Source: Halopiger djelfimassiliensis (lineage in GTDB: Archaea; Halobacteriota; Halobacteria; Halobacteriales; Natrialbaceae). Taken from it: a DNA stretch of 64,000 bases. The position numbers and the translations under genes were made by a program. The notes beneath the pieces were generated by a model that saw nothing but the letters and a program-made list of their open reading frames with translations, made no database searches and had not been told where the DNA came from. The stretch lies in contig NZ_HG315687.1 in assembly GCF_000455365.1 (NCBI RefSeq), positions 124,001 to 188,000 of the forward strand. Reading direction: 5' to 3'. Of this stretch, positions 1-64,000 are shown in pieces. Numbering within the stretch: position 1 is the first letter of the stretch; every line of letters starts with the position of its first letter.

Positions 1-2
1 TC

Positions 3-332
3 GACTTCCTCGAGTCCCAGCCCGACGTTCGGGACGGGATCGTCGACTGGCGGGCCGACGGCGACGCCGATCGTGCCGGCTGGGAGGCCCAGATCGCGGC
101 GCTCGAGGAGTTCGACGCGACCGACCGGCTGGTCGAGGTGACCCAACCCGCTCGAGTCGTCCACGGAACCGACGACGAACTCGTCCCGGTCGAGGCGGGC
201 CGGGACCTCGCACGGGGGCTCCCTCGCGGCGAGTTCGTCGGACTCGAGGGGGCGGGACACCTCGCGTTCGTCGAGCGATCGCGCGAGGTGAACGACCGAC
301 TGCTCGCCGCGCTCGAAGCCGAGGACGACTGA
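3..332 (+). CDS. alpha/beta hydrolase, C-terminal part (cut by window start)
   Basis: The reading frame is open from base 3 to the stop at 330-332, so only the last 109 residues are visible. The segment holds the end of an alpha/beta-hydrolase fold: a strand ending in VVHGTDDELVP, where the Asp is the usual acid of the triad, then a helix and GAGHLAFVE, where the His is the usual catalytic base. The nucleophile region lies outside the window, so the substrate cannot be told. It is followed 84 bp later on the same strand by an acyl-CoA-ligase-like gene, which may belong to the same pathway. Confidence 0.75.
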   Translation, partial: DFLESQPDVRDGIVDWRADGDADRAGWEAQIAALEEFDATDRLVEVTQPARVVHGTDDELVPVEAGRDLARGLPRGEFVGLEGAGHLAFVERSREVNDRLLAALEAEDD

Positions 333-416
333 GCCGCTCTCGAAACGACACTTGTCGGTTCGTGCTTGCGAATGACTCCCCGGTGTACTACGTGACCCGG
401 TGTCGGAGGGGGACAC

Positions 417-1697
417 GTGACCCTCTCGCTTGCCCGCCGTGCCGAGCGCTTCCCCGATCGGCCGGCGGTCGTCGACGTCTCGGAGGAACGGCTGTACGCA
501 CCCGCCGAGACGGTCCACGAGGATCGGGTCTCGTACGCGGAACTGTCGCGACTGGCCGCGGAGACGGCGGCCCGACTCTCGACGCTCGAGGTCGACGCCG
601 GCGACACCGTCTGTCTCGTCACCAGAAACCGGGTCGCGTCGCTCGCGCTTCTGTTCGCCTGTCGCCGTCTCGGGGCGACGCTTGCGCCGATCTCGCACCT
701 GTTGACGCCGGTGACCGTCGAGCGCCCGTTCGACGCCCTCGAGCCCGAATTCGTCGTTGCGGAGGCCGCCCAGCGCGATCTCGTGCGATCGATCCCGTTC
801 GATCGATCGGTGACGCTCGAGGAACTGGCGGCCGTCGATCCGAACGACGACCCCGTGACCGACGCCGACGATGTGGCGGTCGGTGCTGGCTCCGACTCCG
901 CAACCGGCGGCGCGGAACGGCCGCTGGTGTGTCTCCACGGCGAGGGCGGTCGGCCGGTCGTCGGCTACACTGCGCGCGCCCTCGAGTGGAACTGCATCAC
1001 GAGTCTCGTCGCGTGGGGCCTCTCTGGGACCGACGTCGGGACGCTCACCGCGCCGCTGTCGACGGTCGGCGGCCTCGTTCGGACCGCGTTCCCGTTGCTG
1101 TACGCGGGCGGTCGCCTCCTGTTAGACCGTGCGTTCGACCCCGGCGACGCGCTGGCCGCCATCGAAAACGAGCGGGCGACGGTTCTCGTGGGCCGGCGAT
1201 CGGCGCTTCGCGACCTCGCGGCCGAGTCGGGGTTCGACGACGCCGTCGACTCGCTCGAGCGGGTACTCGCGGACGCGTCGGTTCCGGACGACGTCATCGC
1301 GGCGTACCGTAAGCTGGACGTGCCCGTCGCACGGGTCTACGGCCGACTCGAGTGCCCGATCGCGCTTTGTGAACCCCTGAAGGCGTCGAGCGATGACGAG
1401 CGGACCGGCGAGGATACTCCGGTCGGGTACCCCGCTCCCGACTGTCGAGTGTGTCTCGTCGACGAGGCCGGCGACGTCCTCGAGGGTGCCGGAACGGGAC
1501 GGCTCCAGCTTGCGGGGCCGGTTCTGGCCGACGGATACGTGGACGCGCCCGTCGAGACCGGCGACCGGGACGCTCCCGACGATCGAACGGACGGGCGGTC
1601 GGACGAGACCGGCGACCGCGGCGACTTCGTCAACGGCTGGTTCGACACCGGCCGTTCGGTTCGGCGGGACGTGACCGGCACCTACTACGTCGACTGA
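417..1697 (+). CDS. AMP-binding acyl-CoA ligase-like protein, short and degenerate
   Basis: The protein (426 residues, GTG start) begins like ANL-superfamily acyl-CoA ligases: ARRAERFPDRPAVVD, then a YAELSRLAAETAARL segment and TVCLVTRNRVASLALLFACRRLGATLAPI. It is shorter than the usual 500-550 residues. The glycine/serine/threonine-rich ATP-binding loop expected in the middle is replaced by LHGEGGRPVVGYTARALEW. The final segment reads GWFDTGRSVRRDVTGTYYVD, where active relatives have TGD, and the protein stops there, without the mobile C-terminal domain that carries the catalytic lysine. I infer a ligase relative that is inactive or has changed role. It could act with the upstream hydrolase. 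Confidence 0.7.
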   Translation: MTLSLARRAERFPDRPAVVDVSEERLYAPAETVHEDRVSYAELSRLAAETAARLSTLEVDAGDTVCLVTRNRVASLALLFACRRLGATLAPISHLLTPVTVERPFDALEPEFVVAEAAQRDLVRSIPFDRSVTLEELAAVDPNDDPVTDADDVAVGAGSDSATGGAERPLVCLHGEGGRPVVGYTARALEWNCITSLVAWGLSGTDVGTLTAPLSTVGGLVRTAFPLLYAGGRLLLDRAFDPGDALAAIENERATVLVGRRSALRDLAAESGFDDAVDSLERVLADASVPDDVIAAYRKLDVPVARVYGRLECPIALCEPLKASSDDERTGEDTPVGYPAPDCRVCLVDEAGDVLEGAGTGRLQLAGPVLADGYVDAPVETGDRDAPDDRTDGRSDETGDRGDFVNGWFDTGRSVRRDVTGTYYVD

Positions 1698-1826
1698 CGG
1701 CCGGCCGTTCCGGCGAGGGCTCCGACGCGCAGCCTCGAGAACGAGCACCCGGCCTGCCGTCGCCGATCGCGGCAACGACGGCGCGTGGCAGAAAGGCTAT
1801 CCGTACCGAGTATCGACTAGCGACCG

Positions 1827-2570
1827 ATGAGTCAGCTCCGTATTGCCGTCCTGAACGCGGCCCATCGGGACGAGAACACGACGCGGAACTTCCGGCGCGA
1901 ACTCGACGCCTCGCTCGCGGAGTTCGATGTCACCGACGGCGAGGTGCCGGCCGGCTTCGAGTTCGACGCAGCGGTCGTCACCGGCTCCCGGTCGTCGGTC
2001 TACTGGGACGAGGACTGGATCCGATCGACCGCGGCGTGGGTCGACGACGCGATCGAGCGCGGCCTGCCCGCCCTCGGGATCTGTTGGGGCCACCAGTTGC
2101 TGGCCGACGTTCTCGGCGGGACCGTCGAGGACATGGGGGCCTACGAGGTCGGCTACAGCGAGATCGAGCAGGTCGCGGATTCGCGGCTGTTCGACGGTAT
2201 CTCAGGGGAGTTTACCGCCTTTACCAGCCACTCCGACGCGGTCTCCGAACTGCCCCCCGGCGCGACCCCGCTCGCCGAGAACCGCTACTCGAACCACGGC
2301 TTCCGAAAGGACCGGGTCTTCGGCGTTCAGTTCCACCCCGAGTACGATCCCGAAACCGCCCGCGAACTCGTCCACCGAAAGGACCTCTCGGACGACCGGC
2401 TCGAGTCGGTCCTCGCGGAGATCACCGCGGAGAACTACCGCGAGGCCTGCGAGGCCAAGCTCGTCTTCGAGAACTTCCTCGAGTTCGTTCGTGAGATCGC
2501 GGCCGACGGCTCCGGGGCCGCCCCGGACGCCGACGCGGATGCGACGTCGCGGGCCGGCCGCTCCGATTGA
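1827..2570 (+). CDS. class I glutamine amidotransferase (GMP-synthase-like)
   Basis: A 247-residue stand-alone class I glutaminase domain. The nucleophile elbow GICWGHQ puts the catalytic Cys at residue 86, and FGVQFHPEYD supplies the His (170) and Glu (172) of the triad. It therefore should release ammonia from glutamine. No synthetase domain is fused to it and none is next door, so the acceptor is unknown. Such free-standing proteins are often annotated as GMP synthase-like. The last 25 residues are a disordered Asp/Ala-rich tail. The start ATG is preceded by a short AT-richer stretch, which fits its own promoter. Confidence 0.85.
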   Translation: MSQLRIAVLNAAHRDENTTRNFRRELDASLAEFDVTDGEVPAGFEFDAAVVTGSRSSVYWDEDWIRSTAAWVDDAIERGLPALGICWGHQLLADVLGGTVEDMGAYEVGYSEIEQVADSRLFDGISGEFTAFTSHSDAVSELPPGATPLAENRYSNHGFRKDRVFGVQFHPEYDPETARELVHRKDLSDDRLESVLAEITAENYREACEAKLVFENFLEFVREIAADGSGAAPDADADATSRAGRSD

Positions 2571-2594
2571 TTCGCCCGGCTTCGGTGGCCGGCG

Positions 2595-2933
2595 TTACCG
2601 CCAGCGGTCGAACAGCCGGTCGACGATCCTGCCGGACGTCTCCTCTCGCTCGATATCGTTCTCGCGCTCGTCGAGCAGGCGTTCGTACTGCGTGAGAATC
2701 GCCTGTCGGCGGCGTTCGCTCGTTTCGAGTGCGTGCTCGAGGGCGGCGATTCGCGCGCGGAGACGGCGTCGTTCGATACGGGCGGGAAGCGTCGATGTCG
2801 ATCGACTCGCGTCGCGGTCGGAACGGACCGACGAGCCGATGGGCTCGAACGCGAGTTCGACGTCCGGATGCGGGTTTCGCGACCGTCCGTTCGTGGTAGA
2901 CGTCGTCTCGAGGGGTCGTTGCTCGGCGGCCAT
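2595..2933 (-). CDS. conserved hypothetical protein with coiled coil
   Basis: A 112-residue protein. The first half is polar and probably disordered. The second half, from about residue 50, is a continuous charged helix (RIERRRLRARIAALEHALE and following) that ends in GRIVDRLFDRWR, typical of a coiled-coil oligomerisation segment. I recognise no enzyme motif. It lies tail to tail with the amidotransferase and downstream of thrC on the same strand, from which it is separated by 78 bp. Confidence 0.55.
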   Translation of the reverse strand: MAAEQRPLETTSTTNGRSRNPHPDVELAFEPIGSSVRSDRDASRSTSTLPARIERRRLRARIAALEHALETSERRRQAILTQYERLLDERENDIEREETSGRIVDRLFDRWR

Positions 2934-3011
2934 GGGTCGATCTACCCTTACCGCTCGACGAGCAAAAACGTCAGTCAGTCGCCCGTCAGACTCGTTCGAC
3001 GGGAGTTCGGC

Positions 3012-4271
3012 TCAGCTCTCGAGGTGCTCGAGTACGCTCGCGGTATCGGCCGGCACGGGTTCGGGATCGTTGCCGGCGGCGGCCGCGGCGTCGGGGTCTT
3101 TGAGCAGGTGGCCGGTCGTCAGGCAGGCGACGCGTTCGTCGCCGCCGACGATACCCTCGTTGCGGAGCTTTCGGAGGCCGGCGACGGAGGCCGCGGAGGC
3201 GGGTTCGACGCCGATTCCCTCGCCCGCGAGGGCCCGCTGTGCCTCGGTGATCGCGTCGTCGGAGACTGCGACGGCGGTGCCGCCGGTCTCGCGGATGCCG
3301 GGCAGGGCCTTCGGTGCGTTGACGGGGTTGCCGATCCGGATCGCCGTCGCCCGCGTCTCGACGTCGTCCCAGCGTCGGGTTTCGTCCGCGCCGTTCTCGA
3401 TCGCTTCGACCATCGGCGCAGCGCCGTCGGCCTGCACCCCGGTCAGTTTCGGTACCTCGCTCTCCTCGAGTGCGCCCGCCTGAACGAGCTCCCGGAACGC
3501 CTTGTACAGCGCCGCGGTGTTGCCCGCGTTACCGACCGGGAGGACGATCCGGTCGGGGACGGCCCCGTAATCGGCGAGAAAGCCCTCCAGAATCTCGAGG
3601 CCGATCGTCTTCTGGCCCTCGAGTCGGAACGGGTTGAGCGAGTTCAGCAGGTACGCCTCGCCCCGGCCCGCAAGCTCCTGAACGATGTCGAGGCAGGCGT
3701 CGAAGTTGCCGTCGACCTCGAGGATGCGCGCGCCGTGGAGGCTCGCCTGTGCGATTTTGCCGGCGGCGACTTTCCCCGCCGGCAGCAGGACCAGCGTCTC
3801 CATCCCGCCGCGGGAGCCGTAGGCCGCAAGCGCCGCGCTCGTGTTCCCCGTCGAGGCACACGCGAGGCGGTCGACGCCGAGTTCCCTTGCGACGGCGACG
3901 CCGACGGTCATCCCGCGGTCCTTGAACGAGCCGGTCGGGTTCATCCCCTCGTGTTTGATCCGCAGGGCTTCGAGGCCGAGGTCGTCCTCGAGGCGCGGGG
4001 CCTCGTACAGCGGCGTTGCCCCTTCCCGAACGGAAACGCCCGCTTCAAGCGGCAGAGCGTCGGCGTACCGCCAGACGCCACGCCCCTCGAAGTCCTCGAA
4101 CGTCGGCAGGTCGTCGTACCGCACTTCGAGCAGGCTCTCACAGTCGTCGCAGGTGTAGCGGACGTCGTCGAAGGGGGCGAACGTCGCGCCACAGTCGATA
4201 CACTCGAGCCAGACGCCGTCGTCGGCGTCGTCGGGCGCCGTCGGCCGGTCGGCCGAGAGATTGAGACTCAT
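3012..4271 (-). CDS. thrC: threonine synthase
   Basis: It converts O-phosphohomoserine to threonine with pyridoxal phosphate, the last step of threonine synthesis. The 419-residue length is normal for the archaeal type. A Cys4 zinc-ribbon-like N-terminus (CIDC at 24-27 and CDDC at 41-44) precedes the fold-type II PLP domain. NPTGSFKDRG holds the PLP lysine at residue 117. ASTGNTSAALAAYG and LPVGNAGNTAALYKAF are the phosphate and cofactor loops. A small HTH gene lies 48 bp upstream on the same strand and could be co-transcribed, or could regulate it. Confidence 0.95.
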   Translation of the reverse strand: MSLNLSADRPTAPDDADDGVWLECIDCGATFAPFDDVRYTCDDCESLLEVRYDDLPTFEDFEGRGVWRYADALPLEAGVSVREGATPLYEAPRLEDDLGLEALRIKHEGMNPTGSFKDRGMTVGVAVARELGVDRLACASTGNTSAALAAYGSRGGMETLVLLPAGKVAAGKIAQASLHGARILEVDGNFDACLDIVQELAGRGEAYLLNSLNPFRLEGQKTIGLEILEGFLADYGAVPDRIVLPVGNAGNTAALYKAFRELVQAGALEESEVPKLTGVQADGAAPMVEAIENGADETRRWDDVETRATAIRIGNPVNAPKALPGIRETGGTAVAVSDDAITEAQRALAGEGIGVEPASAASVAGLRKLRNEGIVGGDERVACLTTGHLLKDPDAAAAAGNDPEPVPADTASVLEHLES

Positions 4272-4319
4272 TGTCGTCCGAGAGGGAACCGACGGGGAAA
4301 AAGGGCGTGGATTCGACGC

Positions 4320-4703
4320 TCACCCCTCCTGCTGGCCGTCGAACTCGTCGATTACGTCGTGAACCGTCTCCGTCCACGCGTCCAGCGCTTCGTGGAGCAG
4401 GACCTTCGTTTCCGGGAGCGCGATCGCAGTGTACTGGTAGACGTACCCGCCGCCGTCCAGCAAGCGCCGCTCTCGGCGAACGAGTCCCCGGTCGTGCAGC
4501 GTCGCGAGCGACCGGTTGACCGTACTCCGATCGCGCTCGAGGGCCGCGGCCAGTTCCTCGATCGTACTCCCGGGCCGATCACGGAGCACGAGGTAGGTTC
4601 GCGTTTCGTGACCCTCGATTCCGAAGACACAGCTCATGACTTCCTCGAACGGCGGGGCTGACTCCTCGAGCAACGCCACGAGCCGATGCCGATCGATCGC
4701 CAT
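4320..4703 (-). CDS. winged-helix transcriptional regulator (TrmB-like)
   Basis: A 127-residue DNA-binding protein. Residues 33-80 form a winged helix: a helix YLVLRDRPGSTIEELAAAL, the recognition segment RDRSTVNRSLATLHDRGLV, then a basic wing RRERRLLDGGGYVYQY. The C-terminal helix (ETKVLLHEALDAWTETVHDVI) looks like a dimerisation helix, as in TrmB/MarR-type proteins. There is no ligand-binding domain. It precedes thrC on the same strand, so amino-acid regulation is possible, but its target is not shown by the sequence. Confidence 0.8.
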   Translation of the reverse strand: MAIDRHRLVALLEESAPPFEEVMSCVFGIEGHETRTYLVLRDRPGSTIEELAAALERDRSTVNRSLATLHDRGLVRRERRLLDGGGYVYQYTAIALPETKVLLHEALDAWTETVHDVIDEFDGQQEG

Positions 4704-4737
4704 ACGCCGCGTACGACGCCGCCGATAAAAGAACCGG

Positions 4738-4971
4738 TCACGAACCGTATCCCATCCTCCGAATACAGGCTCGCATCTCGCGTTCGCTCTCGTGGCGGTG
4801 CAGCCGCGTCGGCGTGTCGCAGTAGTACACCGACCCGTCGTACCGGAGAACGATGTCGTACTCCTCGTTGCCGACCGTCGTCGTCACGACGACCCGCCGC
4901 CCGTCCTGAATCGCGGACAGGATCGCCTCCGTGTCGAGGTCGCCCGCCGAGATACGGAGCGGCTCGGTCAT
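4738..4971 (-). CDS. small conserved haloarchaeal protein of unknown function
   Basis: A 77-residue protein starting MTEPLRISAGDLDTEAI. I chose this ATG over a GTG-type start nine codons upstream because the extra residues look non-coding. The body is a compact beta-rich domain (DGRRVVVTTTVGNEEYDIVLRYDG) followed by a conserved-looking tail with HRHESEREMRACIRRMGYG. There is no transmembrane segment and no recognised motif. It is convergent with nothing and divergent from the membrane gene at 5119. Confidence 0.6.
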   Translation of the reverse strand: MTEPLRISAGDLDTEAILSAIQDGRRVVVTTTVGNEEYDIVLRYDGSVYYCDTPTRLHRHESEREMRACIRRMGYGS

Positions 4972-5118
4972 CGCGTGGGACTGCACCGCCCCGCCCAAAG
5001 AAGGTTCGCGTGACGTCCCACCTTCGGCATCGCACTCGGGGTCGAACCCGCCGGCGGTTGTGCACGACCGCTACCAGACCGGGATACCGCTACATCCGAC
5101 CATGATCCACGACAGCAT

Positions 5119-5586
5119 ATGGCATCGGAAACACAGTCACGAACGGCCGATCGAACCACGACCGCACTCGAGCCCTGGCAGGCCGGCACCGTCGGCGGCA
5201 TCATCGGCGCGCTCGTCTTCGGCGCGCTGATGGCGGTCCAGACCCCCGGCGTACTCGAGCAAGCGATTCCGGCGCTGTACGGGCTCGAGGGCGGCCTCGT
5301 CGGGATGACCATCCACGTCGCACACGGAGGCGTGCTCGGGGTCGTCTTCGCGGCGCTTTTGGGCGCGGGTGGGCGGACCGCGGTCGGTCCCGCGACGGGC
5401 GCTTCGGTCGGCGTCGGCTACGGCGTCGTCGTCTGGGCGATCCTCGCCGTCGTCGTCATGCCGCTGTGGCTCTCGGCCGTCGGGTTCGAGATGGCACCGC
5501 CCGTGCCGAACGTCGCCGTCGAGAGCCTGCTCGGCCACGCGGCGTACGGACTCGTGCTCGGGCTCACGTACGCGATCCTCGAGTGA
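5119..5586 (+). CDS. small multi-pass membrane protein
   Basis: A 155-residue protein with four hydrophobic helices at roughly residues 20-45, 63-88, 95-120 and 135-152, joined by short glycine-rich turns (GTVGGIIGALVFGALM; HGGVLGVVFAALLGAGG). The helices are rich in small residues and carry two His in the second. No transport or enzyme signature is visible, so the function is unknown. The ATG at 5119 follows a short leader. Confidence 0.65.
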   Translation: MASETQSRTADRTTTALEPWQAGTVGGIIGALVFGALMAVQTPGVLEQAIPALYGLEGGLVGMTIHVAHGGVLGVVFAALLGAGGRTAVGPATGASVGVGYGVVVWAILAVVVMPLWLSAVGFEMAPPVPNVAVESLLGHAAYGLVLGLTYAILE

Positions 5587-5654
5587 GTCGTTTCCGCCCG
5601 GTTTCCAACCGCTGAAACCCACACCGCGATTCTATCCACCGTCCGCTTCGTCTC

Positions 5655-6575
5655 TCACTCGAGCAACCAGCTCAACAGCGCCTTCTGGGCGTGGAGCCTG
5701 TTTTCGGCCTGATCGAAGACGATCGAGCGGTCGCTCTCGATGACCGCGTCGGTGATCTCCTCGCCGCGGTGGGCGGGCAGACAGTGCATCACCGACGCGT
5801 CGGGCGCGTGCTCGAGCAGGTCCGAGCACACCTGAAAGCCCTCGAAGGCGTTCATGCGGACGTCGCGTTCGTCCTCCTGTCCCATGCTGATCCAGACGTC
5901 GGTATAGACGACGTCGGCGTCGGCCACCGCCTCGACGGGGTCGTCGGTAAGCGTCGGATCGCCGCCCAGATCGCGGGCGCGCTCGAGGACCTCGTCGTCG
6001 AGTCCGTACCCTGCGGGCGTCGCGACGGTCAGGTCGAGATCCGTCAGCGCACAGCCGACGGTAAACGACTGGGCGACGTTGTTGCCGTCGCCGACCCACG
6101 CCGCGGAGACGCCCTCGAACCCGCCCTCGTGTTCGCGGATCGTCTGGAGGTCCGCAAGCGTCTGGCACGGATGGGCGTCGTCGGTGAGGCCGTTGACCAC
6201 CGGCACGTCCGCGTACTCCGCGAAGACCTCGATGTTCTCGTGTTTGAACACGCGGGCCATCACGGCGTCGACGTACCGCGAGAGCGTCCGCGAGGTGTCT
6301 TTCAGCGGCTCGCCGCGGCCGAGTTGGATGTCGTCCTCGCCGAGGAAGACGGCGTGACCGCCCAGCTGGGTCATCCCCGTCTCGAAGGAGACGCGGGTCC
6401 GGGTGCTGGGTTTCTGGAAGATCATCCCCAGCGACCGTCCGTCGAGATCCTCGTGCTCCTCGCCGGCCCGCTGGGCGCGCTTGTACTCGTCGGCACGATC
6501 GAGAAGCGCGGTGAGTTCCGCTGCTGTGAGATCGTCGATCTCGAGGAAGTGGCGGGGGTCGTCCGCGTCGCTCAC
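5655..6575 (-). CDS. argF: ornithine carbamoyltransferase
   Basis: It transfers the carbamoyl group of carbamoyl phosphate to ornithine, giving citrulline. The protein has 306 residues with all family signatures: STRTR at 57-61 (carbamoyl phosphate binding), HPCQTLADL, and HCLPAHRGEE near residue 260 (ornithine loop). The GTG start at 6575 overlaps the argE stop by four bases (GTGA), which indicates translational coupling. It is the last gene of the lysW-argX-C-B-D-E-F unit. An ATG-led extension is possible upstream but would run through argE, so I reject it. Confidence 0.96.
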   Translation of the reverse strand: MSDADDPRHFLEIDDLTAAELTALLDRADEYKRAQRAGEEHEDLDGRSLGMIFQKPSTRTRVSFETGMTQLGGHAVFLGEDDIQLGRGEPLKDTSRTLSRYVDAVMARVFKHENIEVFAEYADVPVVNGLTDDAHPCQTLADLQTIREHEGGFEGVSAAWVGDGNNVAQSFTVGCALTDLDLTVATPAGYGLDDEVLERARDLGGDPTLTDDPVEAVADADVVYTDVWISMGQEDERDVRMNAFEGFQVCSDLLEHAPDASVMHCLPAHRGEEITDAVIESDRSIVFDQAENRLHAQKALLSWLLE

Positions 6576-7683
6576 GCGTTCCCACCCCCGCGCAACGTCG
6601 TCGCGACCGCCGTCAGAACCTCGACGGACCGGTCGAACCCGGCCAGCGAGAGTCGTTCGTCTGGCGCGTGGTCGAGATCGGAGTTGCCGGGACCGTAGGT
6701 GGCCATCGGGCAGTCCCACGCGTCCGCATAGAGGTTCATGTCGCTGGTCCCGGTCTTGCGCAGCAGGCGGGGCTCGCCGCCTTGCTCGCGGATCGCCACA
6801 CGGAACGCGCGGGCGACCGCTGTCCGGGGGCTTTCCATCACCGGCGGGATCGGCTCGTCCCACGAGACGGTGCCGGTTCCGAGTTCGGCCTCGGCGGTCT
6901 CGCGAACCGTCTCGGCGTCGAGCGCCGGCGGGATCCGCAACTGGACCTCGAGCGTCGTCTCGACCGAGAGTCCGTCCTCGCTGATGCCGCCGTCGATGGC
7001 GACCGGCTTGGCGGTGACGCGCTCGAAGACCGGCTGGTACTCGTCGCGTTCGAACGCGTCCTCGACGCCCGTCCACCACCGGGTCGCGTGCTGGATCGCG
7101 TTCGGTTCGGGGCGGGAGGTGTGGCCGGACTCGCTGGTCGCGACGTACGTCCCCGCGAGAAAGCCCCGATAGCCGAGCGTGATCCCCGTCGTGCCGCTGG
7201 GTTCGCCGTTAACGACGGCCCCGGGCGCGTCGCGGTCCGCGACGAGGTGGCGCGCGCCACGGGAGCTCGTCTCCTCGCCGACGACGCCGACGAAGGAGAC
7301 GCCCGTCCGGACGGCGGCGGCGGCCATCGCGGCCAGCGGCCCGGTCGCGTCGACGCTGCCCCGTCCCGAAGGACGTCCTCGCCTTCTTCAGCGGCGATAT
7401 CGTTCGCCACGTCCTCGGCCGTCGCCGACTCGATTTCGACCGGGATTTCGCCCGGCACGGTGTCGATATGCGAGGTCAGCAACACCGCGTCGTCGGCGGG
7501 CGCACGGACGTTGCCGACCTCGTCGAGCCACGCCTCCCGGTCGTGCCCTTCGAAGAAGGTCACCAGTCGCTCGGCGGCCTCGCGTTCCTCGCCGGTCGGC
7601 GACGGGATCGAAACGAGGTCGTGCAACAGCTGTCTCGCTTCGTCGAGCGATACGGCGGTCGTTTCGGACGTACTCGCGTTCAT
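6572..7683 (-). pseudogene. argE: [LysW]-ornithine/lysine hydrolase (argE/lysK), frameshifted
   Basis: An M20-family metallopeptidase that should release ornithine from the LysW carrier. The 5' part (ATG at 7683, ATGA overlap with argD) reads normally through LTSHIDTVPGEIP, with the metal-binding His and Asp, and up to EEGEDVL. After this point the frame becomes nonsense (RDGAASTRPGRW). The true continuation GRGSVDATGPLAAMAAAAV lies in another frame and runs cleanly to the stop at 6572. One base is missing within about 7365-7374. Restoring it gives a normal protein of about 370 residues. Both halves look conserved, so the lesion is recent or a sequencing error. Because argF overlaps its end, translation of argF might also suffer. 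Confidence 0.88.
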
Positions 7684-8834
7684 GATTCGACCTCCGTTTC
7701 GGGCGCGATGCTCTCGGTCAGTGCCGCCACGAGTCGATCCGCCTCCGGCTCGTCGATCACGAGCGGCGGCAACAGACGCAGCACGGTTCGACCCGCGGGC
7801 AGCGCCAGTACCTGCTGGTTCATCGCCAGATCGCGTGCGACGCGGTTCGCGCCGCGTTTCAACTCGACGCCGACGAGCAGCCCCTCGCCGCGGACCTCGC
7901 GGACCGAATCGCCGAGCGCCGCCTCGAGTTCGTCGACGAGGTAGTCGCCGATTTCGGCCGCGTGAGCGGGCCACTTCGCCTCGACCAGCGTCGAGACGGT
8001 CGCGTGGACCGCCGCGGCGACGACGGGACCGCCGCTGAACGTGGCGTTGTGCGAAGCCGCACCGTCGGCGATCCAGTCTCGCACCGCGACCGCGCCGACT
8101 GGCAGGCCGTTGCCAAGCCCCTTCGCGGTCGTGAGCACGTCGGGCGTGACGCCCGCGTTCTGGCAGGCCCACATCTTCCCCGTGCGCCCCATCCCGGTCT
8201 GGACCTCGTCGAGGACGAGCGCCGCGCCGGCCTCCTCGGTCAGCTCGCGGGCGGTCCCGAGGTAGTCCGCGGGCGGGACGTTGATCCCGCCCTCGCCCTG
8301 AATCGGCTCGAGGATCACGGCCGCCGTCTCGTCGTCGACGGCGTCCGCGAGTTCCTCGCCGTCGCCGTAGGGAACGAACTCGACGTCGCCGGCCAGTGGT
8401 TCGAACGGTTTCTTGTACTTGTCCTTCCAGGTGGCCGCGAGCGCCCCCATCGTCCGTCCGTGGAACGAGCGGGTCGCGGCGACGATCTTCGACTCGCCGG
8501 TCGCCGAGCGGGCGAACTTCAGGGCGGCCTCGTTGGCCTCGGTCCCGGAATTACACAACCACGCCCCATCGAGGCCGTCCGGCGTCGACGCGACGAACGC
8601 CGCGTAGGCGTCCTCGCGGGACTGGACCGGATAGGAGGAGTCGACGAACGTCAGTTCGCCGACCTGCTCTCGTACCGCGTCGACGACCGCCGGGTGACAG
8701 TGTCCAAGCGGGGTGCAGGCGAAACTCGCGCCCGCGTCGAGGTACTCCGTCCCGTCGGCGGTGTAGAGGTAGGGTCCGTCGCCGCGCTCGATGTCAATGG
8801 GCTTGCTCCCGGAGACGAAGTCGAGGTCGCTCAT
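7680..8834 (-). CDS. argD: acetylornithine/LysW-semialdehyde aminotransferase
   Basis: A class III PLP aminotransferase of 384 residues. It aminates the LysW-bound glutamate semialdehyde, using glutamate as donor. GTEANEAALKFAR marks the PLP phosphate region, LVLDEVQTGMGRTG holds the Asp that contacts the PLP ring, and TTAKGLGNGLPVG carries the PLP lysine. The start overlaps the argB stop (ATGA), and its stop overlaps the argE start in the same way. In haloarchaea this enzyme can serve both arginine and lysine pathways, but the operon points to arginine. Confidence 0.95.
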   Translation of the reverse strand: MSDLDFVSGSKPIDIERGDGPYLYTADGTEYLDAGASFACTPLGHCHPAVVDAVREQVGELTFVDSSYPVQSREDAYAAFVASTPDGLDGAWLCNSGTEANEAALKFARSATGESKIVAATRSFHGRTMGALAATWKDKYKKPFEPLAGDVEFVPYGDGEELADAVDDETAAVILEPIQGEGGINVPPADYLGTARELTEEAGAALVLDEVQTGMGRTGKMWACQNAGVTPDVLTTAKGLGNGLPVGAVAVRDWIADGAASHNATFSGGPVVAAAVHATVSTLVEAKWPAHAAEIGDYLVDELEAALGDSVREVRGEGLLVGVELKRGANRVARDLAMNQQVLALPAGRTVLRLLPPLVIDEPEADRLVAALTESIAPETEVES

Positions 8835-9751
8835 TGCGCTGTCCCCTCCGCTTCGGCGTCGGGTTCGTCCGCGAGCACGCCGGGCTCGAGCGTCGTCCCC
8901 TCGCCAGCGAGCGCGCTCGTGATCGGTTCCTCGGCGTTCGCGGTCGCGACGGTCACGGAGGACGCCCCGCCGGCAAGCGCTTCCTCGGCGGCCATGACCT
9001 TCTTCGTCATGAAGCCCTCAGCGGCCGCTTTTACGGCTTCGAACTCCTCGGGGGTCGACGCCGACTCGATCTTCGTCGCCTCGTCACTGGGGTCCGCGTA
9101 GATCCCGGAGACGTCCGTGAGGACGACCAGATCGGCCTCGAGCGCGCCCGCGATCGCCGCAGCCGCGCGATCCGCGTCGGCGTTGACGGCCGTGTACCCG
9201 CCGTCTTTCTCCGCCCCGAGGACGGGAACGGAAACGACGGGCGTGTAGCCGCCCGCGAGCAGCGTCTCGAGCAGGTCGGCGTTGACCGACTCGATCTTGC
9301 CGGAGTGGTCGCCGCGTTTGATCTTCTTCTTGCCGTCCGCTTTGACGCGGACGGCGGACTTCCGTTTCCCTTCGAGGAGTTTGCCGTCCGTGCCGGCAAG
9401 GCCGACGGCGTCGACGCCCTCGTTCTGGAGCGACTCGACCAGATCGGTGTTGAGCTTGCCCGGCATCACCATCTTGAAGACGCCCATCGTCTCCTCGTCG
9501 GTAAAGCGCCCGACGACGCCGTCGGGGGTCTCGACGTAGGTGGGCTCTTTCCCGAGTTCCTCGAGGGTCTCGTCGACGGCGGTCGAACCGCCGTGGGTGA
9601 GGACGACGTCTTCACCGTCTTGCGGGCGCGTCCCGCTCGACTCGTCCGCTGAACGTGGTTCCGTGCTTCCCTCGACGAGCGAAGCGATGTCGGCGAGAGC
9701 ACCTTCGGGATCGACGGCGCGAGCGCCGCCGATTTTCACTACCACCGTCAT
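8831..9751 (-). CDS. argB: [LysW]-glutamate/acetylglutamate kinase
   Basis: An amino-acid kinase family protein (306 residues) that phosphorylates the gamma-carboxyl of the LysW-bound glutamate. Visible signatures are VVVKIGGARAVDPEG at the N-terminus, VLTHGGSTAVDE for the substrate loop, a NADADRAAAAIAGALEAD segment and the nucleotide region LVVLTDVSGIYADP. There is an acidic insert between about residues 33 and 47 that looks like a halophilic loop. One base separates its start from the argC stop, and its own stop overlaps argD. Confidence 0.95.
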   Translation of the reverse strand: MTVVVKIGGARAVDPEGALADIASLVEGSTEPRSADESSGTRPQDGEDVVLTHGGSTAVDETLEELGKEPTYVETPDGVVGRFTDEETMGVFKMVMPGKLNTDLVESLQNEGVDAVGLAGTDGKLLEGKRKSAVRVKADGKKKIKRGDHSGKIESVNADLLETLLAGGYTPVVSVPVLGAEKDGGYTAVNADADRAAAAIAGALEADLVVLTDVSGIYADPSDEATKIESASTPEEFEAVKAAAEGFMTKKVMAAEEALAGGASSVTVATANAEEPITSALAGEGTTLEPGVLADEPDAEAEGTAQ

Positions 9752-9752
9752 T

Positions 9753-10829
9753 TCAGGGTGCCCCCACGGGGTGGAGCCCCGTAAACTCGAGTCCGGCGGT
9801 CTCCTCGAGTCCCAGTGCGATATTGGCGGCGTGGACCGCCTGCCCGGCCGATCCCTTCATCATGTTGTCGATCGCCGAGAAGACGACGACGCGCTCGTTC
9901 GAGGGGTCGAGTTCGAAGCCGACCTCGGCGAGGTTGGTGCCGGCGACCGCCTTCGGTTCGGGGTAGCGGTAGACGCCGGAGCCGCCGGCGGCCATGCGGA
10001 CGAACGGCTCGTCCTCGTAACAGCCGCGGTAGGCGTTCCAGAGGTCGCCCTTCGAGACGGGCGAACTCGGGAAGACGTGGCTCGTCGCGCTCGCGCCGCG
10101 AACCATGTCCACGGCGTGGCAGGTGAACGCGACCGAGGCACCGAGGAACTGTTCGATCTCGGCTTCGTGGCGGTGACCGATCGGCGCGTACGGGCGCACC
10201 ACGCCCGACCGTTCGGAGTGGCTCGAGGCCTCGCCGCCACCGGCCCCGCCTTCCGAGGAGCCGACCTTTACGTCGACGACGATCCGCTCGCTCCCGTCGA
10301 GGATGTCGTGCTCGAACAGCGGGTACAGCCCGAGGATGGTGGCGGTGGCGTTACAGCCGCCGCCGGCGATCAGTTCGGCCCCCGCGAGGTTCTCGCGGTT
10401 GATCTCGGGCAGGGCGTACTCCGCCTTCGCCAAGTACTCGGGTGCGTCGTGGCCGTCGTACCACTCGTCGTACTGCGTCTCGCTCTCGAGGCGGAAGTCG
10501 GCCGAGAGGTCGACGACGGTGTCGGCGTGCTCGAAGAACTCGTCGATCCGGTCCATCGAAACGCCGTGGGGCGTCGCCGCGAACAGGACGTCGACGCTCT
10601 CGAGATCGTCGGGGCCGGTAAAGCGCAGGTCCGTCCCGCGAAGGGGCGGGTGGACCGAGCCGACGCTCTTGCCGGCTTTCGACCGGCTGGTGACCTCGGC
10701 GAGTTCGACGTTCGGGTGGCCCGCCAACAGACGCAGCAGTTCCCCGCCGGTAAACCCCGAACCGCCGATGATCGTCGCGGTGACGGCCTCGGCGTTCTCG
10801 TCGGCCCCGATCTCGGTGCCGACCGCCAT
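9753..10829 (-). CDS. argC: [LysW]-glutamyl-phosphate reductase (N-acetyl-gamma-glutamyl-phosphate reductase type)
   Basis: It reduces the LysW-bound glutamyl phosphate to the semialdehyde with NADPH. The 358-residue protein has the Rossmann start TIIGGSGFTGGELLRLL, ATPHGVSMD, and the catalytic Cys in GGGCNATAT. The GCNAT form, rather than the classical PGCYPT form, resembles LysY-type enzymes that work on LysW, which fits the neighbours. A serine/glycine-rich loop near residue 190 (GSSEGGAGGGEASSHS) matches the flexible loop of the family. Its ATG shares one base with the argX stop. Confidence 0.95.
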   Translation of the reverse strand: MAVGTEIGADENAEAVTATIIGGSGFTGGELLRLLAGHPNVELAEVTSRSKAGKSVGSVHPPLRGTDLRFTGPDDLESVDVLFAATPHGVSMDRIDEFFEHADTVVDLSADFRLESETQYDEWYDGHDAPEYLAKAEYALPEINRENLAGAELIAGGGCNATATILGLYPLFEHDILDGSERIVVDVKVGSSEGGAGGGEASSHSERSGVVRPYAPIGHRHEAEIEQFLGASVAFTCHAVDMVRGASATSHVFPSSPVSKGDLWNAYRGCYEDEPFVRMAAGGSGVYRYPEPKAVAGTNLAEVGFELDPSNERVVVFSAIDNMMKGSAGQAVHAANIALGLEETAGLEFTGLHPVGAP

Positions 10830-11710
10830 CAGGCGCTCACCTCGAGTTCGTCGTCGACGGCGTTTGCTTTCTCCTCGAGCCAGTCGACGACGGTGGCCGC
10901 GACGTCGGTCTCGACGGCGTCGTCGAGGGCCTTGAACTCGACGGTGTGGTTGACCTCGTGGACGGTATACGAGTCGCCGGTCTCCATCAGATCGATGCCC
11001 AGCAGTCCACCGCCGACGGCGTCGCTTGCCTTCTCGACGAGTTCGCGGGCCTCGTCGTCGAGTTCGAAGGCGTCCGTCTCGGCCCCTTTCGCGGCGTTGG
11101 TGATCCAGTGGTCCGACGAGCGGACCATCGCGGCGATTGGCTCGCCGTCGGTCGCGAGCACGCGGATGTCACGTCCGGGTTTCGCGACGAACTCCTGGAC
11201 GTAGAACACCTTGTGCTCGTAGTGGCCCAGCGTCGCCTTGTGCTCGAGGATGGCCTCGGCGGCCGACCGGGAGTCGATCTTGGCCATCAGCCGTCCCCAC
11301 GATCCCACGACGGGTTTGAGCACACAGGGGTAGCCGAACGATTCGATGGCGTCCATCGCGCTCTCTTTGGTAAACGCCACCTTCGTCGCGGGCGTGGGAA
11401 CGCCAGCGCGCTCGAGCGCGAGGCTGTTTTTCACCTTGTCGGCGCAGATCTCGGCCGTCTCGTGGCTGTTGACCACCGGGACGCCGTCGGCCTCGAAGAA
11501 CGTCGTGGCGTACAGGCTCCGGCTGGTGGCGAGACAGCGATCGACGACGAGGTCGAGATCGGCAAACGCCTCGGGGACTTCGCCGATCTCGAAGGTGTGC
11601 TTGCGGACGTCGATCTTCGTGATCTCGTGATCGCGGTCGCGAAGCTCCGCGAGCAGGAGCTTCTCGTCTTTGCGGATCCGGGAGTAGAGGATTCCTACCT
11701 TCAAGGTCAC
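10829..11710 (-). CDS. argX: glutamate-[LysW] ligase ArgX (LysX family)
   Basis: An ATP-grasp ligase of 293 residues that joins the alpha-amino group of glutamate to the C-terminal Glu of LysW. Signatures are KVGILYSRIRKDEKLLL at the N-terminus, KPVVGSWGRLMAKI for the ATP-grasp lysine and glycine-rich loop, FYVQEFVAKPGRDIRV, and GIDLMETGDSYTVHEVNHT for the metal-binding acids. The start is GTG at 11710, overlapping the lysW stop (GTGA). LysX (aminoadipate) and ArgX (glutamate) are close paralogues. I choose ArgX because every neighbour is an arginine gene. Confidence 0.93.
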   Translation of the reverse strand: MTLKVGILYSRIRKDEKLLLAELRDRDHEITKIDVRKHTFEIGEVPEAFADLDLVVDRCLATSRSLYATTFFEADGVPVVNSHETAEICADKVKNSLALERAGVPTPATKVAFTKESAMDAIESFGYPCVLKPVVGSWGRLMAKIDSRSAAEAILEHKATLGHYEHKVFYVQEFVAKPGRDIRVLATDGEPIAAMVRSSDHWITNAAKGAETDAFELDDEARELVEKASDAVGGGLLGIDLMETGDSYTVHEVNHTVEFKALDDAVETDVAATVVDWLEEKANAVDDELEVSA

Positions 11711-11871
11711 TCACCCCAGTCCTCTTCGAGCTCGGGTGCTCGCTCGAGGACTGGTGGCTCGGTGTCGATGACTTCCAGTTCGGCACCGCAGGTCGTACAG
11801 TCAACGATCTCACCCGTTTCCAGATCGTCGTGCAGGGACAGTTCCGCCCCACACTCGACGCATTCTGTCAT
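11707..11871 (-). CDS. lysW: amino-group carrier protein LysW
   Basis: A 54-residue carrier on which arginine intermediates are built. Two CxxC knuckles (CVEC at 4-7 and CTTC at 27-30) form the zinc site, and the protein ends in ELEEDWGE, whose final Glu is the residue that is charged. The length and the EDWGE tail are diagnostic of LysW. The gene is too short for most default gene callers. It heads the seven-gene arginine unit and its stop overlaps the argX start by four bases. Confidence 0.95.
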   Translation of the reverse strand: MTECVECGAELSLHDDLETGEIVDCTTCGAELEVIDTEPPVLERAPELEEDWGE

Positions 11872-11898
11872 TGTACTCCCAACTGGGCGCTGATACCC

Positions 11899-11950
11899 CT
11901 TAAACCCTTCGAACTTATAAAATTAGTTATATATCGTATACTGCACTCTA
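11899..11950 (-). promoter_or_regulatory. lysW operon promoter with two upstream elements
   Basis: Read on the minus strand, TTTAAG (11899-11904) lies 27 bases before the lysW ATG. This is the right place for a TATA box of a leaderless or nearly leaderless mRNA. Further upstream are ACTAATTTT (11919-11927) and TAGAGTGC (11943-11950). Both words also occur in the same order upstream of argG, so they are candidate operators for a common arginine regulator. Confidence 0.5.
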
Positions 11951-12120
11951 ACGGTGCAAAAGTGGATTATTTCACGCTTGGTCCTATTCTATATCATTAG
12001 TTTGGTAATTAGTCCCCTCGCGGGGACGGCGGCGGGAGCGGGGCCCCCGTTCGCTCGCAGGGCCGGGGTTTTCCGGCGCGCGACGGTCGCGGTTCGCGTG
12101 GCTTCCGACGGACGCGACAC

Positions 12121-13632
12121 TCAGACATAGCCGTTCACCTCCTCGCGGAGCGCCACGCGGGCGTCCTCGAGCGCCGTGGCTTCCGCCGACCGCGTCGCCT
12201 CGTGGGCGTCGCGGGCCTCGCGGGCCGCCTCGAGTTGTGGCACGATCGCGTCGGGCGCGGGTCCGCCCCGCGAGTCGCGGCTCGCAACGCTCTCGGCCGG
12301 ATCGAGGGCGTCCTCGACGGCGTCGGGGTCGACGAACGCGGACAGCGATTCGCCAAGCACCTCCGCCGCGGCTGCCTCGAGCGCATCGCCCTCCCCGGTG
12401 TTCGATTCCGCGATCGTTTCGGCGGCCACGGCGACGACTTCGTGGGCGCTGCGAAACGGCAGGCCGTTGGCTGCCAGCAGGTCCGCGACGCCGGTCGCCG
12501 TCGAGAACCCCGCGTCGGCTTCGGCGGCGAGGGTCTCCTCGTTCCAGTCGGCGGTCGCCACCGCCCCGGCGGCGACCTCGCTGGCCTCGACGACCGCGTC
12601 GACGGTCTCCCACGCGTGGGTGGTCGCCCGCTGGAGATCGCGGTTGTACGCGCGGGGTAGTCCCGTAAGCGTCGTCGTCAGCCCCTGAACGCCGCTTGCG
12701 GCGTCGCCCGCGACCGCGCGGACGAGTTCGAGCGTGTCGGGGTTTTTCTTCTGGGGCATGATCGACGACGTCGACGCGTAGTCGTCCGAGAGATCGACGA
12801 ATCCGCGGTTCGCGAAGATCACGACGTCCTCCGCAAGCCCCGACAGCGTCGTCGCGTGGGTCGACAGCGCCTGCACCGTCTCGAGCAGGACGTCCCGGCT
12901 CGAGGCGGCGTCCATCGAGTTCTCGACGATCCCGTCGAAGCCAAGCAGTTCGGCGACGCGCTCGCGGTCGATGTCGAAGGTCGTCCCCGCGAAGGCGGCC
13001 CCGCCGAGCGGCGACTGATTGATCCGGCCGTAGGCCTCGAGCAGCCGCGCCGTATCGCGGCGCACGGCTCCTTCGTAGGAGAGCGCCCAGTGGGCGACGG
13101 TCGTCGGCTGTGCGGGCTGGAGGTGGGTGTAGCCGGGCATGACCGTCTCGCGGTGCTCGTCGGCCACTGCGAGCAACGACTCCCGGAGCGCGAGCGTCGT
13201 CTCGATGGCTTCCAGGACGCCTTCCCGAAGGCGGTAGCGAATACAGGCCGCGACCTCGTCGTTGCGCGAGCGCGCGGTGTGCATCTTCCCGCCGTCGTCG
13301 CCGATACGGTCGATGACGGCCGTCTCGATCGCCTCGTGGACGTCCTCGCCGTCGGGCAGGGAGCCGTGGCCGTCGACCTCGATCGCGTCGAGCGCCGTCA
13401 GGATTTGCCCCGCCACGTCGTCCTCGATGATCCCCTGTTCGGCGAGCATGAGGACGTGCGCCCGGTCGACCGCCAGATCCGCCTCGAAGATCCGGCGATC
13501 CGCCTCGAGCGAGGAGAGAAAGCTCCGGGCGGGGCCGCCGCTGAAGCGGTCTCGCCGGACGACGCTCTCGTCGCCGTCGATGCCGTCACCGTCGGCCACC
13601 ATCTCGTGGGCTTTCTCTCCGGTCATGGTCAC
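12121..13632 (-). CDS. argH: argininosuccinate lyase
   Basis: It splits argininosuccinate into arginine and fumarate, the final step. The protein has about 503 residues, somewhat longer than usual because of an acidic N-terminus and alanine-rich C-terminal helices. Signatures are RRDRFSGGPARSFLSSLEAD at the N-terminus, HTARSRNDEVA, GYTHLQPAQPTTVAHW, and the fumarase-superfamily loop STSSIMPQKKNPD. I take the GTG at 13632, which overlaps the argG stop (GTGA) like other joints in this cluster. The ATG two codons later (13626) is equally possible. Confidence 0.95.
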   Translation of the reverse strand: MTMTGEKAHEMVADGDGIDGDESVVRRDRFSGGPARSFLSSLEADRRIFEADLAVDRAHVLMLAEQGIIEDDVAGQILTALDAIEVDGHGSLPDGEDVHEAIETAVIDRIGDDGGKMHTARSRNDEVAACIRYRLREGVLEAIETTLALRESLLAVADEHRETVMPGYTHLQPAQPTTVAHWALSYEGAVRRDTARLLEAYGRINQSPLGGAAFAGTTFDIDRERVAELLGFDGIVENSMDAASSRDVLLETVQALSTHATTLSGLAEDVVIFANRGFVDLSDDYASTSSIMPQKKNPDTLELVRAVAGDAASGVQGLTTTLTGLPRAYNRDLQRATTHAWETVDAVVEASEVAAGAVATADWNEETLAAEADAGFSTATGVADLLAANGLPFRSAHEVVAVAAETIAESNTGEGDALEAAAAEVLGESLSAFVDPDAVEDALDPAESVASRDSRGGPAPDAIVPQLEAAREARDAHEATRSAEATALEDARVALREEVNGYV

Positions 13633-14858
13633 TCAGTGCCGCTTCCGTCGGTGGCGATCTCGACGGCGTCGTCGTCCTCGTCCGCCGTCGATACCGCGTT
13701 CGCGAGGCGACGCTGGAAGCCGTGGTACTTCGCGACGCCGGTGGCGTCGGCCTGCTCGATCTTGCCGACCGTTTCGGTGTCGAAGGACGCGTGTTCGGCC
13801 GAGTAGGCCGCGAACTCGCTGTCACGCGCGACCGGACGGGCCTGTCCGCCCTCGAAGCGGATCGTCACCGTCCCCGTCACGCGCGTCTGCGTCTCGTCGA
13901 TGAAGCTCTCGAGCGCGTCGACCAGCGGCGCGTCGATCAGCCCCTCGTAGCCCTTCTTCGACCAGCGTTGGTCGATCAACTGCTTGAACTCGCGTTCCTC
14001 TTGGGTCAGTACGAGCCCCTCGAGGGCCTCGTGGGCGTTCAAAAGCGTCGTCGCGGCGGGGTGTTCGTAGTTCTCGCGCACCTTCAGCCCGAGCATGCGG
14101 TCCTCCATCGTGTCCGTCCGCCCGACGCCGTACGCGCCGGCGAGGTCGTTGAGGGACTCGATGAGGTCGACGGGTTCGTACTGCTGGCCGTCGACGGCGA
14201 CGGGATAGCCCTCCTCGAAGACGATCTCGATCTCCTGACTCTCGCCGGTGGGTGGGCTGGTCCAGTCGTAGATCTCCTCCGACGGGACGTAGCTCGGGTC
14301 CTCGAGGTCGTCGCCCTCGACGGAGCGACTCCAGAGGTTGGTGTCGATCGACCAGTCGCCCTCGTTGCCGCCCTCGACGGGCAGTCCTTTCTCCGCCGCG
14401 TACTCCTGTTCCCACTCGCGCGTGAGGCCGAGTTCGCGGACGGGCGCGATCACCTCGAGATCGGAGTCACGCCAGACGGCTTCGAAGCGCAACTGGTCGT
14501 TTCCCTTCCCGGTACAGCCGTGTGCGATGCCGGTACAGTCCTGTTCGCGTGCGACCTCGAGGATCGCGTTCGCGATCACGGGGCGGGCAAGCGCCGTTCC
14601 CAGCGGGTAGCCCTGATAGGTCGCGTTCGCACGAACGCTCTCGAGACAGAGCTGTGCGAACTCGTCTTTCGCGTCGACCACGTAGTGATCGAGGTCGAGC
14701 GCTTCGGCGGTCTCTTCGGCTTCGGCGAACTCCTCGGCCGGCTGGCCGACGTCTACTGTTACGCCGATCACGTCATCGTATCCGTACTCCTCCTCGAGCA
14801 GCGGCACACAGACAGTCGTGTCCAGGCCGCCCGAGAACGCAAGTGCCACGCGGGTCAT
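13629..14858 (-). CDS. argG: argininosuccinate synthase
   Basis: It joins citrulline and aspartate with ATP cleavage. The 409-residue protein starts TRVALAFSGGLDTTVC, whose SGGLDTT is the PP-loop that binds the ATP pyrophosphate. GIAHGCTGKGNDQLRFE and EGGNEGDWSIDTNLWSRS are the citrulline/aspartate binding segments. It is the first gene of the argG-argH unit and is followed by argH with a four-base overlap. Residues 370-409 form an acidic, probably disordered tail. Confidence 0.96.
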   Translation of the reverse strand: MTRVALAFSGGLDTTVCVPLLEEEYGYDDVIGVTVDVGQPAEEFAEAEETAEALDLDHYVVDAKDEFAQLCLESVRANATYQGYPLGTALARPVIANAILEVAREQDCTGIAHGCTGKGNDQLRFEAVWRDSDLEVIAPVRELGLTREWEQEYAAEKGLPVEGGNEGDWSIDTNLWSRSVEGDDLEDPSYVPSEEIYDWTSPPTGESQEIEIVFEEGYPVAVDGQQYEPVDLIESLNDLAGAYGVGRTDTMEDRMLGLKVRENYEHPAATTLLNAHEALEGLVLTQEEREFKQLIDQRWSKKGYEGLIDAPLVDALESFIDETQTRVTGTVTIRFEGGQARPVARDSEFAAYSAEHASFDTETVGKIEQADATGVAKYHGFQRRLANAVSTADEDDDAVEIATDGSGTE

Positions 14859-14888
14859 ATCGTACTCGAGTGAAACGGCAGGAGGGAC

Positions 14889-14938
14889 TTAAATTCATTG
14901 GTTAAGATTACGAAAATTAGTGGTATAGAGCACTCTAC
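14889..14938 (-). promoter_or_regulatory. argG promoter with elements shared with lysW
   Basis: On the minus strand TTTAAG (14889-14894) sits 29 bases before the argG ATG. Upstream lie ACTAATTTT (14914-14922) and TAGAGTGCTCTA (14927-14938), the latter an inverted repeat with 5-bp arms around TG. The first eight bases of that repeat and the ACTAATTTT word recur upstream of lysW with different spacing. The rest of 14859-15151 holds no gene that I can support. Confidence 0.5.
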
Positions 14939-15151
14939 GCGAGAAAATCGAGGATTTTCGGGAATCGAAAGCAACCGGGGCAAGGGTGAGTAATGTAGTA
15001 CGGGCTCAACGGCCCGGTCGTCGCGGTCGTCGCGGCGCGACGGCTCCATCGGTACCGAAAACGGAAACCGAACGACCGACGGAGCGGCTCATTGGTACCG
15101 CATAAGAAACCGAAGCTACTTAAACCCTACTCGAGTGGCAAGCGTTACCTG

Positions 15152-16246
15152 TCACTCTTCGATCTCTTCGTCCGGCAGGGTGAGGACGTTCTCCCGGCCG
15201 ATCCGGAAGACTTCGATCTCGCCGTCCTCCCGCAGTCCGCCGACGACCTGACTCGTCTTGGCTTCGGTCCAGTCCAGTTCCGAGACGACTTCCTGTTGTT
15301 TGATCCGGCCGCCCCGCCTCTCGAGCAGCTGCAGGACGCGTTCTTCGTTGCTCAGCAGCTCCGGCGGCGGCCCGTTCGACTCGGTGCGGTCCGCCGCCCC
15401 ATCGGTTACCGCGTGGGCGGTCCCGTTCGCGCCGCCGGTCGGCTGTTCGCGACGGTCGCGGGTGAGCCACCACCCGACAGCACCGACGGTCACGAGCACC
15501 GAGAGTGCAGCTAGGACGGCGAGCCACGGCATCGACGGTCCGCCGTCGCCGCCGGCCGGCGTTTCGCCGTCCTCGGACTGCTCGATCATCACGATCAACG
15601 GCTGGTCGTCGGTAAATTCGGTCCCGTCACCGGCCCAGAAAACCGCGTCCTCCGGCGGATCGTCCGGCGTCGGTTCGACCTCGTGGACGACGTACCCGTC
15701 GGGCGGGAAGACCCGTAACGTCGTGTCGTCGACGAGCGTAAAGCCCGCCAGCGCGCTCCCGGCCTCCATTCGATTCAGTTCGACGTAGGCGAACGATTGC
15801 CACTCGAACGTAAACTCGACGTGGCCGAGATGTCGCGGTGCGGAACTCGTCTCGGTGGTCACCGAGACGTTCGTGATTTCCATCGTCTCTTCCGTCTTGC
15901 TCTCACCGGCTTCGAGGATCTCGGTCCAGTCGGCTCTCTCGGCGGCGGCGTACGCATCTGGGTTCTCCTCCACGCCGGTCTGAAGCCGCTCCCACGACTC
16001 CGCCGACGTGTTCTCGAACCGGTAATCGATGACGAACGTCGCCGATCTGTTCTCGTGGAGGAAGACGTCGATATGAACCTCGTCGGCCTCGTCGAGCTGC
16101 TCGCTCTCGGTGGGCTCTTCCTGGAGCGTCACTCGTTGTACCCCGGTCTCCCCCAGCGCGGACTGCGAGGCCGCCGGAACGAGCGCCACCAAGCACCCAA
16201 CCACTACGAACACGCAAAGCAGGGCCCGTAGCCCCCTTACATCCAT
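15152..16246 (-). CDS. membrane-anchored HTH regulator with extracellular domain
   Basis: A 364-residue protein with a topology common in haloarchaea. It has a signal/anchor helix at 1-28, a beta-rich extracellular domain (about 45-230) that includes VHIDVFLHENRSATFVIDYR and LVDDTTLRVFPPDGYVVHEV, one transmembrane helix (about 245-265), a disordered linker, and a cytoplasmic winged helix at about 295-360 (LLSNEERVLQLLERRGGRIKQ; ELDWTEAKTSQVVGGL). It resembles the DUF7345/DUF7343 type of protein. I infer that it senses something outside the cell and acts on DNA through the C-terminal domain. The target is unknown. Confidence 0.8.
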   Translation of the reverse strand: MDVRGLRALLCVFVVVGCLVALVPAASQSALGETGVQRVTLQEEPTESEQLDEADEVHIDVFLHENRSATFVIDYRFENTSAESWERLQTGVEENPDAYAAAERADWTEILEAGESKTEETMEITNVSVTTETSSAPRHLGHVEFTFEWQSFAYVELNRMEAGSALAGFTLVDDTTLRVFPPDGYVVHEVEPTPDDPPEDAVFWAGDGTEFTDDQPLIVMIEQSEDGETPAGGDGGPSMPWLAVLAALSVLVTVGAVGWWLTRDRREQPTGGANGTAHAVTDGAADRTESNGPPPELLSNEERVLQLLERRGGRIKQQEVVSELDWTEAKTSQVVGGLREDGEIEVFRIGRENVLTLPDEEIEE

Positions 16247-16334
16247 TACGTCACACTCCCCGTGCCGGCTAAATAGGTCTTTCCGACGGTCCCGACGGAG
16301 CGTTTTTCAAACCGGTCTTCGTATCCGAACGTAT

Positions 16335-16520
16335 ATGCTCGACATTCGTGGCTCGCTCGCGGTCGAGACGCTCCTGAAGATCGTCCTCGCGCTGGTCGCC
16401 GTCCTGCTGGTCCTCGAGATCGTCGGGATCCTCTTCAGCTGGGCCGTCCAGCTGTTGCGTCCGCTCCTGTTGCTGGTCGTCGGCCTCGTCGTCGTCCTGT
16501 GGCTGCTCGACCGGCTCTGA
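16335..16520 (+). CDS. small two-helix membrane protein
   Basis: A 61-residue protein that is almost all hydrophobic: LLKIVLALVAVLLVLEIVGILF, then a short break, then LLRPLLLLVVGLVVVLWLL. The N-terminus (MLDIRGSLAVET) is the only polar part. It is transcribed divergently from the membrane-anchored HTH gene, with 88 bp between the starts. Similar small proteins are conserved in haloarchaea (DUF7554-like), but their role is not known to me. Confidence 0.65.
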   Translation: MLDIRGSLAVETLLKIVLALVAVLLVLEIVGILFSWAVQLLRPLLLLVVGLVVVLWLLDRL

Positions 16521-16563
16521 GGACTCGAGAGAACGCTAGACTCATACGTCGACCGCTCCTACC

Positions 16564-17073
16564 GTGAGTGCAGTGTACAGCGTCAACGTTCCGGTCCCCG
16601 GTCGCGTTCGAACCCTCGCAAACGAGCTCTACCCCGAGCTGGTCGGGTTCGACACCGTCCGCGAGGACCACTCGTGTCTGCTCAAGCGCCTCGGCGACGC
16701 CGACCACGTCGCCCAGCTTCAGCACCGCACACACCGCGCGCTCGAGGGCGCACCCGCCGTCGAGGCGCGGATTACGGGTATCGACTACTTCGAGGACCCG
16801 CCGCTCGGCTCGGCTCCCGTCGTCTACCTCGCCGTCGAGAGTCCCGGTCTCGAGACGATCCACGCCGATCTCACCGACTCCTTCGAGGCGGTCGACGGCC
16901 TCGAGGGGACCGATTACGTCCCCCACGTGACGCTGGCCCGCGGCGGTGATCTCGAGACCGCCCGCCGGCTCGCCGAGCGGGACATCGATCCGATCCGGTG
17001 GACGGTCAGCGAACTCGAGTTCTGGGACGGGGCGTACAAACTCCCAGTGAGCCGTGTCTCCTTGCCGGCCTGA
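16564..17073 (+). CDS. 2'-5' RNA ligase / cyclic phosphodiesterase-like protein
   Basis: A 169-residue member of the 2H phosphoesterase group. The second catalytic motif is clear as PHVTLARGG (HxT). The first would be EDHSCLLKRL, where His is present but the Thr is replaced by Cys, so activity is less certain. The overall layout (two pseudo-symmetric halves, the second starting near ARITGIDYF) matches the family. The start is GTG at 16564, 43 bp after the preceding small membrane gene, with which it may be co-transcribed. Confidence 0.75.
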   Translation: MSAVYSVNVPVPGRVRTLANELYPELVGFDTVREDHSCLLKRLGDADHVAQLQHRTHRALEGAPAVEARITGIDYFEDPPLGSAPVVYLAVESPGLETIHADLTDSFEAVDGLEGTDYVPHVTLARGGDLETARRLAERDIDPIRWTVSELEFWDGAYKLPVSRVSLPA

Positions 17074-17128
17074 CATCCGCGTTCGAGCGGCCAGAAGCTA
17101 TTATACACGTGTCTCGGTATCTCGTCGC

Positions 17129-17482
17129 ATGCGTCGACGAACGGCACTTTCGCTCGCGGCAGTGGTTCCGTTGGCCGGCTGCAGCGGCCTCCTCGCCGAC
17201 GACGGAGTCGATACGACGATCGGCGAGGACGAACGGGTAGAGTTCTCGGCCTCGGAAGGGGCCGAACTGACCGTGTCGGTCACGGTCGAAGAAATACGCC
17301 AGCCGGAGGACGAATCGGGTCTGGAACGCGACTCGATCTCGTTTCGCCTCGATCACGCCGAGGAAGGCGTGATCGATACGTGGTCCGTCTCGGAGTCGAA
17401 AACGTTCGATCTGACGGTCGATCACGGTGGCACACACGTCGCGATGGTGACGAACGGCGTCGCACACGTCACCATCGAGTAA
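17129..17482 (+). CDS. small haloarchaeal lipoprotein
   Basis: A 117-residue secreted protein. It begins MRRRTALSLAAVVPLAGC, with twin arginines, a short hydrophobic stretch and a lipobox LAGC with Cys at 18. The mature part (about 100 residues) is an acidic beta-domain with alternating hydrophobic residues (GAELTVSVTVEEIR; FDLTVDHGGTHVAMVTNG). No enzyme motif is seen. It stands alone, convergent with the helicase gene. Confidence 0.7.
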   Translation: MRRRTALSLAAVVPLAGCSGLLADDGVDTTIGEDERVEFSASEGAELTVSVTVEEIRQPEDESGLERDSISFRLDHAEEGVIDTWSVSESKTFDLTVDHGGTHVAMVTNGVAHVTIE

Positions 17483-17533
17483 CCGGTCTCCGGCCCGCAG
17501 ACAGACGGCGAGAGTCTCCGGTCGGCGTTTCTC

Positions 17534-19702
17534 TCAGGGCGACGGCGTGTCGCCGTCGTAGGCGCCGTGATCGCCGTAGAAGTTGAGCATCGCGAACTTG
17601 AGCTTCTCCGGTTCGATGTCGAGCAGTTCCTCGCGTTCCTCGTGAGGGAACGTGCCGTTGACGCTGTATCTTCCGAGATCCGATTTGGCCGACCCCGAGT
17701 AGCGCCGATCGAGCAACGCACGAACGCCGACGTCCTCCGGCGAGCGGATGACCCGACCCAGCGCCTGCCGCGTCTTTCGGACGGTCGGGATCTCGACGGC
17801 GTAGCGCCAGCCCGTCTCCGTTCCCTCGAACGCCGCGTCGTAGGCCTCCTGGACGGCCTCGGCACGGTCGTCGAGGTGGGGGTACGGGACGCCGACCACG
17901 AGCACCGTGCGGGCATCGTCCCCGTCGAAGCTCACCCCCTCCGCGAGCGTTCCCCACAGCGACGTACACAGCACGGCGTCGTCGTCGTCGACGAACGCCT
18001 GTCGTTCCTCCTCGACGGCCACGCCCGGCTCGTCCAGATAGACGGTTTCGCCCCGCCGCTCGAGGCGCTCGGCGTACCGGGACGCTTCGCCGTAGTTGGG
18101 GAAGAACGCGAGCGTGTTGCCGGGGGTCATGCGAGCGGCGTCGTGGATGGTCTCGGCGACTTCCTCCTGAACCGCCGGGTCGTCCCGATCCGAGGCGAAA
18201 AGCGGCGGCGTCTCGACGGCGTACGTCCGGCGGTTTTCCGCGGGGAACTGCAGCCCGTAGGCCATCGTGACCGGATCCTCGAGCCCCAGTACGTCCTCGG
18301 TCACATCGAACGGTTGGAGGGTTGCGCTCATCAACACGGTCGCCGACACCTCCTCGAACAGGCGACCGGTGACCTGACGCGGGAGACAGGTGTACAGCTC
18401 CGCTCGGCCGTAGACCTCGTCGGTTCCGGCGTCGCGGGTGACGGAGACGACCGGATACAGGCCCTCCTTTGCGCCCTCGTTCATCCACGCGCTGACGAAG
18501 GCCCCTGCCTGCAGGGTCTGACACTCCGTTCGCGTGGCGGTTTCGCCCTCCCGGTAGGCTTGCTCGTACTGTTCGTCGAGTTCCTGCCCGAGCTTCATCG
18601 CCGCCTCGAGATCCGCCTCGATCCCCTGTCCGGAGTAGCGCTGGAGGAACTCCATCGTGAGGTCGTCACGGCGATCCTCGTTGGCGATGGGGACGTCCTC
18701 CCAGTTCTCGTCGATCCGTTCCCGCTCGCCGAAGCCGAACGACTCCTCGTAGGTCTCGACGAGCGCGCGGTGAAACGCCGAGAGGACGTTCGCGGCGTCC
18801 TCCGAGCGCGGGTCGTCGGTATCGGCGAGTTCGTCCAGCGCGGCGTCGAAGGTTCGCTCCGAACAGGTCCGGGTCGCGTGCTCGCGGGCGGCGTCCTCGA
18901 CGTTGTGGGCCTCGTCGAAGACGGCGATGACGTCCTCGGGATCGCGGCCCAGCCAGCGGAAGAACTGTTCCCGAATCGTGCCATCCAGCAGGTGGTGGTA
19001 GTTACAGACGACCAGATCGACGCCCTCGATGCCTTCCTTGAGGAGTTCGTACCCACACAGCTGTCGTTGCTCGGCGTACTCGTAGATGTCGTCCGGCGTC
19101 CGGACGTCGTCGAACAGCCAGCCGAAAAACCCGTCCGTGTCCCGTGTCAGGTTGTTTCGGTAGTAGTCACAGACGTTCTGGTCCTCGAGGTCCTCGAGCC
19201 GGTCCTCGATGGTCTCGAGTTCGTCCATGACGGCGCTGCGGGCGTCGGCCGCGGCCTCGTCGCCGCTTTGGCTCTCCGCGAGCAGTTCGCGCTGGCGGCG
19301 CTCGAGTTGCCGTTTGTCGCGTTCGGCGTCGACCAGCGCACGGGTGTTGTCCCGCAGCGCCTGACACTCCTCGTAGCCGACGTCGATGTGACACATCGAC
19401 CCCTTGCCCTTGAAGACGACCGCACGGATCGGCTCCTCGCGGGTGATCGCGCGGGCTTCGGCGACGAACTGGCGCATCTGCTGGTGGACGTTGGTCGTGA
19501 TGACGACCGTCTTGTCCTCCTCGCGGGCGACCTCGAGGGCCGGCACGAGCGACGAGAGCGTTTTCCCCGTTCCGCAGGCCCCCTCGAAGAGGACGTCCTG
19601 CCCACGCACCAGCGAGTTGTAGATGCGGTCCATCGCCTCGCGCTGGTTCTCGTAGGGCTGGTCGTACGGGAAAAAGCGCATGTACCCGGCTGTGTCGGAC
19701 AC
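17534..19702 (-). CDS. XPD/Rad3-type Fe-S ATP-dependent DNA helicase
   Basis: A superfamily 2 5'-3' helicase of 722 residues. Walker A GACGTGKTLS is at 41-50 and the DEAH box at 263-266. Four cysteines (104, 113, 178 and 216) frame the region where XPD holds a 4Fe-4S cluster. Between the second and third Cys is a charged helical insert (about 122-175, RDKRQLERRQRELLAES), probably a coiled coil. The C-terminal half has the later motifs GNTLAFFPNYGEASRYAERL, LCTSLWGTLAEGVSFDGDD and QALGRVIRSPEDVGVRALLD, where QALGRVIRS is motif VI. It should act in DNA repair. It is monocistronic. Confidence 0.92.
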   Translation of the reverse strand: MSDTAGYMRFFPYDQPYENQREAMDRIYNSLVRGQDVLFEGACGTGKTLSSLVPALEVAREEDKTVVITTNVHQQMRQFVAEARAITREEPIRAVVFKGKGSMCHIDVGYEECQALRDNTRALVDAERDKRQLERRQRELLAESQSGDEAAADARSAVMDELETIEDRLEDLEDQNVCDYYRNNLTRDTDGFFGWLFDDVRTPDDIYEYAEQRQLCGYELLKEGIEGVDLVVCNYHHLLDGTIREQFFRWLGRDPEDVIAVFDEAHNVEDAAREHATRTCSERTFDAALDELADTDDPRSEDAANVLSAFHRALVETYEESFGFGERERIDENWEDVPIANEDRRDDLTMEFLQRYSGQGIEADLEAAMKLGQELDEQYEQAYREGETATRTECQTLQAGAFVSAWMNEGAKEGLYPVVSVTRDAGTDEVYGRAELYTCLPRQVTGRLFEEVSATVLMSATLQPFDVTEDVLGLEDPVTMAYGLQFPAENRRTYAVETPPLFASDRDDPAVQEEVAETIHDAARMTPGNTLAFFPNYGEASRYAERLERRGETVYLDEPGVAVEEERQAFVDDDDAVLCTSLWGTLAEGVSFDGDDARTVLVVGVPYPHLDDRAEAVQEAYDAAFEGTETGWRYAVEIPTVRKTRQALGRVIRSPEDVGVRALLDRRYSGSAKSDLGRYSVNGTFPHEEREELLDIEPEKLKFAMLNFYGDHGAYDGDTPSP

Positions 19703-19814
19703 AGCGTACGATAGGTTCCCACTGCGATAAAAGGATTCGTCTCGCGTGACTGTTGGCGTTCGTTCCGGATCGTCACCCCAACGAGTATGTTATCGACATT
19801 TGAAACGTAGAATT

Positions 19815-20420
19815 ATGGATCCGATCTCCGGAACGATCGAGGAATACGAGTCAAACGCCGACGCGTACGTCCGGAAGTACCGGTCCGAATCGGTCGCCGC
19901 CCGGTACGGCGAGCCGTTTTTCGACGCGCTCGCCGGTGACCGACTGCTGGACGTCGGCTGCGGCCCCGGATCGGACGTTTCGACGTTCGAAGCCGCCGGG
20001 TACGACGTAACCGGGCTCGATCCGACGTCGTCGTTCCTGCAGGCGGCGCGCGACCGCGACTCGAGGGCGTCGTTCGTCCGGGGCGACATGCGTGATCTGC
20101 CGTTCGACGACGCGGCGTTCGACGGCGTCTGGAGTTCCGCGTCGTTCCTGCACGTCCCCCGATCGGACGCGACCGCGACCTTGCGCGAGTTCCGCCGAGT
20201 GCTCCGTCCCGACGGCGTCGCTTTCCTCCTGGTCAAACGCGCCCCGACGAGTGTCGGCGAGTCACGCGACAGGCACTTCGAGTACTACCGCGCGGACGAA
20301 ATCCGCTCGATCGTCACGGACGTCGGGTTCGATCCGCTGTTCGTCGAGACCGAAGCGAACTGGGTCTCGGTCCTCGCCGGTGTCGAGCCGGACGGGACGG
20401 AGGGCGGTTCCCAGCGGTAG
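19815..20420 (+). CDS. class I SAM-dependent methyltransferase
   Basis: A 201-residue methyltransferase. Motif I is LLDVGCGPGSDVSTFE, motif II has GYDVTGLDPTSSFL with the Asp that binds the SAM ribose, and RGDMRDLPFDDAAFDGVWSS covers motifs III and IV. The last part (EFRRVLRPDGVAFLLVK) is the usual post-methyl-transfer strand. The substrate cannot be predicted. I chose the ATG at 19815, since upstream in-frame residues look non-coding. It is divergent from the helicase gene. Confidence 0.88.
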   Translation: MDPISGTIEEYESNADAYVRKYRSESVAARYGEPFFDALAGDRLLDVGCGPGSDVSTFEAAGYDVTGLDPTSSFLQAARDRDSRASFVRGDMRDLPFDDAAFDGVWSSASFLHVPRSDATATLREFRRVLRPDGVAFLLVKRAPTSVGESRDRHFEYYRADEIRSIVTDVGFDPLFVETEANWVSVLAGVEPDGTEGGSQR

Positions 20421-20505
20421 CCCGCGGTTTCACGTCGCCGTCAGCGATCCCCGGCCGGCTATCGCGCGGTACAGCGACAAACGTGTCCAAGCCAACGCCT
20501 CGAAT

Positions 20506-20922
20506 ATGACCATCCCGGGGTACGATTCGAGCAACATCGCGGAGTTCACACTCGAGTCGGCCGGCGCTCGCGTCGCCGTCGTCGCTGGCGTCGTCCCCGA
20601 CGCGTTCGGCCTCGCAAAGAGCGCGCGGGAGCCGCCGGTCGACGCGCTCTCGGAACCCGTCGATCTGGTCGCGCTCGACGAACTGAAAGCGATCGAGGCC
20701 GTTCGCGTGTCGCTCGTCTACGATCCGTCGGAACTTCCGCCGGGGGCGAGTCCGACCGACGTTGCCGTCGCGGCCGAAACCGACGAGGGCTGGGAACCGT
20801 TGCTCTCGACCGTCGACCTCGCGGAGACGACCGTCGAGGCGGTGTTGAACGATCGACCACCGGGAACCACGGTCGTCGCCGGCTACGACGACAGCGCCGA
20901 TGGGGGCGATCCCTCGACGTGA
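20506..20922 (+). CDS. conserved hypothetical protein
   Basis: A 138-residue acidic protein starting MTIPGYDSSNIAEF. It shows alternating short strands and helices (ARVAVVAGVVPDAFGLA; LVALDELKAIEAVRVSLVYD; VDLAETTVEAVLNDRPPGTT). There are no cysteines, signal peptide or membrane helix. The middle segment resembles a domain found in some secreted haloarchaeal proteins, but I cannot name it. It lies between a methyltransferase and a phosphoesterase on the same strand. Confidence 0.55.
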   Translation: MTIPGYDSSNIAEFTLESAGARVAVVAGVVPDAFGLAKSAREPPVDALSEPVDLVALDELKAIEAVRVSLVYDPSELPPGASPTDVAVAAETDEGWEPLLSTVDLAETTVEAVLNDRPPGTTVVAGYDDSADGGDPST

Positions 20923-20975
20923 CCGCTCGATAGCAGGTCGAAAGGAACGTCACGCCCGGTCTCGAAGTTCCGGCC

Positions 20976-21488
20976 ATGATCGCGATCTTCGCCGATACGC
21001 ACAGCAGCCACGGTCACGAACTCGAGGGCGACGCCCTGTCCGCGGCCCGGAACGCGGAGACGGTGATCCACGCGGGCGATTTCACCAGCGAGGCGGCGCT
21101 CGAGGCCTTTCAGGAAACGTGCGACCTGTTGTTTCCGGTCCACGGGAACGCCGACGGTGCGGCGATCCGGGAGCGGTTGCCGACGGCCCGGGTCGTCGAA
21201 GCGGCCGGCGTCCGGTTTGCCGTAACACACCGCCGCGACGGCGGCGAAACGGGGCTTGCGATGTTCGGACGCTCGCGGGACGCCGACGTCGTCGTCTCGG
21301 GCCACACCCACCGCCCGACGGTGACCGAAACCGACGACGTGTTGCTGGTCAATCCCGGCAGTCACGCCCAGCCACGCGGTCACAGGCCGGGGTTTGCCGT
21401 TCTCGAGGACGGTGACGACGTGCTCGAGGGGACGATCCGCGAACCGGACGGGACGCTCGTGGAGTCGTTCGAGGTTCGACAGAAGTGA
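20976..21488 (+). CDS. YfcE/MJ0936-type metallophosphoesterase
   Basis: A 170-residue calcineurin-like phosphoesterase. The metal-binding motifs are all present: IFADTH (DxH), HAGDF (GD), VHGNADG (GN), THRRDGG and SGHTHRPTV (GHTH). It should hydrolyse phosphodiesters using two metal ions, though the natural substrate of the family in archaea is unknown. The start is 53 bp after the preceding gene, so co-transcription is possible. Confidence 0.9.
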   Translation: MIAIFADTHSSHGHELEGDALSAARNAETVIHAGDFTSEAALEAFQETCDLLFPVHGNADGAAIRERLPTARVVEAAGVRFAVTHRRDGGETGLAMFGRSRDADVVVSGHTHRPTVTETDDVLLVNPGSHAQPRGHRPGFAVLEDGDDVLEGTIREPDGTLVESFEVRQK

Positions 21489-21713
21489 TCGACTGCGGGC
21501 GGATTCGATAGCGTCCGTCATCGACGTCAGCGGGGTCGTCTCGGAGGGCGACAGCGGAGGGCGGAACGTCAGCGAGGGACCAAACGGGGCGCACGGGCTG
21601 TCGGAAGACGGGGACGGTACGCTACGGCTGGGCTGTTCTCGATCGTCTCGGGCGGAGGCCGATGATCGAGCCGCATCTCAGTCTACGGTGGGTCAACGGA
21701 TATAGTCAGCGTA

Positions 21714-21739
21714 AGGTAAAAATCCGGTTTTAGTTACCT
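21714..21739. repeat. AT-rich inverted repeat in a gene-free stretch
   Basis: Between 21489 and 21824 there is no supported gene. The only structure seen is AGGTAA (21714-21719) facing TTACCT (21734-21739), with a nested AAAA...TTTT pair inside. It lies 86-111 bp before a 43-codon gene on the plus strand. It may be an operator, or a terminator for the phosphoesterase gene. Confidence 0.4.
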
Positions 21740-21824
21740 GCAGTCCGGCGACCGGCTCCGTCGTTCTCGGCCCGCTCGTACAACGTCGAAACGGTTTTGC
21801 ACACTGACACTGTACCGGCCGCGT

Positions 21825-21956
21825 ATGCTGGGCCTCATCCCTGACGATCCGGTCATCATCGCGGTCGTCGTAATCCTGCTCTCGCTGGTCTTCTTCTCGT
21901 ACCTGCTGTTACGTCGGACGATCCTCGAGTTCCGCGACGGCATGGAAGGCCGCTGA
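21825..21956 (+). CDS. very small single-pass membrane protein
   Basis: A 43-residue protein: MLGLIPDDP, then a long hydrophobic helix (VIIAVVVILLSLVFFSYLLL), then a basic-acidic tail RRTILEFRDGMEGR. The arginines after the helix place the C-terminus in the cytoplasm. The composition and reading frame are clean, and the gene has its own upstream AT-rich region. The function is unknown. Confidence 0.55.
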   Translation: MLGLIPDDPVIIAVVVILLSLVFFSYLLLRRTILEFRDGMEGR

Positions 21957-21999
21957 GAGCCGCCCGCACGATCGACAGCTTCGGCCGATGTTCCCGGCG

Positions 22000-23019
22000 T
22001 TAGCCGAACGTCTCCGCGATCCGATCGAGCGCGAGATCGACGTCCTCGCGGTCGACGTTCCGGTGTGTACAGAACCGCACCGTCGTCGGTCCGAACTGCG
22101 TTGCCACGACATCCCGTTCCCGAAGCCGCTCGAGGACGGCTTCGGGCTCGCGTCCCGTCTCGGAGACGTCGACGAGAACGATGTTCGTCTCGGGCGCTTT
22201 GACATCGAAACCGTCGATAGCCGCGAGCCCGTCCGCGAGTCGCCGAGCGTTCTCGTGATCCGTCTCGAGATCGTCGACGTTCTCGAGGGCACACAGCCCC
22301 GGCGCGGCGATGAGTCCGGCCTGTCGGAGTCCGCCGCCGAACAGTTTCCGCGTTCGGCGTGCCGCGTCGATGAACTCGGCCGAACCCGCGAGCATCGAGC
22401 CGACGGGCGCACCCAGCCCCTTCGAGAGACAGAACATGACCGAATCGACCGGCTCCGTGAGATCGGTACCCGGAACGTCGAGGGCCGTCGCGGCGTTGAA
22501 CAGGCGCGCTCCGTCGAGGTGGACCGGAACGTCACGCTCGTGGGCCGCCGCCGCCGCGTCGGCGATGGCCGCAGGTTCGATCGCGAGTCCGCCGCGGGCG
22601 TTGTGCGTGTTCTCGAGACAGAGCAGTCCGGTGCCCGCTCGGTGGAGGTCCTCCTCGATGTAGCCCGCGGCGACCTGTTCGGGGGTCGGGACGCCCCGCG
22701 GACCGGCATCGAGCATCCGGACTTGCAACGCGGCGTGCTGGGCGAAGCCGCCGAGTTCGTACGTGACGACGTGGCTCTTTCGATCGGCGAGCACTTCCTG
22801 ACCGCGTTCGGTGTGGACGCGAGCCGCGATCTGGTTTCCCATCGTCCCCGACGGAACGTACAGTGCGGCCTCCATATCGACGATATCGGCCGCTCGTCTC
22901 TCGAGTTCGTTGACCGTCGGGTCCTCGTCGTAGACGGCGTCGCCGACCTCGGCGGTACGGGCAGCCTCGCGCATCTCCTCGTCGGGTTTCGTCACCGTAT
23001 CCGAGCGCAGATCGATCAT
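22000..23019 (-). CDS. ltaE: low-specificity L-threonine aldolase
   Basis: A fold-type I PLP enzyme of 339 residues that cleaves threonine or allo-threonine to glycine and acetaldehyde. The start IDLRSDTVTKPDEEMREA is diagnostic. VHLDGARLFNAA holds the Asp and Arg near PLP, and SVMFCLSKGLGAPVGS carries the PLP lysine at residue 200. RKLFGGGLRQAG is the Arg-rich substrate loop. A longer reading frame exists upstream, but only from 23019 does it resemble the family. It is not in an obvious operon. Confidence 0.93.
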   Translation of the reverse strand: MIDLRSDTVTKPDEEMREAARTAEVGDAVYDEDPTVNELERRAADIVDMEAALYVPSGTMGNQIAARVHTERGQEVLADRKSHVVTYELGGFAQHAALQVRMLDAGPRGVPTPEQVAAGYIEEDLHRAGTGLLCLENTHNARGGLAIEPAAIADAAAAAHERDVPVHLDGARLFNAATALDVPGTDLTEPVDSVMFCLSKGLGAPVGSMLAGSAEFIDAARRTRKLFGGGLRQAGLIAAPGLCALENVDDLETDHENARRLADGLAAIDGFDVKAPETNIVLVDVSETGREPEAVLERLRERDVVATQFGPTTVRFCTHRNVDREDVDLALDRIAETFG

Positions 23020-23196
23020 GGTCGACGTAGCGAGTTGCGGGGTGAAATAGTCGGCGACCTGTCCGTCCGTTGCCGTCCCGAACGCTCGCTCGGTTGCCTC
23101 GAGCGCCAGTGCGACCTCGGGTAGCGGGGTCGGTCCGGGAACCGACGATGACAACCGAGCGGAAATTTCAACACGAATACTGACGGACGAACTAGT

Positions 23197-23334
23197 ATGG
23201 GTTCCCCGCTCCAGATCGCCGTCGGACTCGTCGCACCGTTTACGCTGATACTGACGGCGACAACCTCGTTCAGGGGGGAGTTCGACTATCGGACCGGATC
23301 GAAGCCGCCGGACGGTCGCCCTCGGGTCGGGTGA
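23197..23334 (+). CDS. very small single-pass membrane protein
   Basis: A 45-residue protein: MGSPLQIAVGLVAPFTLILT forms one hydrophobic helix, followed by a polar tail with RGEFDYRTGSKPPDGRPRVG. Four bases separate its stop from the next ATG, so it is probably the first cistron of a pair of small membrane proteins. It is below usual size cut-offs. No function is known to me. Confidence 0.5.
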   Translation: MGSPLQIAVGLVAPFTLILTATTSFRGEFDYRTGSKPPDGRPRVG

Positions 23335-23338
23335 CTCC

Positions 23339-23572
23339 ATGTCCGAATCCGATGCCACGACGCGGCAGTACACCCGCGCTACCCGTCTCGTCCTCGCCTT
23401 ACGAACCCTGGCGTTTGCGTTGCTCGTCGTCGGATTCGGCGGCTGGCTGCTCGAGGACGGCGCGGTCGCTCTCGAGTCGCCGTTTACCGTCGCGTTTTTC
23501 GTCGGCACGGGATGTGCGTTCGCGTCGATCTATCTGGGGGTGGTTCTGGCTGATGGCGGGAGTGATCGATGA
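23339..23572 (+). CDS. small two-helix membrane protein
   Basis: A 77-residue protein with two hydrophobic helices, LRTLAFALLVVGFGGWLLE and FTVAFFVGTGCAFASIYLGV, joined by an acidic turn. It follows the 45-codon gene by four bases. Its stop overlaps an in-frame ATG (23569) that could be an alternative start of the aminopeptidase, which would make a three-gene unit. Confidence 0.6.
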   Translation: MSESDATTRQYTRATRLVLALRTLAFALLVVGFGGWLLEDGAVALESPFTVAFFVGTGCAFASIYLGVVLADGGSDR

Positions 23573-23652
23573 GCGAATCCGTTCGACAGTCGCTCGCGCT
23601 GTCGTATTTCGATTCGAAAATAGTTTCCCTCCGGTGGCAGAAATTGCCAGCT

Positions 23653-24735
23653 ATGGATCCACGCATCCGCGAACACGCCGAGATCATCGCCAGCCATTCG
23701 GTCGATCTGCAGGCGGGGGACAACGTCGTCATCGACGCCCATCCCGTCGCCGAGGATCTGGTCGTTGCGCTCCACGAAGTGGTCGGGGACTACGGCGCGA
23801 ACCCGCTCACGACGACCCAGCGTGCCGGCAAACGCCAGCGTCGTGCCTTCCTCCGCGCGGCCGACGGCGAGTTCGAAACCCCCGAGCACGAACTCGCGCT
23901 CATCGAACACACTGACGTCTACATCGCCATTCGGGCAAGCGACAACGTCACCCAGACAAGCGACGTCGATCCCGAAACCAGCGCGGCTTACCAGCAGGCA
24001 AAGCGCCCGATCCTCGAGGAGCGCCTCGGCAAGCGGTGGTGTCTCACCCAGTACCCTGCACCGGCGAACGCCCAGCTCGCCGAGCTGTCCACGGAGGTCT
24101 ACGAGAACTTCGTCTGGGACGCGGTCAACAAGGACTGGGAGGAACAGCGCGAACACCAGGCGAACATGGTCGAAATCCTCGATCCCGCCGAGGAAGTCCG
24201 GATCAAAAGCGGCGACACGACCGACGTGACGATGTCCGTCGACGGGAACCCGACGATCAACGACCACGGCGAGCACAACCTGCCGGGCGGCGAGGTCTTC
24301 ACCGCTCCCGAACCCGACAGCGTCGAGGGCGAGGTACTGTTCGATATGCCGCTGTACCATCAGGGACGGGAGATCACGGACGTCTACCTCGAGTTCGAGG
24401 GCGGCGAGGTCGTCCAGCACTCGGCGGCGAAAAACGAGGACGTCCTTACCGAGGTACTCAACACCGACGACGGCGCGCGCCGCCTCGGCGAACTGGGAAT
24501 CGGGATGAACCGCGACATCGACCGGTTCACCTACAACATGCTGTTCGACGAGAAGATGGGCGACACCGTCCACATGGCGGTCGGCCGGGCCTACGACGAC
24601 ACCGTCGGCGAGGGCAACGAGGCCAACGACTCCGCGGTCCACGTCGACATGATCGTCGACATGAGCGAGGATTCGTTCATCGAGGTCGACGGCGAACGGG
24701 TTCAGGAGGACGGAACGTTCGTCTTCGAGGAGTAG
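23653..24735 (+). CDS. M29-family (thermophilic-type) aminopeptidase
   Basis: A 360-residue M29 aminopeptidase starting MDPRIREHAEIIASHSVDLQ. The family's metal-site region is visible in the C-terminal half: VEGEVLFDMPLYHQGREITD, ELGIGMNRDIDRFTYNMLFDEK, GDTVHMAVGRAYDD and DSAVHVDMIVDM supply the Glu, His and Asp ligands expected for this family. I take the ATG at 23653 because homologues begin here. The upstream ATG at 23569 overlaps the preceding stop and is an alternative. The last seven codons and following 40 bp are duplicated just downstream. Confidence 0.9.
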   Translation: MDPRIREHAEIIASHSVDLQAGDNVVIDAHPVAEDLVVALHEVVGDYGANPLTTTQRAGKRQRRAFLRAADGEFETPEHELALIEHTDVYIAIRASDNVTQTSDVDPETSAAYQQAKRPILEERLGKRWCLTQYPAPANAQLAELSTEVYENFVWDAVNKDWEEQREHQANMVEILDPAEEVRIKSGDTTDVTMSVDGNPTINDHGEHNLPGGEVFTAPEPDSVEGEVLFDMPLYHQGREITDVYLEFEGGEVVQHSAAKNEDVLTEVLNTDDGARRLGELGIGMNRDIDRFTYNMLFDEKMGDTVHMAVGRAYDDTVGEGNEANDSAVHVDMIVDMSEDSFIEVDGERVQEDGTFVFEE

Positions 24736-24894
24736 CAACCGCGAGTGACGACGGGAACGAGCGGCTTTTTCATCGAAGTTTTTGCGCGAACGGTTGCCGA
24801 AGGCAACCTGAGCGGAAAAAGTTCGGAGTGGGACGTTCGTCTTCGAGGAGTAGCAACCGCGAGTGACGACGGGAACGAGCGGCTTTTTCATCGA
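24715..24894 (+). repeat. 62-bp perfect direct repeat containing a gene tail (118-bp offset)
   Basis: Bases 24715-24776 are identical to 24833-24894. The first copy covers the last six codons and the stop of the aminopeptidase plus 41 bp downstream. The second copy repeats the same codons (TFVFEE and stop) outside any gene. Divergence begins after the shared block. The stretch 24736-25269 has no supported gene otherwise. Confidence 0.95.
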
Positions 24895-24926
24895 CGTTTT
24901 CGCGTGGGCGGCCGTCGCCGACGGCC
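24792..24926 (+). terminator. two hairpins in equivalent positions of the repeat units
   Basis: Hairpin one has arms GGTTGCC (24792-24798) and GGCAACC (24802-24808) around GAA. Hairpin two has arms GGCCGTC (24910-24916) and GACGGCC (24920-24926) around GCC. They are exactly 118 bp apart, like the direct repeat, and three of seven pairs differ by compensating changes. T tracts precede each hairpin, and AAAAAGTTC follows the first. They may end transcription or mark mRNA 3' ends. Confidence 0.55.
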
Positions 24927-25048
24927 CGTCCGACGTGACGATGGGTCTCGAGTCGGATGGGATGTCGGATCGGCCGACGACAAAAGACCGGCGCGCCGGG
25001 AGTCGTTCGGGGCCGGGGTCAGTGCCTACGATTCCTAGTTGTGTGCTG

Positions 25049-25069
25049 TGTAATAAAAGCTTTATTACA
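25049..25069. repeat. perfect AT-rich palindrome
   Basis: TGTAATAAA (25049-25057) faces TTTATTACA (25061-25069) across AGC. Nine-base AT arms are unusual in this GC-rich DNA. It lies between the aminopeptidase and the end of the oppositely oriented zinc-finger gene, so it could be a bidirectional terminator or an orphan operator. Confidence 0.7.
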
Positions 25070-25269
25070 ATTTTCAATCCGCGAAGCAAACCGGGGTCGA
25101 CCGTGGGACTGCGCCCGCCGACCTCGAGTCCCGGTTTCGGGTCGGAATGGGAGATGTCGACGGAATCGGAGACGCCGAAGGAGTGGGAGCGGTGACGCGT
25201 TCTGACGCTTCGGCCGCAACGGCCCCGCCTCCGGCTTGTCGTCGGGACTCGAGACGGACGGCGCGACCG

Positions 25270-25464
25270 TCAGCCGTCCAAGAGCACCTTCGGCGGCAGC
25301 CGGCAGCCACAGGGACTGACGATTCCCTCCATCGGCCCGCGGATCGTGACCGTCGTCAGCGACCGGCCACAGAGCGGGCAGTTCGCGGGCGGCGTCGGGT
25401 GGGTCGACTCGAGCCGATTACCCGGCTCCGCGACGGACCGGTCGGCGGTTTCGGTTTCGTCCAT
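25270..25464 (-). CDS. small zinc-finger protein
   Basis: A protein of about 64 residues (from the ATG at 25464), with ANCPLCGRSLTTV and GIVSPCGCRLPPK. The CPLC and CGC pairs can bind one zinc ion, as in the many small zinc-finger proteins of haloarchaea. In-frame starts also exist at 25479 (ATG) and 25530 (GTG). I prefer 25464 because the residues before it are poor in acidic residues. The partner or target is unknown. Confidence 0.6.
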   Translation of the reverse strand: MDETETADRSVAEPGNRLESTHPTPPANCPLCGRSLTTVTIRGPMEGIVSPCGCRLPPKVLLDG

Positions 25465-25544
25465 CGGACTCACCACCATCGCGGCCAGTGGCCGCTCGAG
25501 CGCGCTGCTGTTCGGGAGAGGCTGTTCCACGGGCTTGCGGGACG

Positions 25545-25550
25545 TTTATA
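25545..25550 (+). promoter_or_regulatory. TATA-like box facing the structured element
   Basis: TTTATA on the plus strand, centred 25-26 bases before the A of ATG at 25573. This is the normal spacing between a haloarchaeal TATA box and a transcription start. Read on the minus strand it lies too close to the GTG at 25530 to serve that start. Confidence 0.45.
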
Positions 25551-25572
25551 TCCCGTCAGAATGTACGGAATC

Positions 25573-25668
25573 ATGCTTTCAAACCTCGGAGGGTTTGGAA
25601 GCCGCGTCTCGGGTGTCCTTGCACCCGGGGCATTTGTGTACCCCGATGGAGACGGGCTTCCATTCTGA
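25573..25668 (+). ncRNA. candidate structured RNA (three-way junction), strand uncertain
   Basis: This is a strongly self-complementary segment. A long stem pairs 25597-25603 with 25655-25661 and 25605-25610 with 25649-25654: 13 pairs with one bulged G. It closes two hairpins, 25611-25615 with 25622-25626 and 25627-25630 with 25641-25644. A further hairpin (25577-25585 with 25592-25600) shares bases with the long stem, so the two are mutually exclusive. A TATA-like box lies upstream and T-rich DNA downstream. A 31-codon frame, 25573-25668, also starts exactly where a leaderless message would. On the minus strand the same stems could be the end of an IS200/IS605-type element. No homology could be tested. 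The rest of 25531-25873 holds no gene. Confidence 0.45.
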
Positions 25669-25695
25669 TTGTTAATGTTATTTCACTTATACCTA

Positions 25696-25709
25696 CTGGA
25701 TCATTCCAG
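25696..25709. repeat. short hairpin near the structured element
   Basis: CTGGA (25696-25700) and TCCAG (25705-25709) pair around TCAT in AT-rich DNA, 35 bp beyond the structured element. It could be a terminator stem, or the other end of a small mobile element. Confidence 0.4.
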
Positions 25710-25873
25710 AAATAACGGAGATAGGCGGCATAGCGCGCTCGAGTCGGCCGGCTCCGGCGGATCGCATCGAGGCCGTGCTAGTATTCGTCGCCGTCGTCGG
25801 GACTGCCATCGGGGCCGCGGACTGTGACTGCGACCACAACCGGGAGCGGCGGTCGGTGGCGGCTTGAGCGCCG

Positions 25874-26536
25874 CTATTCGTCCTCCGCCCGGCTTTCGCG
25901 CTCGAACTGCGCGAAGAACTCCGCCATGACCTCCCGCCGGGACTCGCCGAGGCGGCGTCCGGGTGCCGTGTACAACGCGTCCAGCCGCTCCGTCGCCCAC
26001 TCCCGAAGGAGCGTGATGTCCGGACAGTCGGACGCCGCCATCCCGTGCCCCGACGGCCTGTCGAGCACCGCGTACCGTTCGCCTGCCCGTCCCGATCGCT
26101 CGCCGACGATACAGGCCAGCCGAACGATCCCGACCGCTCCGGTCGCTTCCAACTTGTCCGCGTCGAAGAGGAGTTTCGCCTCGAGGGTCTCCGGTTCCGG
26201 GGAGCGCGACCGAATACTGTGCGCTCGGATACAGCGTGTGACGGCCTCGATCCGGTCGGATGCGACCTCTTCGGCCTCGAGCAGTGTCGCCGCTTCCGTC
26301 GCGCCCCAGTCGTTGTGATCGTCGATCTCCCCCGTCCGCTCCCGCGGCCGCCCGATGTCGTGAAACCACGCCGCTGCGGAAAGGACGTCCCTCTCGACCG
26401 ATCCCTCGCACTCGCTTGCCAGCCGAAGCGACAACTCCCGGACCCGTTTGGCGTGGAACCGATCGTGTGCCGGGAGGGCATCGTCGTAGTACGGTCTCGA
26501 CAACTCTCGAGCAAGAGTCCCTAATTCCGAATCCAT
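25874..26536 (-). CDS. HD-domain phosphohydrolase
   Basis: A 220-residue HD-superfamily protein. HDRFHAKRVRELSLRLA supplies the first His, AAAWFHDIGRP is the HD pair (59-60), and LLFDADKLEATG holds the last Asp. These are the metal ligands of the superfamily. Members hydrolyse nucleotides or cyclic nucleotides, but the substrate here is not evident. Upstream of the ATG are a CTACCGGTAG palindrome (26554-26563) and an AT-rich stretch, suggesting its own promoter. Confidence 0.85.
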   Translation of the reverse strand: MDSELGTLARELSRPYYDDALPAHDRFHAKRVRELSLRLASECEGSVERDVLSAAAWFHDIGRPRERTGEIDDHNDWGATEAATLLEAEEVASDRIEAVTRCIRAHSIRSRSPEPETLEAKLLFDADKLEATGAVGIVRLACIVGERSGRAGERYAVLDRPSGHGMAASDCPDITLLREWATERLDALYTAPGRRLGESRREVMAEFFAQFERESRAEDE

Positions 26537-26571
26537 GAGTTACGAAATTTTCGCTACCGGTAGTATAGTCG

Positions 26572-26853
26572 TTGTGGAATTTGCAGGCGACAGTACGAAA
26601 CGAGTACGGTAACCGGGTGCTTTCGACGTTCGAGGCCGTCCTCGAATCGATCACCGCGAGCGGAATCAGGCGGCGATGGGACGCGTTCCGTGCCGTTGAG
26701 AACTCCGTTATGACGGTCGTCGAATCCGTGAGGGCCTCGAGAAGATACGAACCTTTTCACACGCCCGAAGTACGTCCCGTCACGGGGTGGAACTACGCGT
26801 CGCTGGCCCTCCTGTTGTTGACGATCTCGATGCCGGCGAATATACTCAGGTAG
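26572..26853 (+). CDS. possible small membrane protein
   Basis: A 93-codon frame from GTG 26572 (or from the ATG at 26710, giving 47 residues). The end has one hydrophobic helix, NYASLALLLLTISMPANIL. The start is weak, the first half has no acidic character typical of this genome, and no homologue comes to mind. It may be chance. Otherwise 26537-27010 contains nothing I can support. Confidence 0.25.
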   Translation: MWNLQATVRNEYGNRVLSTFEAVLESITASGIRRRWDAFRAVENSVMTVVESVRASRRYEPFHTPEVRPVTGWNYASLALLLLTISMPANILR

Positions 26854-27010
26854 ACGACGACGCGGATGCTGAACGTCGTAAGGAGTGATCCCACGGTGGT
26901 GAGCTCCGTTCTATCATAAGCTATCCCACACATCTCCCGCTCAAAAAGGCGCGGGACCGAGACCCCCGATACGGACGGTATTCCTCGTCGAGCGCGTTCC
27001 GAACCCTGCG

Positions 27011-27652
27011 TCAGGCGACGAGAGCCCCGACCATCTCGGCGACGGCCTCGAGCTCGTCCTCGTTGACGCCGTGGCCCATTCCCTCGTAGAGTCGCATCGT
27101 CACGTCGGCGTTCATCGACTCGAAGACGGCGGCCGTCTCGCGGACTCGCGTCTCGGGAATGTGGGGATCGACGTCGCTACAGCCGAGAAAAACCGGGGTG
27201 CTCTCGAGATCGCCGGGGTACTCGTCGTCGAGTTCCTCGCCGATGAGGCCGCCGCTCAGGGCGGCGAGCCCGCCGTAGCGTCGCGGGTTTCGGGCGAGGA
27301 ACTCGCTGGCGAGACACGCGCCCTGCGAGAAGCCGACCAGCATGACGCGCTCGGGCGAAATCCCGGCGTCTCCGGCCTCGTCGATCGCGTCCGCGATCGC
27401 CTGCAGTCCCGAGGTTCGGCCGGGCTCGTTCCGTTCGACGGGCGCGAGAAACGAGTCGGGGTACCACGTCTGTCCGGCCGCCTGCGGCGCGAGGAACGCG
27501 ACGCCCTCGCGGTGGACCTCGTCGGCCAACTGGATCATCCCTCGGGCGGTCGCACCGCGTCCGTGGGCGAGCACGAGCGCCGCCTCGGCGGATTCGAGCG
27601 GCGTGCCGCCGGTGACGAGCCGCTGGTCCTGATGGGGGCCGTCGTCGGTCAT
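27011..27652 (-). CDS. carboxylesterase/phospholipase family hydrolase (MhqD-like)
   Basis: A 213-residue alpha/beta hydrolase. LVLAHGRGATARGM is the oxyanion region, VMLVGFSQGACLASEF holds the nucleophile Ser in GFSQG, CSDVDPHIP the Asp, and EGMGHGVNEDEL the His. The gene overlaps the upstream VOC-dioxygenase gene by four bases (ATGA). This pairing resembles the bacterial MhqD/MhqO pair used against quinones, so a role in breakdown or detoxification of aromatic compounds is inferred. Confidence 0.88.
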   Translation of the reverse strand: MTDDGPHQDQRLVTGGTPLESAEAALVLAHGRGATARGMIQLADEVHREGVAFLAPQAAGQTWYPDSFLAPVERNEPGRTSGLQAIADAIDEAGDAGISPERVMLVGFSQGACLASEFLARNPRRYGGLAALSGGLIGEELDDEYPGDLESTPVFLGCSDVDPHIPETRVRETAAVFESMNADVTMRLYEGMGHGVNEDELEAVAEMVGALVA

Positions 27653-28272
27653 TCGACACCCCCGACGCCCGCGCTGGCGTCCGGCAGGTCGTACTCGACG
27701 ACCTCGAGACCGACGGCCTCGATCGCTCTCCGAAGATGGTCGTCCTTGGCGTACTCCGCGCCGTCCTCCTCGCGGAGTCGCTGGGCCGTCGCCAGCACCT
27801 CGCCGCGGCGGTCGTCCGGGATCTCGTACTTGTCGGCAGAGAGTTCGATGACCAGTCCGTTGTTGTCGGTGGTGTAGATCGAGTGGAAGATCCCTCGATC
27901 GAAGACGTTGTACCGGTGGCCGGCGTCCTCGAGCGCCGCCATGACGTCCTCGTAGGTGTCGGGATCGACGCTGAAACAGAGGTGGTGGACGGCTCCGACG
28001 CCGCCGCGCTGTCCCCGCGGGTTCGACGGCCGGTCGTCGCTGACGAACACCGTCAGGATCCGTCCGTCACCCGTATCGAAGAACAGGTGTGTCTGGGAGG
28101 GGTCGTCGAGGTTTGGCTGTCGCAACACGAGGGGCATTCCGAGGAGGTCGCGGTAGAACGCGATCGTATCCTCGGCGTTGCTCCCCCAGATGGTGATGTG
28201 GTCGGTTCCCGTCGTCTGAAACGGACTGTCGGGTCGGTCGGTCGTGACTGGATGGTGGGATTCGTCGGACAT
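27649..28272 (-). CDS. VOC-family ring-cleavage dioxygenase-like protein (MhqO-like)
   Basis: A 207-residue vicinal-oxygen-chelate protein. TTGDHITIWGSNAEDTIAFY-type segments begin the first beta-alpha-beta module (His near residue 25), GAVHHLCFSVDPDTYEDVM begins the second with His, and NNGLVIELSAD provides the Glu. These three residues bind the metal. The C-terminal 50 residues carry a helical tail. I take the ATG at 28272. The frame stays open upstream to 28446, but that part is poor in acidic residues and looks non-coding. The gene is coupled to the downstream esterase. Confidence 0.82.
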   Translation of the reverse strand: MSDESHHPVTTDRPDSPFQTTGTDHITIWGSNAEDTIAFYRDLLGMPLVLRQPNLDDPSQTHLFFDTGDGRILTVFVSDDRPSNPRGQRGGVGAVHHLCFSVDPDTYEDVMAALEDAGHRYNVFDRGIFHSIYTTDNNGLVIELSADKYEIPDDRRGEVLATAQRLREEDGAEYAKDDHLRRAIEAVGLEVVEYDLPDASAGVGGVE

Positions 28273-28451
28273 TATCGGAGTTCGGTGGTCGCTGCGGTCG
28301 GTTCGCCGACGGGGCGTGCCGTCGGGACCGTCGATATCGCGGCCGCGGCATCGACGGACGCTCGAGAGCCGGTTGAGTGCTGTGCCAGCAGTATCGTCGT
28401 CGGCGGCTCTCACCCCCGGTGTCGGGCATCGGGTCGTGTCGTCCACTGGTA

Positions 28452-28522
28452 GTCACACAGTGTTACTGCACCGCCATGAATCCAGCAGAGACGCCGCCCC
28501 AACCACGTAACACGGGTGTTAT
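28452..28522. promoter_or_regulatory. two related inverted repeats (candidate operators)
   Basis: GTCACAC-A-GTGTTAC (28452-28466) and GTAACAC-GG-GTGTTAT (28507-28522) share the scheme GTNACAC/GTGTTA. They lie in the gene-free stretch 28273-28766 between the VOC-esterase pair and the divergent glutamate-cysteine ligase gene. They may bind one dimeric regulator. I see no gene in this stretch. Confidence 0.45.
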
Positions 28523-28766
28523 CGGCCGCTGAGGCCGGATTACGGCCGCCGCTCGACGGGGCGGGTCGATCCGCCCGGCACACGCAGGCTCAGCGGCTTC
28601 ACGTCGCACCCCCCTATCCCGTACTCCACACCACGGAACCAGCCCCGGACGCCGGCGACGACGGTGCGCTCGATACGTGTTCCGGTATCGGCGTCCGGCC
28701 ACCAGTAGCGGCCCGGTGACGGCTTGCTCGAGGGCCGACGTGGACCACGATCCAACAGCGATATCC

Positions 28767-29879
28767 ATGAAAACCAGTCTCGAGGTGGAGTACTGGGTCG
28801 TCGATACGGACGGCGATCTGGCACCCCCCGAAGCGCTGCTCGACGTCTCCGAGCGGGTCGATCCGGAGTTCGTCGAGCCGATGATCGAACTCAAGACCAC
28901 TCCCTGCACGTCGCTGACCGCCCTCCGGGACGAGTTCGTCGGGCTCCACGCCGACGTGCTCGAGACGGCCCACGAGCAGGACAAGCGGCTCGTCCCGCTG
29001 GCGACGCCGTTGCACGCCGGGCCGTCGGAGATTCCCTACCGCGAGAAGCGAGGGACCGACCTCCAGCGCCGGATCGTGGGGCCGGCGTTCGACGACGCCC
29101 GCGTCTGTGCCGGCACGCACATCCACTTCGAACGGTCGAACGTCGTCGATCAACTCAACACGCTCACGGCGCTCGATCCCGCCTTCGCGCTCGTCAACAG
29201 TTCGTCGTACTACCGCGGCGAGCGACTCATCGAGTGTGCGCGCCCGTTTCTCTACCGGCGCTCGTGTTACGACGCCTGCCCCGAGCAGGGACAGCTCTGG
29301 CCCTACGTCGACAGCGTCGCGGAGTGGGAGACCCGCCTCGAGAACGCCTACGCGTGCTTTCGCGAGCGGGCGCTCGAGCGCGGCGTCGATCCGCCCCGCT
29401 TCGACGACGAGTTCGACCCCTACGATGCGGTCTGGACGCCGGTCCGGCTGCGCGAGGCGATGCCGACGGTCGAGTGGCGCTCGCCCGACGCGGCCCTGCC
29501 GAGTCAGGTCCTCCGTCTCGCCGCCGCGGTGCGATCGATCGTCACGCACGCCGACGCTCGGGGTACCACGATCGGCGACGCCGAATCGCCGTCTTCCGAC
29601 GGCGGGGCCGACCCCGTGTCACTCCCCGAGTTCGATACCGTCGAGACGATCACCGACGCCGCCATCTCCGGCGGGATCGCGGACGCGACCGTCCGGTACT
29701 ATCTGCAGGAACGCGGCTTTACACCCTCGGCGTACGAGCCACTCGCCGATCGTCTCCTCGACCCGGATTCGATCGGATCGCGGACCTCGCAACTCTCGAG
29801 ACGGCGCGCGAAGGCCCTCCGTCTCGACGCTGCGAGTCGGCTCGAGGCCGACCTCGAGAACCGGCGCGCTTCCGCCTGA
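28767..29879 (+). CDS. gshA: glutamate-cysteine ligase
   Basis: It makes gamma-glutamylcysteine, the main low-molecular-weight thiol of haloarchaea. The 370-residue protein begins MKTSLEVEYWVVDTDGDL, in which LEVEYW is the substrate-binding start of the family. MIELKTTPC, AGTHIHFERSNVVDQLNTLT and ALDPAFALVNSSSYYRGERL are further conserved blocks. The C-terminal 90 residues are a helical extension (RTSQLSRRRAKALRLDAASR). The ATG at 28767 is chosen because the family begins here. It is divergent from the VOC-esterase pair, and both functions relate to thiol or electrophile defence. Confidence 0.9.
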   Translation: MKTSLEVEYWVVDTDGDLAPPEALLDVSERVDPEFVEPMIELKTTPCTSLTALRDEFVGLHADVLETAHEQDKRLVPLATPLHAGPSEIPYREKRGTDLQRRIVGPAFDDARVCAGTHIHFERSNVVDQLNTLTALDPAFALVNSSSYYRGERLIECARPFLYRRSCYDACPEQGQLWPYVDSVAEWETRLENAYACFRERALERGVDPPRFDDEFDPYDAVWTPVRLREAMPTVEWRSPDAALPSQVLRLAAAVRSIVTHADARGTTIGDAESPSSDGGADPVSLPEFDTVETITDAAISGGIADATVRYYLQERGFTPSAYEPLADRLLDPDSIGSRTSQLSRRRAKALRLDAASRLEADLENRRASA

Positions 29880-29897
29880 ACCCGTAGTCGAGGGCCG

Positions 29898-32800
29898 TCA
29901 GCTATTGCCCGGGCCGTTCCCTCGGTGTCCCGGCGGCGTTCCGGCGTTGCCGGGACAGACACCGTCGTGACCGGGCGCGTTTCCGCTGTTTCCAGGGCTG
30001 TTCCCGCGATGACCGGGTGCGGTTCCGCTGTTGCCCGGACACTCGGTGTCGTCGCGTTCCGGCTGCTCGTCCTCGTTCGGCTCGTAGGCGTCGAACAGCG
30101 GGAACGAGTCGTCGAACGCCGTCGTCTCGAGCACTGTGGGATCGCCGGCGAGATTCCGCTCGTCGTCGACGACCGCGTCCTGATTGAACCGGAGGTCCGT
30201 CCGCAGTCGGGACGCAAGGTCGTTGAGGTGCTTGGTGTGTTCGGTCGATGCGGCCGCGCTTCCGAGCAAGACGACGGCTCCGCCGTCGTTGCGGAACTCG
30301 CGCAGGGCGAGCAGTTCCTCCCACTCGAGTTCGCGAACGGGCGCGGTGACCAGAACGGCACGCGGGGTCCGTTCCTCGGCGGGCAGCGTCTCCGCGAGGT
30401 CGTTGATCTGCCGGAGTCGCGTCCCGACGCCCTCGAGATACCGGAGGTAGTACCTGCAATCCTCGAGCGAGAGCGATCCCTCGGCACCGAACTGTCCTTG
30501 GCCGCCGGCGACGATCACGTCGCCGTCGGTTTCCGAGAGGTAGTCGATGAGGTTCGTCAGGAACGGGAAGTTCCCGTACCCGCTCGTATCGACGCCGAAC
30601 CCTTCGTCGGCCTCGTACGCTTCGTCGATCAGGAGTCCGCCGACCAGCGCGACGCGGCGTTGCTCGTCGACCCCGACCAGCGGGATGTCCCCGTCGTACG
30701 CGACGCCAGCCGCGAGTCGCTGTTCGGCGCTCGGGGACGCCGCGACCGGGACCCGATCGTCAGGCAGGTGGCCGTCGTCGCTCCGAGTGCTGTGAACGCT
30801 CCGGGCCGACGGGACGAACAGGGTGTCGACGGGGTCGTTGCGTTTCTCCGGTAGCGCGTCGAGGTCGGCCGCCGACCAGACGCCCCGTCCGGCGGCGAGG
30901 GCCTCCTCCTCGAGTGCGGCCAACTCGTCGTGTGTCCCGAATCCAGAGGAGTACACGCGGGCGTACCCCTCCGCGATCAGCTCCCGGTTGTAGGTCTCGG
31001 AGAACGAGCCGTCGCCGGGATCCGCCTCGAAGTCGTCCGGATCGTAGTGGACGTAGCCGAGCAATCGCCCGTAGTTCCCCCGAACCGGCTCCGAATCGTC
31101 GAACGTCACCGTGACGCGACGGCCCTCGATATCGGGTTCGTCGATCCCCGCGCCGTCGGGTGCCAGCCGTTCGAGCGCGAACTCGCTTGCCTTCTTCCCC
31201 CACGACTCGAGGTGGTCGTCGGCGTCGTCGGGGATGCCGAACCACTCCTCGGGGTCGTTGTCCGACGGCGGCGTCTCCGCGGTGTCCACGCCGACGTTCC
31301 GAACGCTCTCGCGATAGCCGTACTCGGTGTCGAATTCGATCTCGACGGTGTCGCCGTCGAACACGCGGACGACCCGGCCGTAGTACTCCCCGTCCCGTTC
31401 GAACTCGATACCGACGCCGTCACGGGCCGCGAAGTAGGCCTCCGGTCCCGAAAACGCCGTTGCGAGCGGGACGTACGCCGGTCCCGCGTTGTGCGTCTCG
31501 TCTTCGACCTGCCCGCCGTTGAACCGGAAGGCGAGATCCAGCCGCTCGGCGATGTCGTTCATGACCGCCGTTCGGTCGTTCCCGCCGAAGTCGGACTGAT
31601 CGAACAGGAACACGGCACCGCCGTCCTCGACGAACGACTCGAGGGCCGCGAGTTCCGGCTCCTCGAACTCCCACCGAGGCGTGGTGATCACGAGTCCGTC
31701 CGCGTCCGCGAGACTCGACGCCCCGCCCCCGAGGTACGTTTCGTCGATGGCCGTCGTCGTGAACACGTGCTCGTCCCAGCCGGTCGCGTCGTCCTCGACC
31801 TGGTCGGCGTTGAACCGGAACCCGAGCCCGAGCGCGTCGGCGATCTCGTTCAGGGCCGCCGTCTCGTCGTGGTCGCCGTAATCCGACTGATCGTGGAGCA
31901 AGACCGCGCCGCCGTCGTCGACGAACGACTCGAGGGCCGCGAGTTCCGCGTCGGTGAGCGACGTCGCGGGCGAGGTGATCACGACCGCGTCGGCGTCGCG
32001 CTCGCCCTCGAGCACCGCGAGCAGATCGGTGGTAGCCTCGACGGTGTAGCCCGCCGTTTCGACCTCGTGGATAAACGTCTCGAACCGCCCCGTATCGTAA
32101 TACTGGTCGTGGCTCTCGTCCCAGTAGACCGTCTCCCCGTCGATCACCGCGTCCCAGACGTTGCGAACGAACGTCCGGTTCTCGTCGTGGTCGCTTTCAT
32201 CGGTCACGAGCGGTGCACCGAACCCGACCACGCGGTCGTCCCGTGTGATCAGGGGTATCCGCTCGTCGTCGGCATAGTGGTACCCGTCGTCGCCGGTCCG
32301 GTCGCCGTTCGTCGCCGACTCCGGTGCCCACGCGAGGACCTCCAGCCCGTCGGCCGCGTCGACGGCCGCTTCGGTAAGCGCGCCCCCGTCCGGCGACAGC
32401 TGACTCGCCGTCGAGTAACACTCGAGGCTCGCGCCGCCGGTCTCGAACTCCTCGAGCGCCCGCAGCTCGTAGCCGTTGCCCTCGGCGTAGCGCCGGAAAA
32501 TCCCGTGGCTCGCGAGGTCCCAGTACTGCTCGTGGCTTTCGTCCCACAGGACCGTACTGTCCGGTCCCAGCAGTTCGTCCCAGACGTTGAGCATGAACTG
32601 CTCGTTTCCGACGTCGAACCCCCCGTGCTCGTCGCTGAGAAAGCCGGCGCTGCCGATCCCCAGCACGTTCCCGTCCCGTGCGATCAGGGGGATCCGCTCG
32701 TCCTCGTAGCGGACGACGTCACCCTCGTCCGTGCCGTCGTCCGCGATCACGACGGACGCGTCCGTCGATGCCCAGGCGACGACGTGGTCCCCGTCCGTCA

Positions 32801-33008
32801 GCGGCCCGCCGTCCGCGCTCACCTGCGCGGCCGTCGAGTAAAACGACAGGGCCTCGAGCCCGTCGTTCGCGCTCGTCCCTGCGCCCGTATCGGCGCTCGA
32901 CGTCCCCGCCGCTCCCGGCAGGGCGAGCGGCCCCGTTCCGGCACCGAGCAACGAGACGAACGACCGCCGATCGATACCGTCCTCTCTTCTGGATCGAAAC
33001 GAGTCCAT
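29898..33008 (-). CDS. large secreted protein with repeated domains and an internal SNase-like nuclease domain
   Basis: A 1036-residue protein. Residues 1-40 hold a Tat signal (DRRSFVSLLGAGTG). Two copies of a domain with GxALxECYST/SFYSTAAQ starts and WDESHxQYxD ends cover about 48-325. Two DUF4350/GATase-like domains with LESFVDDGGAVLLHDQSD follow (about 330-530). A thermonuclease domain lies at about 537-700: VFDGDTVEIEF, RNVGVDTAETPP and NYGRLLGYVHYD keep the Asp, Arg, Glu and Arg residues of staphylococcal nuclease. A third GATase-like copy (LREFRNDGGAVVLLGS) is near 905. The tail is a Pro-Gly-Asn repeat (APGHRGNSPGNSGNAPGHDG). I infer an exported nuclease bound to the cell surface or matrix. 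Confidence 0.85.
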   Translation of the reverse strand: MDSFRSRREDGIDRRSFVSLLGAGTGPLALPGAAGTSSADTGAGTSANDGLEALSFYSTAAQVSADGGPLTDGDHVVAWASTDASVVIADDGTDEGDVVRYEDERIPLIARDGNVLGIGSAGFLSDEHGGFDVGNEQFMLNVWDELLGPDSTVLWDESHEQYWDLASHGIFRRYAEGNGYELRALEEFETGGASLECYSTASQLSPDGGALTEAAVDAADGLEVLAWAPESATNGDRTGDDGYHYADDERIPLITRDDRVVGFGAPLVTDESDHDENRTFVRNVWDAVIDGETVYWDESHDQYYDTGRFETFIHEVETAGYTVEATTDLLAVLEGERDADAVVITSPATSLTDAELAALESFVDDGGAVLLHDQSDYGDHDETAALNEIADALGLGFRFNADQVEDDATGWDEHVFTTTAIDETYLGGGASSLADADGLVITTPRWEFEEPELAALESFVEDGGAVFLFDQSDFGGNDRTAVMNDIAERLDLAFRFNGGQVEDETHNAGPAYVPLATAFSGPEAYFAARDGVGIEFERDGEYYGRVVRVFDGDTVEIEFDTEYGYRESVRNVGVDTAETPPSDNDPEEWFGIPDDADDHLESWGKKASEFALERLAPDGAGIDEPDIEGRRVTVTFDDSEPVRGNYGRLLGYVHYDPDDFEADPGDGSFSETYNRELIAEGYARVYSSGFGTHDELAALEEEALAAGRGVWSAADLDALPEKRNDPVDTLFVPSARSVHSTRSDDGHLPDDRVPVAASPSAEQRLAAGVAYDGDIPLVGVDEQRRVALVGGLLIDEAYEADEGFGVDTSGYGNFPFLTNLIDYLSETDGDVIVAGGQGQFGAEGSLSLEDCRYYLRYLEGVGTRLRQINDLAETLPAEERTPRAVLVTAPVRELEWEELLALREFRNDGGAVVLLGSAAASTEHTKHLNDLASRLRTDLRFNQDAVVDDERNLAGDPTVLETTAFDDSFPLFDAYEPNEDEQPERDDTECPGNSGTAPGHRGNSPGNSGNAPGHDGVCPGNAGTPPGHRGNGPGNS

Positions 33009-33243
33009 GCGCGCCCTGCGTCCCTTTTTTCAATAAAACTTCGTAATTGGAAGATGGTGGAGTATGTGAGATATATTCCCGAACAGGCTCCGGCGGCGGC
33101 CGCGGGAACCGGAGCTTTTGTCTCGAGAACGTTCGGAGGCGGCCGTACTGGGCGGTCCGGGGATCTCGAGCACTCTTTCCGGGACGCCGATCGCTAAAAG
33201 ATGACCGAACTGATTCGGACTCGTGTTGGGTTCCGGACTGGAG

Positions 33244-33810
33244 TCAGCAGCCCACGTCCTCGGCCGGTATCGACTCCGTTGCCGGTTCCCCTTCGGGAAT
33301 GTCCAGAAAGATCACGTAAGCCCGTGCGCCGTCCTCGCTGTCGGCCGTGTGAACGGCACCGGGATCGATCCACGCATCGCCCGCCGCGTAGGTACGGCTG
33401 ACGCAGTCGTCAGCCATGGTGAACTCGATTTCGCCTTCGACCATGTGGACGATGGCCATCCCGGGGTGTTGGTGCCAGCCGGATCTCGCCCCCGGCTCCC
33501 AGGTCACCTCGGCGACGATGACGGACGACGGATCGTCCATCTCGATGTCGATGGACTCGTCGTCCTGACCATCGGCGAAGGTGAGTTCGAACGTCGCGGC
33601 CACGTCGTCCGGGAAGGTCGCGTGCTCCCCGAGTATCTCGACCTGAAAGCCCTCGTGGTCGCCGTCGTCGTCGTGCTCACCGTTTTCGTCCTCGTCTTCC
33701 TCGCCCGCGACCGCAGGCGTCCCGACCGCGAGCGCGCCCGTCGTGATCGCGCTGGCTTTCAGTATCGTCCGGCGCAATACGCCGCTGACTGATTCGGTTG
33801 CGCTGACCAT
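33244..33810 (-). CDS. secreted cupin-domain protein
   Basis: A 188-residue protein with an N-terminal signal (RRTILKASAITTGALAVGTP), an acidic linker rich in Asp, Glu and His, and a cupin barrel from about residue 80. ARSGWHQHPGMAIVHMVEGE is cupin motif 1, with two His and a Glu for metal, and GDAWIDPGAVHTADSEDG is motif 2. It therefore likely binds a metal outside the membrane. On the minus strand, a TATA-like CTATATGC near 33875 could be its promoter. Confidence 0.8.
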   Translation of the reverse strand: MVSATESVSGVLRRTILKASAITTGALAVGTPAVAGEEDEDENGEHDDDGDHEGFQVEILGEHATFPDDVAATFELTFADGQDDESIDIEMDDPSSVIVAEVTWEPGARSGWHQHPGMAIVHMVEGEIEFTMADDCVSRTYAAGDAWIDPGAVHTADSEDGARAYVIFLDIPEGEPATESIPAEDVGC

Positions 33811-34294
33811 AGTATCCCTTTCGCCCCGTCGAGTACCGCTGTCTCGGGGCAGTCATCCCACGATGACACGCGGCATATAGCTATCAACTCTGTAATATGG
33901 ATGGTTTTCGCTGTCGCTGGCACGTTCGGTTGGCACACGCTCGGTTTCCGGCCCTGTCGAACGATTGCTGAGCAGACACGAACCAACCGTCTCCGCGTTA
34001 CCGTTGTATTCTACTCGTGTCTCTTCAGGAACCCGATTCCGTCGACGTACAACCGCAAGCAGTTCCATCGAACTCCGAAACCTCGACGTTGTGTTCGGAT
34101 CGCTCCGATGGATCTCACGATCGGTATCGATCGTATAGTCAGGCGCTTATTGTCCTCGGGCGCATCGTATCAAGTGGAATCGCCAGACAGAGCAGAGGGC
34201 CGTGATGTAACACCACGATATCGAGCGGTTCGAGTGGGTGACAATAGACCCGAACCCCGAGCCGTCTTGCATATCCGACCGTGAACTGCGGTAA
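33811..34294. other. gene-free stretch with a 7-bp inverted repeat
   Basis: Short open frames exist on both strands, but none has the acidic composition of the neighbours or a recognisable motif. The one structure I see is ACGATCG (34117-34123) facing CGATCGT (34128-34134) across GTAT. It is about 310 bp upstream of the cupin gene and could be an operator. Confidence 0.4.
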
Positions 34295-34370
34295 CGGGCA
34301 CGATGGGATTTGAACCCACGACCGTCGGATTAGAAGTCCGACGCTCTAATCCGGACTGAGCTACGTGCCC
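34295..34370 (-). tRNA. tRNA-Arg (anticodon UCU)
   Basis: A full cloverleaf reads from 34370 to 34295. The acceptor stem GGGCACG pairs with CGTGCCC, and the D arm is GCTC...GAGC. The anticodon stem TCGGA/TCCGA encloses the loop CTTCTAA, so the anticodon is TCT, reading AGA/AGG. The T arm is GTGGG-TTCAAAT-CCCAT. The discriminator base is G and no CCA is encoded. There is no intron. Confidence 0.97.
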
Positions 34371-34396
34371 TCGAGTAGGAATCCTCGATCAACCGG

Positions 34397-34402
34397 TATA
34401 AG
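34397..34402 (-). promoter_or_regulatory. TATA-like box of the tRNA gene
   Basis: CTTATA on the minus strand, 27-32 bases before the first base of tRNA-Arg. This spacing fits an archaeal tRNA promoter starting transcription close to the mature 5' end. Confidence 0.5.
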
Positions 34403-34516
34403 CGGTGTGGATTTTCGTTCCGAATCCCGTCGGGAGCTTCGAGACGCGAGCGGGGCCGCCGGGGCGTCGAGCGACGAACACAGCCCTTATGCACGTCTCG
34501 CCGGTACGTTTCCTCG

Positions 34517-35107
34517 ATGCACGTCATCGGAACGGTGGGTCTCCCCGGCAGCGGCAAGGGCGAGGCGGCCACCGTCGCACGCGAGGAAGGGATCCCAGTG
34601 GTAACGATGGGTGACGTCGTTCGCCAGGAAACGGCCGATCGCGGCCTCGACCCGACGAAAGACCACGGGAAGGTCGCCAAGGCCCTGCGCGACGAGCACG
34701 GGCCGGCGGCGATCGCCGAGCGCTCGCTCCCGATGATCGAGGACCGACTCGAGGACCACGACACGGTGGTAGTCGACGGCATTCGCTCCGATACCGAGGT
34801 CGACGTTTTCGCCGAGCGGTTCGGCGACCGGTTTACGCTCGTCAGTATCGAGGCCCCGTTCGAGGTTCGAGCCGAGCGGATCGACGCCCGCGGCCGGGAC
34901 GCGGACGAGGACGACGGCGGCGAGGGGTTGGCCGCCCGCGACGAGCGCGAACGCGGGTTCGGCATGGACGACGCGATGGATCGGGCCGACGTCGTCGTCG
35001 AGAACACCGACTCGCTCGAGGCGTTCCACGATCGGATTCGGGCCGTCATTCGGGAGGGATCAAGCCGAACGGACGAGGAGTTGACTACGGAGGGACACCA
35101 GTCATGA
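34517..35107 (+). CDS. UPF0200 family nucleotide kinase-like protein
   Basis: A 196-residue P-loop protein related to dephospho-CoA kinase and adenylate kinase. GLPGSGKGEAATVA is Walker A, TMGDVVRQETADRG is the acceptor-binding helix, VVVDGIRSDTEVDVF carries the Walker B-like Asp, and RDERERGFGMDDAMDRAD is a lid-like segment. An acidic insert (DADEDDGGEG) is halophilic. The substrate is unknown. The stop overlaps the following UPF0201 gene (ATGA), a pairing conserved in archaea. Confidence 0.88.
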   Translation: MHVIGTVGLPGSGKGEAATVAREEGIPVVTMGDVVRQETADRGLDPTKDHGKVAKALRDEHGPAAIAERSLPMIEDRLEDHDTVVVDGIRSDTEVDVFAERFGDRFTLVSIEAPFEVRAERIDARGRDADEDDGGEGLAARDERERGFGMDDAMDRADVVVENTDSLEAFHDRIRAVIREGSSRTDEELTTEGHQS

Positions 35108-35517
35108 CCGATATCTACCGCGTCGACGTCGAGATCACGGCACCGGTCTACGACACCGAAGTCACGAGTCGCGTCGCGGACGCCGTCGCCAACGTCTTTC
35201 CGAACGCCGACCTCGAGGAGGAGTTCGGGGAGATCAGGGGCGAAACACACTCGATGGATCACTTTTCGGATCTGCTGCACCGACAGGAGATCCTCGATAC
35301 GGCCCGCGGCGAGTTCTTCGGCAACCGCGAGGGAGACACGTTTGCCTTTGCGCTCAAGAAGCAAGCGGCCTTCGAGGATCGGGTCAACTTCTCGGTCGGC
35401 GAACCGGACGAACTCGGCGAGATCAGCGTTCGCGTCCGCGTCGAGGAGCCGACCGTCGAGGAGTACATCGATCACATCGCGCCGCCCACGGAAGACGGCC
35501 GGCCGGTCGAGGGGTGA
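35104..35517 (+). CDS. UPF0201 family RNA-binding-like protein
   Basis: A 137-residue archaeal protein: TDIYRVDVEITAPVYDTEVT, a helix with VADAVANVFPNADLEEEFGE, then LHRQEILDTARGEFFGNREG and FALKKQAAFEDRVNFS. The fold of the family resembles small RNA-binding (L5-like) domains. It is translated together with the UPF0200 kinase through a four-base overlap. Their shared job is not known to me. Confidence 0.88.
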   Translation: MTDIYRVDVEITAPVYDTEVTSRVADAVANVFPNADLEEEFGEIRGETHSMDHFSDLLHRQEILDTARGEFFGNREGDTFAFALKKQAAFEDRVNFSVGEPDELGEISVRVRVEEPTVEEYIDHIAPPTEDGRPVEG

Positions 35518-35518
35518 G

Positions 35519-36121
35519 TTACTCGAAGCGTTCGACGGCCTGCTCGTACCGACTCGAGGGCTCGTCCCAGTCGACGACGGCGAAGAAGGCGTCGATGAAG
35601 TCGCCGCGGTCCGGGCCGTAGTCGTGGTAGTAGGAGTGTTCCCAGACGTCGAGCGCGAGGATGGGGTGACTTCCCCACAGCGCGCCCTGATCGTGCTTGT
35701 CGACGACGACGGTGCGCAACTGGTTCGAGAAGGAGTCGTACACCAGCAGCGCCCAGCCGCTCGCGTCGGCGGCGGCGGCGCGGAACTCGCTCTCCCAGGC
35801 CTCGTAGGAGCCGAAGTCCCGTTCGATGCGGTCGGCGAGTGCGCCCGTCGGTTCGTCGCCGCCCTCGGGGTCCATCGACTGCCAGAACAGGTCGTGGAGG
35901 ATGTGCCCCGACCCGTTGTGGGTCACGTTTCGGATCGCAGCCGCCGAAGACGAGAAGTCGCCCGTCTCGCGGTTTTCCGCGAGCGTCTCCTCGGCGCTGT
36001 TCCACCCGTCGACGTATCCCTGATGGTGGGTGTCGTGGTGCCAGGTGAGGACCTGTTCGGAGATGTGTGGTTCCAGTGCGTCGTACGCGTACGGCAGCGG
36101 CGGCAGTTCGTAGTCAGTCAT
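35519..36121 (-). CDS. sod: superoxide dismutase (Mn/Fe type)
   Basis: A 200-residue enzyme that dismutates superoxide in the cytoplasm. LTWHHDTHHQGYVDGWN gives the first metal His and the second-shell residues, NGSGHILHDLFWQSM the second His, and LALDVWEHSYYHDYG the Asp and third His. I start at the ATG at 36121 (MTDYELPPLPYAYDALEPHI), where the family begins. An upstream in-frame ATG would add 11 residues without family support. It lies tail to tail with the UPF0201 gene, with one base between. Confidence 0.96.
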   Translation of the reverse strand: MTDYELPPLPYAYDALEPHISEQVLTWHHDTHHQGYVDGWNSAEETLAENRETGDFSSSAAAIRNVTHNGSGHILHDLFWQSMDPEGGDEPTGALADRIERDFGSYEAWESEFRAAAADASGWALLVYDSFSNQLRTVVVDKHDQGALWGSHPILALDVWEHSYYHDYGPDRGDFIDAFFAVVDWDEPSSRYEQAVERFE

Positions 36122-36255
36122 CGTGCTATCGAAACGGAGGGCCGAAACCGACATGAGTGTTTCCTGAACCGTCTTTTTGTAACGTTTCTCACAGTATCCG
36201 ACGCGTCGGGCGATCGTGCCACGAGTTTAACACGATGGGGGCCGTAGCGTTCGGT

Positions 36256-36588
36256 ATGGCCTATCGGTTCGTGCGTGCGAAACCGAAACTGGACCACCTG
36301 CCCGAGTTGCGAGACCGACTCGAGAGCGGCGACATCGAACGGATGGAGCCGTTCGGTCGCGCGATGACGAAATCGCTAACCGACGCCCGGTTTGACCCCA
36401 AGACGGGGGAGGCCGTCTGGGTCGAGGAAGATTACTGCTCGCCGCCGCTGGCGATGGAACGCGAGGAGGTCCTCGACGACTACTTCGAGACGGTGACCGT
36501 CGTCGAGGAGAACGTCGACGAAGCCGCGGGCTGGAAGCGCATCGAGGACTATCCGTCGCTGTGGGAACAGATGACGAGCGAGGCGTGA
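36256..36588 (+). CDS. small conserved haloarchaeal protein
   Basis: A 110-residue protein starting MAYRFVRAKPKLDHLPELRD. It is highly charged, with a central RFDPKTGEAVWVEEDYCSPP and a C-terminal GWKRIEDYPSLWEQM. There is no signal, membrane helix or catalytic pattern. The gene is divergent from sod. The clean start, composition and compact length suggest a real protein of unknown function. Confidence 0.65.
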   Translation: MAYRFVRAKPKLDHLPELRDRLESGDIERMEPFGRAMTKSLTDARFDPKTGEAVWVEEDYCSPPLAMEREEVLDDYFETVTVVEENVDEAAGWKRIEDYPSLWEQMTSEA

Positions 36589-36685
36589 CGAGGTCCCGGT
36601 CGGCTCGAGCGTCGTCCGGCTGCGACGGTCAACCGGCAGCATGAGGGCGGGGGATAATGTGCCACGAACGAATAGGTATGCCGAC

Positions 36686-37627
36686 ATGCACGGCACGATA
36701 CCCGTCTCGGAGATCATGGTCACGGACGTCGTCACCGCACCGCCCGACGCGACCGCGACGGAGGCCGCGACGCTGTTGCGCGACGAGGGGGTTAGCTCCG
36801 TCGTCGTCGTGCGTGACGACGAGCCGATCGGCATCGTGACGGAGGGTGATTTCGCGACGCAGCTCTGTGAACGCGAGAATCTCGGCCGGCTCGAGCTCGC
36901 CGAGACGATGTCGGCCCCGATCGAGACGATCACGCCGGAGACGTCGATCGTCGAGGCCGTGTCGGTGCTGCGCGAGGACGGACTCGAACACCTTCCGGTC
37001 GTCGAACGCGACGGGGCGGACGACACCGGTACGCTCGTCGGCATTCTCACGACGACGGAACTCTCGTACTTCGTCCCGCATCTGGCTCACCGGCGGGGCG
37101 GCCTCGAGACGAAACCGCCGCGACGACGGGTCCGGACCGACACCCAGTACGAACGCGACGACTGGGAGTTCGAGTACCGCGGCGAGGACGAATCGACCGT
37201 CTCGGTCGGCGACGTCGCCCGCTTCTCGAAGCAGCTTTCGGCGGACGACGTCGAGGCGTTCGCCGAGATCACAGGCGATACGAACCGGCTTCACCTCGAC
37301 GAGGAATACGCCGCCGAAACCCGCTTCGGGACGCGGATCGTCCACGGCGTGCTCGCGAACGGGTTGATCAGCGCGGCGCTCGCACGGCTTCCCGGGTTGA
37401 CGATCTACCTCTCACAGGAGAGCAGCTTTCTCGCGCCGATCGGCGTCGGCGACCGGGTCACCGCCGTCTGTGAGGTCGTCGAGGACCTCGGCGACTCGAA
37501 GTACCGGATCGAGACGACCGTCTACGATGGCGACGATACCCTCGTCCTCGACGGGGATTCCGTCGTGCTCATCGACGAACTGCCACCGGAGTCGGCGTTC
37601 GAGACGGGGGCGACCGCCGACGAATAA
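36686..37627 (+). CDS. CBS-domain pair fused to a MaoC-like hotdog domain
   Basis: A 313-residue fusion. Residues 1-135 are two CBS motifs (VSEIMVTDVVTAPPDATATE; PIETITPETSIVEAVSVLRE), which usually bind adenine nucleotides. After a linker, residues 170-305 form an R-hydratase-like hotdog fold: VGDVARFSKQLSADDVEAFAE, GDTNRLHLDEEYAAETRFG and IVHGVLANGLISAAL. The Asp and His of the hydratase motif (GDxNPxHxD) are present as GDTNRLHLD. I infer an enoyl-CoA hydratase-like enzyme gated by cellular energy state. It is monocistronic. Confidence 0.88.
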   Translation: MHGTIPVSEIMVTDVVTAPPDATATEAATLLRDEGVSSVVVVRDDEPIGIVTEGDFATQLCERENLGRLELAETMSAPIETITPETSIVEAVSVLREDGLEHLPVVERDGADDTGTLVGILTTTELSYFVPHLAHRRGGLETKPPRRRVRTDTQYERDDWEFEYRGEDESTVSVGDVARFSKQLSADDVEAFAEITGDTNRLHLDEEYAAETRFGTRIVHGVLANGLISAALARLPGLTIYLSQESSFLAPIGVGDRVTAVCEVVEDLGDSKYRIETTVYDGDDTLVLDGDSVVLIDELPPESAFETGATADE

Positions 37628-37687
37628 TCCTCCCGGACGGACACGTGGTTGCGACCGACAGGTCGAGTCTCCCGGCGATTCCGCCGG

Positions 37688-38659
37688 TCAGTCGTCTGTA
37701 CAGGCGTCGGCATCCTCGAGTGCCGCCTCCGCGTCGGCACGGTTTCGGCGGGCGGCCGCGGCGTTTCTGTCGGCAGCAGCGGCCGAGGCAGCGGCGAAGT
37801 GTTCGGCCGCCGTTCGAAGGTGGCCGCTCTGGCAGCCCGCCGTCTCGAAGTACGATGCGAACCCGCTGGGCGACTCCGCCGCTCCCGACTCGAGCGTCTC
37901 GACGGCCGTTTCGAACTCGGATTCGGCGTCGGCGAACTCGGTTTCGGCCCGGTCGTGCTCGTCGGCGTCCGCGTGCTCGCGTCCGCGCTCGAGGGCCGCA
38001 TAGCCCGCGAGCATCGCGTCGTAGCCGTCGCCGAGGGCTGCGAGCGAGTCGACGGCGTCCCCGAGCGCGGCCGCGCCCGCCTCGACTTCCTCGAGGTCGA
38101 CGACCGCGAGTTCCTCGAGGCGCTCGGCGTCGAGGTCCTGAAGGGCCGCGTTCGTCTCGTCGAACCGCGTCGCTGCCGTCTCGATCGCCGCCGTTCGCTC
38201 GTCGACCGTCGTCCTCGCGTCGTCGAGATCGCCCTCGCCCACGATGGTGTCGGTGACGATGGCGGCGTCGTCGGCGAGCGTCTCGTCCGTGACTGTCGCC
38301 GTTACATCGATCAACCCCTCGAGAACGTCCGCGTACGCCCGTAGTTCCTCGATATCGCCGGCCCGATCGTCCGGCAGTTCGTCCGCGGCGGTCTCGAGGT
38401 GGTCCCGTGCCTGCTCGAGATGTGTTCGGGGTTCTTCCGGATCGAAGTCGACGCTTTCGGGGTCCTCGAGTTCGTCCCCGGTATCGAGCGCGATCGCGGC
38501 GTCGTTCAACCCGCCGACCGCTCGACTCAGTTCCCGTTTGCCGGTTCGATCGTCGACTTCGACGCCGCTGGAGTCGCCGCCGAAATCGCCGAGACAACCC
38601 GCACACGCCACAACCGCGAGTCCGCTACCTGTGTAACCGAGATACTGCCGACGGTTCAT
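37688..38659 (-). CDS. secreted helical lipoprotein
   Basis: A 323-residue lipoprotein: NRRQYLGYTGSGLAVVACAGC has twin arginines and a lipobox with Cys at 22. The mature part is almost wholly helical and very acidic, with long Ala/Glu/Asp heptad-like stretches (ARDHLETAADELPDDRAGDI; AAEHFAAASAAAADRNAAAA). It may be a surface spacer or a coiled-coil binding protein. I recognise no named family. Confidence 0.7.
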   Translation of the reverse strand: MNRRQYLGYTGSGLAVVACAGCLGDFGGDSSGVEVDDRTGKRELSRAVGGLNDAAIALDTGDELEDPESVDFDPEEPRTHLEQARDHLETAADELPDDRAGDIEELRAYADVLEGLIDVTATVTDETLADDAAIVTDTIVGEGDLDDARTTVDERTAAIETAATRFDETNAALQDLDAERLEELAVVDLEEVEAGAAALGDAVDSLAALGDGYDAMLAGYAALERGREHADADEHDRAETEFADAESEFETAVETLESGAAESPSGFASYFETAGCQSGHLRTAAEHFAAASAAAADRNAAAARRNRADAEAALEDADACTDD

Positions 38660-38853
38660 TCGACTCGAGGATCGGACTCACCGCTCTTTAACGTGATGAC
38701 CAACATTTCAATAGTGTGTGATTATGGAGAACGGTAGAAACGTGTTTCTCGAGGGAGCTGTCGCACGAATAACTCGAGACTTCGAATAGCTGTTGGATAT
38801 CGATGACGAGTTTTCGACCGAAAGCGCGATCGATCGCGGCGGGCGTCGGCGGG

Positions 38854-40245
38854 CTATCCGAACGGTCCCATGCCGCCCATGCCGCCGCCACCGCCGCCGC
38901 CCTGTTGCATCTGTTTCATCATCCGCTGCATCTCCTGTTCGGAGCCCATACCCTGGAACTGCTTGATCGTCTTCTCCATCATCTTGTACTGCTGGAGCAG
39001 TTCCCGGACGTCGTCCTCGCTGGTGCCCGACCCGCGGGCGATGCGCTCGATCTGGCTCGCGCCGATGGCCTTCGGGTACTCCTTTTCGGCCTCGGTCATC
39101 GAGTCCATGATGACCGAGAACTTGCGCATCCGCTCTTGGGTGACGTCCATCGCGTCGTCGGGCAACTGATCCTTGATCCCGCCGCCGAAGCCGGGGATCA
39201 TGTCCATCACCTGATCGAGCGGCCCCATGTTGTTCATCGCCTCCATCTGCTTTTGCATGTCGTTCAGGGTGAACTGACCCTGCAACATGTCTTCGGGATC
39301 CCAGTCGTCTTCCTCCATCTCGGTCTCCTGCATGGCGCGCTCGACGCGCTCGGCGAGCTGGCCGAGATCGCCCATGCCGAGCAGCCGGGAGATGAAGCCG
39401 TCGGGTTCGAACCGCTCGATGTCCTGTACCTCCTCGCCGGTCCCGAGGAAGGCGATCGAGGAGTCGGTCTGATCGACCGCCGTCAGCGCACCGCCACCCT
39501 TCGCGGTCCCGTCTAGCTTCGTGATGACGACGCCGTCGATGCCGATCGACTCGTCGAACTGCTGGGCCTGTTCCTTTGCGCCCTGCCCGATCGCCGCGTC
39601 TAACACGAGCAGCGACGTGTCGGGTTCGACGACGCCTTCGATGTCCTCGATTTCGTCGATCAGATCGTCCTCGAGCGCGTGCCGACCCGCCGTGTCGACG
39701 ATGTGGACGTCGGCTTCGCTGGTCTCTTCGAGCCCTCGGCGGGCGATCTCGACCGGATCGTCGTTGTCGGGGTTGCCGTAGAAGTCGACCTCGGCGCGCT
39801 GGGTCATCTCCTTGGCCTGGTCGTAGGCACCGGGCCGGAAGGTGTCGGTCTGGATGACCGCCGGTCGCAGTCCCTTCGTCGAGAACCACCAGGCCATCTT
39901 CGCGGCGGAGGTCGTCTTCCCCGACCCCTGCAGCCCGGCCAGCAGGATCGTCTGTTCCTCGAGGGGGAGGTGGGTCGACTCGCCGATGAGATCGACCAGT
40001 TCCTCGTAGACGATCCGGAGGACGAAATCCCGCGCCGGCGTACCGGCCGGGGGTTCCTCCTCGAGTGCGCGCTCTTTGATGTTGTCCGATAGCTCCTGGA
40101 CGAGCGAGATGTCGACGTCTGCGGAGATCAGCGACCGCTGGATCTCCTTGACGATCTCATCGATGTCTTCCTCGCTGATTCGTGACTTCCCGCGGAGTTT
40201 ATCCAGCGTTCCCCGCAGAGAACTCCCGAGATCGTCGAGTACCAT
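38854..40245 (-). CDS. srp54: signal recognition particle 54 kDa protein
   Basis: The GTPase of the signal recognition particle, binding signal peptides and SRP RNA. The 463 residues comprise an N-domain (1-88), a G-domain with [18 protein letters not shown] (G1, 101-118), [17 protein letters not shown] (G3), [16 protein letters not shown] (G4) and a G5 region, and a Met-rich M-domain from about 300. The end is a Met/Gly tail ([20 protein letters not shown]). Its receptor FtsY is encoded about 21 kb away in this window. Confidence 0.97.
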
Positions 40246-40350
40246 TTGCTCGGTCTACGAGGCCACGGCGTTAAAGGCTTTATCTAGGGACCTGCCGGCG
40301 GAGACGAAACTCCGTCCCCGGTCGGCACCGAACCGTGTGACGCGGACCAG

Positions 40351-41313
40351 TCACCCGAGGATGCGCTTGCGTTCTTCCGGCGTGAGTTCGACCGGGCCGA
40401 CGGCGACGGGCGTGCAGTGTTCGCACTCGAACGCGCCGTCGCCGTGTTCGTAGGTCCGGACCGGCCGCCCGAACAGGAAGAAGGCGTCGCGCTGGTGTCG
40501 CGTGATGACGGCGTCGGCGCGTTCCCCGCAGTTGGGACACCACTCTTTGTCGGCCGGTTCCTGATAGGTCACCTTGTGGCGACCGAACAGGAGGCCGTCG
40601 TAGGCCTCGGACTCGGTCCGTTCGATGAGCGCCTCCGGCGGGAGTGGATCGGACTCGAGTTCGGTGTCGTACCCGCTTTCGGCACCCATGGTCGCGGTGA
40701 CGTAGGGGCCGACGCTGATCCGGTTGTCGCGGCCGACGACGTAGACCGTCACGTCGACGGCCTGTCCCTCGATGCGGACCTCGTTACCCCACCCCGTGAC
40801 GTAGACGGTGAGGTCGTGCCTCGCGTCGGTGACGGTCAGTTCGTTCCGGCCACCCCTGACGGAGACGCCGTCGCGCGGGTCCCGGACGCTTCGGCTCCGT
40901 TCCCACCCCGACACGGACACCTCGTAGTCCTCCGGCGAGCGCGTGGGTGCGGCCGCGTCGTCGTGAAAAACTTGCTCGGCTCCGACGGCCGAGACGACCT
41001 CGGCGGCCCCGTGTTCGACGAAGACGTCCTCGACCTCGGTGACGATCGCGTCGCCGTCGACGCGGTCGACGTAGCCGTCCTCGAGATCGCCGGTCAGCAC
41101 CGTCCGGACGGCGTCGGAATCGACGCGGTCGTCGCCGGGTGAGACGTCCGTAAAGACGTACTCGGGGTCGAAGATCGTGAGCGTTCCCGCGACGGCGTCG
41201 GCACTGACGTAGACGTCGGCCGCACCCCGGAGTTCGACGGGCGCGGTTTCGCCCCCGCCGACGTGAACGTCGCCCGTAAACTCCCGTCGAACCGCGTCCT
41301 GATCGCCGCTCAT
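40351..41313 (-). CDS. uncharacterised protein with beta-solenoid-like region and zinc ribbon
   Basis: A 320-residue protein on the same strand as srp54 and 105 bp upstream of it. The central part (about 145-200) is made of short strands with repeated turns (GGRNELTVTDARHDLTVYVT; GNEVRIEGQAVDVTVYVVGR), suggesting a small beta-solenoid. The C-terminal part has CPNCGERADAV and FECEHCTPVAVG, a Cys4 zinc ribbon. It ends in LTPEERKRILG. I cannot name the family, and its order with srp54 may be accidental. Confidence 0.65.
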   Translation of the reverse strand: MSGDQDAVRREFTGDVHVGGGETAPVELRGAADVYVSADAVAGTLTIFDPEYVFTDVSPGDDRVDSDAVRTVLTGDLEDGYVDRVDGDAIVTEVEDVFVEHGAAEVVSAVGAEQVFHDDAAAPTRSPEDYEVSVSGWERSRSVRDPRDGVSVRGGRNELTVTDARHDLTVYVTGWGNEVRIEGQAVDVTVYVVGRDNRISVGPYVTATMGAESGYDTELESDPLPPEALIERTESEAYDGLLFGRHKVTYQEPADKEWCPNCGERADAVITRHQRDAFFLFGRPVRTYEHGDGAFECEHCTPVAVGPVELTPEERKRILG

Positions 41314-41427
41314 GATACTCTCGGGGTTCTCAACCGGCTTACTTCAACGGTTCGAATAGTTGCGACAGAATACCGATTCCGGTCGGAAAACCTAAACTAC
41401 TTTGTGATTGAACTGTCACGGGAATCC

Positions 41428-42309
41428 ATGAATCGACGGCGGTTCCTCCGGGTCTCTGGGGGTGGGTTCGTGACCGCGAGTGTGGGACTTGCCGGCTGTC
41501 TCGGGAGTGACGACGACGACGAGCGACCGCCGCGGGAGTCGGAAGTGTTCGACGACGTTTCGATCGATGCCGGGACGATGACGGTCGAACTCGTCTCGAC
41601 GCCGACAGTGCAGTCGACCGACGACAGCGTCTCCGAGGACGCGGTCGTCGGCGCACTGGTCGGGCCGCTGTTCCCGGTCGGAACCGCCCGTGCCGGGTCG
41701 CGCTCGAGCGGCTCGGGGTCGGGCAGGAGCGGCGCGACCGGCCGCGGCAGGGGTGGCTACTCCGACGCACCGACGGACGGCCGCACCGGCTGGGCCGTCT
41801 ACGGCGGGCACCCCCACCATCACCACCACGACCGGGAGGACGAGGCGACGACGTACCGCGCGGCCATCGCGACCCTCGGCGTCGTCTACGTCGGCTCGAA
41901 CCAGACGTATCAACGGAAGTCCCCGGGACCGGACTGGGGACGGGGCGACTGGGACGAGACGCTGTCCGACGTCGATCCGGGAGCGACCCTCGCGGTCGAC
42001 CTCGCGACGCTCGGGGACGACTCCGTCTCGTCGCTTGCGATCGGTTCCGGGTCCGTCCCCGAACCCGAGCCGGAGTCCGATTCGGCGGGCGAAACTGAAA
42101 CCGGGGCCGGGACCGGGACTGACGCCGACTCGAGCACCGGCGACGACGCGGCGACCGCCGACGAGGGCTGGTACCGCCTCGGAACGCACCTCGAGTCACC
42201 CGCCGGTGAGGCCGATTTCGAGTGGGAGGCCGCCGACTTCAAACTCGAACGAGGCTCCGACGGCGGGCTCAGTATCGACGAAGCGTGGCACGTGCGGCCG
42301 CGGCTGTAG
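41428..42309 (+). CDS. Tat lipoprotein with Ser/Gly-rich and His-rich segments
   Basis: A 293-residue protein. NRRRFLRVSGGGFVTASVGL leads to the lipobox LAGC (Cys about 24). Residues 90-115 are Gly/Ser/Arg-rich, and a run of seven His with one Pro (GGHPHHHHHDRE) follows at about 128-137. The C-terminal domain has GWYRLGTHLESPAGEADF. It precedes a membrane spermidine-synthase-like gene and a small cytoplasmic protein on the same strand. This order recalls bacterial clusters that join spermidine-synthase homologues with a secreted DUF4247-type protein. That link is an inference. Confidence 0.65.
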   Translation: MNRRRFLRVSGGGFVTASVGLAGCLGSDDDDERPPRESEVFDDVSIDAGTMTVELVSTPTVQSTDDSVSEDAVVGALVGPLFPVGTARAGSRSSGSGSGRSGATGRGRGGYSDAPTDGRTGWAVYGGHPHHHHHDREDEATTYRAAIATLGVVYVGSNQTYQRKSPGPDWGRGDWDETLSDVDPGATLAVDLATLGDDSVSSLAIGSGSVPEPEPESDSAGETETGAGTGTDADSSTGDDAATADEGWYRLGTHLESPAGEADFEWEAADFKLERGSDGGLSIDEAWHVRPRL

Positions 42310-42406
42310 CCGGTGGTCCCGTTGTCCTCGACCGATCCCCGAACGCCGTCACCCGATCGTCTCGAGCGTGATCCCGTGAGCGGGACTGCCGAAGCCGTCA
42401 GTATCC

Positions 42407-44188
42407 ATGTCAGACGATAGATCGACCGAGGGCGTCGACCGGAGTCCGACCGGAGCGAGCGACGGAACGGACGAGCGGCCACAGCGACTCGTCACCGATC
42501 GGCGGGTAGCGCTGGCGGCGACGTTCGTCGTCGCGTTCTGTTCGATCGCGTACGAACTCGTCTATTCGGAACTGCTCACCGTCTTCTTCGGCGGAACCGT
42601 CCTCCGGTACTCGATCACGATCGGCCTCTATATGTTTTCGCTTGGCGTCGGCTCGGTGTTGTCGGCACAGTTGGGCGAACCCGAGTCGAACTTCCTCCGG
42701 ACCGAGGTTTACCTCGCGATCGCGGGACCCGCGGGGGCGATCGCCATCGTCGCGATCAACTCCCTGCCGTCGCTGACTTTCGCCGGGAAGGAGCCGGCGG
42801 TCCTCCTGCTTTCGCACGTTCCGATCGTCGTCGTCGGCGTCCTCTCGGGGTTCGAAGTACCGTTGCTGACCGACCTCGTCGAGGACCGGGAGGAGACGAT
42901 CTTCGCGTCGCTGGGTCGGCTCTACCCGCGGCGGCTCGTCCGCGGCCTCCTCGGCCTGTTCTTTACGGTCGACGATCCGGACGAGCGCTCGTTCTCGGAG
43001 GTCCTCGGTGTCGACTACCTCGGCAGCCTCGCCGGAACGGTCGTCTACGCGGTGGTGCTGTACCCCCGCGTCGGACTCGTCGTCACCGTCTTCGCGCTGG
43101 GACTGCTGAACGCCATCGCCGCGCTCGCCTTCGCGGCGTGGACGTTCTCGGGACGGACCCGTACCCTCTCGCGACCGACCGCGGGCCAGTGGCAGGCCCT
43201 CGTCCTCGTGGGGTTGCTTCTGACGGGGACCTACGCCGGCCTCGTCGGCCACCCGGGAGCGGTCGACCGCGCGGTGACGACCACCTACCTCGAGCGCAAC
43301 ATCGAGGGCGAGTACCCCGAGGGAACGGACGTTCGGACGCTCAGCTACGACACGACGCCCTATCAGACGGTGCTCACCTACGAACGCGACCTCGAGACCC
43401 ACGCCGACACCGAGCGGTGTCTCCACCTCGATCAGGCGTTACAGTTCTGTGATACGTGGGTCGACTCCTACCACAGCGGGCTCGTCGACGTTCCGATGAC
43501 CACGTTCGACGACCCGTCGTCGGTCGATGTCTTGCTCGTCGGCGGCGGCGACTACATCGCCGTCGACCACCTCCGGCAGTACGGCGCGTCGGTCGAGCAG
43601 GTCGACATCGACGGCGAGTTCCTCGCGATGGCTCGCCAGCGGGAGTTCTTCCGGGAGTTCCACGATGACGCCCACGAGTACGACCGGCTGAACACGACGA
43701 CCGAGGACGCGTTCACCTACCTGCAGGAAACCGAAGGGACGTACGATCTGATCCTGCTCGACGTGCCCGGCGCGCGCAGTGACGAGACGCTGTCGCTGTA
43801 CTCGACGGAGTTCTATTCGCTGGTTCGTGACCGCCTGAGCGACGACGGACTCGTCGTCTCGTGGGTCTATCCCCACGCCGACCACCCCGCCCACAACGAG
43901 GTCTACACCGCGACGCTGCGCGAGGCCGGCTTCGAGCGCTACCTCCCCTACTACGTCTACGACGACCTCGACGGCGACGGCCGACTCGAGCCCGGCGAAC
44001 GGTTCTACGTCCTCGCAGACGGGGACGGCCCGACGCCGGACCCCGACCTCGAGCGCGCCGAGAGCGAGTATCTCCGCGAGCACGCCGGGGCGTTCGACGA
44101 GTGGCGCTGGCGCTCGATCCCCGACTACCGGGGCGTCGAGCCAAACAGCGTCTTCCGCCCGAACTACGACGTCATCGTCGACTACTGA
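42407..44188 (+). CDS. membrane protein with spermidine-synthase-like methyltransferase fold domain
   Basis: A 593-residue protein. Hydrophobic helices lie at about 30-50, 60-80, 95-115, 125-145, 190-210, 215-240 and 260-275. The C-terminal domain (from about 305) has the aminopropyltransferase fold: LLVGGGDYIAVDHLRQYG, VEQVDIDGEFLAMAR and YDLILLDVPGARSD with the catalytic-site Asp region. A canonical EF-hand-type loop, DLDGDGRLEPGE, lies at about 520-531. Substrate polyamines are not proven for such membrane homologues. Two bases separate it from the next gene. Confidence 0.85.
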   Translation: MSDDRSTEGVDRSPTGASDGTDERPQRLVTDRRVALAATFVVAFCSIAYELVYSELLTVFFGGTVLRYSITIGLYMFSLGVGSVLSAQLGEPESNFLRTEVYLAIAGPAGAIAIVAINSLPSLTFAGKEPAVLLLSHVPIVVVGVLSGFEVPLLTDLVEDREETIFASLGRLYPRRLVRGLLGLFFTVDDPDERSFSEVLGVDYLGSLAGTVVYAVVLYPRVGLVVTVFALGLLNAIAALAFAAWTFSGRTRTLSRPTAGQWQALVLVGLLLTGTYAGLVGHPGAVDRAVTTTYLERNIEGEYPEGTDVRTLSYDTTPYQTVLTYERDLETHADTERCLHLDQALQFCDTWVDSYHSGLVDVPMTTFDDPSSVDVLLVGGGDYIAVDHLRQYGASVEQVDIDGEFLAMARQREFFREFHDDAHEYDRLNTTTEDAFTYLQETEGTYDLILLDVPGARSDETLSLYSTEFYSLVRDRLSDDGLVVSWVYPHADHPAHNEVYTATLREAGFERYLPYYVYDDLDGDGRLEPGERFYVLADGDGPTPDPDLERAESEYLREHAGAFDEWRWRSIPDYRGVEPNSVFRPNYDVIVDY

Positions 44189-44190
44189 CC

Positions 44191-44724
44191 ATGAACAGCC
44201 AGACCCTCCGCTTCGTCCACGACGACCGGCCGCCCGCGACCGACGGCGTCCGCGTGTTCGACTCGCTCACCCGGCCGTTTCTGGGGACCGAGTTCACCTT
44301 CCGGATCATCGGCAGTTCCCACTACATCAGCGCCCCGGCGTACGATTTCTACGAACTCTCCGCCTGTGGGCCGGTCCCGGGTGGCGGCTGTGAGGTGACG
44401 GCGATCCCGCTCGACCCGGCCCAGCCGTCGCGTCGTCTCGGGTTCGAGACCGACACATTGGGTTGCGAGACCGTCGTCGACCACCGGCCGCTGTCGGCGT
44501 TCCCTACCGACCGCCTCCGGTCCCGGCCCGACTCGTTCGACCTCGCGTACGCGTTCGACGGCAACCCCGAGGCCGTCACGACGATCGAAATCGGCGACGA
44601 CGGCTACGAGACGTACCACACCTATCCGGAGTTCGACCTCGCGCTGTACACGCGATCGGAATTCGTGATCGCCGATCCGACGGCGGACGACCGGACCGCT
44701 CGCGTTCCGGATTCGGTTCGATAG
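44191..44724 (+). CDS. small protein coupled to the spermidine-synthase-like gene (DUF2617-like)
   Basis: A 177-residue protein without signal or membrane helix, starting MNSQTLRFVHDDRPPATDGV. Strands such as FRIIGSSHYISAPAYDFYEL and TTIEIGDDGYETYHTYPEF suggest a beta-rich domain. It begins two bases after the membrane spermidine-synthase-like gene, so they are translated together. I suspect membership of DUF2617, a partner of spermidine-synthase homologues in bacteria, but could not check. Confidence 0.6.
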   Translation: MNSQTLRFVHDDRPPATDGVRVFDSLTRPFLGTEFTFRIIGSSHYISAPAYDFYELSACGPVPGGGCEVTAIPLDPAQPSRRLGFETDTLGCETVVDHRPLSAFPTDRLRSRPDSFDLAYAFDGNPEAVTTIEIGDDGYETYHTYPEFDLALYTRSEFVIADPTADDRTARVPDSVR

Positions 44725-44774
44725 TCGGAATGTCTTCTAAACGTATATGATGGTCGTTTTCGTAACGGCACGTA

Positions 44775-46925
44775 ATGTCCGACGAATCGGGGGGCGGTGA
44801 CGGGAGCAACACTGACGGTGAAACCGGGGACCGAGACACGGACGTCCTTCTCACGGCCGACGAGCCTGTGGACGTCGATCCGTCGATTCTGCACCTCTCG
44901 CCGGCCGAACGGGAGGCTCGCGGGATCACGGACGACGACGTCCGCGAGGCGTTTCGAGCGGTACTCGTCTCCGGAACCGACGAACAGAAAGACCTCCGCG
45001 GCGTCACCCTGCCATCCCTCTCGCTTGACCGAGCCACGATAACGAGCGCCGACCGAAACCCGGTCGATCTCAGCGGGGCAACCATCGAGGAACTCTCGCT
45101 CGAGTACTCCCGGGTTACGCTGCCGCTCGTGCTCGACGACGCGACGATCGGGGCGCTTCGATTGAGAGAGGCACACCTCGAATCAGCCCTGTCGTGTTCG
45201 GATGCGACGATCACCGGTCCCGTCGACTGCTTCGAGGCACGGTTCGATGACGACGTCCTGTTCGACGGGACGACCTTCGACGGGCCGGTCGACTGCGACG
45301 AAGCGACCTTCGACGACGACGTTCGCTTCGACGGTGCCACGTTCGACGACGCGGTTACGTTCCGCGCCGCGGAGTGTCACGGCGATTCGAATCACCTCGA
45401 GGACAACACGAGGTTTTCCGCGGCGACGTTTCGCGACGCCGTGAGCTTTCGCGAGACGGAGTTCGGCTTCACCCGGTTCGACGGCGTCACGTTCCACGGC
45501 GACGCCGTCTTTCAGGAGGCGACGTTCACCGGCGACGCGGAGTTCGAACGCGCTGACTTCGGCGCGCTCGCGGACTTCGACGAGGTCCGGTTCGGCGGCG
45601 ACACCGCGTTCGACGGGGCCGCGTTCCGGGGGCGAGCGGACTTCCGTGGGGTATCGTTTGCCGGCGGCGCACGGACGCTGGTCGACGACGCGAGTTTCGC
45701 CGACGCGACCTTTCACGAGGAGGCCACGTTCTACCACGCCTCGTTTCGGTACGTAACGTTTGCCACCGCCGAATTCCGCGCCGATGCACACTTCGAGTCC
45801 GCGAGGTTCGACGGCGACGCCGACTTCCCCGATGTTACGTTCGCCCGCGAGGTCGACTTCGACGAGACGCGGTTTCGCGGGGATGCCGACTTCTCGGGCG
45901 TCTCCTTCGACGGGCCGTGCGTGTTTCGCGGCTGCGAGTTCGAGGGCGGTTCGAACCACCTGCAAGACGACGTCTCCTTCGAGTGCGCCCGGTTCGCCGA
46001 CGACGTCGACTTTCACGACGCCGAGATCACGAGCGTGAACTTCGAGGGGACGGCCTTCGGCGGAACGGTCGATTTCAGCGGCTGCGTCGTCTCCGAACGG
46101 ATCGACATCAGGGCGCGGGGGATCGACGACGACGCGTTTGTAGACTTCTCCCGCGGGAAGATCCGCAGCGGCCGTATCGTTCAGCCCGCAGAGGGCTGGG
46201 TGCGCTACGACCTGACGCTTGCGAGCATCGGCGACGTCGATCTCGAGGCCGAGCGGGTCGACGACCGCAGACAGTTGCTCGATTACTTCCGGTTCTGTCG
46301 GACGGAGTTCGACGAGTTCGACGGCCACACGTTCGATTTCAGCGGCCACCGCGAGTATCTCGACCGAAACGGCTGGACGATCCACACCTTCGACGAACCC
46401 TCGGCTGTCGACCCCGAGTACGCCCTCGAGATGAGGCCGGAAGTCGTCGAGACGACCTACCTCAAGGCCAAACAGAGCGCACAGGACGTCGGCGACATGA
46501 AGATCGCCGGGGAGTTTCGCGTCAAGCGCCAACAGTACAGCCGGAAAAAGAGCCTCGGGGTCGTCCGCGACGCCGAGGCGGGGCTGTTGACCCGGACGAA
46601 GAACTTCGGCCGCGCGGTCGAGAACCTCTTTTTGGGGGTTACCTGTGGCCACGGGATGCGGCCCATGCGGATCGGCCTCGCGTTCGCCGTCGCGCCGCTG
46701 TTTTTCGCGATCCCGTACGCGTTCGGCGGGCCGCTGTTCGAAACCGGAGCCGAGGGCTTCTACGAGAACCTCTATTTCAGCTACATTAGCTACACGACGA
46801 TCGGGTACGGCGACATCGGCCCGCAGGGGCCGCTCGCCCGCCTGCTTGCCGGCTCCGAGGCGTATCTCAGTACGATCCTGTCGGCGCTGCTCGTGTACGC
46901 GCTCGTCAAACGCTCCGAACTGTAA
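44775..46925 (+). CDS. pentapeptide-repeat protein fused to a potassium channel pore
   Basis: A 716-residue fusion. From about 85 to 480 it is built of F-x-x-A-x-F type pentapeptide repeats (FDGTTFDGPVDCDEATFDDD; FRGRADFRGVSFAGGA), which fold as a right-handed quadrilateral beta-helix. After a basic-acidic helical linker come two transmembrane helices (about 627-650 and 690-712) flanking the pore loop YTTIGYGDIGPQG, with the selectivity filter TIGYGD at 675-680. I infer a K+ channel whose large cytoplasmic beta-helix regulates gating or binds a partner. Confidence 0.88.
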   Translation: MSDESGGGDGSNTDGETGDRDTDVLLTADEPVDVDPSILHLSPAEREARGITDDDVREAFRAVLVSGTDEQKDLRGVTLPSLSLDRATITSADRNPVDLSGATIEELSLEYSRVTLPLVLDDATIGALRLREAHLESALSCSDATITGPVDCFEARFDDDVLFDGTTFDGPVDCDEATFDDDVRFDGATFDDAVTFRAAECHGDSNHLEDNTRFSAATFRDAVSFRETEFGFTRFDGVTFHGDAVFQEATFTGDAEFERADFGALADFDEVRFGGDTAFDGAAFRGRADFRGVSFAGGARTLVDDASFADATFHEEATFYHASFRYVTFATAEFRADAHFESARFDGDADFPDVTFAREVDFDETRFRGDADFSGVSFDGPCVFRGCEFEGGSNHLQDDVSFECARFADDVDFHDAEITSVNFEGTAFGGTVDFSGCVVSERIDIRARGIDDDAFVDFSRGKIRSGRIVQPAEGWVRYDLTLASIGDVDLEAERVDDRRQLLDYFRFCRTEFDEFDGHTFDFSGHREYLDRNGWTIHTFDEPSAVDPEYALEMRPEVVETTYLKAKQSAQDVGDMKIAGEFRVKRQQYSRKKSLGVVRDAEAGLLTRTKNFGRAVENLFLGVTCGHGMRPMRIGLAFAVAPLFFAIPYAFGGPLFETGAEGFYENLYFSYISYTTIGYGDIGPQGPLARLLAGSEAYLSTILSALLVYALVKRSEL

Positions 46926-46977
46926 CCGACCGATCGCTGTCGGTGCGTATTTCTGCCGACGGCGACAACTCACACCG

Positions 46978-47220
46978 ATGAGTTCCGAGGAACCCGTCGA
47001 TCTCGAGGACGTCGGCGTCGATCCGAACGACTACGACGCACTCGAGGGCGCGGACGTACAGCTGCGAGTCAACGAACACGGCCTTCACATCGTCGACGAC
47101 CTCGAGACGGGCGTTTCCAGCCAGGGACAGGACCCCGAGGAAGCGATGGCGAACCTCGCGGAGGCGGTCGACTCCTACAGGGAGGCGACCGACGACGAGA
47201 CGGCCGACGATTGGTTGTAA
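46978..47220 (+). CDS. HicB-like small protein
   Basis: An 80-residue protein: VQLRVNEHGLHIVDDLETGVSSQGQDPEEAMANLAEAVDSY matches the partial RNase H-like fold of HicB antitoxins. No HicA toxin gene is beside it, so it is an orphan that may have another role. The start ATG is 53 bp after the channel gene. Confidence 0.72.
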   Translation: MSSEEPVDLEDVGVDPNDYDALEGADVQLRVNEHGLHIVDDLETGVSSQGQDPEEAMANLAEAVDSYREATDDETADDWL

Positions 47221-47279
47221 CTCCCTCCCTTCGTTCGACAGCCGGTGTGGTTATATGATGGGGGTGGATACGGGCAACT

Positions 47280-48455
47280 ATGACGGCTCGACGGGATCGC
47301 GTCGAAACGGTATTGCGGGCGATCGTTCACGAACTCAAGGTCGAGCGCGTGACGTTCATGGCCGGCAGCATCGCGTACAACGCCTTCCTCTCCCTGCTTC
47401 CGTTGCTGTTGCTCTTGCTTTCGATCATCAGTACCGTCGGGAACCGGACGCTCGAGGAAGGATTAGTTTCGATTACGCGCGCGGCGCTGACCCCCGGCGC
47501 GGCGGACGTACTCGTCGCGGAACTCCGGTCGGGATCGGCCGGGGCCTCGATCGTCGGTCTCGGCGCGCTCCTGTGGGGGGCGCTCCGTATCTTTCGGAGC
47601 CTCGATATGGCGTTCTCGGATATCTACGAGTCGCAGGCTGCGAACACGCTGCCAAACCAGATCCGTGATGGGATCATCGTACTGGTCTCGGTGACGGCCG
47701 TCGTCGGCCTCGTTGCCGCCGTCGAAACGCTCGCGCCGGGTGGACTCGGCGGAGCCGGCGGGGTCGTCGGCTGGGTCGTCCAGCGAGTCCTGCTCGTCGT
47801 TGCCGCAGGGGCGGCGTTGCTGCCGATGTACTACCTCTTTCCGGACGAGGAGGACATGGCCGTCGTGGAGGCGCTTCCGGGCGTGGCCGTCACCGCTGTC
47901 GGTCTCGTCGCCGCGGAATCGCTGTTTCGCCTGTACATTCAGTACAGCTCCACGAACGCCGAGAACAGCCTGCTCGCCGGTATCATCGTCCTGATGACGT
48001 GGTTGTACGTCAGCGGTCTCGTCATCCTCGTCGGCGCGGCCGTCAACGCCGTGCTCTCGAACCGAAGCGAGGACGTTTCGATCCAGCCGGTGATCGGTGG
48101 CGTTCCCGTCGACGAGGGCGACGAGCACGCCGACGCGACCCCAGCGGACGGGATCGAGGTGAGCGGCGGCGATCCCACGGATCCCGTTCGGGCGATCGAC
48201 GACCTTCGCGAACGCCTGCCGACGGCGACCGACGTTCGGATCGTCGTTGACGGGAAGGCCGTCGCGGTGCCGCCGCCGGACCGGATCGACGCCGACCGCG
48301 AGACGTCACCGATCCCGTTCGTCAACGACACCGTTGGCGTCGATCTGTCCTGGAACGTGCCGGACCGCGACCCCGATTCCGACGACGAGCAGCGAGCCGA
48401 ACCGGCGGCCGACGAACGCGACTCGCAGGCTCCAACTTTACGCACGCAGTCGTAG
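47280..48455 (+). CDS. YihY/BrkB family membrane protein
   Basis: A 391-residue protein. The first 270 residues hold six hydrophobic helices in the YihY order, with VTFMAGSIAYNAFLSLLPLL at the first, SIVGLGALLWGALRIFRSLD, and LIVLMTWLYVSGLVILVGAAVNA-type last segment (W-x-Y-x-S-G). The C-terminal 120 residues are acidic and disordered and extend into the cytoplasm. The family is often called a transporter, but its substrate is unsettled. The next gene starts 11 bp downstream. Confidence 0.88.
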   Translation: MTARRDRVETVLRAIVHELKVERVTFMAGSIAYNAFLSLLPLLLLLLSIISTVGNRTLEEGLVSITRAALTPGAADVLVAELRSGSAGASIVGLGALLWGALRIFRSLDMAFSDIYESQAANTLPNQIRDGIIVLVSVTAVVGLVAAVETLAPGGLGGAGGVVGWVVQRVLLVVAAGAALLPMYYLFPDEEDMAVVEALPGVAVTAVGLVAAESLFRLYIQYSSTNAENSLLAGIIVLMTWLYVSGLVILVGAAVNAVLSNRSEDVSIQPVIGGVPVDEGDEHADATPADGIEVSGGDPTDPVRAIDDLRERLPTATDVRIVVDGKAVAVPPPDRIDADRETSPIPFVNDTVGVDLSWNVPDRDPDSDDEQRAEPAADERDSQAPTLRTQS

Positions 48456-48465
48456 TCCGGCGCGT

Positions 48466-49899
48466 ATGCCGGAGTACGACGTCGTCGTCATCGGGGGTGG
48501 ATCGGGCAGTCAGGTCGCGACCGCGGCCGCGGACCGCGGTCTCGAGGCGGCCGTGATCGAACGCGGTCCCCTCGGGGGTGCCTGTGTTACGCGTGGCTGT
48601 GTCCCGTCGAAGGCGCTTATCCACCGGGCCGACGTCGTCGACGAGGTGCGACGCGCCGAGGCGTTCGGCGTCGCGGCCGAGGTGACGGGCGTCGACTACG
48701 ACGGGATCACGACCGCGATCCGCGAGACCGTCTTCCGGAAAGCGAATCGGCAGGAAGCGAACCTGCGGGAGGGCGACCACACGACGCTGTACGCAGGTGA
48801 GGCCCGGTTCGTCGACGAGCGGACGCTCGTGGTCGATCCGAACGATGGCGGCGACGACATCCGGGTTCGCGGCGACGCCGTCGTCATCGCAGCCGGCAGC
48901 CGTCCCGTGATCCCGCCGATCGACGGCATCGAGGACGTCTCGGTTCTCACCAGCGACGACGCGCTCTTTCTCGAGGAGCGACCCGACGACCTCGTCGTCG
49001 TCGGCGGCGGTTACATCGGGACCGAGCTGGGCTATTTCTTCGGCGCGCTCGGCACCGACGTGTCGATCGTCGGCCGCAGCGACCGGCTGGTGCCACGGGA
49101 GGACACTGACGTAAGCGAGGTCGTGACCGCCTCGCTCGAGCGCTATTGCGACGTCTACACCGGCTACGAGGCCACCGAAGTCGAGCAGGGAGACGGGGAT
49201 ATCACAGTCACGGCGGCCTCGACCGACGGAACCGACGACGCGGTCGATCTCGTCGCCGACGATCTCCTGCTGGCGACCGGCCGCCGTCCGAACACCGACG
49301 CCCTGAACCTCGAGGCGGCCGGCGTCGAGACCGACGACGAGGGGGCCGTCGAAACCGACGCAACCCTCGAGACGACCGCCGACGGCGTCTGGGCGCTCGG
49401 CGACGTCCTCGGCGACCAGCCGTTCAAGCACGCCGCCGACGACGAGGCCGTCGTCGTCTCGGCGAACGTCCTCGACGGGGTGGGGCGAACAGTCGACTAC
49501 GAGGCGATGCCTCACGCGATTTTCACCAACCCACGGGTCGCGAGCGTCGGCCGGACCGAACGCGAGCTCGAGGACGAGGGCCGGGAGTACGAGGCCGTGA
49601 CGGTGCCCTACGGGGCCGCGCCGCTGGGGATGATTCTGGAGGCCGACGACGGGTTCGTGAAGGCGATCGCCACACCTGACGGCGAGATCCGTGGCTGTCA
49701 CATCGTCGGCCCGCAGGCCGAACTGCTGATCCACGAGGTCGTCGTCGCGCTGGACAGCGCCGAGGGGACCGTCGACGACGTGGCGAAGCCGGTCCACGTC
49801 CATCCGGCGCTGAACGAAGTCGTCTACGCGGCCTTCGACGAACTCTCGGACAAACCGTACTCGACGGCCCCCGACTGGCGGGACGTAAGCGACGGGTAA
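48466..49899 (+). CDS. FAD-dependent disulfide oxidoreductase (dihydrolipoamide dehydrogenase/mercuric reductase type)
   Basis: A 477-residue class I flavin disulfide reductase. YDVVVIGGGSGSQVATAAAD binds FAD, GGACVTRGCVPSKALIH has the redox pair Cys40 and Cys45, VVVGGGYIGTELGYFFGALG binds NAD(P), and GVWALGDVLGD is the second FAD motif. HPALNE near the end supplies the His446-Glu451 pair. There is no 2-oxoacid dehydrogenase operon nearby and no extra Cys pair for mercury, so I cannot pick the substrate. Confidence 0.9.
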   Translation: MPEYDVVVIGGGSGSQVATAAADRGLEAAVIERGPLGGACVTRGCVPSKALIHRADVVDEVRRAEAFGVAAEVTGVDYDGITTAIRETVFRKANRQEANLREGDHTTLYAGEARFVDERTLVVDPNDGGDDIRVRGDAVVIAAGSRPVIPPIDGIEDVSVLTSDDALFLEERPDDLVVVGGGYIGTELGYFFGALGTDVSIVGRSDRLVPREDTDVSEVVTASLERYCDVYTGYEATEVEQGDGDITVTAASTDGTDDAVDLVADDLLLATGRRPNTDALNLEAAGVETDDEGAVETDATLETTADGVWALGDVLGDQPFKHAADDEAVVVSANVLDGVGRTVDYEAMPHAIFTNPRVASVGRTERELEDEGREYEAVTVPYGAAPLGMILEADDGFVKAIATPDGEIRGCHIVGPQAELLIHEVVVALDSAEGTVDDVAKPVHVHPALNEVVYAAFDELSDKPYSTAPDWRDVSDG

Positions 49900-49915
49900 C
49901 GGGGCGACGAGCGAG

Positions 49916-50659
49916 TTACGCCGACCGCTCGACGATCGTAACCGTCGTCGTCTGCCGCTGGAACCCGGTATCGAAGACGGCCGTTCGGTCGCCCGACTCC
50001 ACGTCGGAACCGATCGTCGCGTGGGTCGTATAGCCGGCGAGCGTGTCGCCGTCGATCCGCTCCGAGAACACCTTCGGCGGCGCGCCCGGGACCTCGAAGA
50101 CGCCCTTGAACGGCCCCGGACCACCCTCGTTCCGGACCCGAACGTCGACCGTCGCGATCGTCCCTGGTCGAACCTCGGCGTCGGCGTCGAACGAGACGCT
50201 CGTGAGACGAGGGGGATTCGACAGGCGATCGAGGACGTCCCGATAGACCGGATGCGATTCACCGCCGACCAGCACTGTGGCGCTCTCGGCCGCTACGTTC
50301 AGCGGTACCTCGAATCCCACGTCGAGCCGGCCGTCCGCCGTCGCGGTGAACGAACTGGCGTACTCGGTCCCGTCCAGCCGAAGGGCCACGTCGCTCGCAT
50401 CGCTCGTCGGTGCGCCGAACGTGACGACGACGTACTGCCGGTCCTCGGTCGCCAGGATCTCGGGTCGTCGCCCGTCGCGCGGTCGTACGTACTGGAGCAT
50501 CGCGGAAATCCCCGCTATCTCCGCCGACGCGGTTTCGCCGGGGCGGTCTCCGGTCTCGCTCGACGGCGACCCCTCGGAGCGAGAGGACGAACAGCCCGCG
50601 AGCGCGCTCGCGCCGGCGGTCGCGAGGAGAACCCGACGCCGGTCGACGACTGCGTTCAT
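49916..50659 (-). CDS. haloarchaeal lipoprotein
   Basis: A 247-residue secreted protein. VDRRRVLLATAGASALAGC has twin arginines and a lipobox. After an acidic Ser/Glu linker, the mature part shows two beta-sandwich-like domains (DVALRLDGTEYASSFTATAD; TIATVDVRVRNEGGPGPFKG), the second resembling a CARDB/immunoglobulin-like fold. A longer frame exists upstream, but the signal peptide fixes the start at 50659. It is convergent with the flavoprotein gene. Confidence 0.75.
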   Translation of the reverse strand: MNAVVDRRRVLLATAGASALAGCSSSRSEGSPSSETGDRPGETASAEIAGISAMLQYVRPRDGRRPEILATEDRQYVVVTFGAPTSDASDVALRLDGTEYASSFTATADGRLDVGFEVPLNVAAESATVLVGGESHPVYRDVLDRLSNPPRLTSVSFDADAEVRPGTIATVDVRVRNEGGPGPFKGVFEVPGAPPKVFSERIDGDTLAGYTTHATIGSDVESGDRTAVFDTGFQRQTTTVTIVERSA

Positions 50660-50742
50660 AGGCCACGATTCGTATCGGCGAGCATCAATGTACGGGGTCG
50701 GACGGGATAGCGGCCCGCCAGTCGACAGCGCGCTGGAACGCG

Positions 50743-51540
50743 CTACGCGTCGACGGGCCCGTGTTCTACCTCGCCCTCGTGGGCGAGCCACTCCGTGAGG
50801 CTCCCCTCGTAGACGTTGACGTCGTCGTAGCCCAGCGCGTCGAGCACGACGTAGGTGTGGCTGATCCGGCGAGCGGTGTTACAGTAAAGGACGACCTCGC
50901 GGTCCGGCGTAATGCCGTACTCGGCCAGCAGCGTCTCGAGCTCGTCGGCCGGCTTTAACCGACGGCTCTCCTCGTCGACGACGTCGCGCCAGTCGAACCG
51001 AACCGCGCCGGGAAGGCGCGCCTCCTCGAACTCGTCCCGTTCGCGCGTATCCACGACGACGGCGTCGCGCTCGAGGGCTGCCTCGACGGTTTCGCGGTCG
51101 ATCAGCGGACTCTCGTCCGGGGACAGCGGATCGGGATCGTACTCCGTCGACTCGACGGGCGGCGCTTCGGTCGCCGCCTCGTACGCGCGATTCCAGGCGC
51201 TGTAGTCGCCGTCGAGCAGTTTCACGTCCGCGTGGCCGTACTCGCGCGCGGTGAGTACGAACCGGGCGGCGAAGACGCCGTAGGTGTCGTCGTAGGCGAC
51301 GATCGTGTCCTCGGGGCTGATACCGGCCGCCGAGAGCAGGTCGGCGAAGGCCTCGGCGCCGGGGAGGGTCCCTCGGTCGACGTCGCTCTCGTCGCGGTAG
51401 CTCTCGAACGGGACGTTCACGGCACCGGGAACGTGCCCGATACCGTCGAACTCCCAGCCGTCCCTGACGTCGACGACCCGGACCTGCGGATCGTCGAGTC
51501 GCGCTGCGAGCCAGTCGGGGGCAACGACGGATTCGTCCAT
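50743..51540 (-). CDS. sulfurtransferase with two rhodanese domains
   Basis: A 265-residue tandem rhodanese. The N-terminal domain (VRVVDVRDGWEFDGIGHVPG) has AYDDTYGVFAARF where an active loop would be, without Cys, so it is structural. The C-terminal domain (VVVDTRERDEFEEARLPGAV) has LYCNTARRISHTYV, with the catalytic Cys in an atypical loop. It should move sulfane sulfur, for example from thiosulfate. It is transcribed divergently from a second rhodanese gene, from 283 bp away. Confidence 0.88.
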   Translation of the reverse strand: MDESVVAPDWLAARLDDPQVRVVDVRDGWEFDGIGHVPGAVNVPFESYRDESDVDRGTLPGAEAFADLLSAAGISPEDTIVAYDDTYGVFAARFVLTAREYGHADVKLLDGDYSAWNRAYEAATEAPPVESTEYDPDPLSPDESPLIDRETVEAALERDAVVVDTRERDEFEEARLPGAVRFDWRDVVDEESRRLKPADELETLLAEYGITPDREVVLYCNTARRISHTYVVLDALGYDDVNVYEGSLTEWLAHEGEVEHGPVDA

Positions 51541-51822
51541 CGTCCCCACGGTCACAGCGAAGCCCCGAGAACACATCGATCCCGGCAGGCTTCCCTCCGC
51601 TACCGAGATAGTGGCAATTATTACCCATTTCAGGCCGGGTGGGTGCCAGTTTCGGCCCGTCGTTCGTCGGGGTTTCGTGGGATGCGACGCTAGCCGTCGG
51701 CTCCGGCCCGCGACCGCGAGCCGCCGCTCGAGGAACCGGCAACTGTCTCCGGCACGGTCGACCCCCGTCCGAAATTGTCCGCTTCGGGAGACACTATGTC
51801 CCCGGGGTACGATGGGCCGTAT

Positions 51823-52686
51823 ATGGCAACCGACTACGCCAAAGACGTACTCGTGTCCGCCGACTGGGTCGAGGACCGACTCGACGAGTTCCAGGCCGAC
51901 GACGCTGCCCTCCGACTGGTGGAGGTCGACGTCGACACGGAGGCCTACGAAGAAGCGCACGCGCCCGGCGCGATCGGATTCAACTGGGAGACACAGTTGC
52001 AGGACCAGACCCAGCGGGACATCCTCGAGAAGGACGACTTCGAGGAACTGCTCGGCAGTCACGGCATCAGCGAGGACGATACCGTCGTCCTCTACGGTGA
52101 CAACTCCAACTGGTTCGCCGCCTACGCCTACTGGCAGTTCAAGTACTACGGCCACGACGACGTGAAACTGCTCGACGGCGGCCGGGAGTACTGGCTCGAG
52201 AACGGGTATCCGACGACCGACGAGCAGCCCGACTTCTCCGAGACCGAGTACGACGCCGCCGGCCCGCGGGAGAACATCCGCGCCTACCGCGAGGACGTCG
52301 AGAAGGCGATCGAACGCGGTGTACCGCTGGTCGACGTCCGCTCGCCGGAGGAGTACCGCGGCGAGGTGCTCGCCCCGCCGGGACTGCAGGAGACCGCCCA
52401 GCGTGGCGGCCACATCCCCGGTGCGAAGAACATCTCGTGGGCCGCCGTCACCAACGACGACGGCACGTTCAAAGATCCCGACGAACTCGAGGAACTCTAC
52501 GCCGAGGAGGGAATCACTGGCGAGGAGACGACCGTCGCCTACTGCCGCATCGGCGAACGGTCGTCGGTCGCGTGGTTTGCCCTGCACGAACTGCTCGGCT
52601 ACGAGGACGCCGTCAACTACGACGGTTCCTGGACCGAGTGGGGCAACTTGGTCAGCGCCCCGATCGAGAAGGGCGAGGCCGAGTGA
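51823..52686 (+). CDS. sulfurtransferase with two rhodanese domains, canonical active loop
   Basis: A 287-residue tandem rhodanese starting MATDYAKDVLVSADWVEDRL. The N-terminal domain has LYGDNSNWFAAYAYW in place of the loop. The C-terminal domain has VPLVDVRSPEEYRGEVLAPP and the canonical CRIGERSSVAW active loop, typical of thiosulfate sulfurtransferases. In-frame ATGs exist at 51796 and 51823. I choose the latter because the fold begins there. The last codons (EKGEAE) are echoed in a 71-bp tandem array that starts inside the gene end. Confidence 0.9.
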   Translation: MATDYAKDVLVSADWVEDRLDEFQADDAALRLVEVDVDTEAYEEAHAPGAIGFNWETQLQDQTQRDILEKDDFEELLGSHGISEDDTVVLYGDNSNWFAAYAYWQFKYYGHDDVKLLDGGREYWLENGYPTTDEQPDFSETEYDAAGPRENIRAYREDVEKAIERGVPLVDVRSPEEYRGEVLAPPGLQETAQRGGHIPGAKNISWAAVTNDDGTFKDPDELEELYAEEGITGEETTVAYCRIGERSSVAWFALHELLGYEDAVNYDGSWTEWGNLVSAPIEKGEAE

Positions 52687-52832
52687 ACGTAGTGAGCGAA
52701 GCCTCGAATCGGAACGGGGAGCGCAAGCGACCCGTGGAGAAGGGCGAGGCGGACGACTGAGGGAAGTGAACGAGTCCGTCTCGTAGCGAAGCGGGGAGCG
52801 ACCCGTGGAGCAGGGCGAGGCGGACGACTGAG
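52662..52832 (+). repeat. 71-bp tandem repeat beginning in the tail of the rhodanese gene
   Basis: GGGCGAGGC recurs at 52671, 52742 and 52813, exactly 71 bp apart. Units two (52727-52761) and three (52798-52832) match in 34 of 35 positions. Unit one is the end of the rhodanese gene and shares a 14-bp core with them. Otherwise 52687-52989 holds no gene. Confidence 0.88.
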
Positions 52833-52989
52833 TATAACGAAGGAACTCTCGTATTCCGTTCGGCGCTCTCGAGCAGGGTAGCGCGGCTCGTAGCCGCAAA
52901 CGAGCGACGGAACGGGCGATCGATGGGTGGCCCGTCCACCGCGGTCCCGAACGGAATTGCTTTTCAATTCGATGTCGTAATTCGAACCG

Positions 52990-53202
52990 ATGGACGATGA
53001 AACCGAATCGTGGATCGCCAGTCGGAAAACGACGAACATGCTGCTCGCGTTCGGAATCGTCGTCCTCGCCGCGGGCTTCGTCAGCGTCGGTGATATCGGC
53101 CCCGCCTCGATACGATTCGTTTCGGAGACGCTCCTCGTTTTGATCCTCGTCGGTGCGTTACTGCTCGTCCTCGGGTACTTGATGCACTCCGACGGTGACT
53201 GA
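52990..53202 (+). CDS. small two-helix membrane protein
   Basis: A 70-residue protein: a polar, acidic N-terminus (MDDETESWIASRKTTN), then MLLAFGIVVLAAGFVSVG and LLVLILVGALLLVLGYL as two membrane helices, then a short acidic tail. The start lies 14 bases after an AT-rich stretch containing TTTTCAATTC. The function is unknown. Confidence 0.6.
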   Translation: MDDETESWIASRKTTNMLLAFGIVVLAAGFVSVGDIGPASIRFVSETLLVLILVGALLLVLGYLMHSDGD

Positions 53203-53265
53203 CTCGAGGCGACAACTGGTCACGTAGACGATACTCCTAACTCCCGTCCGCTCGAATGCCCGCCT

Positions 53266-53901
53266 ATGGTCGATTTCGAGACGTTCGTCGAGACCGTTCG
53301 CGAGGAAAACCGGACCGCTCTTTCACGACTCGGCTCCTCGAAGTCACTCTATGCGGACACCGGCGGCGACATCGAGACGGAACCCGTTCTCGAGGCGACC
53401 GTCGACGCCGAACACGCCGCCTGGCAGACGTTCGATGAGTGGGCGGACACCGAGGATCACGAGGCCGCTCGCGAGGCCTTCGAGACCACGGCCGCGGAGG
53501 AACGCGACCACTTCGAGACAGCCAGCGAGCAACTCGGCGACGACGCCTACGAGCCACGGACAGTACCTGCCCTCCACGAGTACCTGCGTGGCCTCGAGTC
53601 GACGATCGAACGCGTCGGCGCACTCGCCGGACGGATCCTCGCGAGCAAACGCTCGAAAGAGCAGGTCGTGGGCTATTTCGTCGGCGACGCCGACCCACAG
53701 ACCGCCGACGTGTTCCGTGGCTTCGGCGACGACCTCGACGCCCAACTCGAGCGGACGCAAGCGTTGCTCGAGGACGTCTGCGAGGGTGACGACGACTGGG
53801 ACCGGGCCACGGCGGCGGCGACCGGCGCGATCGAAGCCGCCTACGAGGAGTACGTCGAAAACCTGGAAGCGATGGGGGCGAACCCGAAGCCGGTCTGTTG
53901 A
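53266..53901 (+). CDS. ferritin-like/rubrerythrin-type four-helix protein
   Basis: A 211-residue helical protein. VDAEHAAWQTFDEWAD and AAEERDHFETASEQLGDD give Glu and ExxH pairs in the spacing of ferritin-like di-metal proteins. Later helices (LRGLESTIERVGALAGRIL; FRGFGDDLDAQLERTQALLE) complete a four-helix bundle. There is no rubredoxin-like Cys4 end, only a single Cys as the last residue. Iron or oxygen chemistry is likely but unproven. Confidence 0.6.
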   Translation: MVDFETFVETVREENRTALSRLGSSKSLYADTGGDIETEPVLEATVDAEHAAWQTFDEWADTEDHEAAREAFETTAAEERDHFETASEQLGDDAYEPRTVPALHEYLRGLESTIERVGALAGRILASKRSKEQVVGYFVGDADPQTADVFRGFGDDLDAQLERTQALLEDVCEGDDDWDRATAAATGAIEAAYEEYVENLEAMGANPKPVC

Positions 53902-53902
53902 C

Positions 53903-54175
53903 CTAGACGCCTTCGACCGTCTCCCGGAACGCACGGAGCGATTCGAGTGCCGCGTCGACGTGGGTGGCGACGTCGCCGCCTTCGTCGTCGGCGATTTCGG
54001 TGAGGATGTGTTCGTGGCGTGCCAGTCGACCGTGATCCGGGCCGCGATCGGCGGTCGCCAGATCCGCGAGTTGCGTGGCCTGGTTCCGGAGCCGTTCGCG
54101 GGCCGTCTCGTCCGCGGCGGCGTCGGCCGCGTGCTCGAGCGATTCGGCTGCGTTCTCGAGTTCCGTTCGGACCAT
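53903..54175 (-). CDS. small helical protein (DUF7553-like)
   Basis: A 90-residue acidic helical protein: VRTELENAAESLEHAADAAA, then LRNQATQLADLATADRGPDH and HEHILTEIADDEGGDV. It lies end to end with the ferritin-like gene, one base apart. A TTG start nine codons upstream (54202) is possible. I prefer the ATG. Similar small proteins are widespread in haloarchaea, with no known role. Confidence 0.65.
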   Translation of the reverse strand: MVRTELENAAESLEHAADAAADETARERLRNQATQLADLATADRGPDHGRLARHEHILTEIADDEGGDVATHVDAALESLRAFRETVEGV

Positions 54176-54262
54176 ACGGATCCGTTCGGCGGCGGCCGAC
54201 AAAACGTTTCACCGACCGTCGGGTCGTTGCGGTGCCCGACGAACGACGGCGACGGCCAGTTC

Positions 54263-55096
54263 TCAGACGACCCGTTCGACGCGGCCTTCCAGTTCGAGGT
54301 GCGTCACGCTATCGGGCGTCAGCCCGGAGACCGCGTCGTGGAAGTTCGAGCGATAGCTTGCCGGACCCTCGTGGGCCATTTCGGCGGCGCGCTCGCCCGC
54401 GATGCCGAACGCGAGCGTGCCGTGGACGGCGGCCGCGTGATCGTCCTCGAGCGCGCCCCGGAAGGCCGCAAGCGTGACGCCGAGCATACAACCGGTGCCG
54501 ACGACCGTCGAGAGCATTTCGTGGCCGGCGGTGAGTCGGTAGGCGCTGTTCGAGTCCGCCACGACGTCCTCGACGCCCGAGGCGACGACGGTCGCGCCGG
54601 TCGAATCGGCCAGCGAGCGCGCGGTGTCCTCGATGTCGTCGTAGTCGCCGATCGACTCGACGCCTTTTACCTCTGCCTCGACGCCGGCGAGGGAGCTGAT
54701 CTCTCCGTAGTTGCCCTTGATAATGCTGAACTCGACCTCCTCGAGCAGTGCCTGCGCGACGCTCGCCCGCGTCGGCGTCGAGCCAACCCCGACCGGATCG
54801 AACACGATCGGCACCCCGCGTTCGGTCGCCGTTCGGGCGGCGTCGTGCATCGCCTCGATTTTCGTTTCGGGGACCTGTCCGGTGTTGAATAGGACCGCAT
54901 CGGCGAGTTCGGCCATCTCGCCGGCGTCGCCGGGCGAATCGGCCATCACCGGCAGCGCATCCCAGTGGAGGGTGAGGTTGGCCACGTCGTTCATCGTCAC
55001 CTCGTTTGTCAGCGCCTGAACGAGCGGTTCGGAATCGGCGATCGATTGCAGGGAGTCGGCGAGTTCCGCGCCGGTCACGTCGATCTGGTCAGCCAT
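54263..55096 (-). CDS. thiM: hydroxyethylthiazole kinase
   Basis: It phosphorylates the thiazole alcohol for thiamine salvage. The 277-residue ribokinase-like protein has VQALTNEVTMNDVANLTLHW at the N-terminus, VFDPVGVGSTPTRASVAQAL, IIKGNYGEISSL, and VVGTGCMLGVTLAAF with the catalytic-site Gly-Thr-Gly-Cys. Its start overlaps the end of thiE by eight bases, so the two are translated together. Their products are consecutive: ThiE joins the phosphorylated thiazole to the pyrimidine. Confidence 0.94.
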   Translation of the reverse strand: MADQIDVTGAELADSLQSIADSEPLVQALTNEVTMNDVANLTLHWDALPVMADSPGDAGEMAELADAVLFNTGQVPETKIEAMHDAARTATERGVPIVFDPVGVGSTPTRASVAQALLEEVEFSIIKGNYGEISSLAGVEAEVKGVESIGDYDDIEDTARSLADSTGATVVASGVEDVVADSNSAYRLTAGHEMLSTVVGTGCMLGVTLAAFRGALEDDHAAAVHGTLAFGIAGERAAEMAHEGPASYRSNFHDAVSGLTPDSVTHLELEGRVERVV

Positions 55097-55757
55097 CGCC
55101 TTCCGTTCCGTTCCGGATACCCTTCGCGGTTTCGACGGTCCCTGCAAGGGAGGCAGTCGCGGCCGTCGGATCCGCAGCCGCGGTGATCTCCGAAATCACG
55201 GCGACGCCGCTCGCCCCAGCGTCGACGACCGGCCCCGCGTTGTCGGCCGTGATCCCGCCGATGCCGACTACCGGGATCGAGACGGCATCGACGATCTCGG
55301 CGATCCGCTCGGGACCGACGCCATCCTTGTACTCGGCGACGTCCTTCGACGTCGTTCCGTAAACCGTCCCGACGCCGAGATAGTCCGCGCCCGCGGCCTC
55401 CGCCTCGAGGGCCTGGTCGACCGTCGCGGTCGAACAGCCGACGACCGCGTCCGGCCCGAGCAGATCGCGTGCGACCTCGACCGGCAGATCCGACTGTCCC
55501 ACGTGGACGCCGTCGGCGTCGATCGCCTCCGCGATATCGATCCGATCGTTGACGATCAGGTCCACGCCCGCGTCCGCGGTCAGTTCGCGTATCTCGAGGC
55601 CGAGTTCGTACCGCCAGCGGGCGTCGGTGTCTTTCTCACGCAGTTGGACGACGTCGACGCCGCCGTCGATCGCCGCCTCGACGATTTCGACGGTCGAGCG
55701 CCCGTTCGAGAGCGATTGCTGGGTGACGAGGTACGTGCCGTAGTTCGAGGGATCCAT
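55089..55757 (-). CDS. thiE: thiamine-phosphate synthase
   Basis: A TIM-barrel enzyme of 222 residues that condenses thiazole phosphate with the pyrimidine diphosphate to give thiamine monophosphate. Visible blocks are YLVTQQSLSNGRSTVEIV, VVQLREKDTDAR, DLIVNDRIDIAEAIDADGVH, VGQSDLPVEVARDLLG and YLGVGTVYGTTSKD, all typical. The overlap with thiM shows one unit. The 43-bp gap upstream leaves no room for a TPP riboswitch. Confidence 0.95.
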   Translation of the reverse strand: MDPSNYGTYLVTQQSLSNGRSTVEIVEAAIDGGVDVVQLREKDTDARWRYELGLEIRELTADAGVDLIVNDRIDIAEAIDADGVHVGQSDLPVEVARDLLGPDAVVGCSTATVDQALEAEAAGADYLGVGTVYGTTSKDVAEYKDGVGPERIAEIVDAVSIPVVGIGGITADNAGPVVDAGASGVAVISEITAAADPTAATASLAGTVETAKGIRNGTEGDG

Positions 55758-55800
55758 AGCCGAGATGGGGGAACTGCGCCACTAAGCGGCTTCGAAGCAG

Positions 55801-56766
55801 CTACGACCGCAACAGGGACCGAACGCCGGTCGTGACGACACTGTACACGAAACCAAGCGTCGTTCGGAGGTCGCTGTCGGAGCGGGTCAGGGACGGAACC
55901 GTAACGAACGCGGCGATGACGAGTCCGAGTACGCCGGCGAGGGCGAAAATGGGTCGAACCGGGACAGCCACGATCGCGGCGAGCAGGGCCGTGAACGCGA
56001 CGAGCGCCGGGAGACCGGCGTGAACGACGGGACGAACTGCATCGGACGGAGGGCTGTCAGGACGCAGCGTTCGGCCAAGCCGGTGGAGTTGCCAGCCGCC
56101 GAACGTCCCAAGCGATGCGCCGAGTAACAGAACGGCGTCCGGATCGGCGCTGCTCACGACGAACGCGACCGCACCGAGGACGACCGCCAGCGAGAACGCG
56201 ACCACCCCTTCGTCGGACGGCACCCGTGTCACCGCCCGGCCCGCGACGAGTACGAACGCGAGCCCGATCCCGACGCCGGCGACGACATCGACGAGGTAGT
56301 GGACTCCGAGGGCCACTCGCGAAAGACAGACCACCGCGACGATAGTCGCCGCTCCGAGGACGCGCTGCCGGAGCGTGCCGATCGAGAGGCGACCGGCCAG
56401 ACTGGTGTAGACGACGGTCGTGATGAACGCGTGCCCGCTCGGAAAGCCGTAGCCGTCCGCCGTCGCCGTCGCTTCGTACAGCGGCCGGATCAGTACCGGG
56501 AGCGTTTCGAGGGCAACGAGTGGCTGCTCCGGCCGCGGCAAGGCGAACACGTGTTTCAACGCGGTGACGGTCGAGAGGCCGGCGAGCAGCAACCCGGTGA
56601 CGATCGCGGCGTCCTCGCGTCTGTCGGGCCGAAACAGGTACAGAGAGCCGACGAGAAGCGCGAGAAACCACACGTCGCCCAGCTGGGTGACGAGGGCGAC
56701 GAGGACCGCCGCCCACTCGGGGATCACCTCCTGAAGCGGCCCGAACTCTCCGACTCCTCGAGACAT
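55801..56766 (-). CDS. membrane-bound PAP2-family phosphatase
   Basis: A 321-residue integral membrane protein of the phosphatidic acid phosphatase type 2 family. The three catalytic blocks are KHVFALPRP (KxxxxxxRP), YGFPSGHAFIT (PSGH) and SRVALGVHYLVDVVAG (SRxxxxxHxxxD). Six membrane helices make the core, and three or four more hydrophobic helices extend the C-terminus. It should remove phosphate from a lipid such as an isoprenyl pyrophosphate. It is upstream of thiE on the same strand, but a functional link is doubtful. Confidence 0.9.
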   Translation of the reverse strand: MSRGVGEFGPLQEVIPEWAAVLVALVTQLGDVWFLALLVGSLYLFRPDRREDAAIVTGLLLAGLSTVTALKHVFALPRPEQPLVALETLPVLIRPLYEATATADGYGFPSGHAFITTVVYTSLAGRLSIGTLRQRVLGAATIVAVVCLSRVALGVHYLVDVVAGVGIGLAFVLVAGRAVTRVPSDEGVVAFSLAVVLGAVAFVVSSADPDAVLLLGASLGTFGGWQLHRLGRTLRPDSPPSDAVRPVVHAGLPALVAFTALLAAIVAVPVRPIFALAGVLGLVIAAFVTVPSLTRSDSDLRTTLGFVYSVVTTGVRSLLRS

Positions 56767-56862
56767 ACCACTAGCTACCGAGTGCCGGATACATAAGATT
56801 CCGCCGACCGACACGTGCCGGCCGGTCGGCGGAGCGTCGTCGCTCGCCGCCGGGGCGTGCCG

Positions 56863-58473
56863 CTAGTGGCCCTGATCGTGGGGGTTTATCGCCGTTCCGT
56901 AGTTCTCGGCGTGGTCGGTGTAGTCGATAAAGCGCGGGGCGTCGGGATCGAACGGCCGCTCGAGGCTCTCGAAGGCCTTCTTCTTGTCCCAGCCCTGGAG
57001 TTTCCCGACCGCAGACTTGTCCTCCAGATCGTGGTAGTCGAGTTTCGGCTCGGTCAATTCCCAGGCGTTCATGCCCTGTTCGGTGCGAATGATGACGCTC
57101 GAATACTCGTCGGAGGAACCGACGGAGCCGACGGTAACGTCCGAACAGAAGCCGGTGAAGTCGGCACACTCGTCACAGCCTTTGAGCGCGGCGTCGTGGA
57201 AGTTCTCGATGTCCTCTTCGAGGATCATCTCGCCGTCGTGGTCGTAGACCATTAGCTTGCCATGCAGGACGTCCATCTTGCCGATCTCCGCCGGCGAGAT
57301 GCCGCGTTGCTCCTCGAGTTGCTCGCCCATGAGGCTGTAGTAGTTGAAGTTCTTCGTACACATCAGCGAGATCGTGTACTCGACGGCGCGGATGCCCTCG
57401 TTCTGGGCCTGATAGTCCCACTCGAAGTCCTGCAGGGCACGGATGCCCTCGATCTCACACGGCGTCCCGACCAGAGCCAGCGAGAGGTCGTCCCAGTCCT
57501 TGTCGGGGAGCTTGTGCTCCCACTGGTTCAGATCGAGGTTGCCCAGCGCGAGCGTCTGGTTGTAGACCGTGCCGGCGTTTTCGATGAGTTCCTGTTCGGT
57601 CGTCGCGAGGAAGCTCTCGGCCTTCCAGGGTTCGTCGTCGCTTTCGGTCGCGATGAGCGCGCCGTCGATCTCGCCTTCCTCGAGCAGCGTCGCGAGGATG
57701 CCGGTGACGACGCCGCCGTCCTGAGCGTCGTCGGTCCAGTCGTCCTCGACGCGTGCGGAGAACTCGGTGATCGGGTCGCCGGCACCCTTGACGTTGTCCT
57801 CGCCGCCGGTGATCTTCCACTGGCGTTCGTACCGCATGCCGCCGCGGGGGCAGAAATCCCAGCAAAGCGAACAGCCGGTACACATCTTGACCAGCTTGGG
57901 GAGATCGTCCTCGCCGACGCCGATCGAGTCCGAGGGACAGGCGGCGACGCAGGTTCCACACTGGATACACCGACCCTCGTCGATGACCGCCTCGTCGAGT
58001 TCCATAAACCAGGTCTTCTCGTCCGGCGTTTCGATGTCGTTCATCGAAGAGCGGATCGAGTACTCCGGCGTTTCGAGATCGACGCCCTCCGGGATGCCGA
58101 CGCGAGTGTCGGGCGCGTCGTCGTAGACGTCCTGACTGACGCCCTCGGCGGGTTCGGTGAACTCGAGGTCGCCGAGTTCTCCCTGCTCGTCGACGTTGGC
58201 GACGCCCGCCCCGTCGGTGGCGACCCGCTGGTCGGTCGACGCGGCGTCGGCCGTTCTCTCGCCGCAGGTGCAGGTCTCCGGCGAGCAACTGTCACCGCCG
58301 GCGCTGCTCCCATCCGTACGGATCGCACCCTCCCGAGCACGGTCCGTCCCGTCTCGAGACCGCGGCGCAGCGCTCCCCGTTTCGGGGACCATCACGGCTT
58401 CGTCGTCCGTACTTGACTCGGGAACGCGCGGGAACGCGCGCTCGGCAGCCTCGTCGGAGCCGTCAGTCCCCAT
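56863..58473 (-). CDS. F420 hydrogenase/dehydrogenase beta-subunit-like (FrhB) iron-sulfur flavoprotein
   Basis: A 536-residue protein. The first 150 residues are an acidic extension with a CSPETCTCGE cysteine cluster. Two 4Fe-4S ferredoxin motifs follow: CIQCGTCVAACP near 168-179 and CTGCSLCWDFCP near 195-206. The rest is the FrhB/FpoF domain that binds FAD and reduced F420 (GGVVTGILATLLEEGEIDGA; LALVGTPCEIEGIRALQ; GCDECADFTGFCSDVTVGSV). Its start overlaps the end of the siroheme reductase gene by 11 bases. Together they look like an electron-input module and a reductase, as in the fused Fsr enzyme of methanogens. The electron donor is inferred. Confidence 0.88.
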   Translation of the reverse strand: MGTDGSDEAAERAFPRVPESSTDDEAVMVPETGSAAPRSRDGTDRAREGAIRTDGSSAGGDSCSPETCTCGERTADAASTDQRVATDGAGVANVDEQGELGDLEFTEPAEGVSQDVYDDAPDTRVGIPEGVDLETPEYSIRSSMNDIETPDEKTWFMELDEAVIDEGRCIQCGTCVAACPSDSIGVGEDDLPKLVKMCTGCSLCWDFCPRGGMRYERQWKITGGEDNVKGAGDPITEFSARVEDDWTDDAQDGGVVTGILATLLEEGEIDGALIATESDDEPWKAESFLATTEQELIENAGTVYNQTLALGNLDLNQWEHKLPDKDWDDLSLALVGTPCEIEGIRALQDFEWDYQAQNEGIRAVEYTISLMCTKNFNYYSLMGEQLEEQRGISPAEIGKMDVLHGKLMVYDHDGEMILEEDIENFHDAALKGCDECADFTGFCSDVTVGSVGSSDEYSSVIIRTEQGMNAWELTEPKLDYHDLEDKSAVGKLQGWDKKKAFESLERPFDPDAPRFIDYTDHAENYGTAINPHDQGH

Positions 58474-60148
58474 GGGCGACACCCCGTGCGACCGGCGCAT
58501 CCGCTCCCTGCATGATCCCCCGGAGCCGCTCGTTGTCGACGCGGCGGGTCCACTCGTAGAACTTCTCGCCGGCCTCCCGCTCGTCGCTGTAGACCTCGAA
58601 CAGCTGCTCGAGCGCCGGGATCACGGCGTCGGCGGGCACGGCGTTTTCCACCCAGTCGAGGAACTCGTTGTCGGCACCCAGCGATCCGCCGAGTCCGAAG
58701 TCCATGCCCTCGACGATACCGGATTCGTCGTCCGTATCGAGTGTGACGGTCTCGCCGCGGAAGCCGATGTCCGCGATCTGGGGCTGGGCACAGGAGGCCG
58801 AACAGCCGGACATGTGCATCCGGATGGCCTCGATGTCGTCGGGGACGTCGATGCGCTCGTCGAGTTCGCGGGCCCAGCGTTTGGTGCGCTTTTTGGTCTC
58901 GATGATGGCGTAGTTACAGAACTCGTTGCCCGTACAGCCGACGGCACCGCGGGAGAACGGCCCCGGATCGGGACTGTACTCCCGAGCGAACGGCTCCGCG
59001 AGCAGGTCGTCGACGTTCTCCTCGGGGATGTGGGTGATGAGGAAGTTCTGATCGGTCGCCAGCCGGATCGAGGCGTCCTCGGTGCCGTACTTCTTGGCGG
59101 CCCGGGCCGCCTGCGCGAACTCGTCGCCGCCCATGCGGCCGGCGATCACGTTGAAGCCGACGTATTTCAGCCCGTCCCGTTTCTGGTCGTGCACGCCGAC
59201 GTGGTCGCCCTGATAGCCGACGGTCAGATTTCGGCCGCCGTCGGGCAGGTCGACGGTACAGCGGTCGCGAACGGCTTCCTCGAACTTCTCGGCTCCCATC
59301 TGCTCGACGAGATACCGCATGCGGCAGACGCCGCGGTTGTTGCGGTCGCCGAGTTCCTTGAACGCCTGGGCGACGGCACGACAGAACTCGACGGCGTCCT
59401 CGGGTCTGATGAAGGCGTCGAGCTCCGACCCCATCCGCGGGCCGTCGGAAAGGCCGCCCCCGACACGGGCGTGGAACCCGTAGAGGTGCTGCCCGTCGAT
59501 CTCCTTTTTCGCAGGGACGAGTCCGACGTCGTTGATCTGGGACTGCCCGCAGTCGTGTCGGCAGCCGGTGATCGTCATCTTGAACTTCCGCGGGAGGTTT
59601 GCGTACTCGCGGTTCTCCGTGAAGAAGTCGGAGACGGCTTCGATGACCGGTTGCGCGTTGAAACACTCGTGATCGCCGAGACCGGCCGCGGGACAGCCGA
59701 GGACGTTCCTGGCGGAGTCACCACAGCCCTGAATCGTCGTCAGACCGACCTCGTCGTAGCGCTCCCACATCTCGGGGACGTCCTCGACGCGGATCCAGTG
59801 TTTCTGGATGTCCTGTCGGGTCGTGATATCGAGGTACGCGTCGCCCCAGAGTTCGTTCTGTTCCTCGCCGCCGTACTCCTCGGGTGCGACGGCGTAATCG
59901 GCCGCACACTCCCCGATGACCTCGGCCTGTTCCGGCGTCAGGTAGCCGCCCGGGGCCTTGGTCCGGATCATGAAGTACCCCTCCTGCTTTTGGGCGTACA
60001 TCCCGGCCCATTTCAGCCGTTCCCACTCTCCGTCGCCGGCGCGTGCTTCGATCTCCTCGAACGTCAACTGCTCGTCGGCGTAGTCGTACACGTCCTCGAC
60101 GACGTCGAGCGGGTGTTTCTCCTGTTTGTGTTCTTCGACGGTGTTCAT
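58463..60148 (-). CDS. ferredoxin-type nitrite/sulfite reductase (siroheme, 4Fe-4S)
   Basis: A 561-residue assimilatory reductase with two ferredoxin-like repeats. GDSARNVLGCPAAG and FKMTITGCRHDCGQSQIND lie in the first half. The cofactor ligands are GCTGNEFCNY (Cx5C, near 402-408) and SGCSASCAQPQI (Cx3C, near 447-451). These hold the 4Fe-4S cluster bridged to siroheme for six-electron reduction. Sequence alone does not decide between nitrite and sulfite. No nitrate genes or sulfate-activation genes are nearby. It is the first gene of a two-gene unit with the FrhB-like protein. Confidence 0.92.
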   Translation of the reverse strand: MNTVEEHKQEKHPLDVVEDVYDYADEQLTFEEIEARAGDGEWERLKWAGMYAQKQEGYFMIRTKAPGGYLTPEQAEVIGECAADYAVAPEEYGGEEQNELWGDAYLDITTRQDIQKHWIRVEDVPEMWERYDEVGLTTIQGCGDSARNVLGCPAAGLGDHECFNAQPVIEAVSDFFTENREYANLPRKFKMTITGCRHDCGQSQINDVGLVPAKKEIDGQHLYGFHARVGGGLSDGPRMGSELDAFIRPEDAVEFCRAVAQAFKELGDRNNRGVCRMRYLVEQMGAEKFEEAVRDRCTVDLPDGGRNLTVGYQGDHVGVHDQKRDGLKYVGFNVIAGRMGGDEFAQAARAAKKYGTEDASIRLATDQNFLITHIPEENVDDLLAEPFAREYSPDPGPFSRGAVGCTGNEFCNYAIIETKKRTKRWARELDERIDVPDDIEAIRMHMSGCSASCAQPQIADIGFRGETVTLDTDDESGIVEGMDFGLGGSLGADNEFLDWVENAVPADAVIPALEQLFEVYSDEREAGEKFYEWTRRVDNERLRGIMQGADAPVARGVAHGD

Positions 60149-60508
60149 ACGACCCACCCCCGCCGAGCGGTGTCGGTCAGCGGGTCGATCGGGCGCTCTT
60201 GACGGACCATTGTTTGGCGGGTAATACGCACCCGTCCCTATACCACCCCGCAACAAGGCGAATCATGACGGGGGTCGTTTGCAGCAGTAAATATTGCCCA
60301 CTGTCTCCCTCCCCCGTTCCGACGAGCGACGGAGATCAGCCCGGTCAGGTCACGACGAACCGGTTTCCGCGCCCGGCCGCCGGCGGTCGTCACTGGTACC
60401 GGTTGTATTCTCCGGTAGACGTGCGTGATTCCGGTTTCAATCGACCGTCGCCGGCCGATCGGACCGTCGGTTACCACGGACCACCGGCTTCGCTGCACTC
60501 CCAGCCAG
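60149..60508. other. gene-free region upstream of the reductase, with an inverted repeat
   Basis: No frame here has convincing composition. CGGGT (60218-60222) faces ACCCG (60230-60234) around an AT-rich centre, about 70 bp upstream of the reductase start. An operator for nitrogen or sulfur control is possible. TAAATATTG at 60287-60295 is an isolated AT-rich word. Confidence 0.35.
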
Positions 60509-61087
60509 CTATTCGAAGCAGTCGACAGGGGTTCCCTCTCGCCGCGGATCGGGTTTGAACGCCGGACCGTCGGCGATGCCGTCGTACACTGCCCGGAGGA
60601 GGACGTGGTTGTCAGCGTAGTAGGTCGTCCGGACGTCCCACTCGTCGCGTTCCGCGTGGGCGGTCCCTGTCGTCACGTCGTAGACGACCGCCACCAGCAC
60701 GGCGTCGCGGTCGCGGTCGGTTTCGACGTCGGTCGCCTGTCGAGCGGTGAGGGAAAACTCGAAGCTCCGCGCCTGATTCCCGTATCGTTCGAGCAACTCG
60801 TTTCGCCGGTACGCGCGCTCGAACTCGGTGACGTACTGACTCGCATCCGCGGACAGCGAGTCGGGGCGGGACGGATACTCGAGCGGGTCGGGGGCGTCGT
60901 CGTCGCTCGGGTCGCCGGGAACGGGACGGGAAACGTCGGTACAGTCGTACGTCGACGGGTCGACGGGGCCGCTCGGGGCCGGCGTCTCGTCCGATCCGGT
61001 CAATCGACTCTCGAAACACCCCGCTGTGAGCCCGGCGAACGAGGCGACCGACGTAAGAAGGGCACGGCGAGAACGGGAAACGCGCAT
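60509..61087 (-). CDS. haloarchaeal lipoprotein
   Basis: A 192-residue secreted protein. SRSRRALLTSVASFAGLTAGC has twin arginines and a lipobox. The mature part starts with a Pro/Asp-rich linker and continues with an alpha-beta domain (ASQYVTEFERAYRRNELLER; RDAVLVAVVYDVTTGTAHAE; DNHVLLRAVYDGIADGPA). Two cysteines may form a disulfide. The family is common in haloarchaea and its role is unknown. Confidence 0.75.
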   Translation of the reverse strand: MRVSRSRRALLTSVASFAGLTAGCFESRLTGSDETPAPSGPVDPSTYDCTDVSRPVPGDPSDDDAPDPLEYPSRPDSLSADASQYVTEFERAYRRNELLERYGNQARSFEFSLTARQATDVETDRDRDAVLVAVVYDVTTGTAHAERDEWDVRTTYYADNHVLLRAVYDGIADGPAFKPDPRREGTPVDCFE

Positions 61088-61222
61088 ACCTACGTGTCAA
61101 TAACCTATTAGAAGTGCTTTGTGTCTCCGATCGAGTGGGTCGTCCCGGTCGGTCGAAAAGGTGTCACGCGAAACGGCTGTCGTTTCGACCCCGAATGCCG
61201 ACCGCCGGACGCGACTGCCGAA

Positions 61223-62548
61223 CTAGGCGTCCGTCTCGAGCAACCGGTTGACCATCTCGTCGGGATCGAACCGTTCGATGTCGTCGTAGCCCTGTCCGAC
61301 GCCGAGGAACAGAATCGGTTTCCCGGTGACGTGAGCGATCGAGATCGCCGCGCCGCCGTTAGAGTCGGCGTCGGCTTTCGTCAGGATCGCGCCGTCGATC
61401 TCGGCGGCCTCGTTGAACTCGCGGGCACGGTTGACCGCATCCTGGCCGGCGACTGCCTCGTCGACGAACAGCGTCATATCGGGATCGACCACCCGGTCGA
61501 TCTTCTCGAGTTGGTCCATCAGCCCCTCGTCGGTGTGGAGTCGTCCCGCGGTGTCACCGAGGACGATGTCGACGTCGTTGGCTTCGGCGTACTCGACGGC
61601 GTCGTACAACACTGCGGCGGGGTCGCCGCCCTGCTCGTGGCTGATGAGTTTCGTCCCCAGCGCGTCGGCGTGTTCTTGGATCTGTTCGTTTGCCCCGGCG
61701 CGGTAGGTGTCGCCGTTTGCCATCACCGTCGAGTAGCCCCGCTCCTCGAAGTAGCGGCTCATCTTGGCGATCGAGGTGGTTTTGCCCACGCCGTTAACGC
61801 CGGTGAAGACGATGGTGACGGGCTTGTCCTCGATAGCGATGCGCTCGTCGAAGTCGAACTGGCCGACGCTGATCACGTCGAGGATCGCCTCGCGAAGGGC
61901 GTCCTCGACGACTTCGCCGGTCGAGGTCGTAAACGTCCGCGTTTCCCCGACCAGCTCGTCGCGGATGGTATCGAGGATCTCGTCGGCGACGCTCATCTCC
62001 ACGTCGCTCGAGAGCAACGCCATCTCGAGTTCGTGCAAGGGGTCTTCGAGGTCCTCCTCCTCGATGACGAACTTTCCTTTCACGAAGGATTTGGCCTTGC
62101 GCCCGAATCCGGTCGCGTTGTCGTCGGATTCCTCCTCGGTCTCGGAATCGGCGTCGTCGGTCGGCTCCCCGTCGGTGGCACCCGAATCCTCCGCGGGTTC
62201 AGCCGCCTCGGAGTCGGCTTCCGGCGGGCGTGATCCGTTCGCACCCCCCGGTTCGGTCCCGACGTCGGCGGCCGACTCGGTTTCGGCCGTCTCCGGCGTG
62301 GCCGCGGGCTCCGCTTCAGCCGTCTCCGGTGTCGCCGCGGGCTCGGCAGCGGCCCGTGGCTCGGCCTCGGCTTCGACGTCGGCCTCGGCTTCCCCAGCCG
62401 CTCCCGTCGTCTCGGAAGCGTCCGCAGCCTCCGTCGCCGTCTCCTCTTCTTCGAGTTCGGCTTCGTCGACCTCCTCGACGTTCTCTTCGGCGGCTTCTTC
62501 GGCGTCTTTACGGAAGCTCCCGAGCTTCTCTTTCAGGTTATCGAACAT
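61223..62548 (-). CDS. ftsY: signal recognition particle receptor FtsY
   Basis: The 441-residue SRP receptor GTPase. After a short basic start (MFDNLKEKLGSFRKDAEE), residues 20-150 are an acidic, disordered A-domain containing near-identical repeats of EPAATPETAEA. The NG domain follows with FTGVNGVGKTTSIAKMSRYF (G1), VLGDTAGRLHTDEGLMDQLE (G3) and LTKADADSNGGAAISI (G4). It docks SRP54-bound ribosomes at the membrane. It follows pfdA by 45 bp in a conserved L18Ae-pfdA-ftsY order. Confidence 0.97.
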   Translation of the reverse strand: MFDNLKEKLGSFRKDAEEAAEENVEEVDEAELEEEETATEAADASETTGAAGEAEADVEAEAEPRAAAEPAATPETAEAEPAATPETAETESAADVGTEPGGANGSRPPEADSEAAEPAEDSGATDGEPTDDADSETEEESDDNATGFGRKAKSFVKGKFVIEEEDLEDPLHELEMALLSSDVEMSVADEILDTIRDELVGETRTFTTSTGEVVEDALREAILDVISVGQFDFDERIAIEDKPVTIVFTGVNGVGKTTSIAKMSRYFEERGYSTVMANGDTYRAGANEQIQEHADALGTKLISHEQGGDPAAVLYDAVEYAEANDVDIVLGDTAGRLHTDEGLMDQLEKIDRVVDPDMTLFVDEAVAGQDAVNRAREFNEAAEIDGAILTKADADSNGGAAISIAHVTGKPILFLGVGQGYDDIERFDPDEMVNRLLETDA

Positions 62549-62593
62549 GGGTGTCGGTAGGGGTTTCGAACGGGGTCGGTGCGGTACTCGTCG

Positions 62594-63043
62594 TTACTCG
62601 TCGGGGTTCTGGCCCTGCCCCATCTGCTGCATCTGCTGTTGCATCGCCTGCTGCTGGAGTTGCTGGGCCTGCTGTTCGAGCTCCTCGCTTTCGGTCTCGA
62701 GTTCGGCGATCTCCTCGTTGAGGTCGTCGATCCGGTCGTCGAGGCGCTCTTTCTTGTTCTCGAGGGCGTCGACGGCGTCGTCCTGTTCGAACTCCGCGGC
62801 GTAGTCGGCACCGAGTTCGACGATCGCCTCGTCGATGTCCTCGATCGTCGCCCGGAGGTAGGCACCGCCGCCGAGCGGGACCTGAACGGTCGAGTCGGTC
62901 TCGAGGGTCTCGAGCGCTTCGATGGCCTCGTCGACTTCGGTCTTTTCCTGCTGGATGGCCTCGACGTTCGTCTGCAGGGCGTCGATCTCTTCCTGAATCT
63001 CCTGTAGTTCCTGGGACAGCTGCTGGAGTTGCTGCTGGCTCAT
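62594..63043 (-). CDS. pfdA: prefoldin alpha subunit
   Basis: A 149-residue subunit of the hexameric chaperone that holds unfolded proteins. Two coiled-coil helices (SQQQLQQLSQELQEIQEEID; RLDDRIDDLNEEIAELETES) flank the beta-hairpin core VQVPLGGGAYLRATIEDIDE. The C-terminus is Gln/Met-rich (QQLQQQAMQQQMQQMGQGQN). The ATG overlaps the L18Ae stop by four bases. Confidence 0.95.
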   Translation of the reverse strand: MSQQQLQQLSQELQEIQEEIDALQTNVEAIQQEKTEVDEAIEALETLETDSTVQVPLGGGAYLRATIEDIDEAIVELGADYAAEFEQDDAVDALENKKERLDDRIDDLNEEIAELETESEELEQQAQQLQQQAMQQQMQQMGQGQNPDE

Positions 63044-63216
63044 TGTTCGTCGACCTCCTCGAGTTCGATCTGGGTCCGTTTGAGACCGTGCTGGCTGCCC
63101 AGCTGTGCGTAGGTGTGCTCGCGGGCGACGTTCTCGTTTTCGGCGTCGATCGACGTTTCGAACTCCGCGTAGCCGTCGCGGCTCTGGAACCGGCCGGTGA
63201 CCGTGAATTCACTCAT
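63040..63216 (-). CDS. rpl18a: 50S ribosomal protein L18Ae (LX)
   Basis: A 58-residue archaeal ribosomal protein: SEFTVTGRFQSRDGYAEFET, AENENVAREHTYAQLGSQHG and LKRTQIELEEVDEQ. The fold is a small ubiquitin-like beta-grasp. The start at 63216 follows from the family. The upstream in-frame extension is non-coding. It is the first gene of the L18Ae-pfdA-ftsY unit. Confidence 0.94.
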   Translation of the reverse strand: MSEFTVTGRFQSRDGYAEFETSIDAENENVAREHTYAQLGSQHGLKRTQIELEEVDEQ

Positions 63217-63327
63217 AGCTATCCCTCCGGCAGGCAGTCGGAAGAATCTTCCCTTCCGTCGGAGCCGTCGGCCGGATCGCGGTTCGGCGGTATAGCCGAC
63301 GGCAATCGATTTTACGCGCAACCGCGT

Positions 63328-63639
63328 ATGGCCGAACGCGACGCCACCGACCTTCTCCCGAGCGAGCGCATGCGAACCACGGCACTCGACGGCGAGGTCA
63401 CACAGATCCACCGCGGGCATCGATACGCCGACGACGGCGAGACGTTCACGATCGCCGGAACGACCTTCGAAGTGACCGCGGTCACGGAGCGTCCTCTCGG
63501 CGAGCTGACCGACGAGGATGCCCGGGCCGAAGGGATGGCGGATCTCGAGTCGTATCGCCGACTGCTAGAGCGTGTCCACGACGACTTCGAGTGGGACGAC
63601 GAGAGCACGGTCGTCCGGCATCGATTCGAGCGGCGCTGA
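63328..63639 (+). CDS. ASCH-domain protein
   Basis: A 103-residue protein with the small beta-barrel of ASCH domains: TTALDGEVTQIHRGHRYADD, GETFTIAGTTFEVTAVTERP and LGELTDEDARAEGMADLESY. ASCH domains bind RNA or modified nucleosides, so an RNA-related role is possible. It is divergent from the ribosomal protein unit, 112 bp away. Confidence 0.85.
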   Translation: MAERDATDLLPSERMRTTALDGEVTQIHRGHRYADDGETFTIAGTTFEVTAVTERPLGELTDEDARAEGMADLESYRRLLERVHDDFEWDDESTVVRHRFERR

Positions 63640-63644
63640 CCCTG

Positions 63645-63953
63645 TCAGTCCTCGAGCCGACGCCGGCGGTCGGGGCGCACGACCGCGGCGAGGCGACGGG
63701 AACGCATCGCGGGACCCACACTGGGGGATCGATACGCCGCGATCAGACACCACATGACGCCCGTCGCCAGGAGACCGCCCGCGGCGAGGTACATTCCCAT
63801 CGACGCGAACGTGATCGCATAGACCCCGCCGAGAAGCATCTTCGGCAAACTCGTCGCGAGGGGAATCCGTGCGTTCGCGTTCCGAACCGCGGGCACGAGT
63901 ACGATCACGGAAAGCAAACTGCCGACCAGAAAGAGCACGTCCTGCCAGACCAT
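63645..63953 (-). CDS. small membrane protein
   Basis: A 102-residue protein with three hydrophobic helices: VWQDVLFLVGSLLSVIVLVP, LPKMLLGGVYAITFASMGMY and LAAGGLLATGVMWCLIAAYR. The basic C-terminus (RSRRLAAVVRPDRRRR) should face the cytoplasm. It lies tail to tail with the ASCH gene, five bases apart. The role is unknown. The last 47 bases of the window hold only its upstream region. Confidence 0.65.
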   Translation of the reverse strand: MVWQDVLFLVGSLLSVIVLVPAVRNANARIPLATSLPKMLLGGVYAITFASMGMYLAAGGLLATGVMWCLIAAYRSPSVGPAMRSRRLAAVVRPDRRRRLED

Positions 63954-64000
63954 ACAGCATACACTCGCGCTCGAGTAAATGTAGGTTCCGGTCGAAAAAC

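Follow-up and report, generated by a model that had tools for sequence, protein, structure and literature searches.

A structured element at the start of a coupled gene pair

The window, a 64,000-nucleotide stretch of the Halopiger djelfimassiliensis genome, carries a compact structured element at positions 25545-25709. On the minus strand, an invariant CAT (plus-strand letters, 25572-25574) is the ATG start of a short open reading frame (ORF), which overlaps by 4 nt the GTG start, at 25473, of a gene for a small zinc-ribbon protein (25479 and 25464 are alternative possible starts). The structured core begins just past this CAT and ends with the 3' strand of its longest-range stem. The features of the locus, each with the evidence on which it was placed, are the following.

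25270-25473, minus strand: gene for a small zinc-ribbon protein (CPLCG...PCGC); ORF, matching genes and overlap statistics
25470-25574, minus strand: short ORF MIPYILTGYKRPASPWNSLSRTAARSSGHWPRWW from the invariant ATG; ORF and conservation
25538-25555, no strand assigned: palindrome CGGGACGTTTATATCCCG around the TTTATA box; alignment of 18 copies
25545-25550, plus strand: TTTATA, putative TATA box of the plus-strand RNA; logo of 171 copies
25575-25661, plus strand: core of a predicted antisense RNA resembling phiH T(ant); covariation, mapped phiH T(ant) start and 18 genome copies
25575-25585 with 25592-25602, plus strand: P1 hairpin (fold A); fold, covariation and tip changes in close orthologues
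25597-25610 with 25649-25661, no strand assigned: P4 long-range stem (fold B); fold, covariation and wobbles
25606-25631, plus strand: P2 hairpin; alignments, pair counts and covariation of upper and lower stem
25616-25621, plus strand: hypervariable 6-nt loop, proposed kissing-loop address; loop diversity and rate relative to the scaffold
25627-25644, no strand assigned: P3 hairpin, GGGG (25627-25630) with CCCC (25641-25644); fold, covariation and wobbles
25686-25699, minus strand: TATA region (CCAGTAGGTATAAG on the minus strand), putative leader/mRNA promoter; fixed spacing

Folding recovered the architecture of the original prediction, that is, a long stem, two hairpins within it and a competing hairpin upstream. 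For 25545-25709, the folding energy of the plus strand is -57.9 kcal/mol (z -3.6), and none of 200 shuffles reached the value of either strand (z -4.3 for the minus strand). P2 consists of GTCTCGGGTG (25606-25615), the loop TCCTTG (25616-25621) and CACCCGGGGC (25622-25631), and P4 encloses both P2 and P3. The two folds compete for one strand, GGAAGCC (25597-25603), which forms P1 when paired with 25575-25580 and P4 when paired with 25656-25661, the two pairings being mutually exclusive. Throughout Natrialbaceae the order of the parts is the invariant CAT, the 5' strand GGCUUC, the variable tip, GGAAGCC, P2, P3 and the 3' strand GGCUUCC, the tip of P1 being hypervariable. The 3' end of the predicted plus-strand RNA may lie beyond 25661. 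The short hairpin at 25696-25709, which had been proposed to mark the far end of a mobile element, is not conserved in the alignment of the other 17 copies of the same genome and is probably incidental.

A multi-copy family in haloarchaea and their viruses

The structure is confirmed and recurs, with about 20 copies in its own genome, where a DNA search detects 18 (E 1.2e-81 to 2.4e-8) and a covariance model 20. Homologous copies in relatives show compensating changes that preserve both exclusive folds. Among the Natrialbaceae sampled, 83 of 125 species carry the element, some of them in 25-31 copies or more (at least 31 matches at the top); the carriers belong to Natrinema, Natrialba, Halovivax, Halostagnicola, Natronorubrum, Natronobiforma, Natrarchaeobius and Halopiger, with Haloparvum as the one outlier. 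Across the 392 Halobacteria genomes sampled, at least 39 from outside Natrialbaceae contain matches, mainly one weak match each, and the copy counts outside Natrialbaceae depend on the search filters used. One genus of another haloarchaeal family (g83) is multi-copy, with 11-20 matches, and several haloviruses carry the element too. Rfam covariance models gave no match on the element, in searches that covered the window and 15 related loci, and no description of this RNA family was found in the open PMC literature, to which that search was limited.

Two exclusive folds covary

When a broad alignment was folded automatically, only P2 was recovered. The strands of P4 lie one column off between families, which is why consensus folding misses it, and we therefore tested pairing by comparing the energies of cognate and non-cognate duplexes in 19 representatives, against 10,000 shuffles. 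Cognate duplexes were better than 10,000 of 10,000 shuffles for P1 (z -6.1), P4 (z -8.2), the lower part of P2 (z -6.0) and its upper part (z -7.3). The signal of P3 was weaker (z -2.5; 77/10,000 shuffles), and the control pairing of the 5' with the 3' strand gave none (z -0.1). Since the cognate duplexes of P1 and P4 beat every shuffle while the control gave nothing, both exclusive folds are kept by selection. The two alternative folds that had been predicted do not reflect chance: P1 and P4 each covary from one haloarchaeal lineage to another. The second multi-copy genus has GGGUU, GGGAACCC and GUUCCC as its 5', middle and 3' strands, and the three sequences differ again in further lineages.

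Wobbles that leave a pair intact on one strand only are distributed according to the helix. Those pairing on the minus strand only prevail over those pairing on the plus strand only in P4 (82 vs 3) and P3 (54 vs 19), whereas the plus strand is favoured in the lower part of P2 (310 vs 1) and in P1 (29 vs 4); many of the wobbles counted are inherited and not independent. This helix-dependent split is an indirect sign, but it fits what would be expected of two complementary RNAs that are both functional.

A loop that evolves faster than its scaffold

The P2 loop is hypervariable relative to the scaffold that carries it: 117 distinct sequences occur in the 181 copies with a recognisable P2 core, and wherever the loop is readable its length is 6 or 7 nt (118 and 60 copies, respectively; 3 are unreadable). 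For copy pairs whose scaffolds are at least 92% identical, 49% of the loop positions differ, compared with 5.3% of the scaffold positions, a ratio of about 9.3. Indeed, the near-identical elements L251 and L261 have the loops CGCCAA and TTTGTGG, and L127 and L145, with flanks that are 91-97% identical, have TCCTAT and TTGTAG. Rapid loop change has arisen twice independently, in Natrialbaceae and in the second family. No position-specific complement of the loop was found within 700 nt upstream or 600 nt downstream, and loop-loop pairing among paralogues showed no excess over the level between genomes. Complementarity of the two strands in cis does not depend on the loop sequence, which would leave the loop free to diversify, and the variability of the loop suggests that it is probably a kissing-loop address that separates paralogues.

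Other roles for these parts were considered and dropped. A pseudoknot involving the loop was ruled out by the lack of a fixed-position complement nearby. Mimicry of an anticodon loop by the 7-nt loops was rejected, the 6-nt loops being commoner and C nearly as frequent as T at position 2, as was a stand-alone small RNA acting in trans through a C-rich seed, for there is no fixed loop complement nearby and each copy has a promoter and an ORF on the opposite strand.

Coupled reading frames on the minus strand

In Natrialbaceae the short ORF typically encodes 33-50 amino acids, and its tenth residue is lysine in 160 of 163 copies. At the 119 Natrialbaceae copies for which a distinct zinc-finger ORF was assigned, the end of the short ORF and the beginning of the zinc-finger ORF share exactly 4 nt in 76 cases, and in 113 the distance from stop to start is between -12 and +6 nt. 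Of 183 copies, 104 have a divergent zinc-ribbon gene of the window type upstream, in each case on the minus strand, and the remaining copies mostly have other types of cysteine-rich protein. For about ten copies of the own genome a zinc-finger gene could not be recognised; since parts of some genomes are masked, this absence is partly uncertain for loci L009-L018. In relatives with a single copy, CAT also starts a minus-strand gene, often for a zinc-binding protein, and SWIM and winged-helix domains were found at such loci. The window-type proteins are acidic zinc ribbons. Neither Pfam nor NCBIfam gave a match above cut-off for the zinc-finger types or for a 184-aa partner, and PADLOC returned nothing for the proteins associated with the element.

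The idea that the zinc-finger gene is merely a divergent partner was dropped once the invariant CAT was recognised as a start codon. We also discarded a translated plus-strand ORF ('ATGGCTTC'), the frame of which is broken by length changes in the loop and in P1.

Promoter-like boxes on both strands

The TTTATA box that the original prediction had noted as promoter-like was located at 25545-25550, and the logo of 171 copies places TTTAT 26 nt from CAT. This box overlaps the Tyr-Lys codons of the minus-strand short ORF, and for that reason its conservation could be partly coding. The palindrome around it covaries, reading CGAGAC...GTCTCG in a second subgroup of the 18-copy alignment. Readings of the palindromic box as promoter alone, and then as coding alone, were both revised, since phiH shows that such a box can be promoter and coding sequence at once.

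On the other side, the tract 3' of the element had been described as T-rich DNA, a description that overlooks what it contains: a conserved TATA box of the minus strand (CTTATA on the plus strand, from 25686), which in 141 of 144 copies is separated from the structure by 23-25 nt.

Haloviruses share the layout

Among the antisense RNAs of archaea, T(ant) of the halovirus phiH was one of the earliest to be reported. The phiH1 record gives mapped starts for the lytic transcript T1 (38582) and for the antisense T(ant) (38732) next to an ATG at 38733; T(ant) starts one base ahead of that ATG and extends across the entire T1 leader. In phiH1 a CxxC gene overlaps the first gene by 4 nt (39260/39263), and this first gene has a lysine at position 10, as the short ORFs do. 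Antisense control in the T1/T(ant) pair goes back to Stolt and Zillig 1993, as cited in PMC6210493 and PMC4284463, and T(ant)-dependent cleavage of T1 is described in the review PMC4284463.

In BJ1, Humcor1, Harhisp1, SNJ2 and the IMG/VR contig L228, the element lies at the start codon of a gene opposite a phiH1-like winged-helix regulator; the divergent regulator is present in BJ1, Harhisp1, SNJ2, L228 and the single-copy relatives, and in Humcor1 a similar frame is unannotated. In the single-copy relatives, the protein encoded across the minus-strand promoter is a small winged-helix protein related to the phiH1-like repressors found in haloviruses. At four of these relatives (L255, L256, L258 and L263), palindromic repeats flank the leader promoter and are possible operators of the winged-helix regulator. 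The window copy has no winged-helix regulator gene beyond its leader promoter, and window-type copies lack an adjoining repressor gene.

The covariance model R2 matches L228 (1.3e-9), Humcor1 (4e-4), Harhisp1 (8e-4) and SNJ2 (2e-3), and gives no match in phiH. Because the model does not recognise phiH, the likeness to phiH is one of layout. In the five viruses alone, P4 complementarity is weaker (440/5000). The phiH-type traits seen in the window sequence are CAT followed by G/T, a TATA-like box 26 nt upstream, a promoter at the far end and a cysteine-rich gene with a 4-nt overlap; this layout, together with the weaker complementarity, suggests that the window module is of the phiH type. As in phiH (and also phiCh1), the predicted antisense RNA would start beside the start codon and span the entire leader, the CxxC gene is coupled, the 5', middle and 3' strands are mutually complementary and, in the viral members, a divergent regulator gene lies on the other side. 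Unlike phiH, the window copy belongs to a chromosomal set of about 20, has no adjoining repressor gene and goes with other controlled genes, and its family has a hypervariable P2 loop of 6-7 nt and no direct sequence match to the virus.

Discussion

We consider it likely, from comparative sequence evidence, that the element is a control module in which a cis-antisense RNA resembling phiH T(ant) acts on a leader, and that this module has been multiplied at chromosomal sites in Natrialbaceae. The original prediction, in which a small RNA or leader of the plus strand alternates between two folds, survives in large part, given the covariation and the mapped T(ant) start of phiH; what it missed is the gene on the minus strand to which the covered leader belongs, the family of about 20 copies and the hypervariable loop.

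In the antisense model, the minus-strand TATA box at about 25686-25693 would start an mRNA with a structured leader of about 90-110 nt that ends at the start codon of the short ORF, which would be coupled by the 4-nt overlap to the small zinc-finger gene. From a plus-strand promoter embedded in the beginning of the short ORF, a small RNA would be produced that starts at the base beside the start codon and spans the leader completely, and the two RNAs would fold into the same hairpins. First contact would probably be made by the 6-7 nt P2 loops, followed by zipping to a full duplex that could block translation of the short ORF, and hence of the coupled zinc-finger ORF, and/or invite cleavage as for phiH T1. 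The conserved strands would let both RNAs rearrange between the folds. With 10-30 near-identical scaffolds in one cell, differing loops would be favoured, preventing cross-silencing of paralogues. Transcription of both strands, kissing, duplex-dependent block or cleavage, orthogonality as the reason for loop diversity, and a zinc-finger product as the controlled function are what we would predict for these copies.

Could the minus-strand leader act alone? A riboswitch-like 5' UTR would alternate between P4/P3, with the start codon free, and P1, with a hairpin beside it, in response to an ion, a metabolite or a protein such as the zinc-finger product. The conservation of alternative folds, the minus-strand preference of wobbles in P4 and P3, the start codon immediately after P1 and a zinc-binding product that suggests feedback all agree with such a switch. 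Against it stand the opposite wobble preferences of lower P2 and P1 (310 vs 1 and 29 vs 4), the far higher rate of change in the loop than around it, which would not be expected of a ligand-binding leader, and the mapped antisense start of phiH at exactly the corresponding place, and we regard a leader of this kind as unlikely. More room is left for a type I toxin-antitoxin-like arrangement with the layout of hok/mok/sok, although it is doubtful too; it is a sub-reading of the antisense model and not an alternative to it. Here the coupled short and zinc-finger ORFs would be the toxin unit and the plus-strand RNA a labile antitoxin, as the 4-nt coupling in most copies, the multi-copy intergenic spread and the small product without a known family might suggest, but the products are acidic zinc ribbons and not hydrophobic peptides, and the controlled gene of the viruses encodes a PadR-like or other protein.

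It is also tempting to speculate that the chromosomal RNAs act in trans, on the leaders of incoming viruses or plasmids that share the scaffold. Natrialbaceae would then hold a bank of virus-derived antisense RNAs with one scaffold and diversifying loops, an RNA-only immunity against early lytic leaders that works without CRISPR-like spacers. Viruses of the same hosts do share the scaffold and have similar loops (TCTCCAG in SNJ2, TGCCAG in Humcor1), the L region of phiH confers immunity, and loops diversify even between close orthologues. Yet a minus-strand promoter and an ORF are retained at every copy, although an RNA serving defence alone could do without them, and shared 6-nt loops are common by chance, so that we think such a repertoire improbable. 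The other proposal made for the locus, the end or guide-RNA scaffold of an IS200/IS605 element that has lost tnpB, draws on the hairpins being multi-copy and now deserves almost no credence: no ORF resembling tnpA or tnpB was noticed beside the 18 own-genome copies, no transposase-like gene is among the recurrent neighbours of 177 copies, the minus strand has a start codon and coupled ORFs, the same element occupies the immunity region of haloviruses, and covariation and the viral layout account for the structure.

The preferred antisense module has analogues among known antisense systems. FinP/traJ, CopA/CopT and RNAI/RNAII are plasmid systems in which an antisense RNA acts on a structured leader and short loops set allele specificity. 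The present element is alike in pairing a predicted antisense RNA with a structured leader and in its exposed variable loops; unlike them, it is archaeal, chromosomal and multi-copy, with no tie to plasmid replication or transfer and no sequence relation. In hok/mok/sok, a leading short ORF is coupled to a small gene, and the antisense RNA covers the region upstream of the leading ORF. Both the coupling and the placement of the antisense RNA are similar here, whereas the product is a zinc finger and there is no sequence relation. The one-domain zinc finger micro-proteins of Haloferax volcanii (PMC6562870), which are likewise small, haloarchaeal and of the CPxCG type, have not been described with an antisense RNA element, and no family match between them and the window protein was found.

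Antisense RNA in archaea is a topic that is still not fully explored (PMC6210493). If the module works as proposed, the kind of RNA represented by phiH T(ant) would gain a family of hundreds, along with a two-state structure that is conserved and a feature that clearly sets specificity, and the phiH-type design would recur in unrelated haloviruses and be multiplied on chromosomes. Moreover, a loop that changes at about nine times the rate of its scaffold makes the evolution of orthogonal antisense pairs directly testable, and the family could offer ready-made orthogonal RNA switches for haloarchaea. It would also provide a regulatory setting for many small zinc-finger proteins that are functionally uncharacterised.

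Other genes and repeats near the copies

Clustering of the neighbours of 177 copies identified zinc-finger genes and, less often, eCIS-core genes as recurrent. Genes related to a strong Pfam eCIS-core match (PF13699) adjoin at least 13 copies (L103-L118 of the Natronobiforma-type genome G015, and L009-L011 of the own genome); in G015, at least 8 copies are followed by an eCIS-core-related gene within about 100-400 nt. In the multi-copy genus g83, paralogous proteins of 175-184 aa (MTLPVFQFWDRLGESVN..., with a WCRPC motif) are encoded opposite many copies (L254, L259, L262, L268 and L273-L298), a family for which Pfam, NCBIfam and PADLOC gave no match. At L009-L018 of the own genome, mostly one subgroup, conservation extends for about 300 nt upstream; no zinc-finger gene could be recognised there, and the stretch may contain another gene or RNA. 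In the window itself, a direct repeat of about 55-60 bp (cttcgaggagtagcaaccgcgagtgacgacgggaacgagcggctttttcatcga) occupies 24724-24895, 3' of the gene at 23569-24735, and on the minus strand, downstream of the element, the ORF at 25874-26536 encodes 220 aa that include an HD-type motif (WFHDIG).
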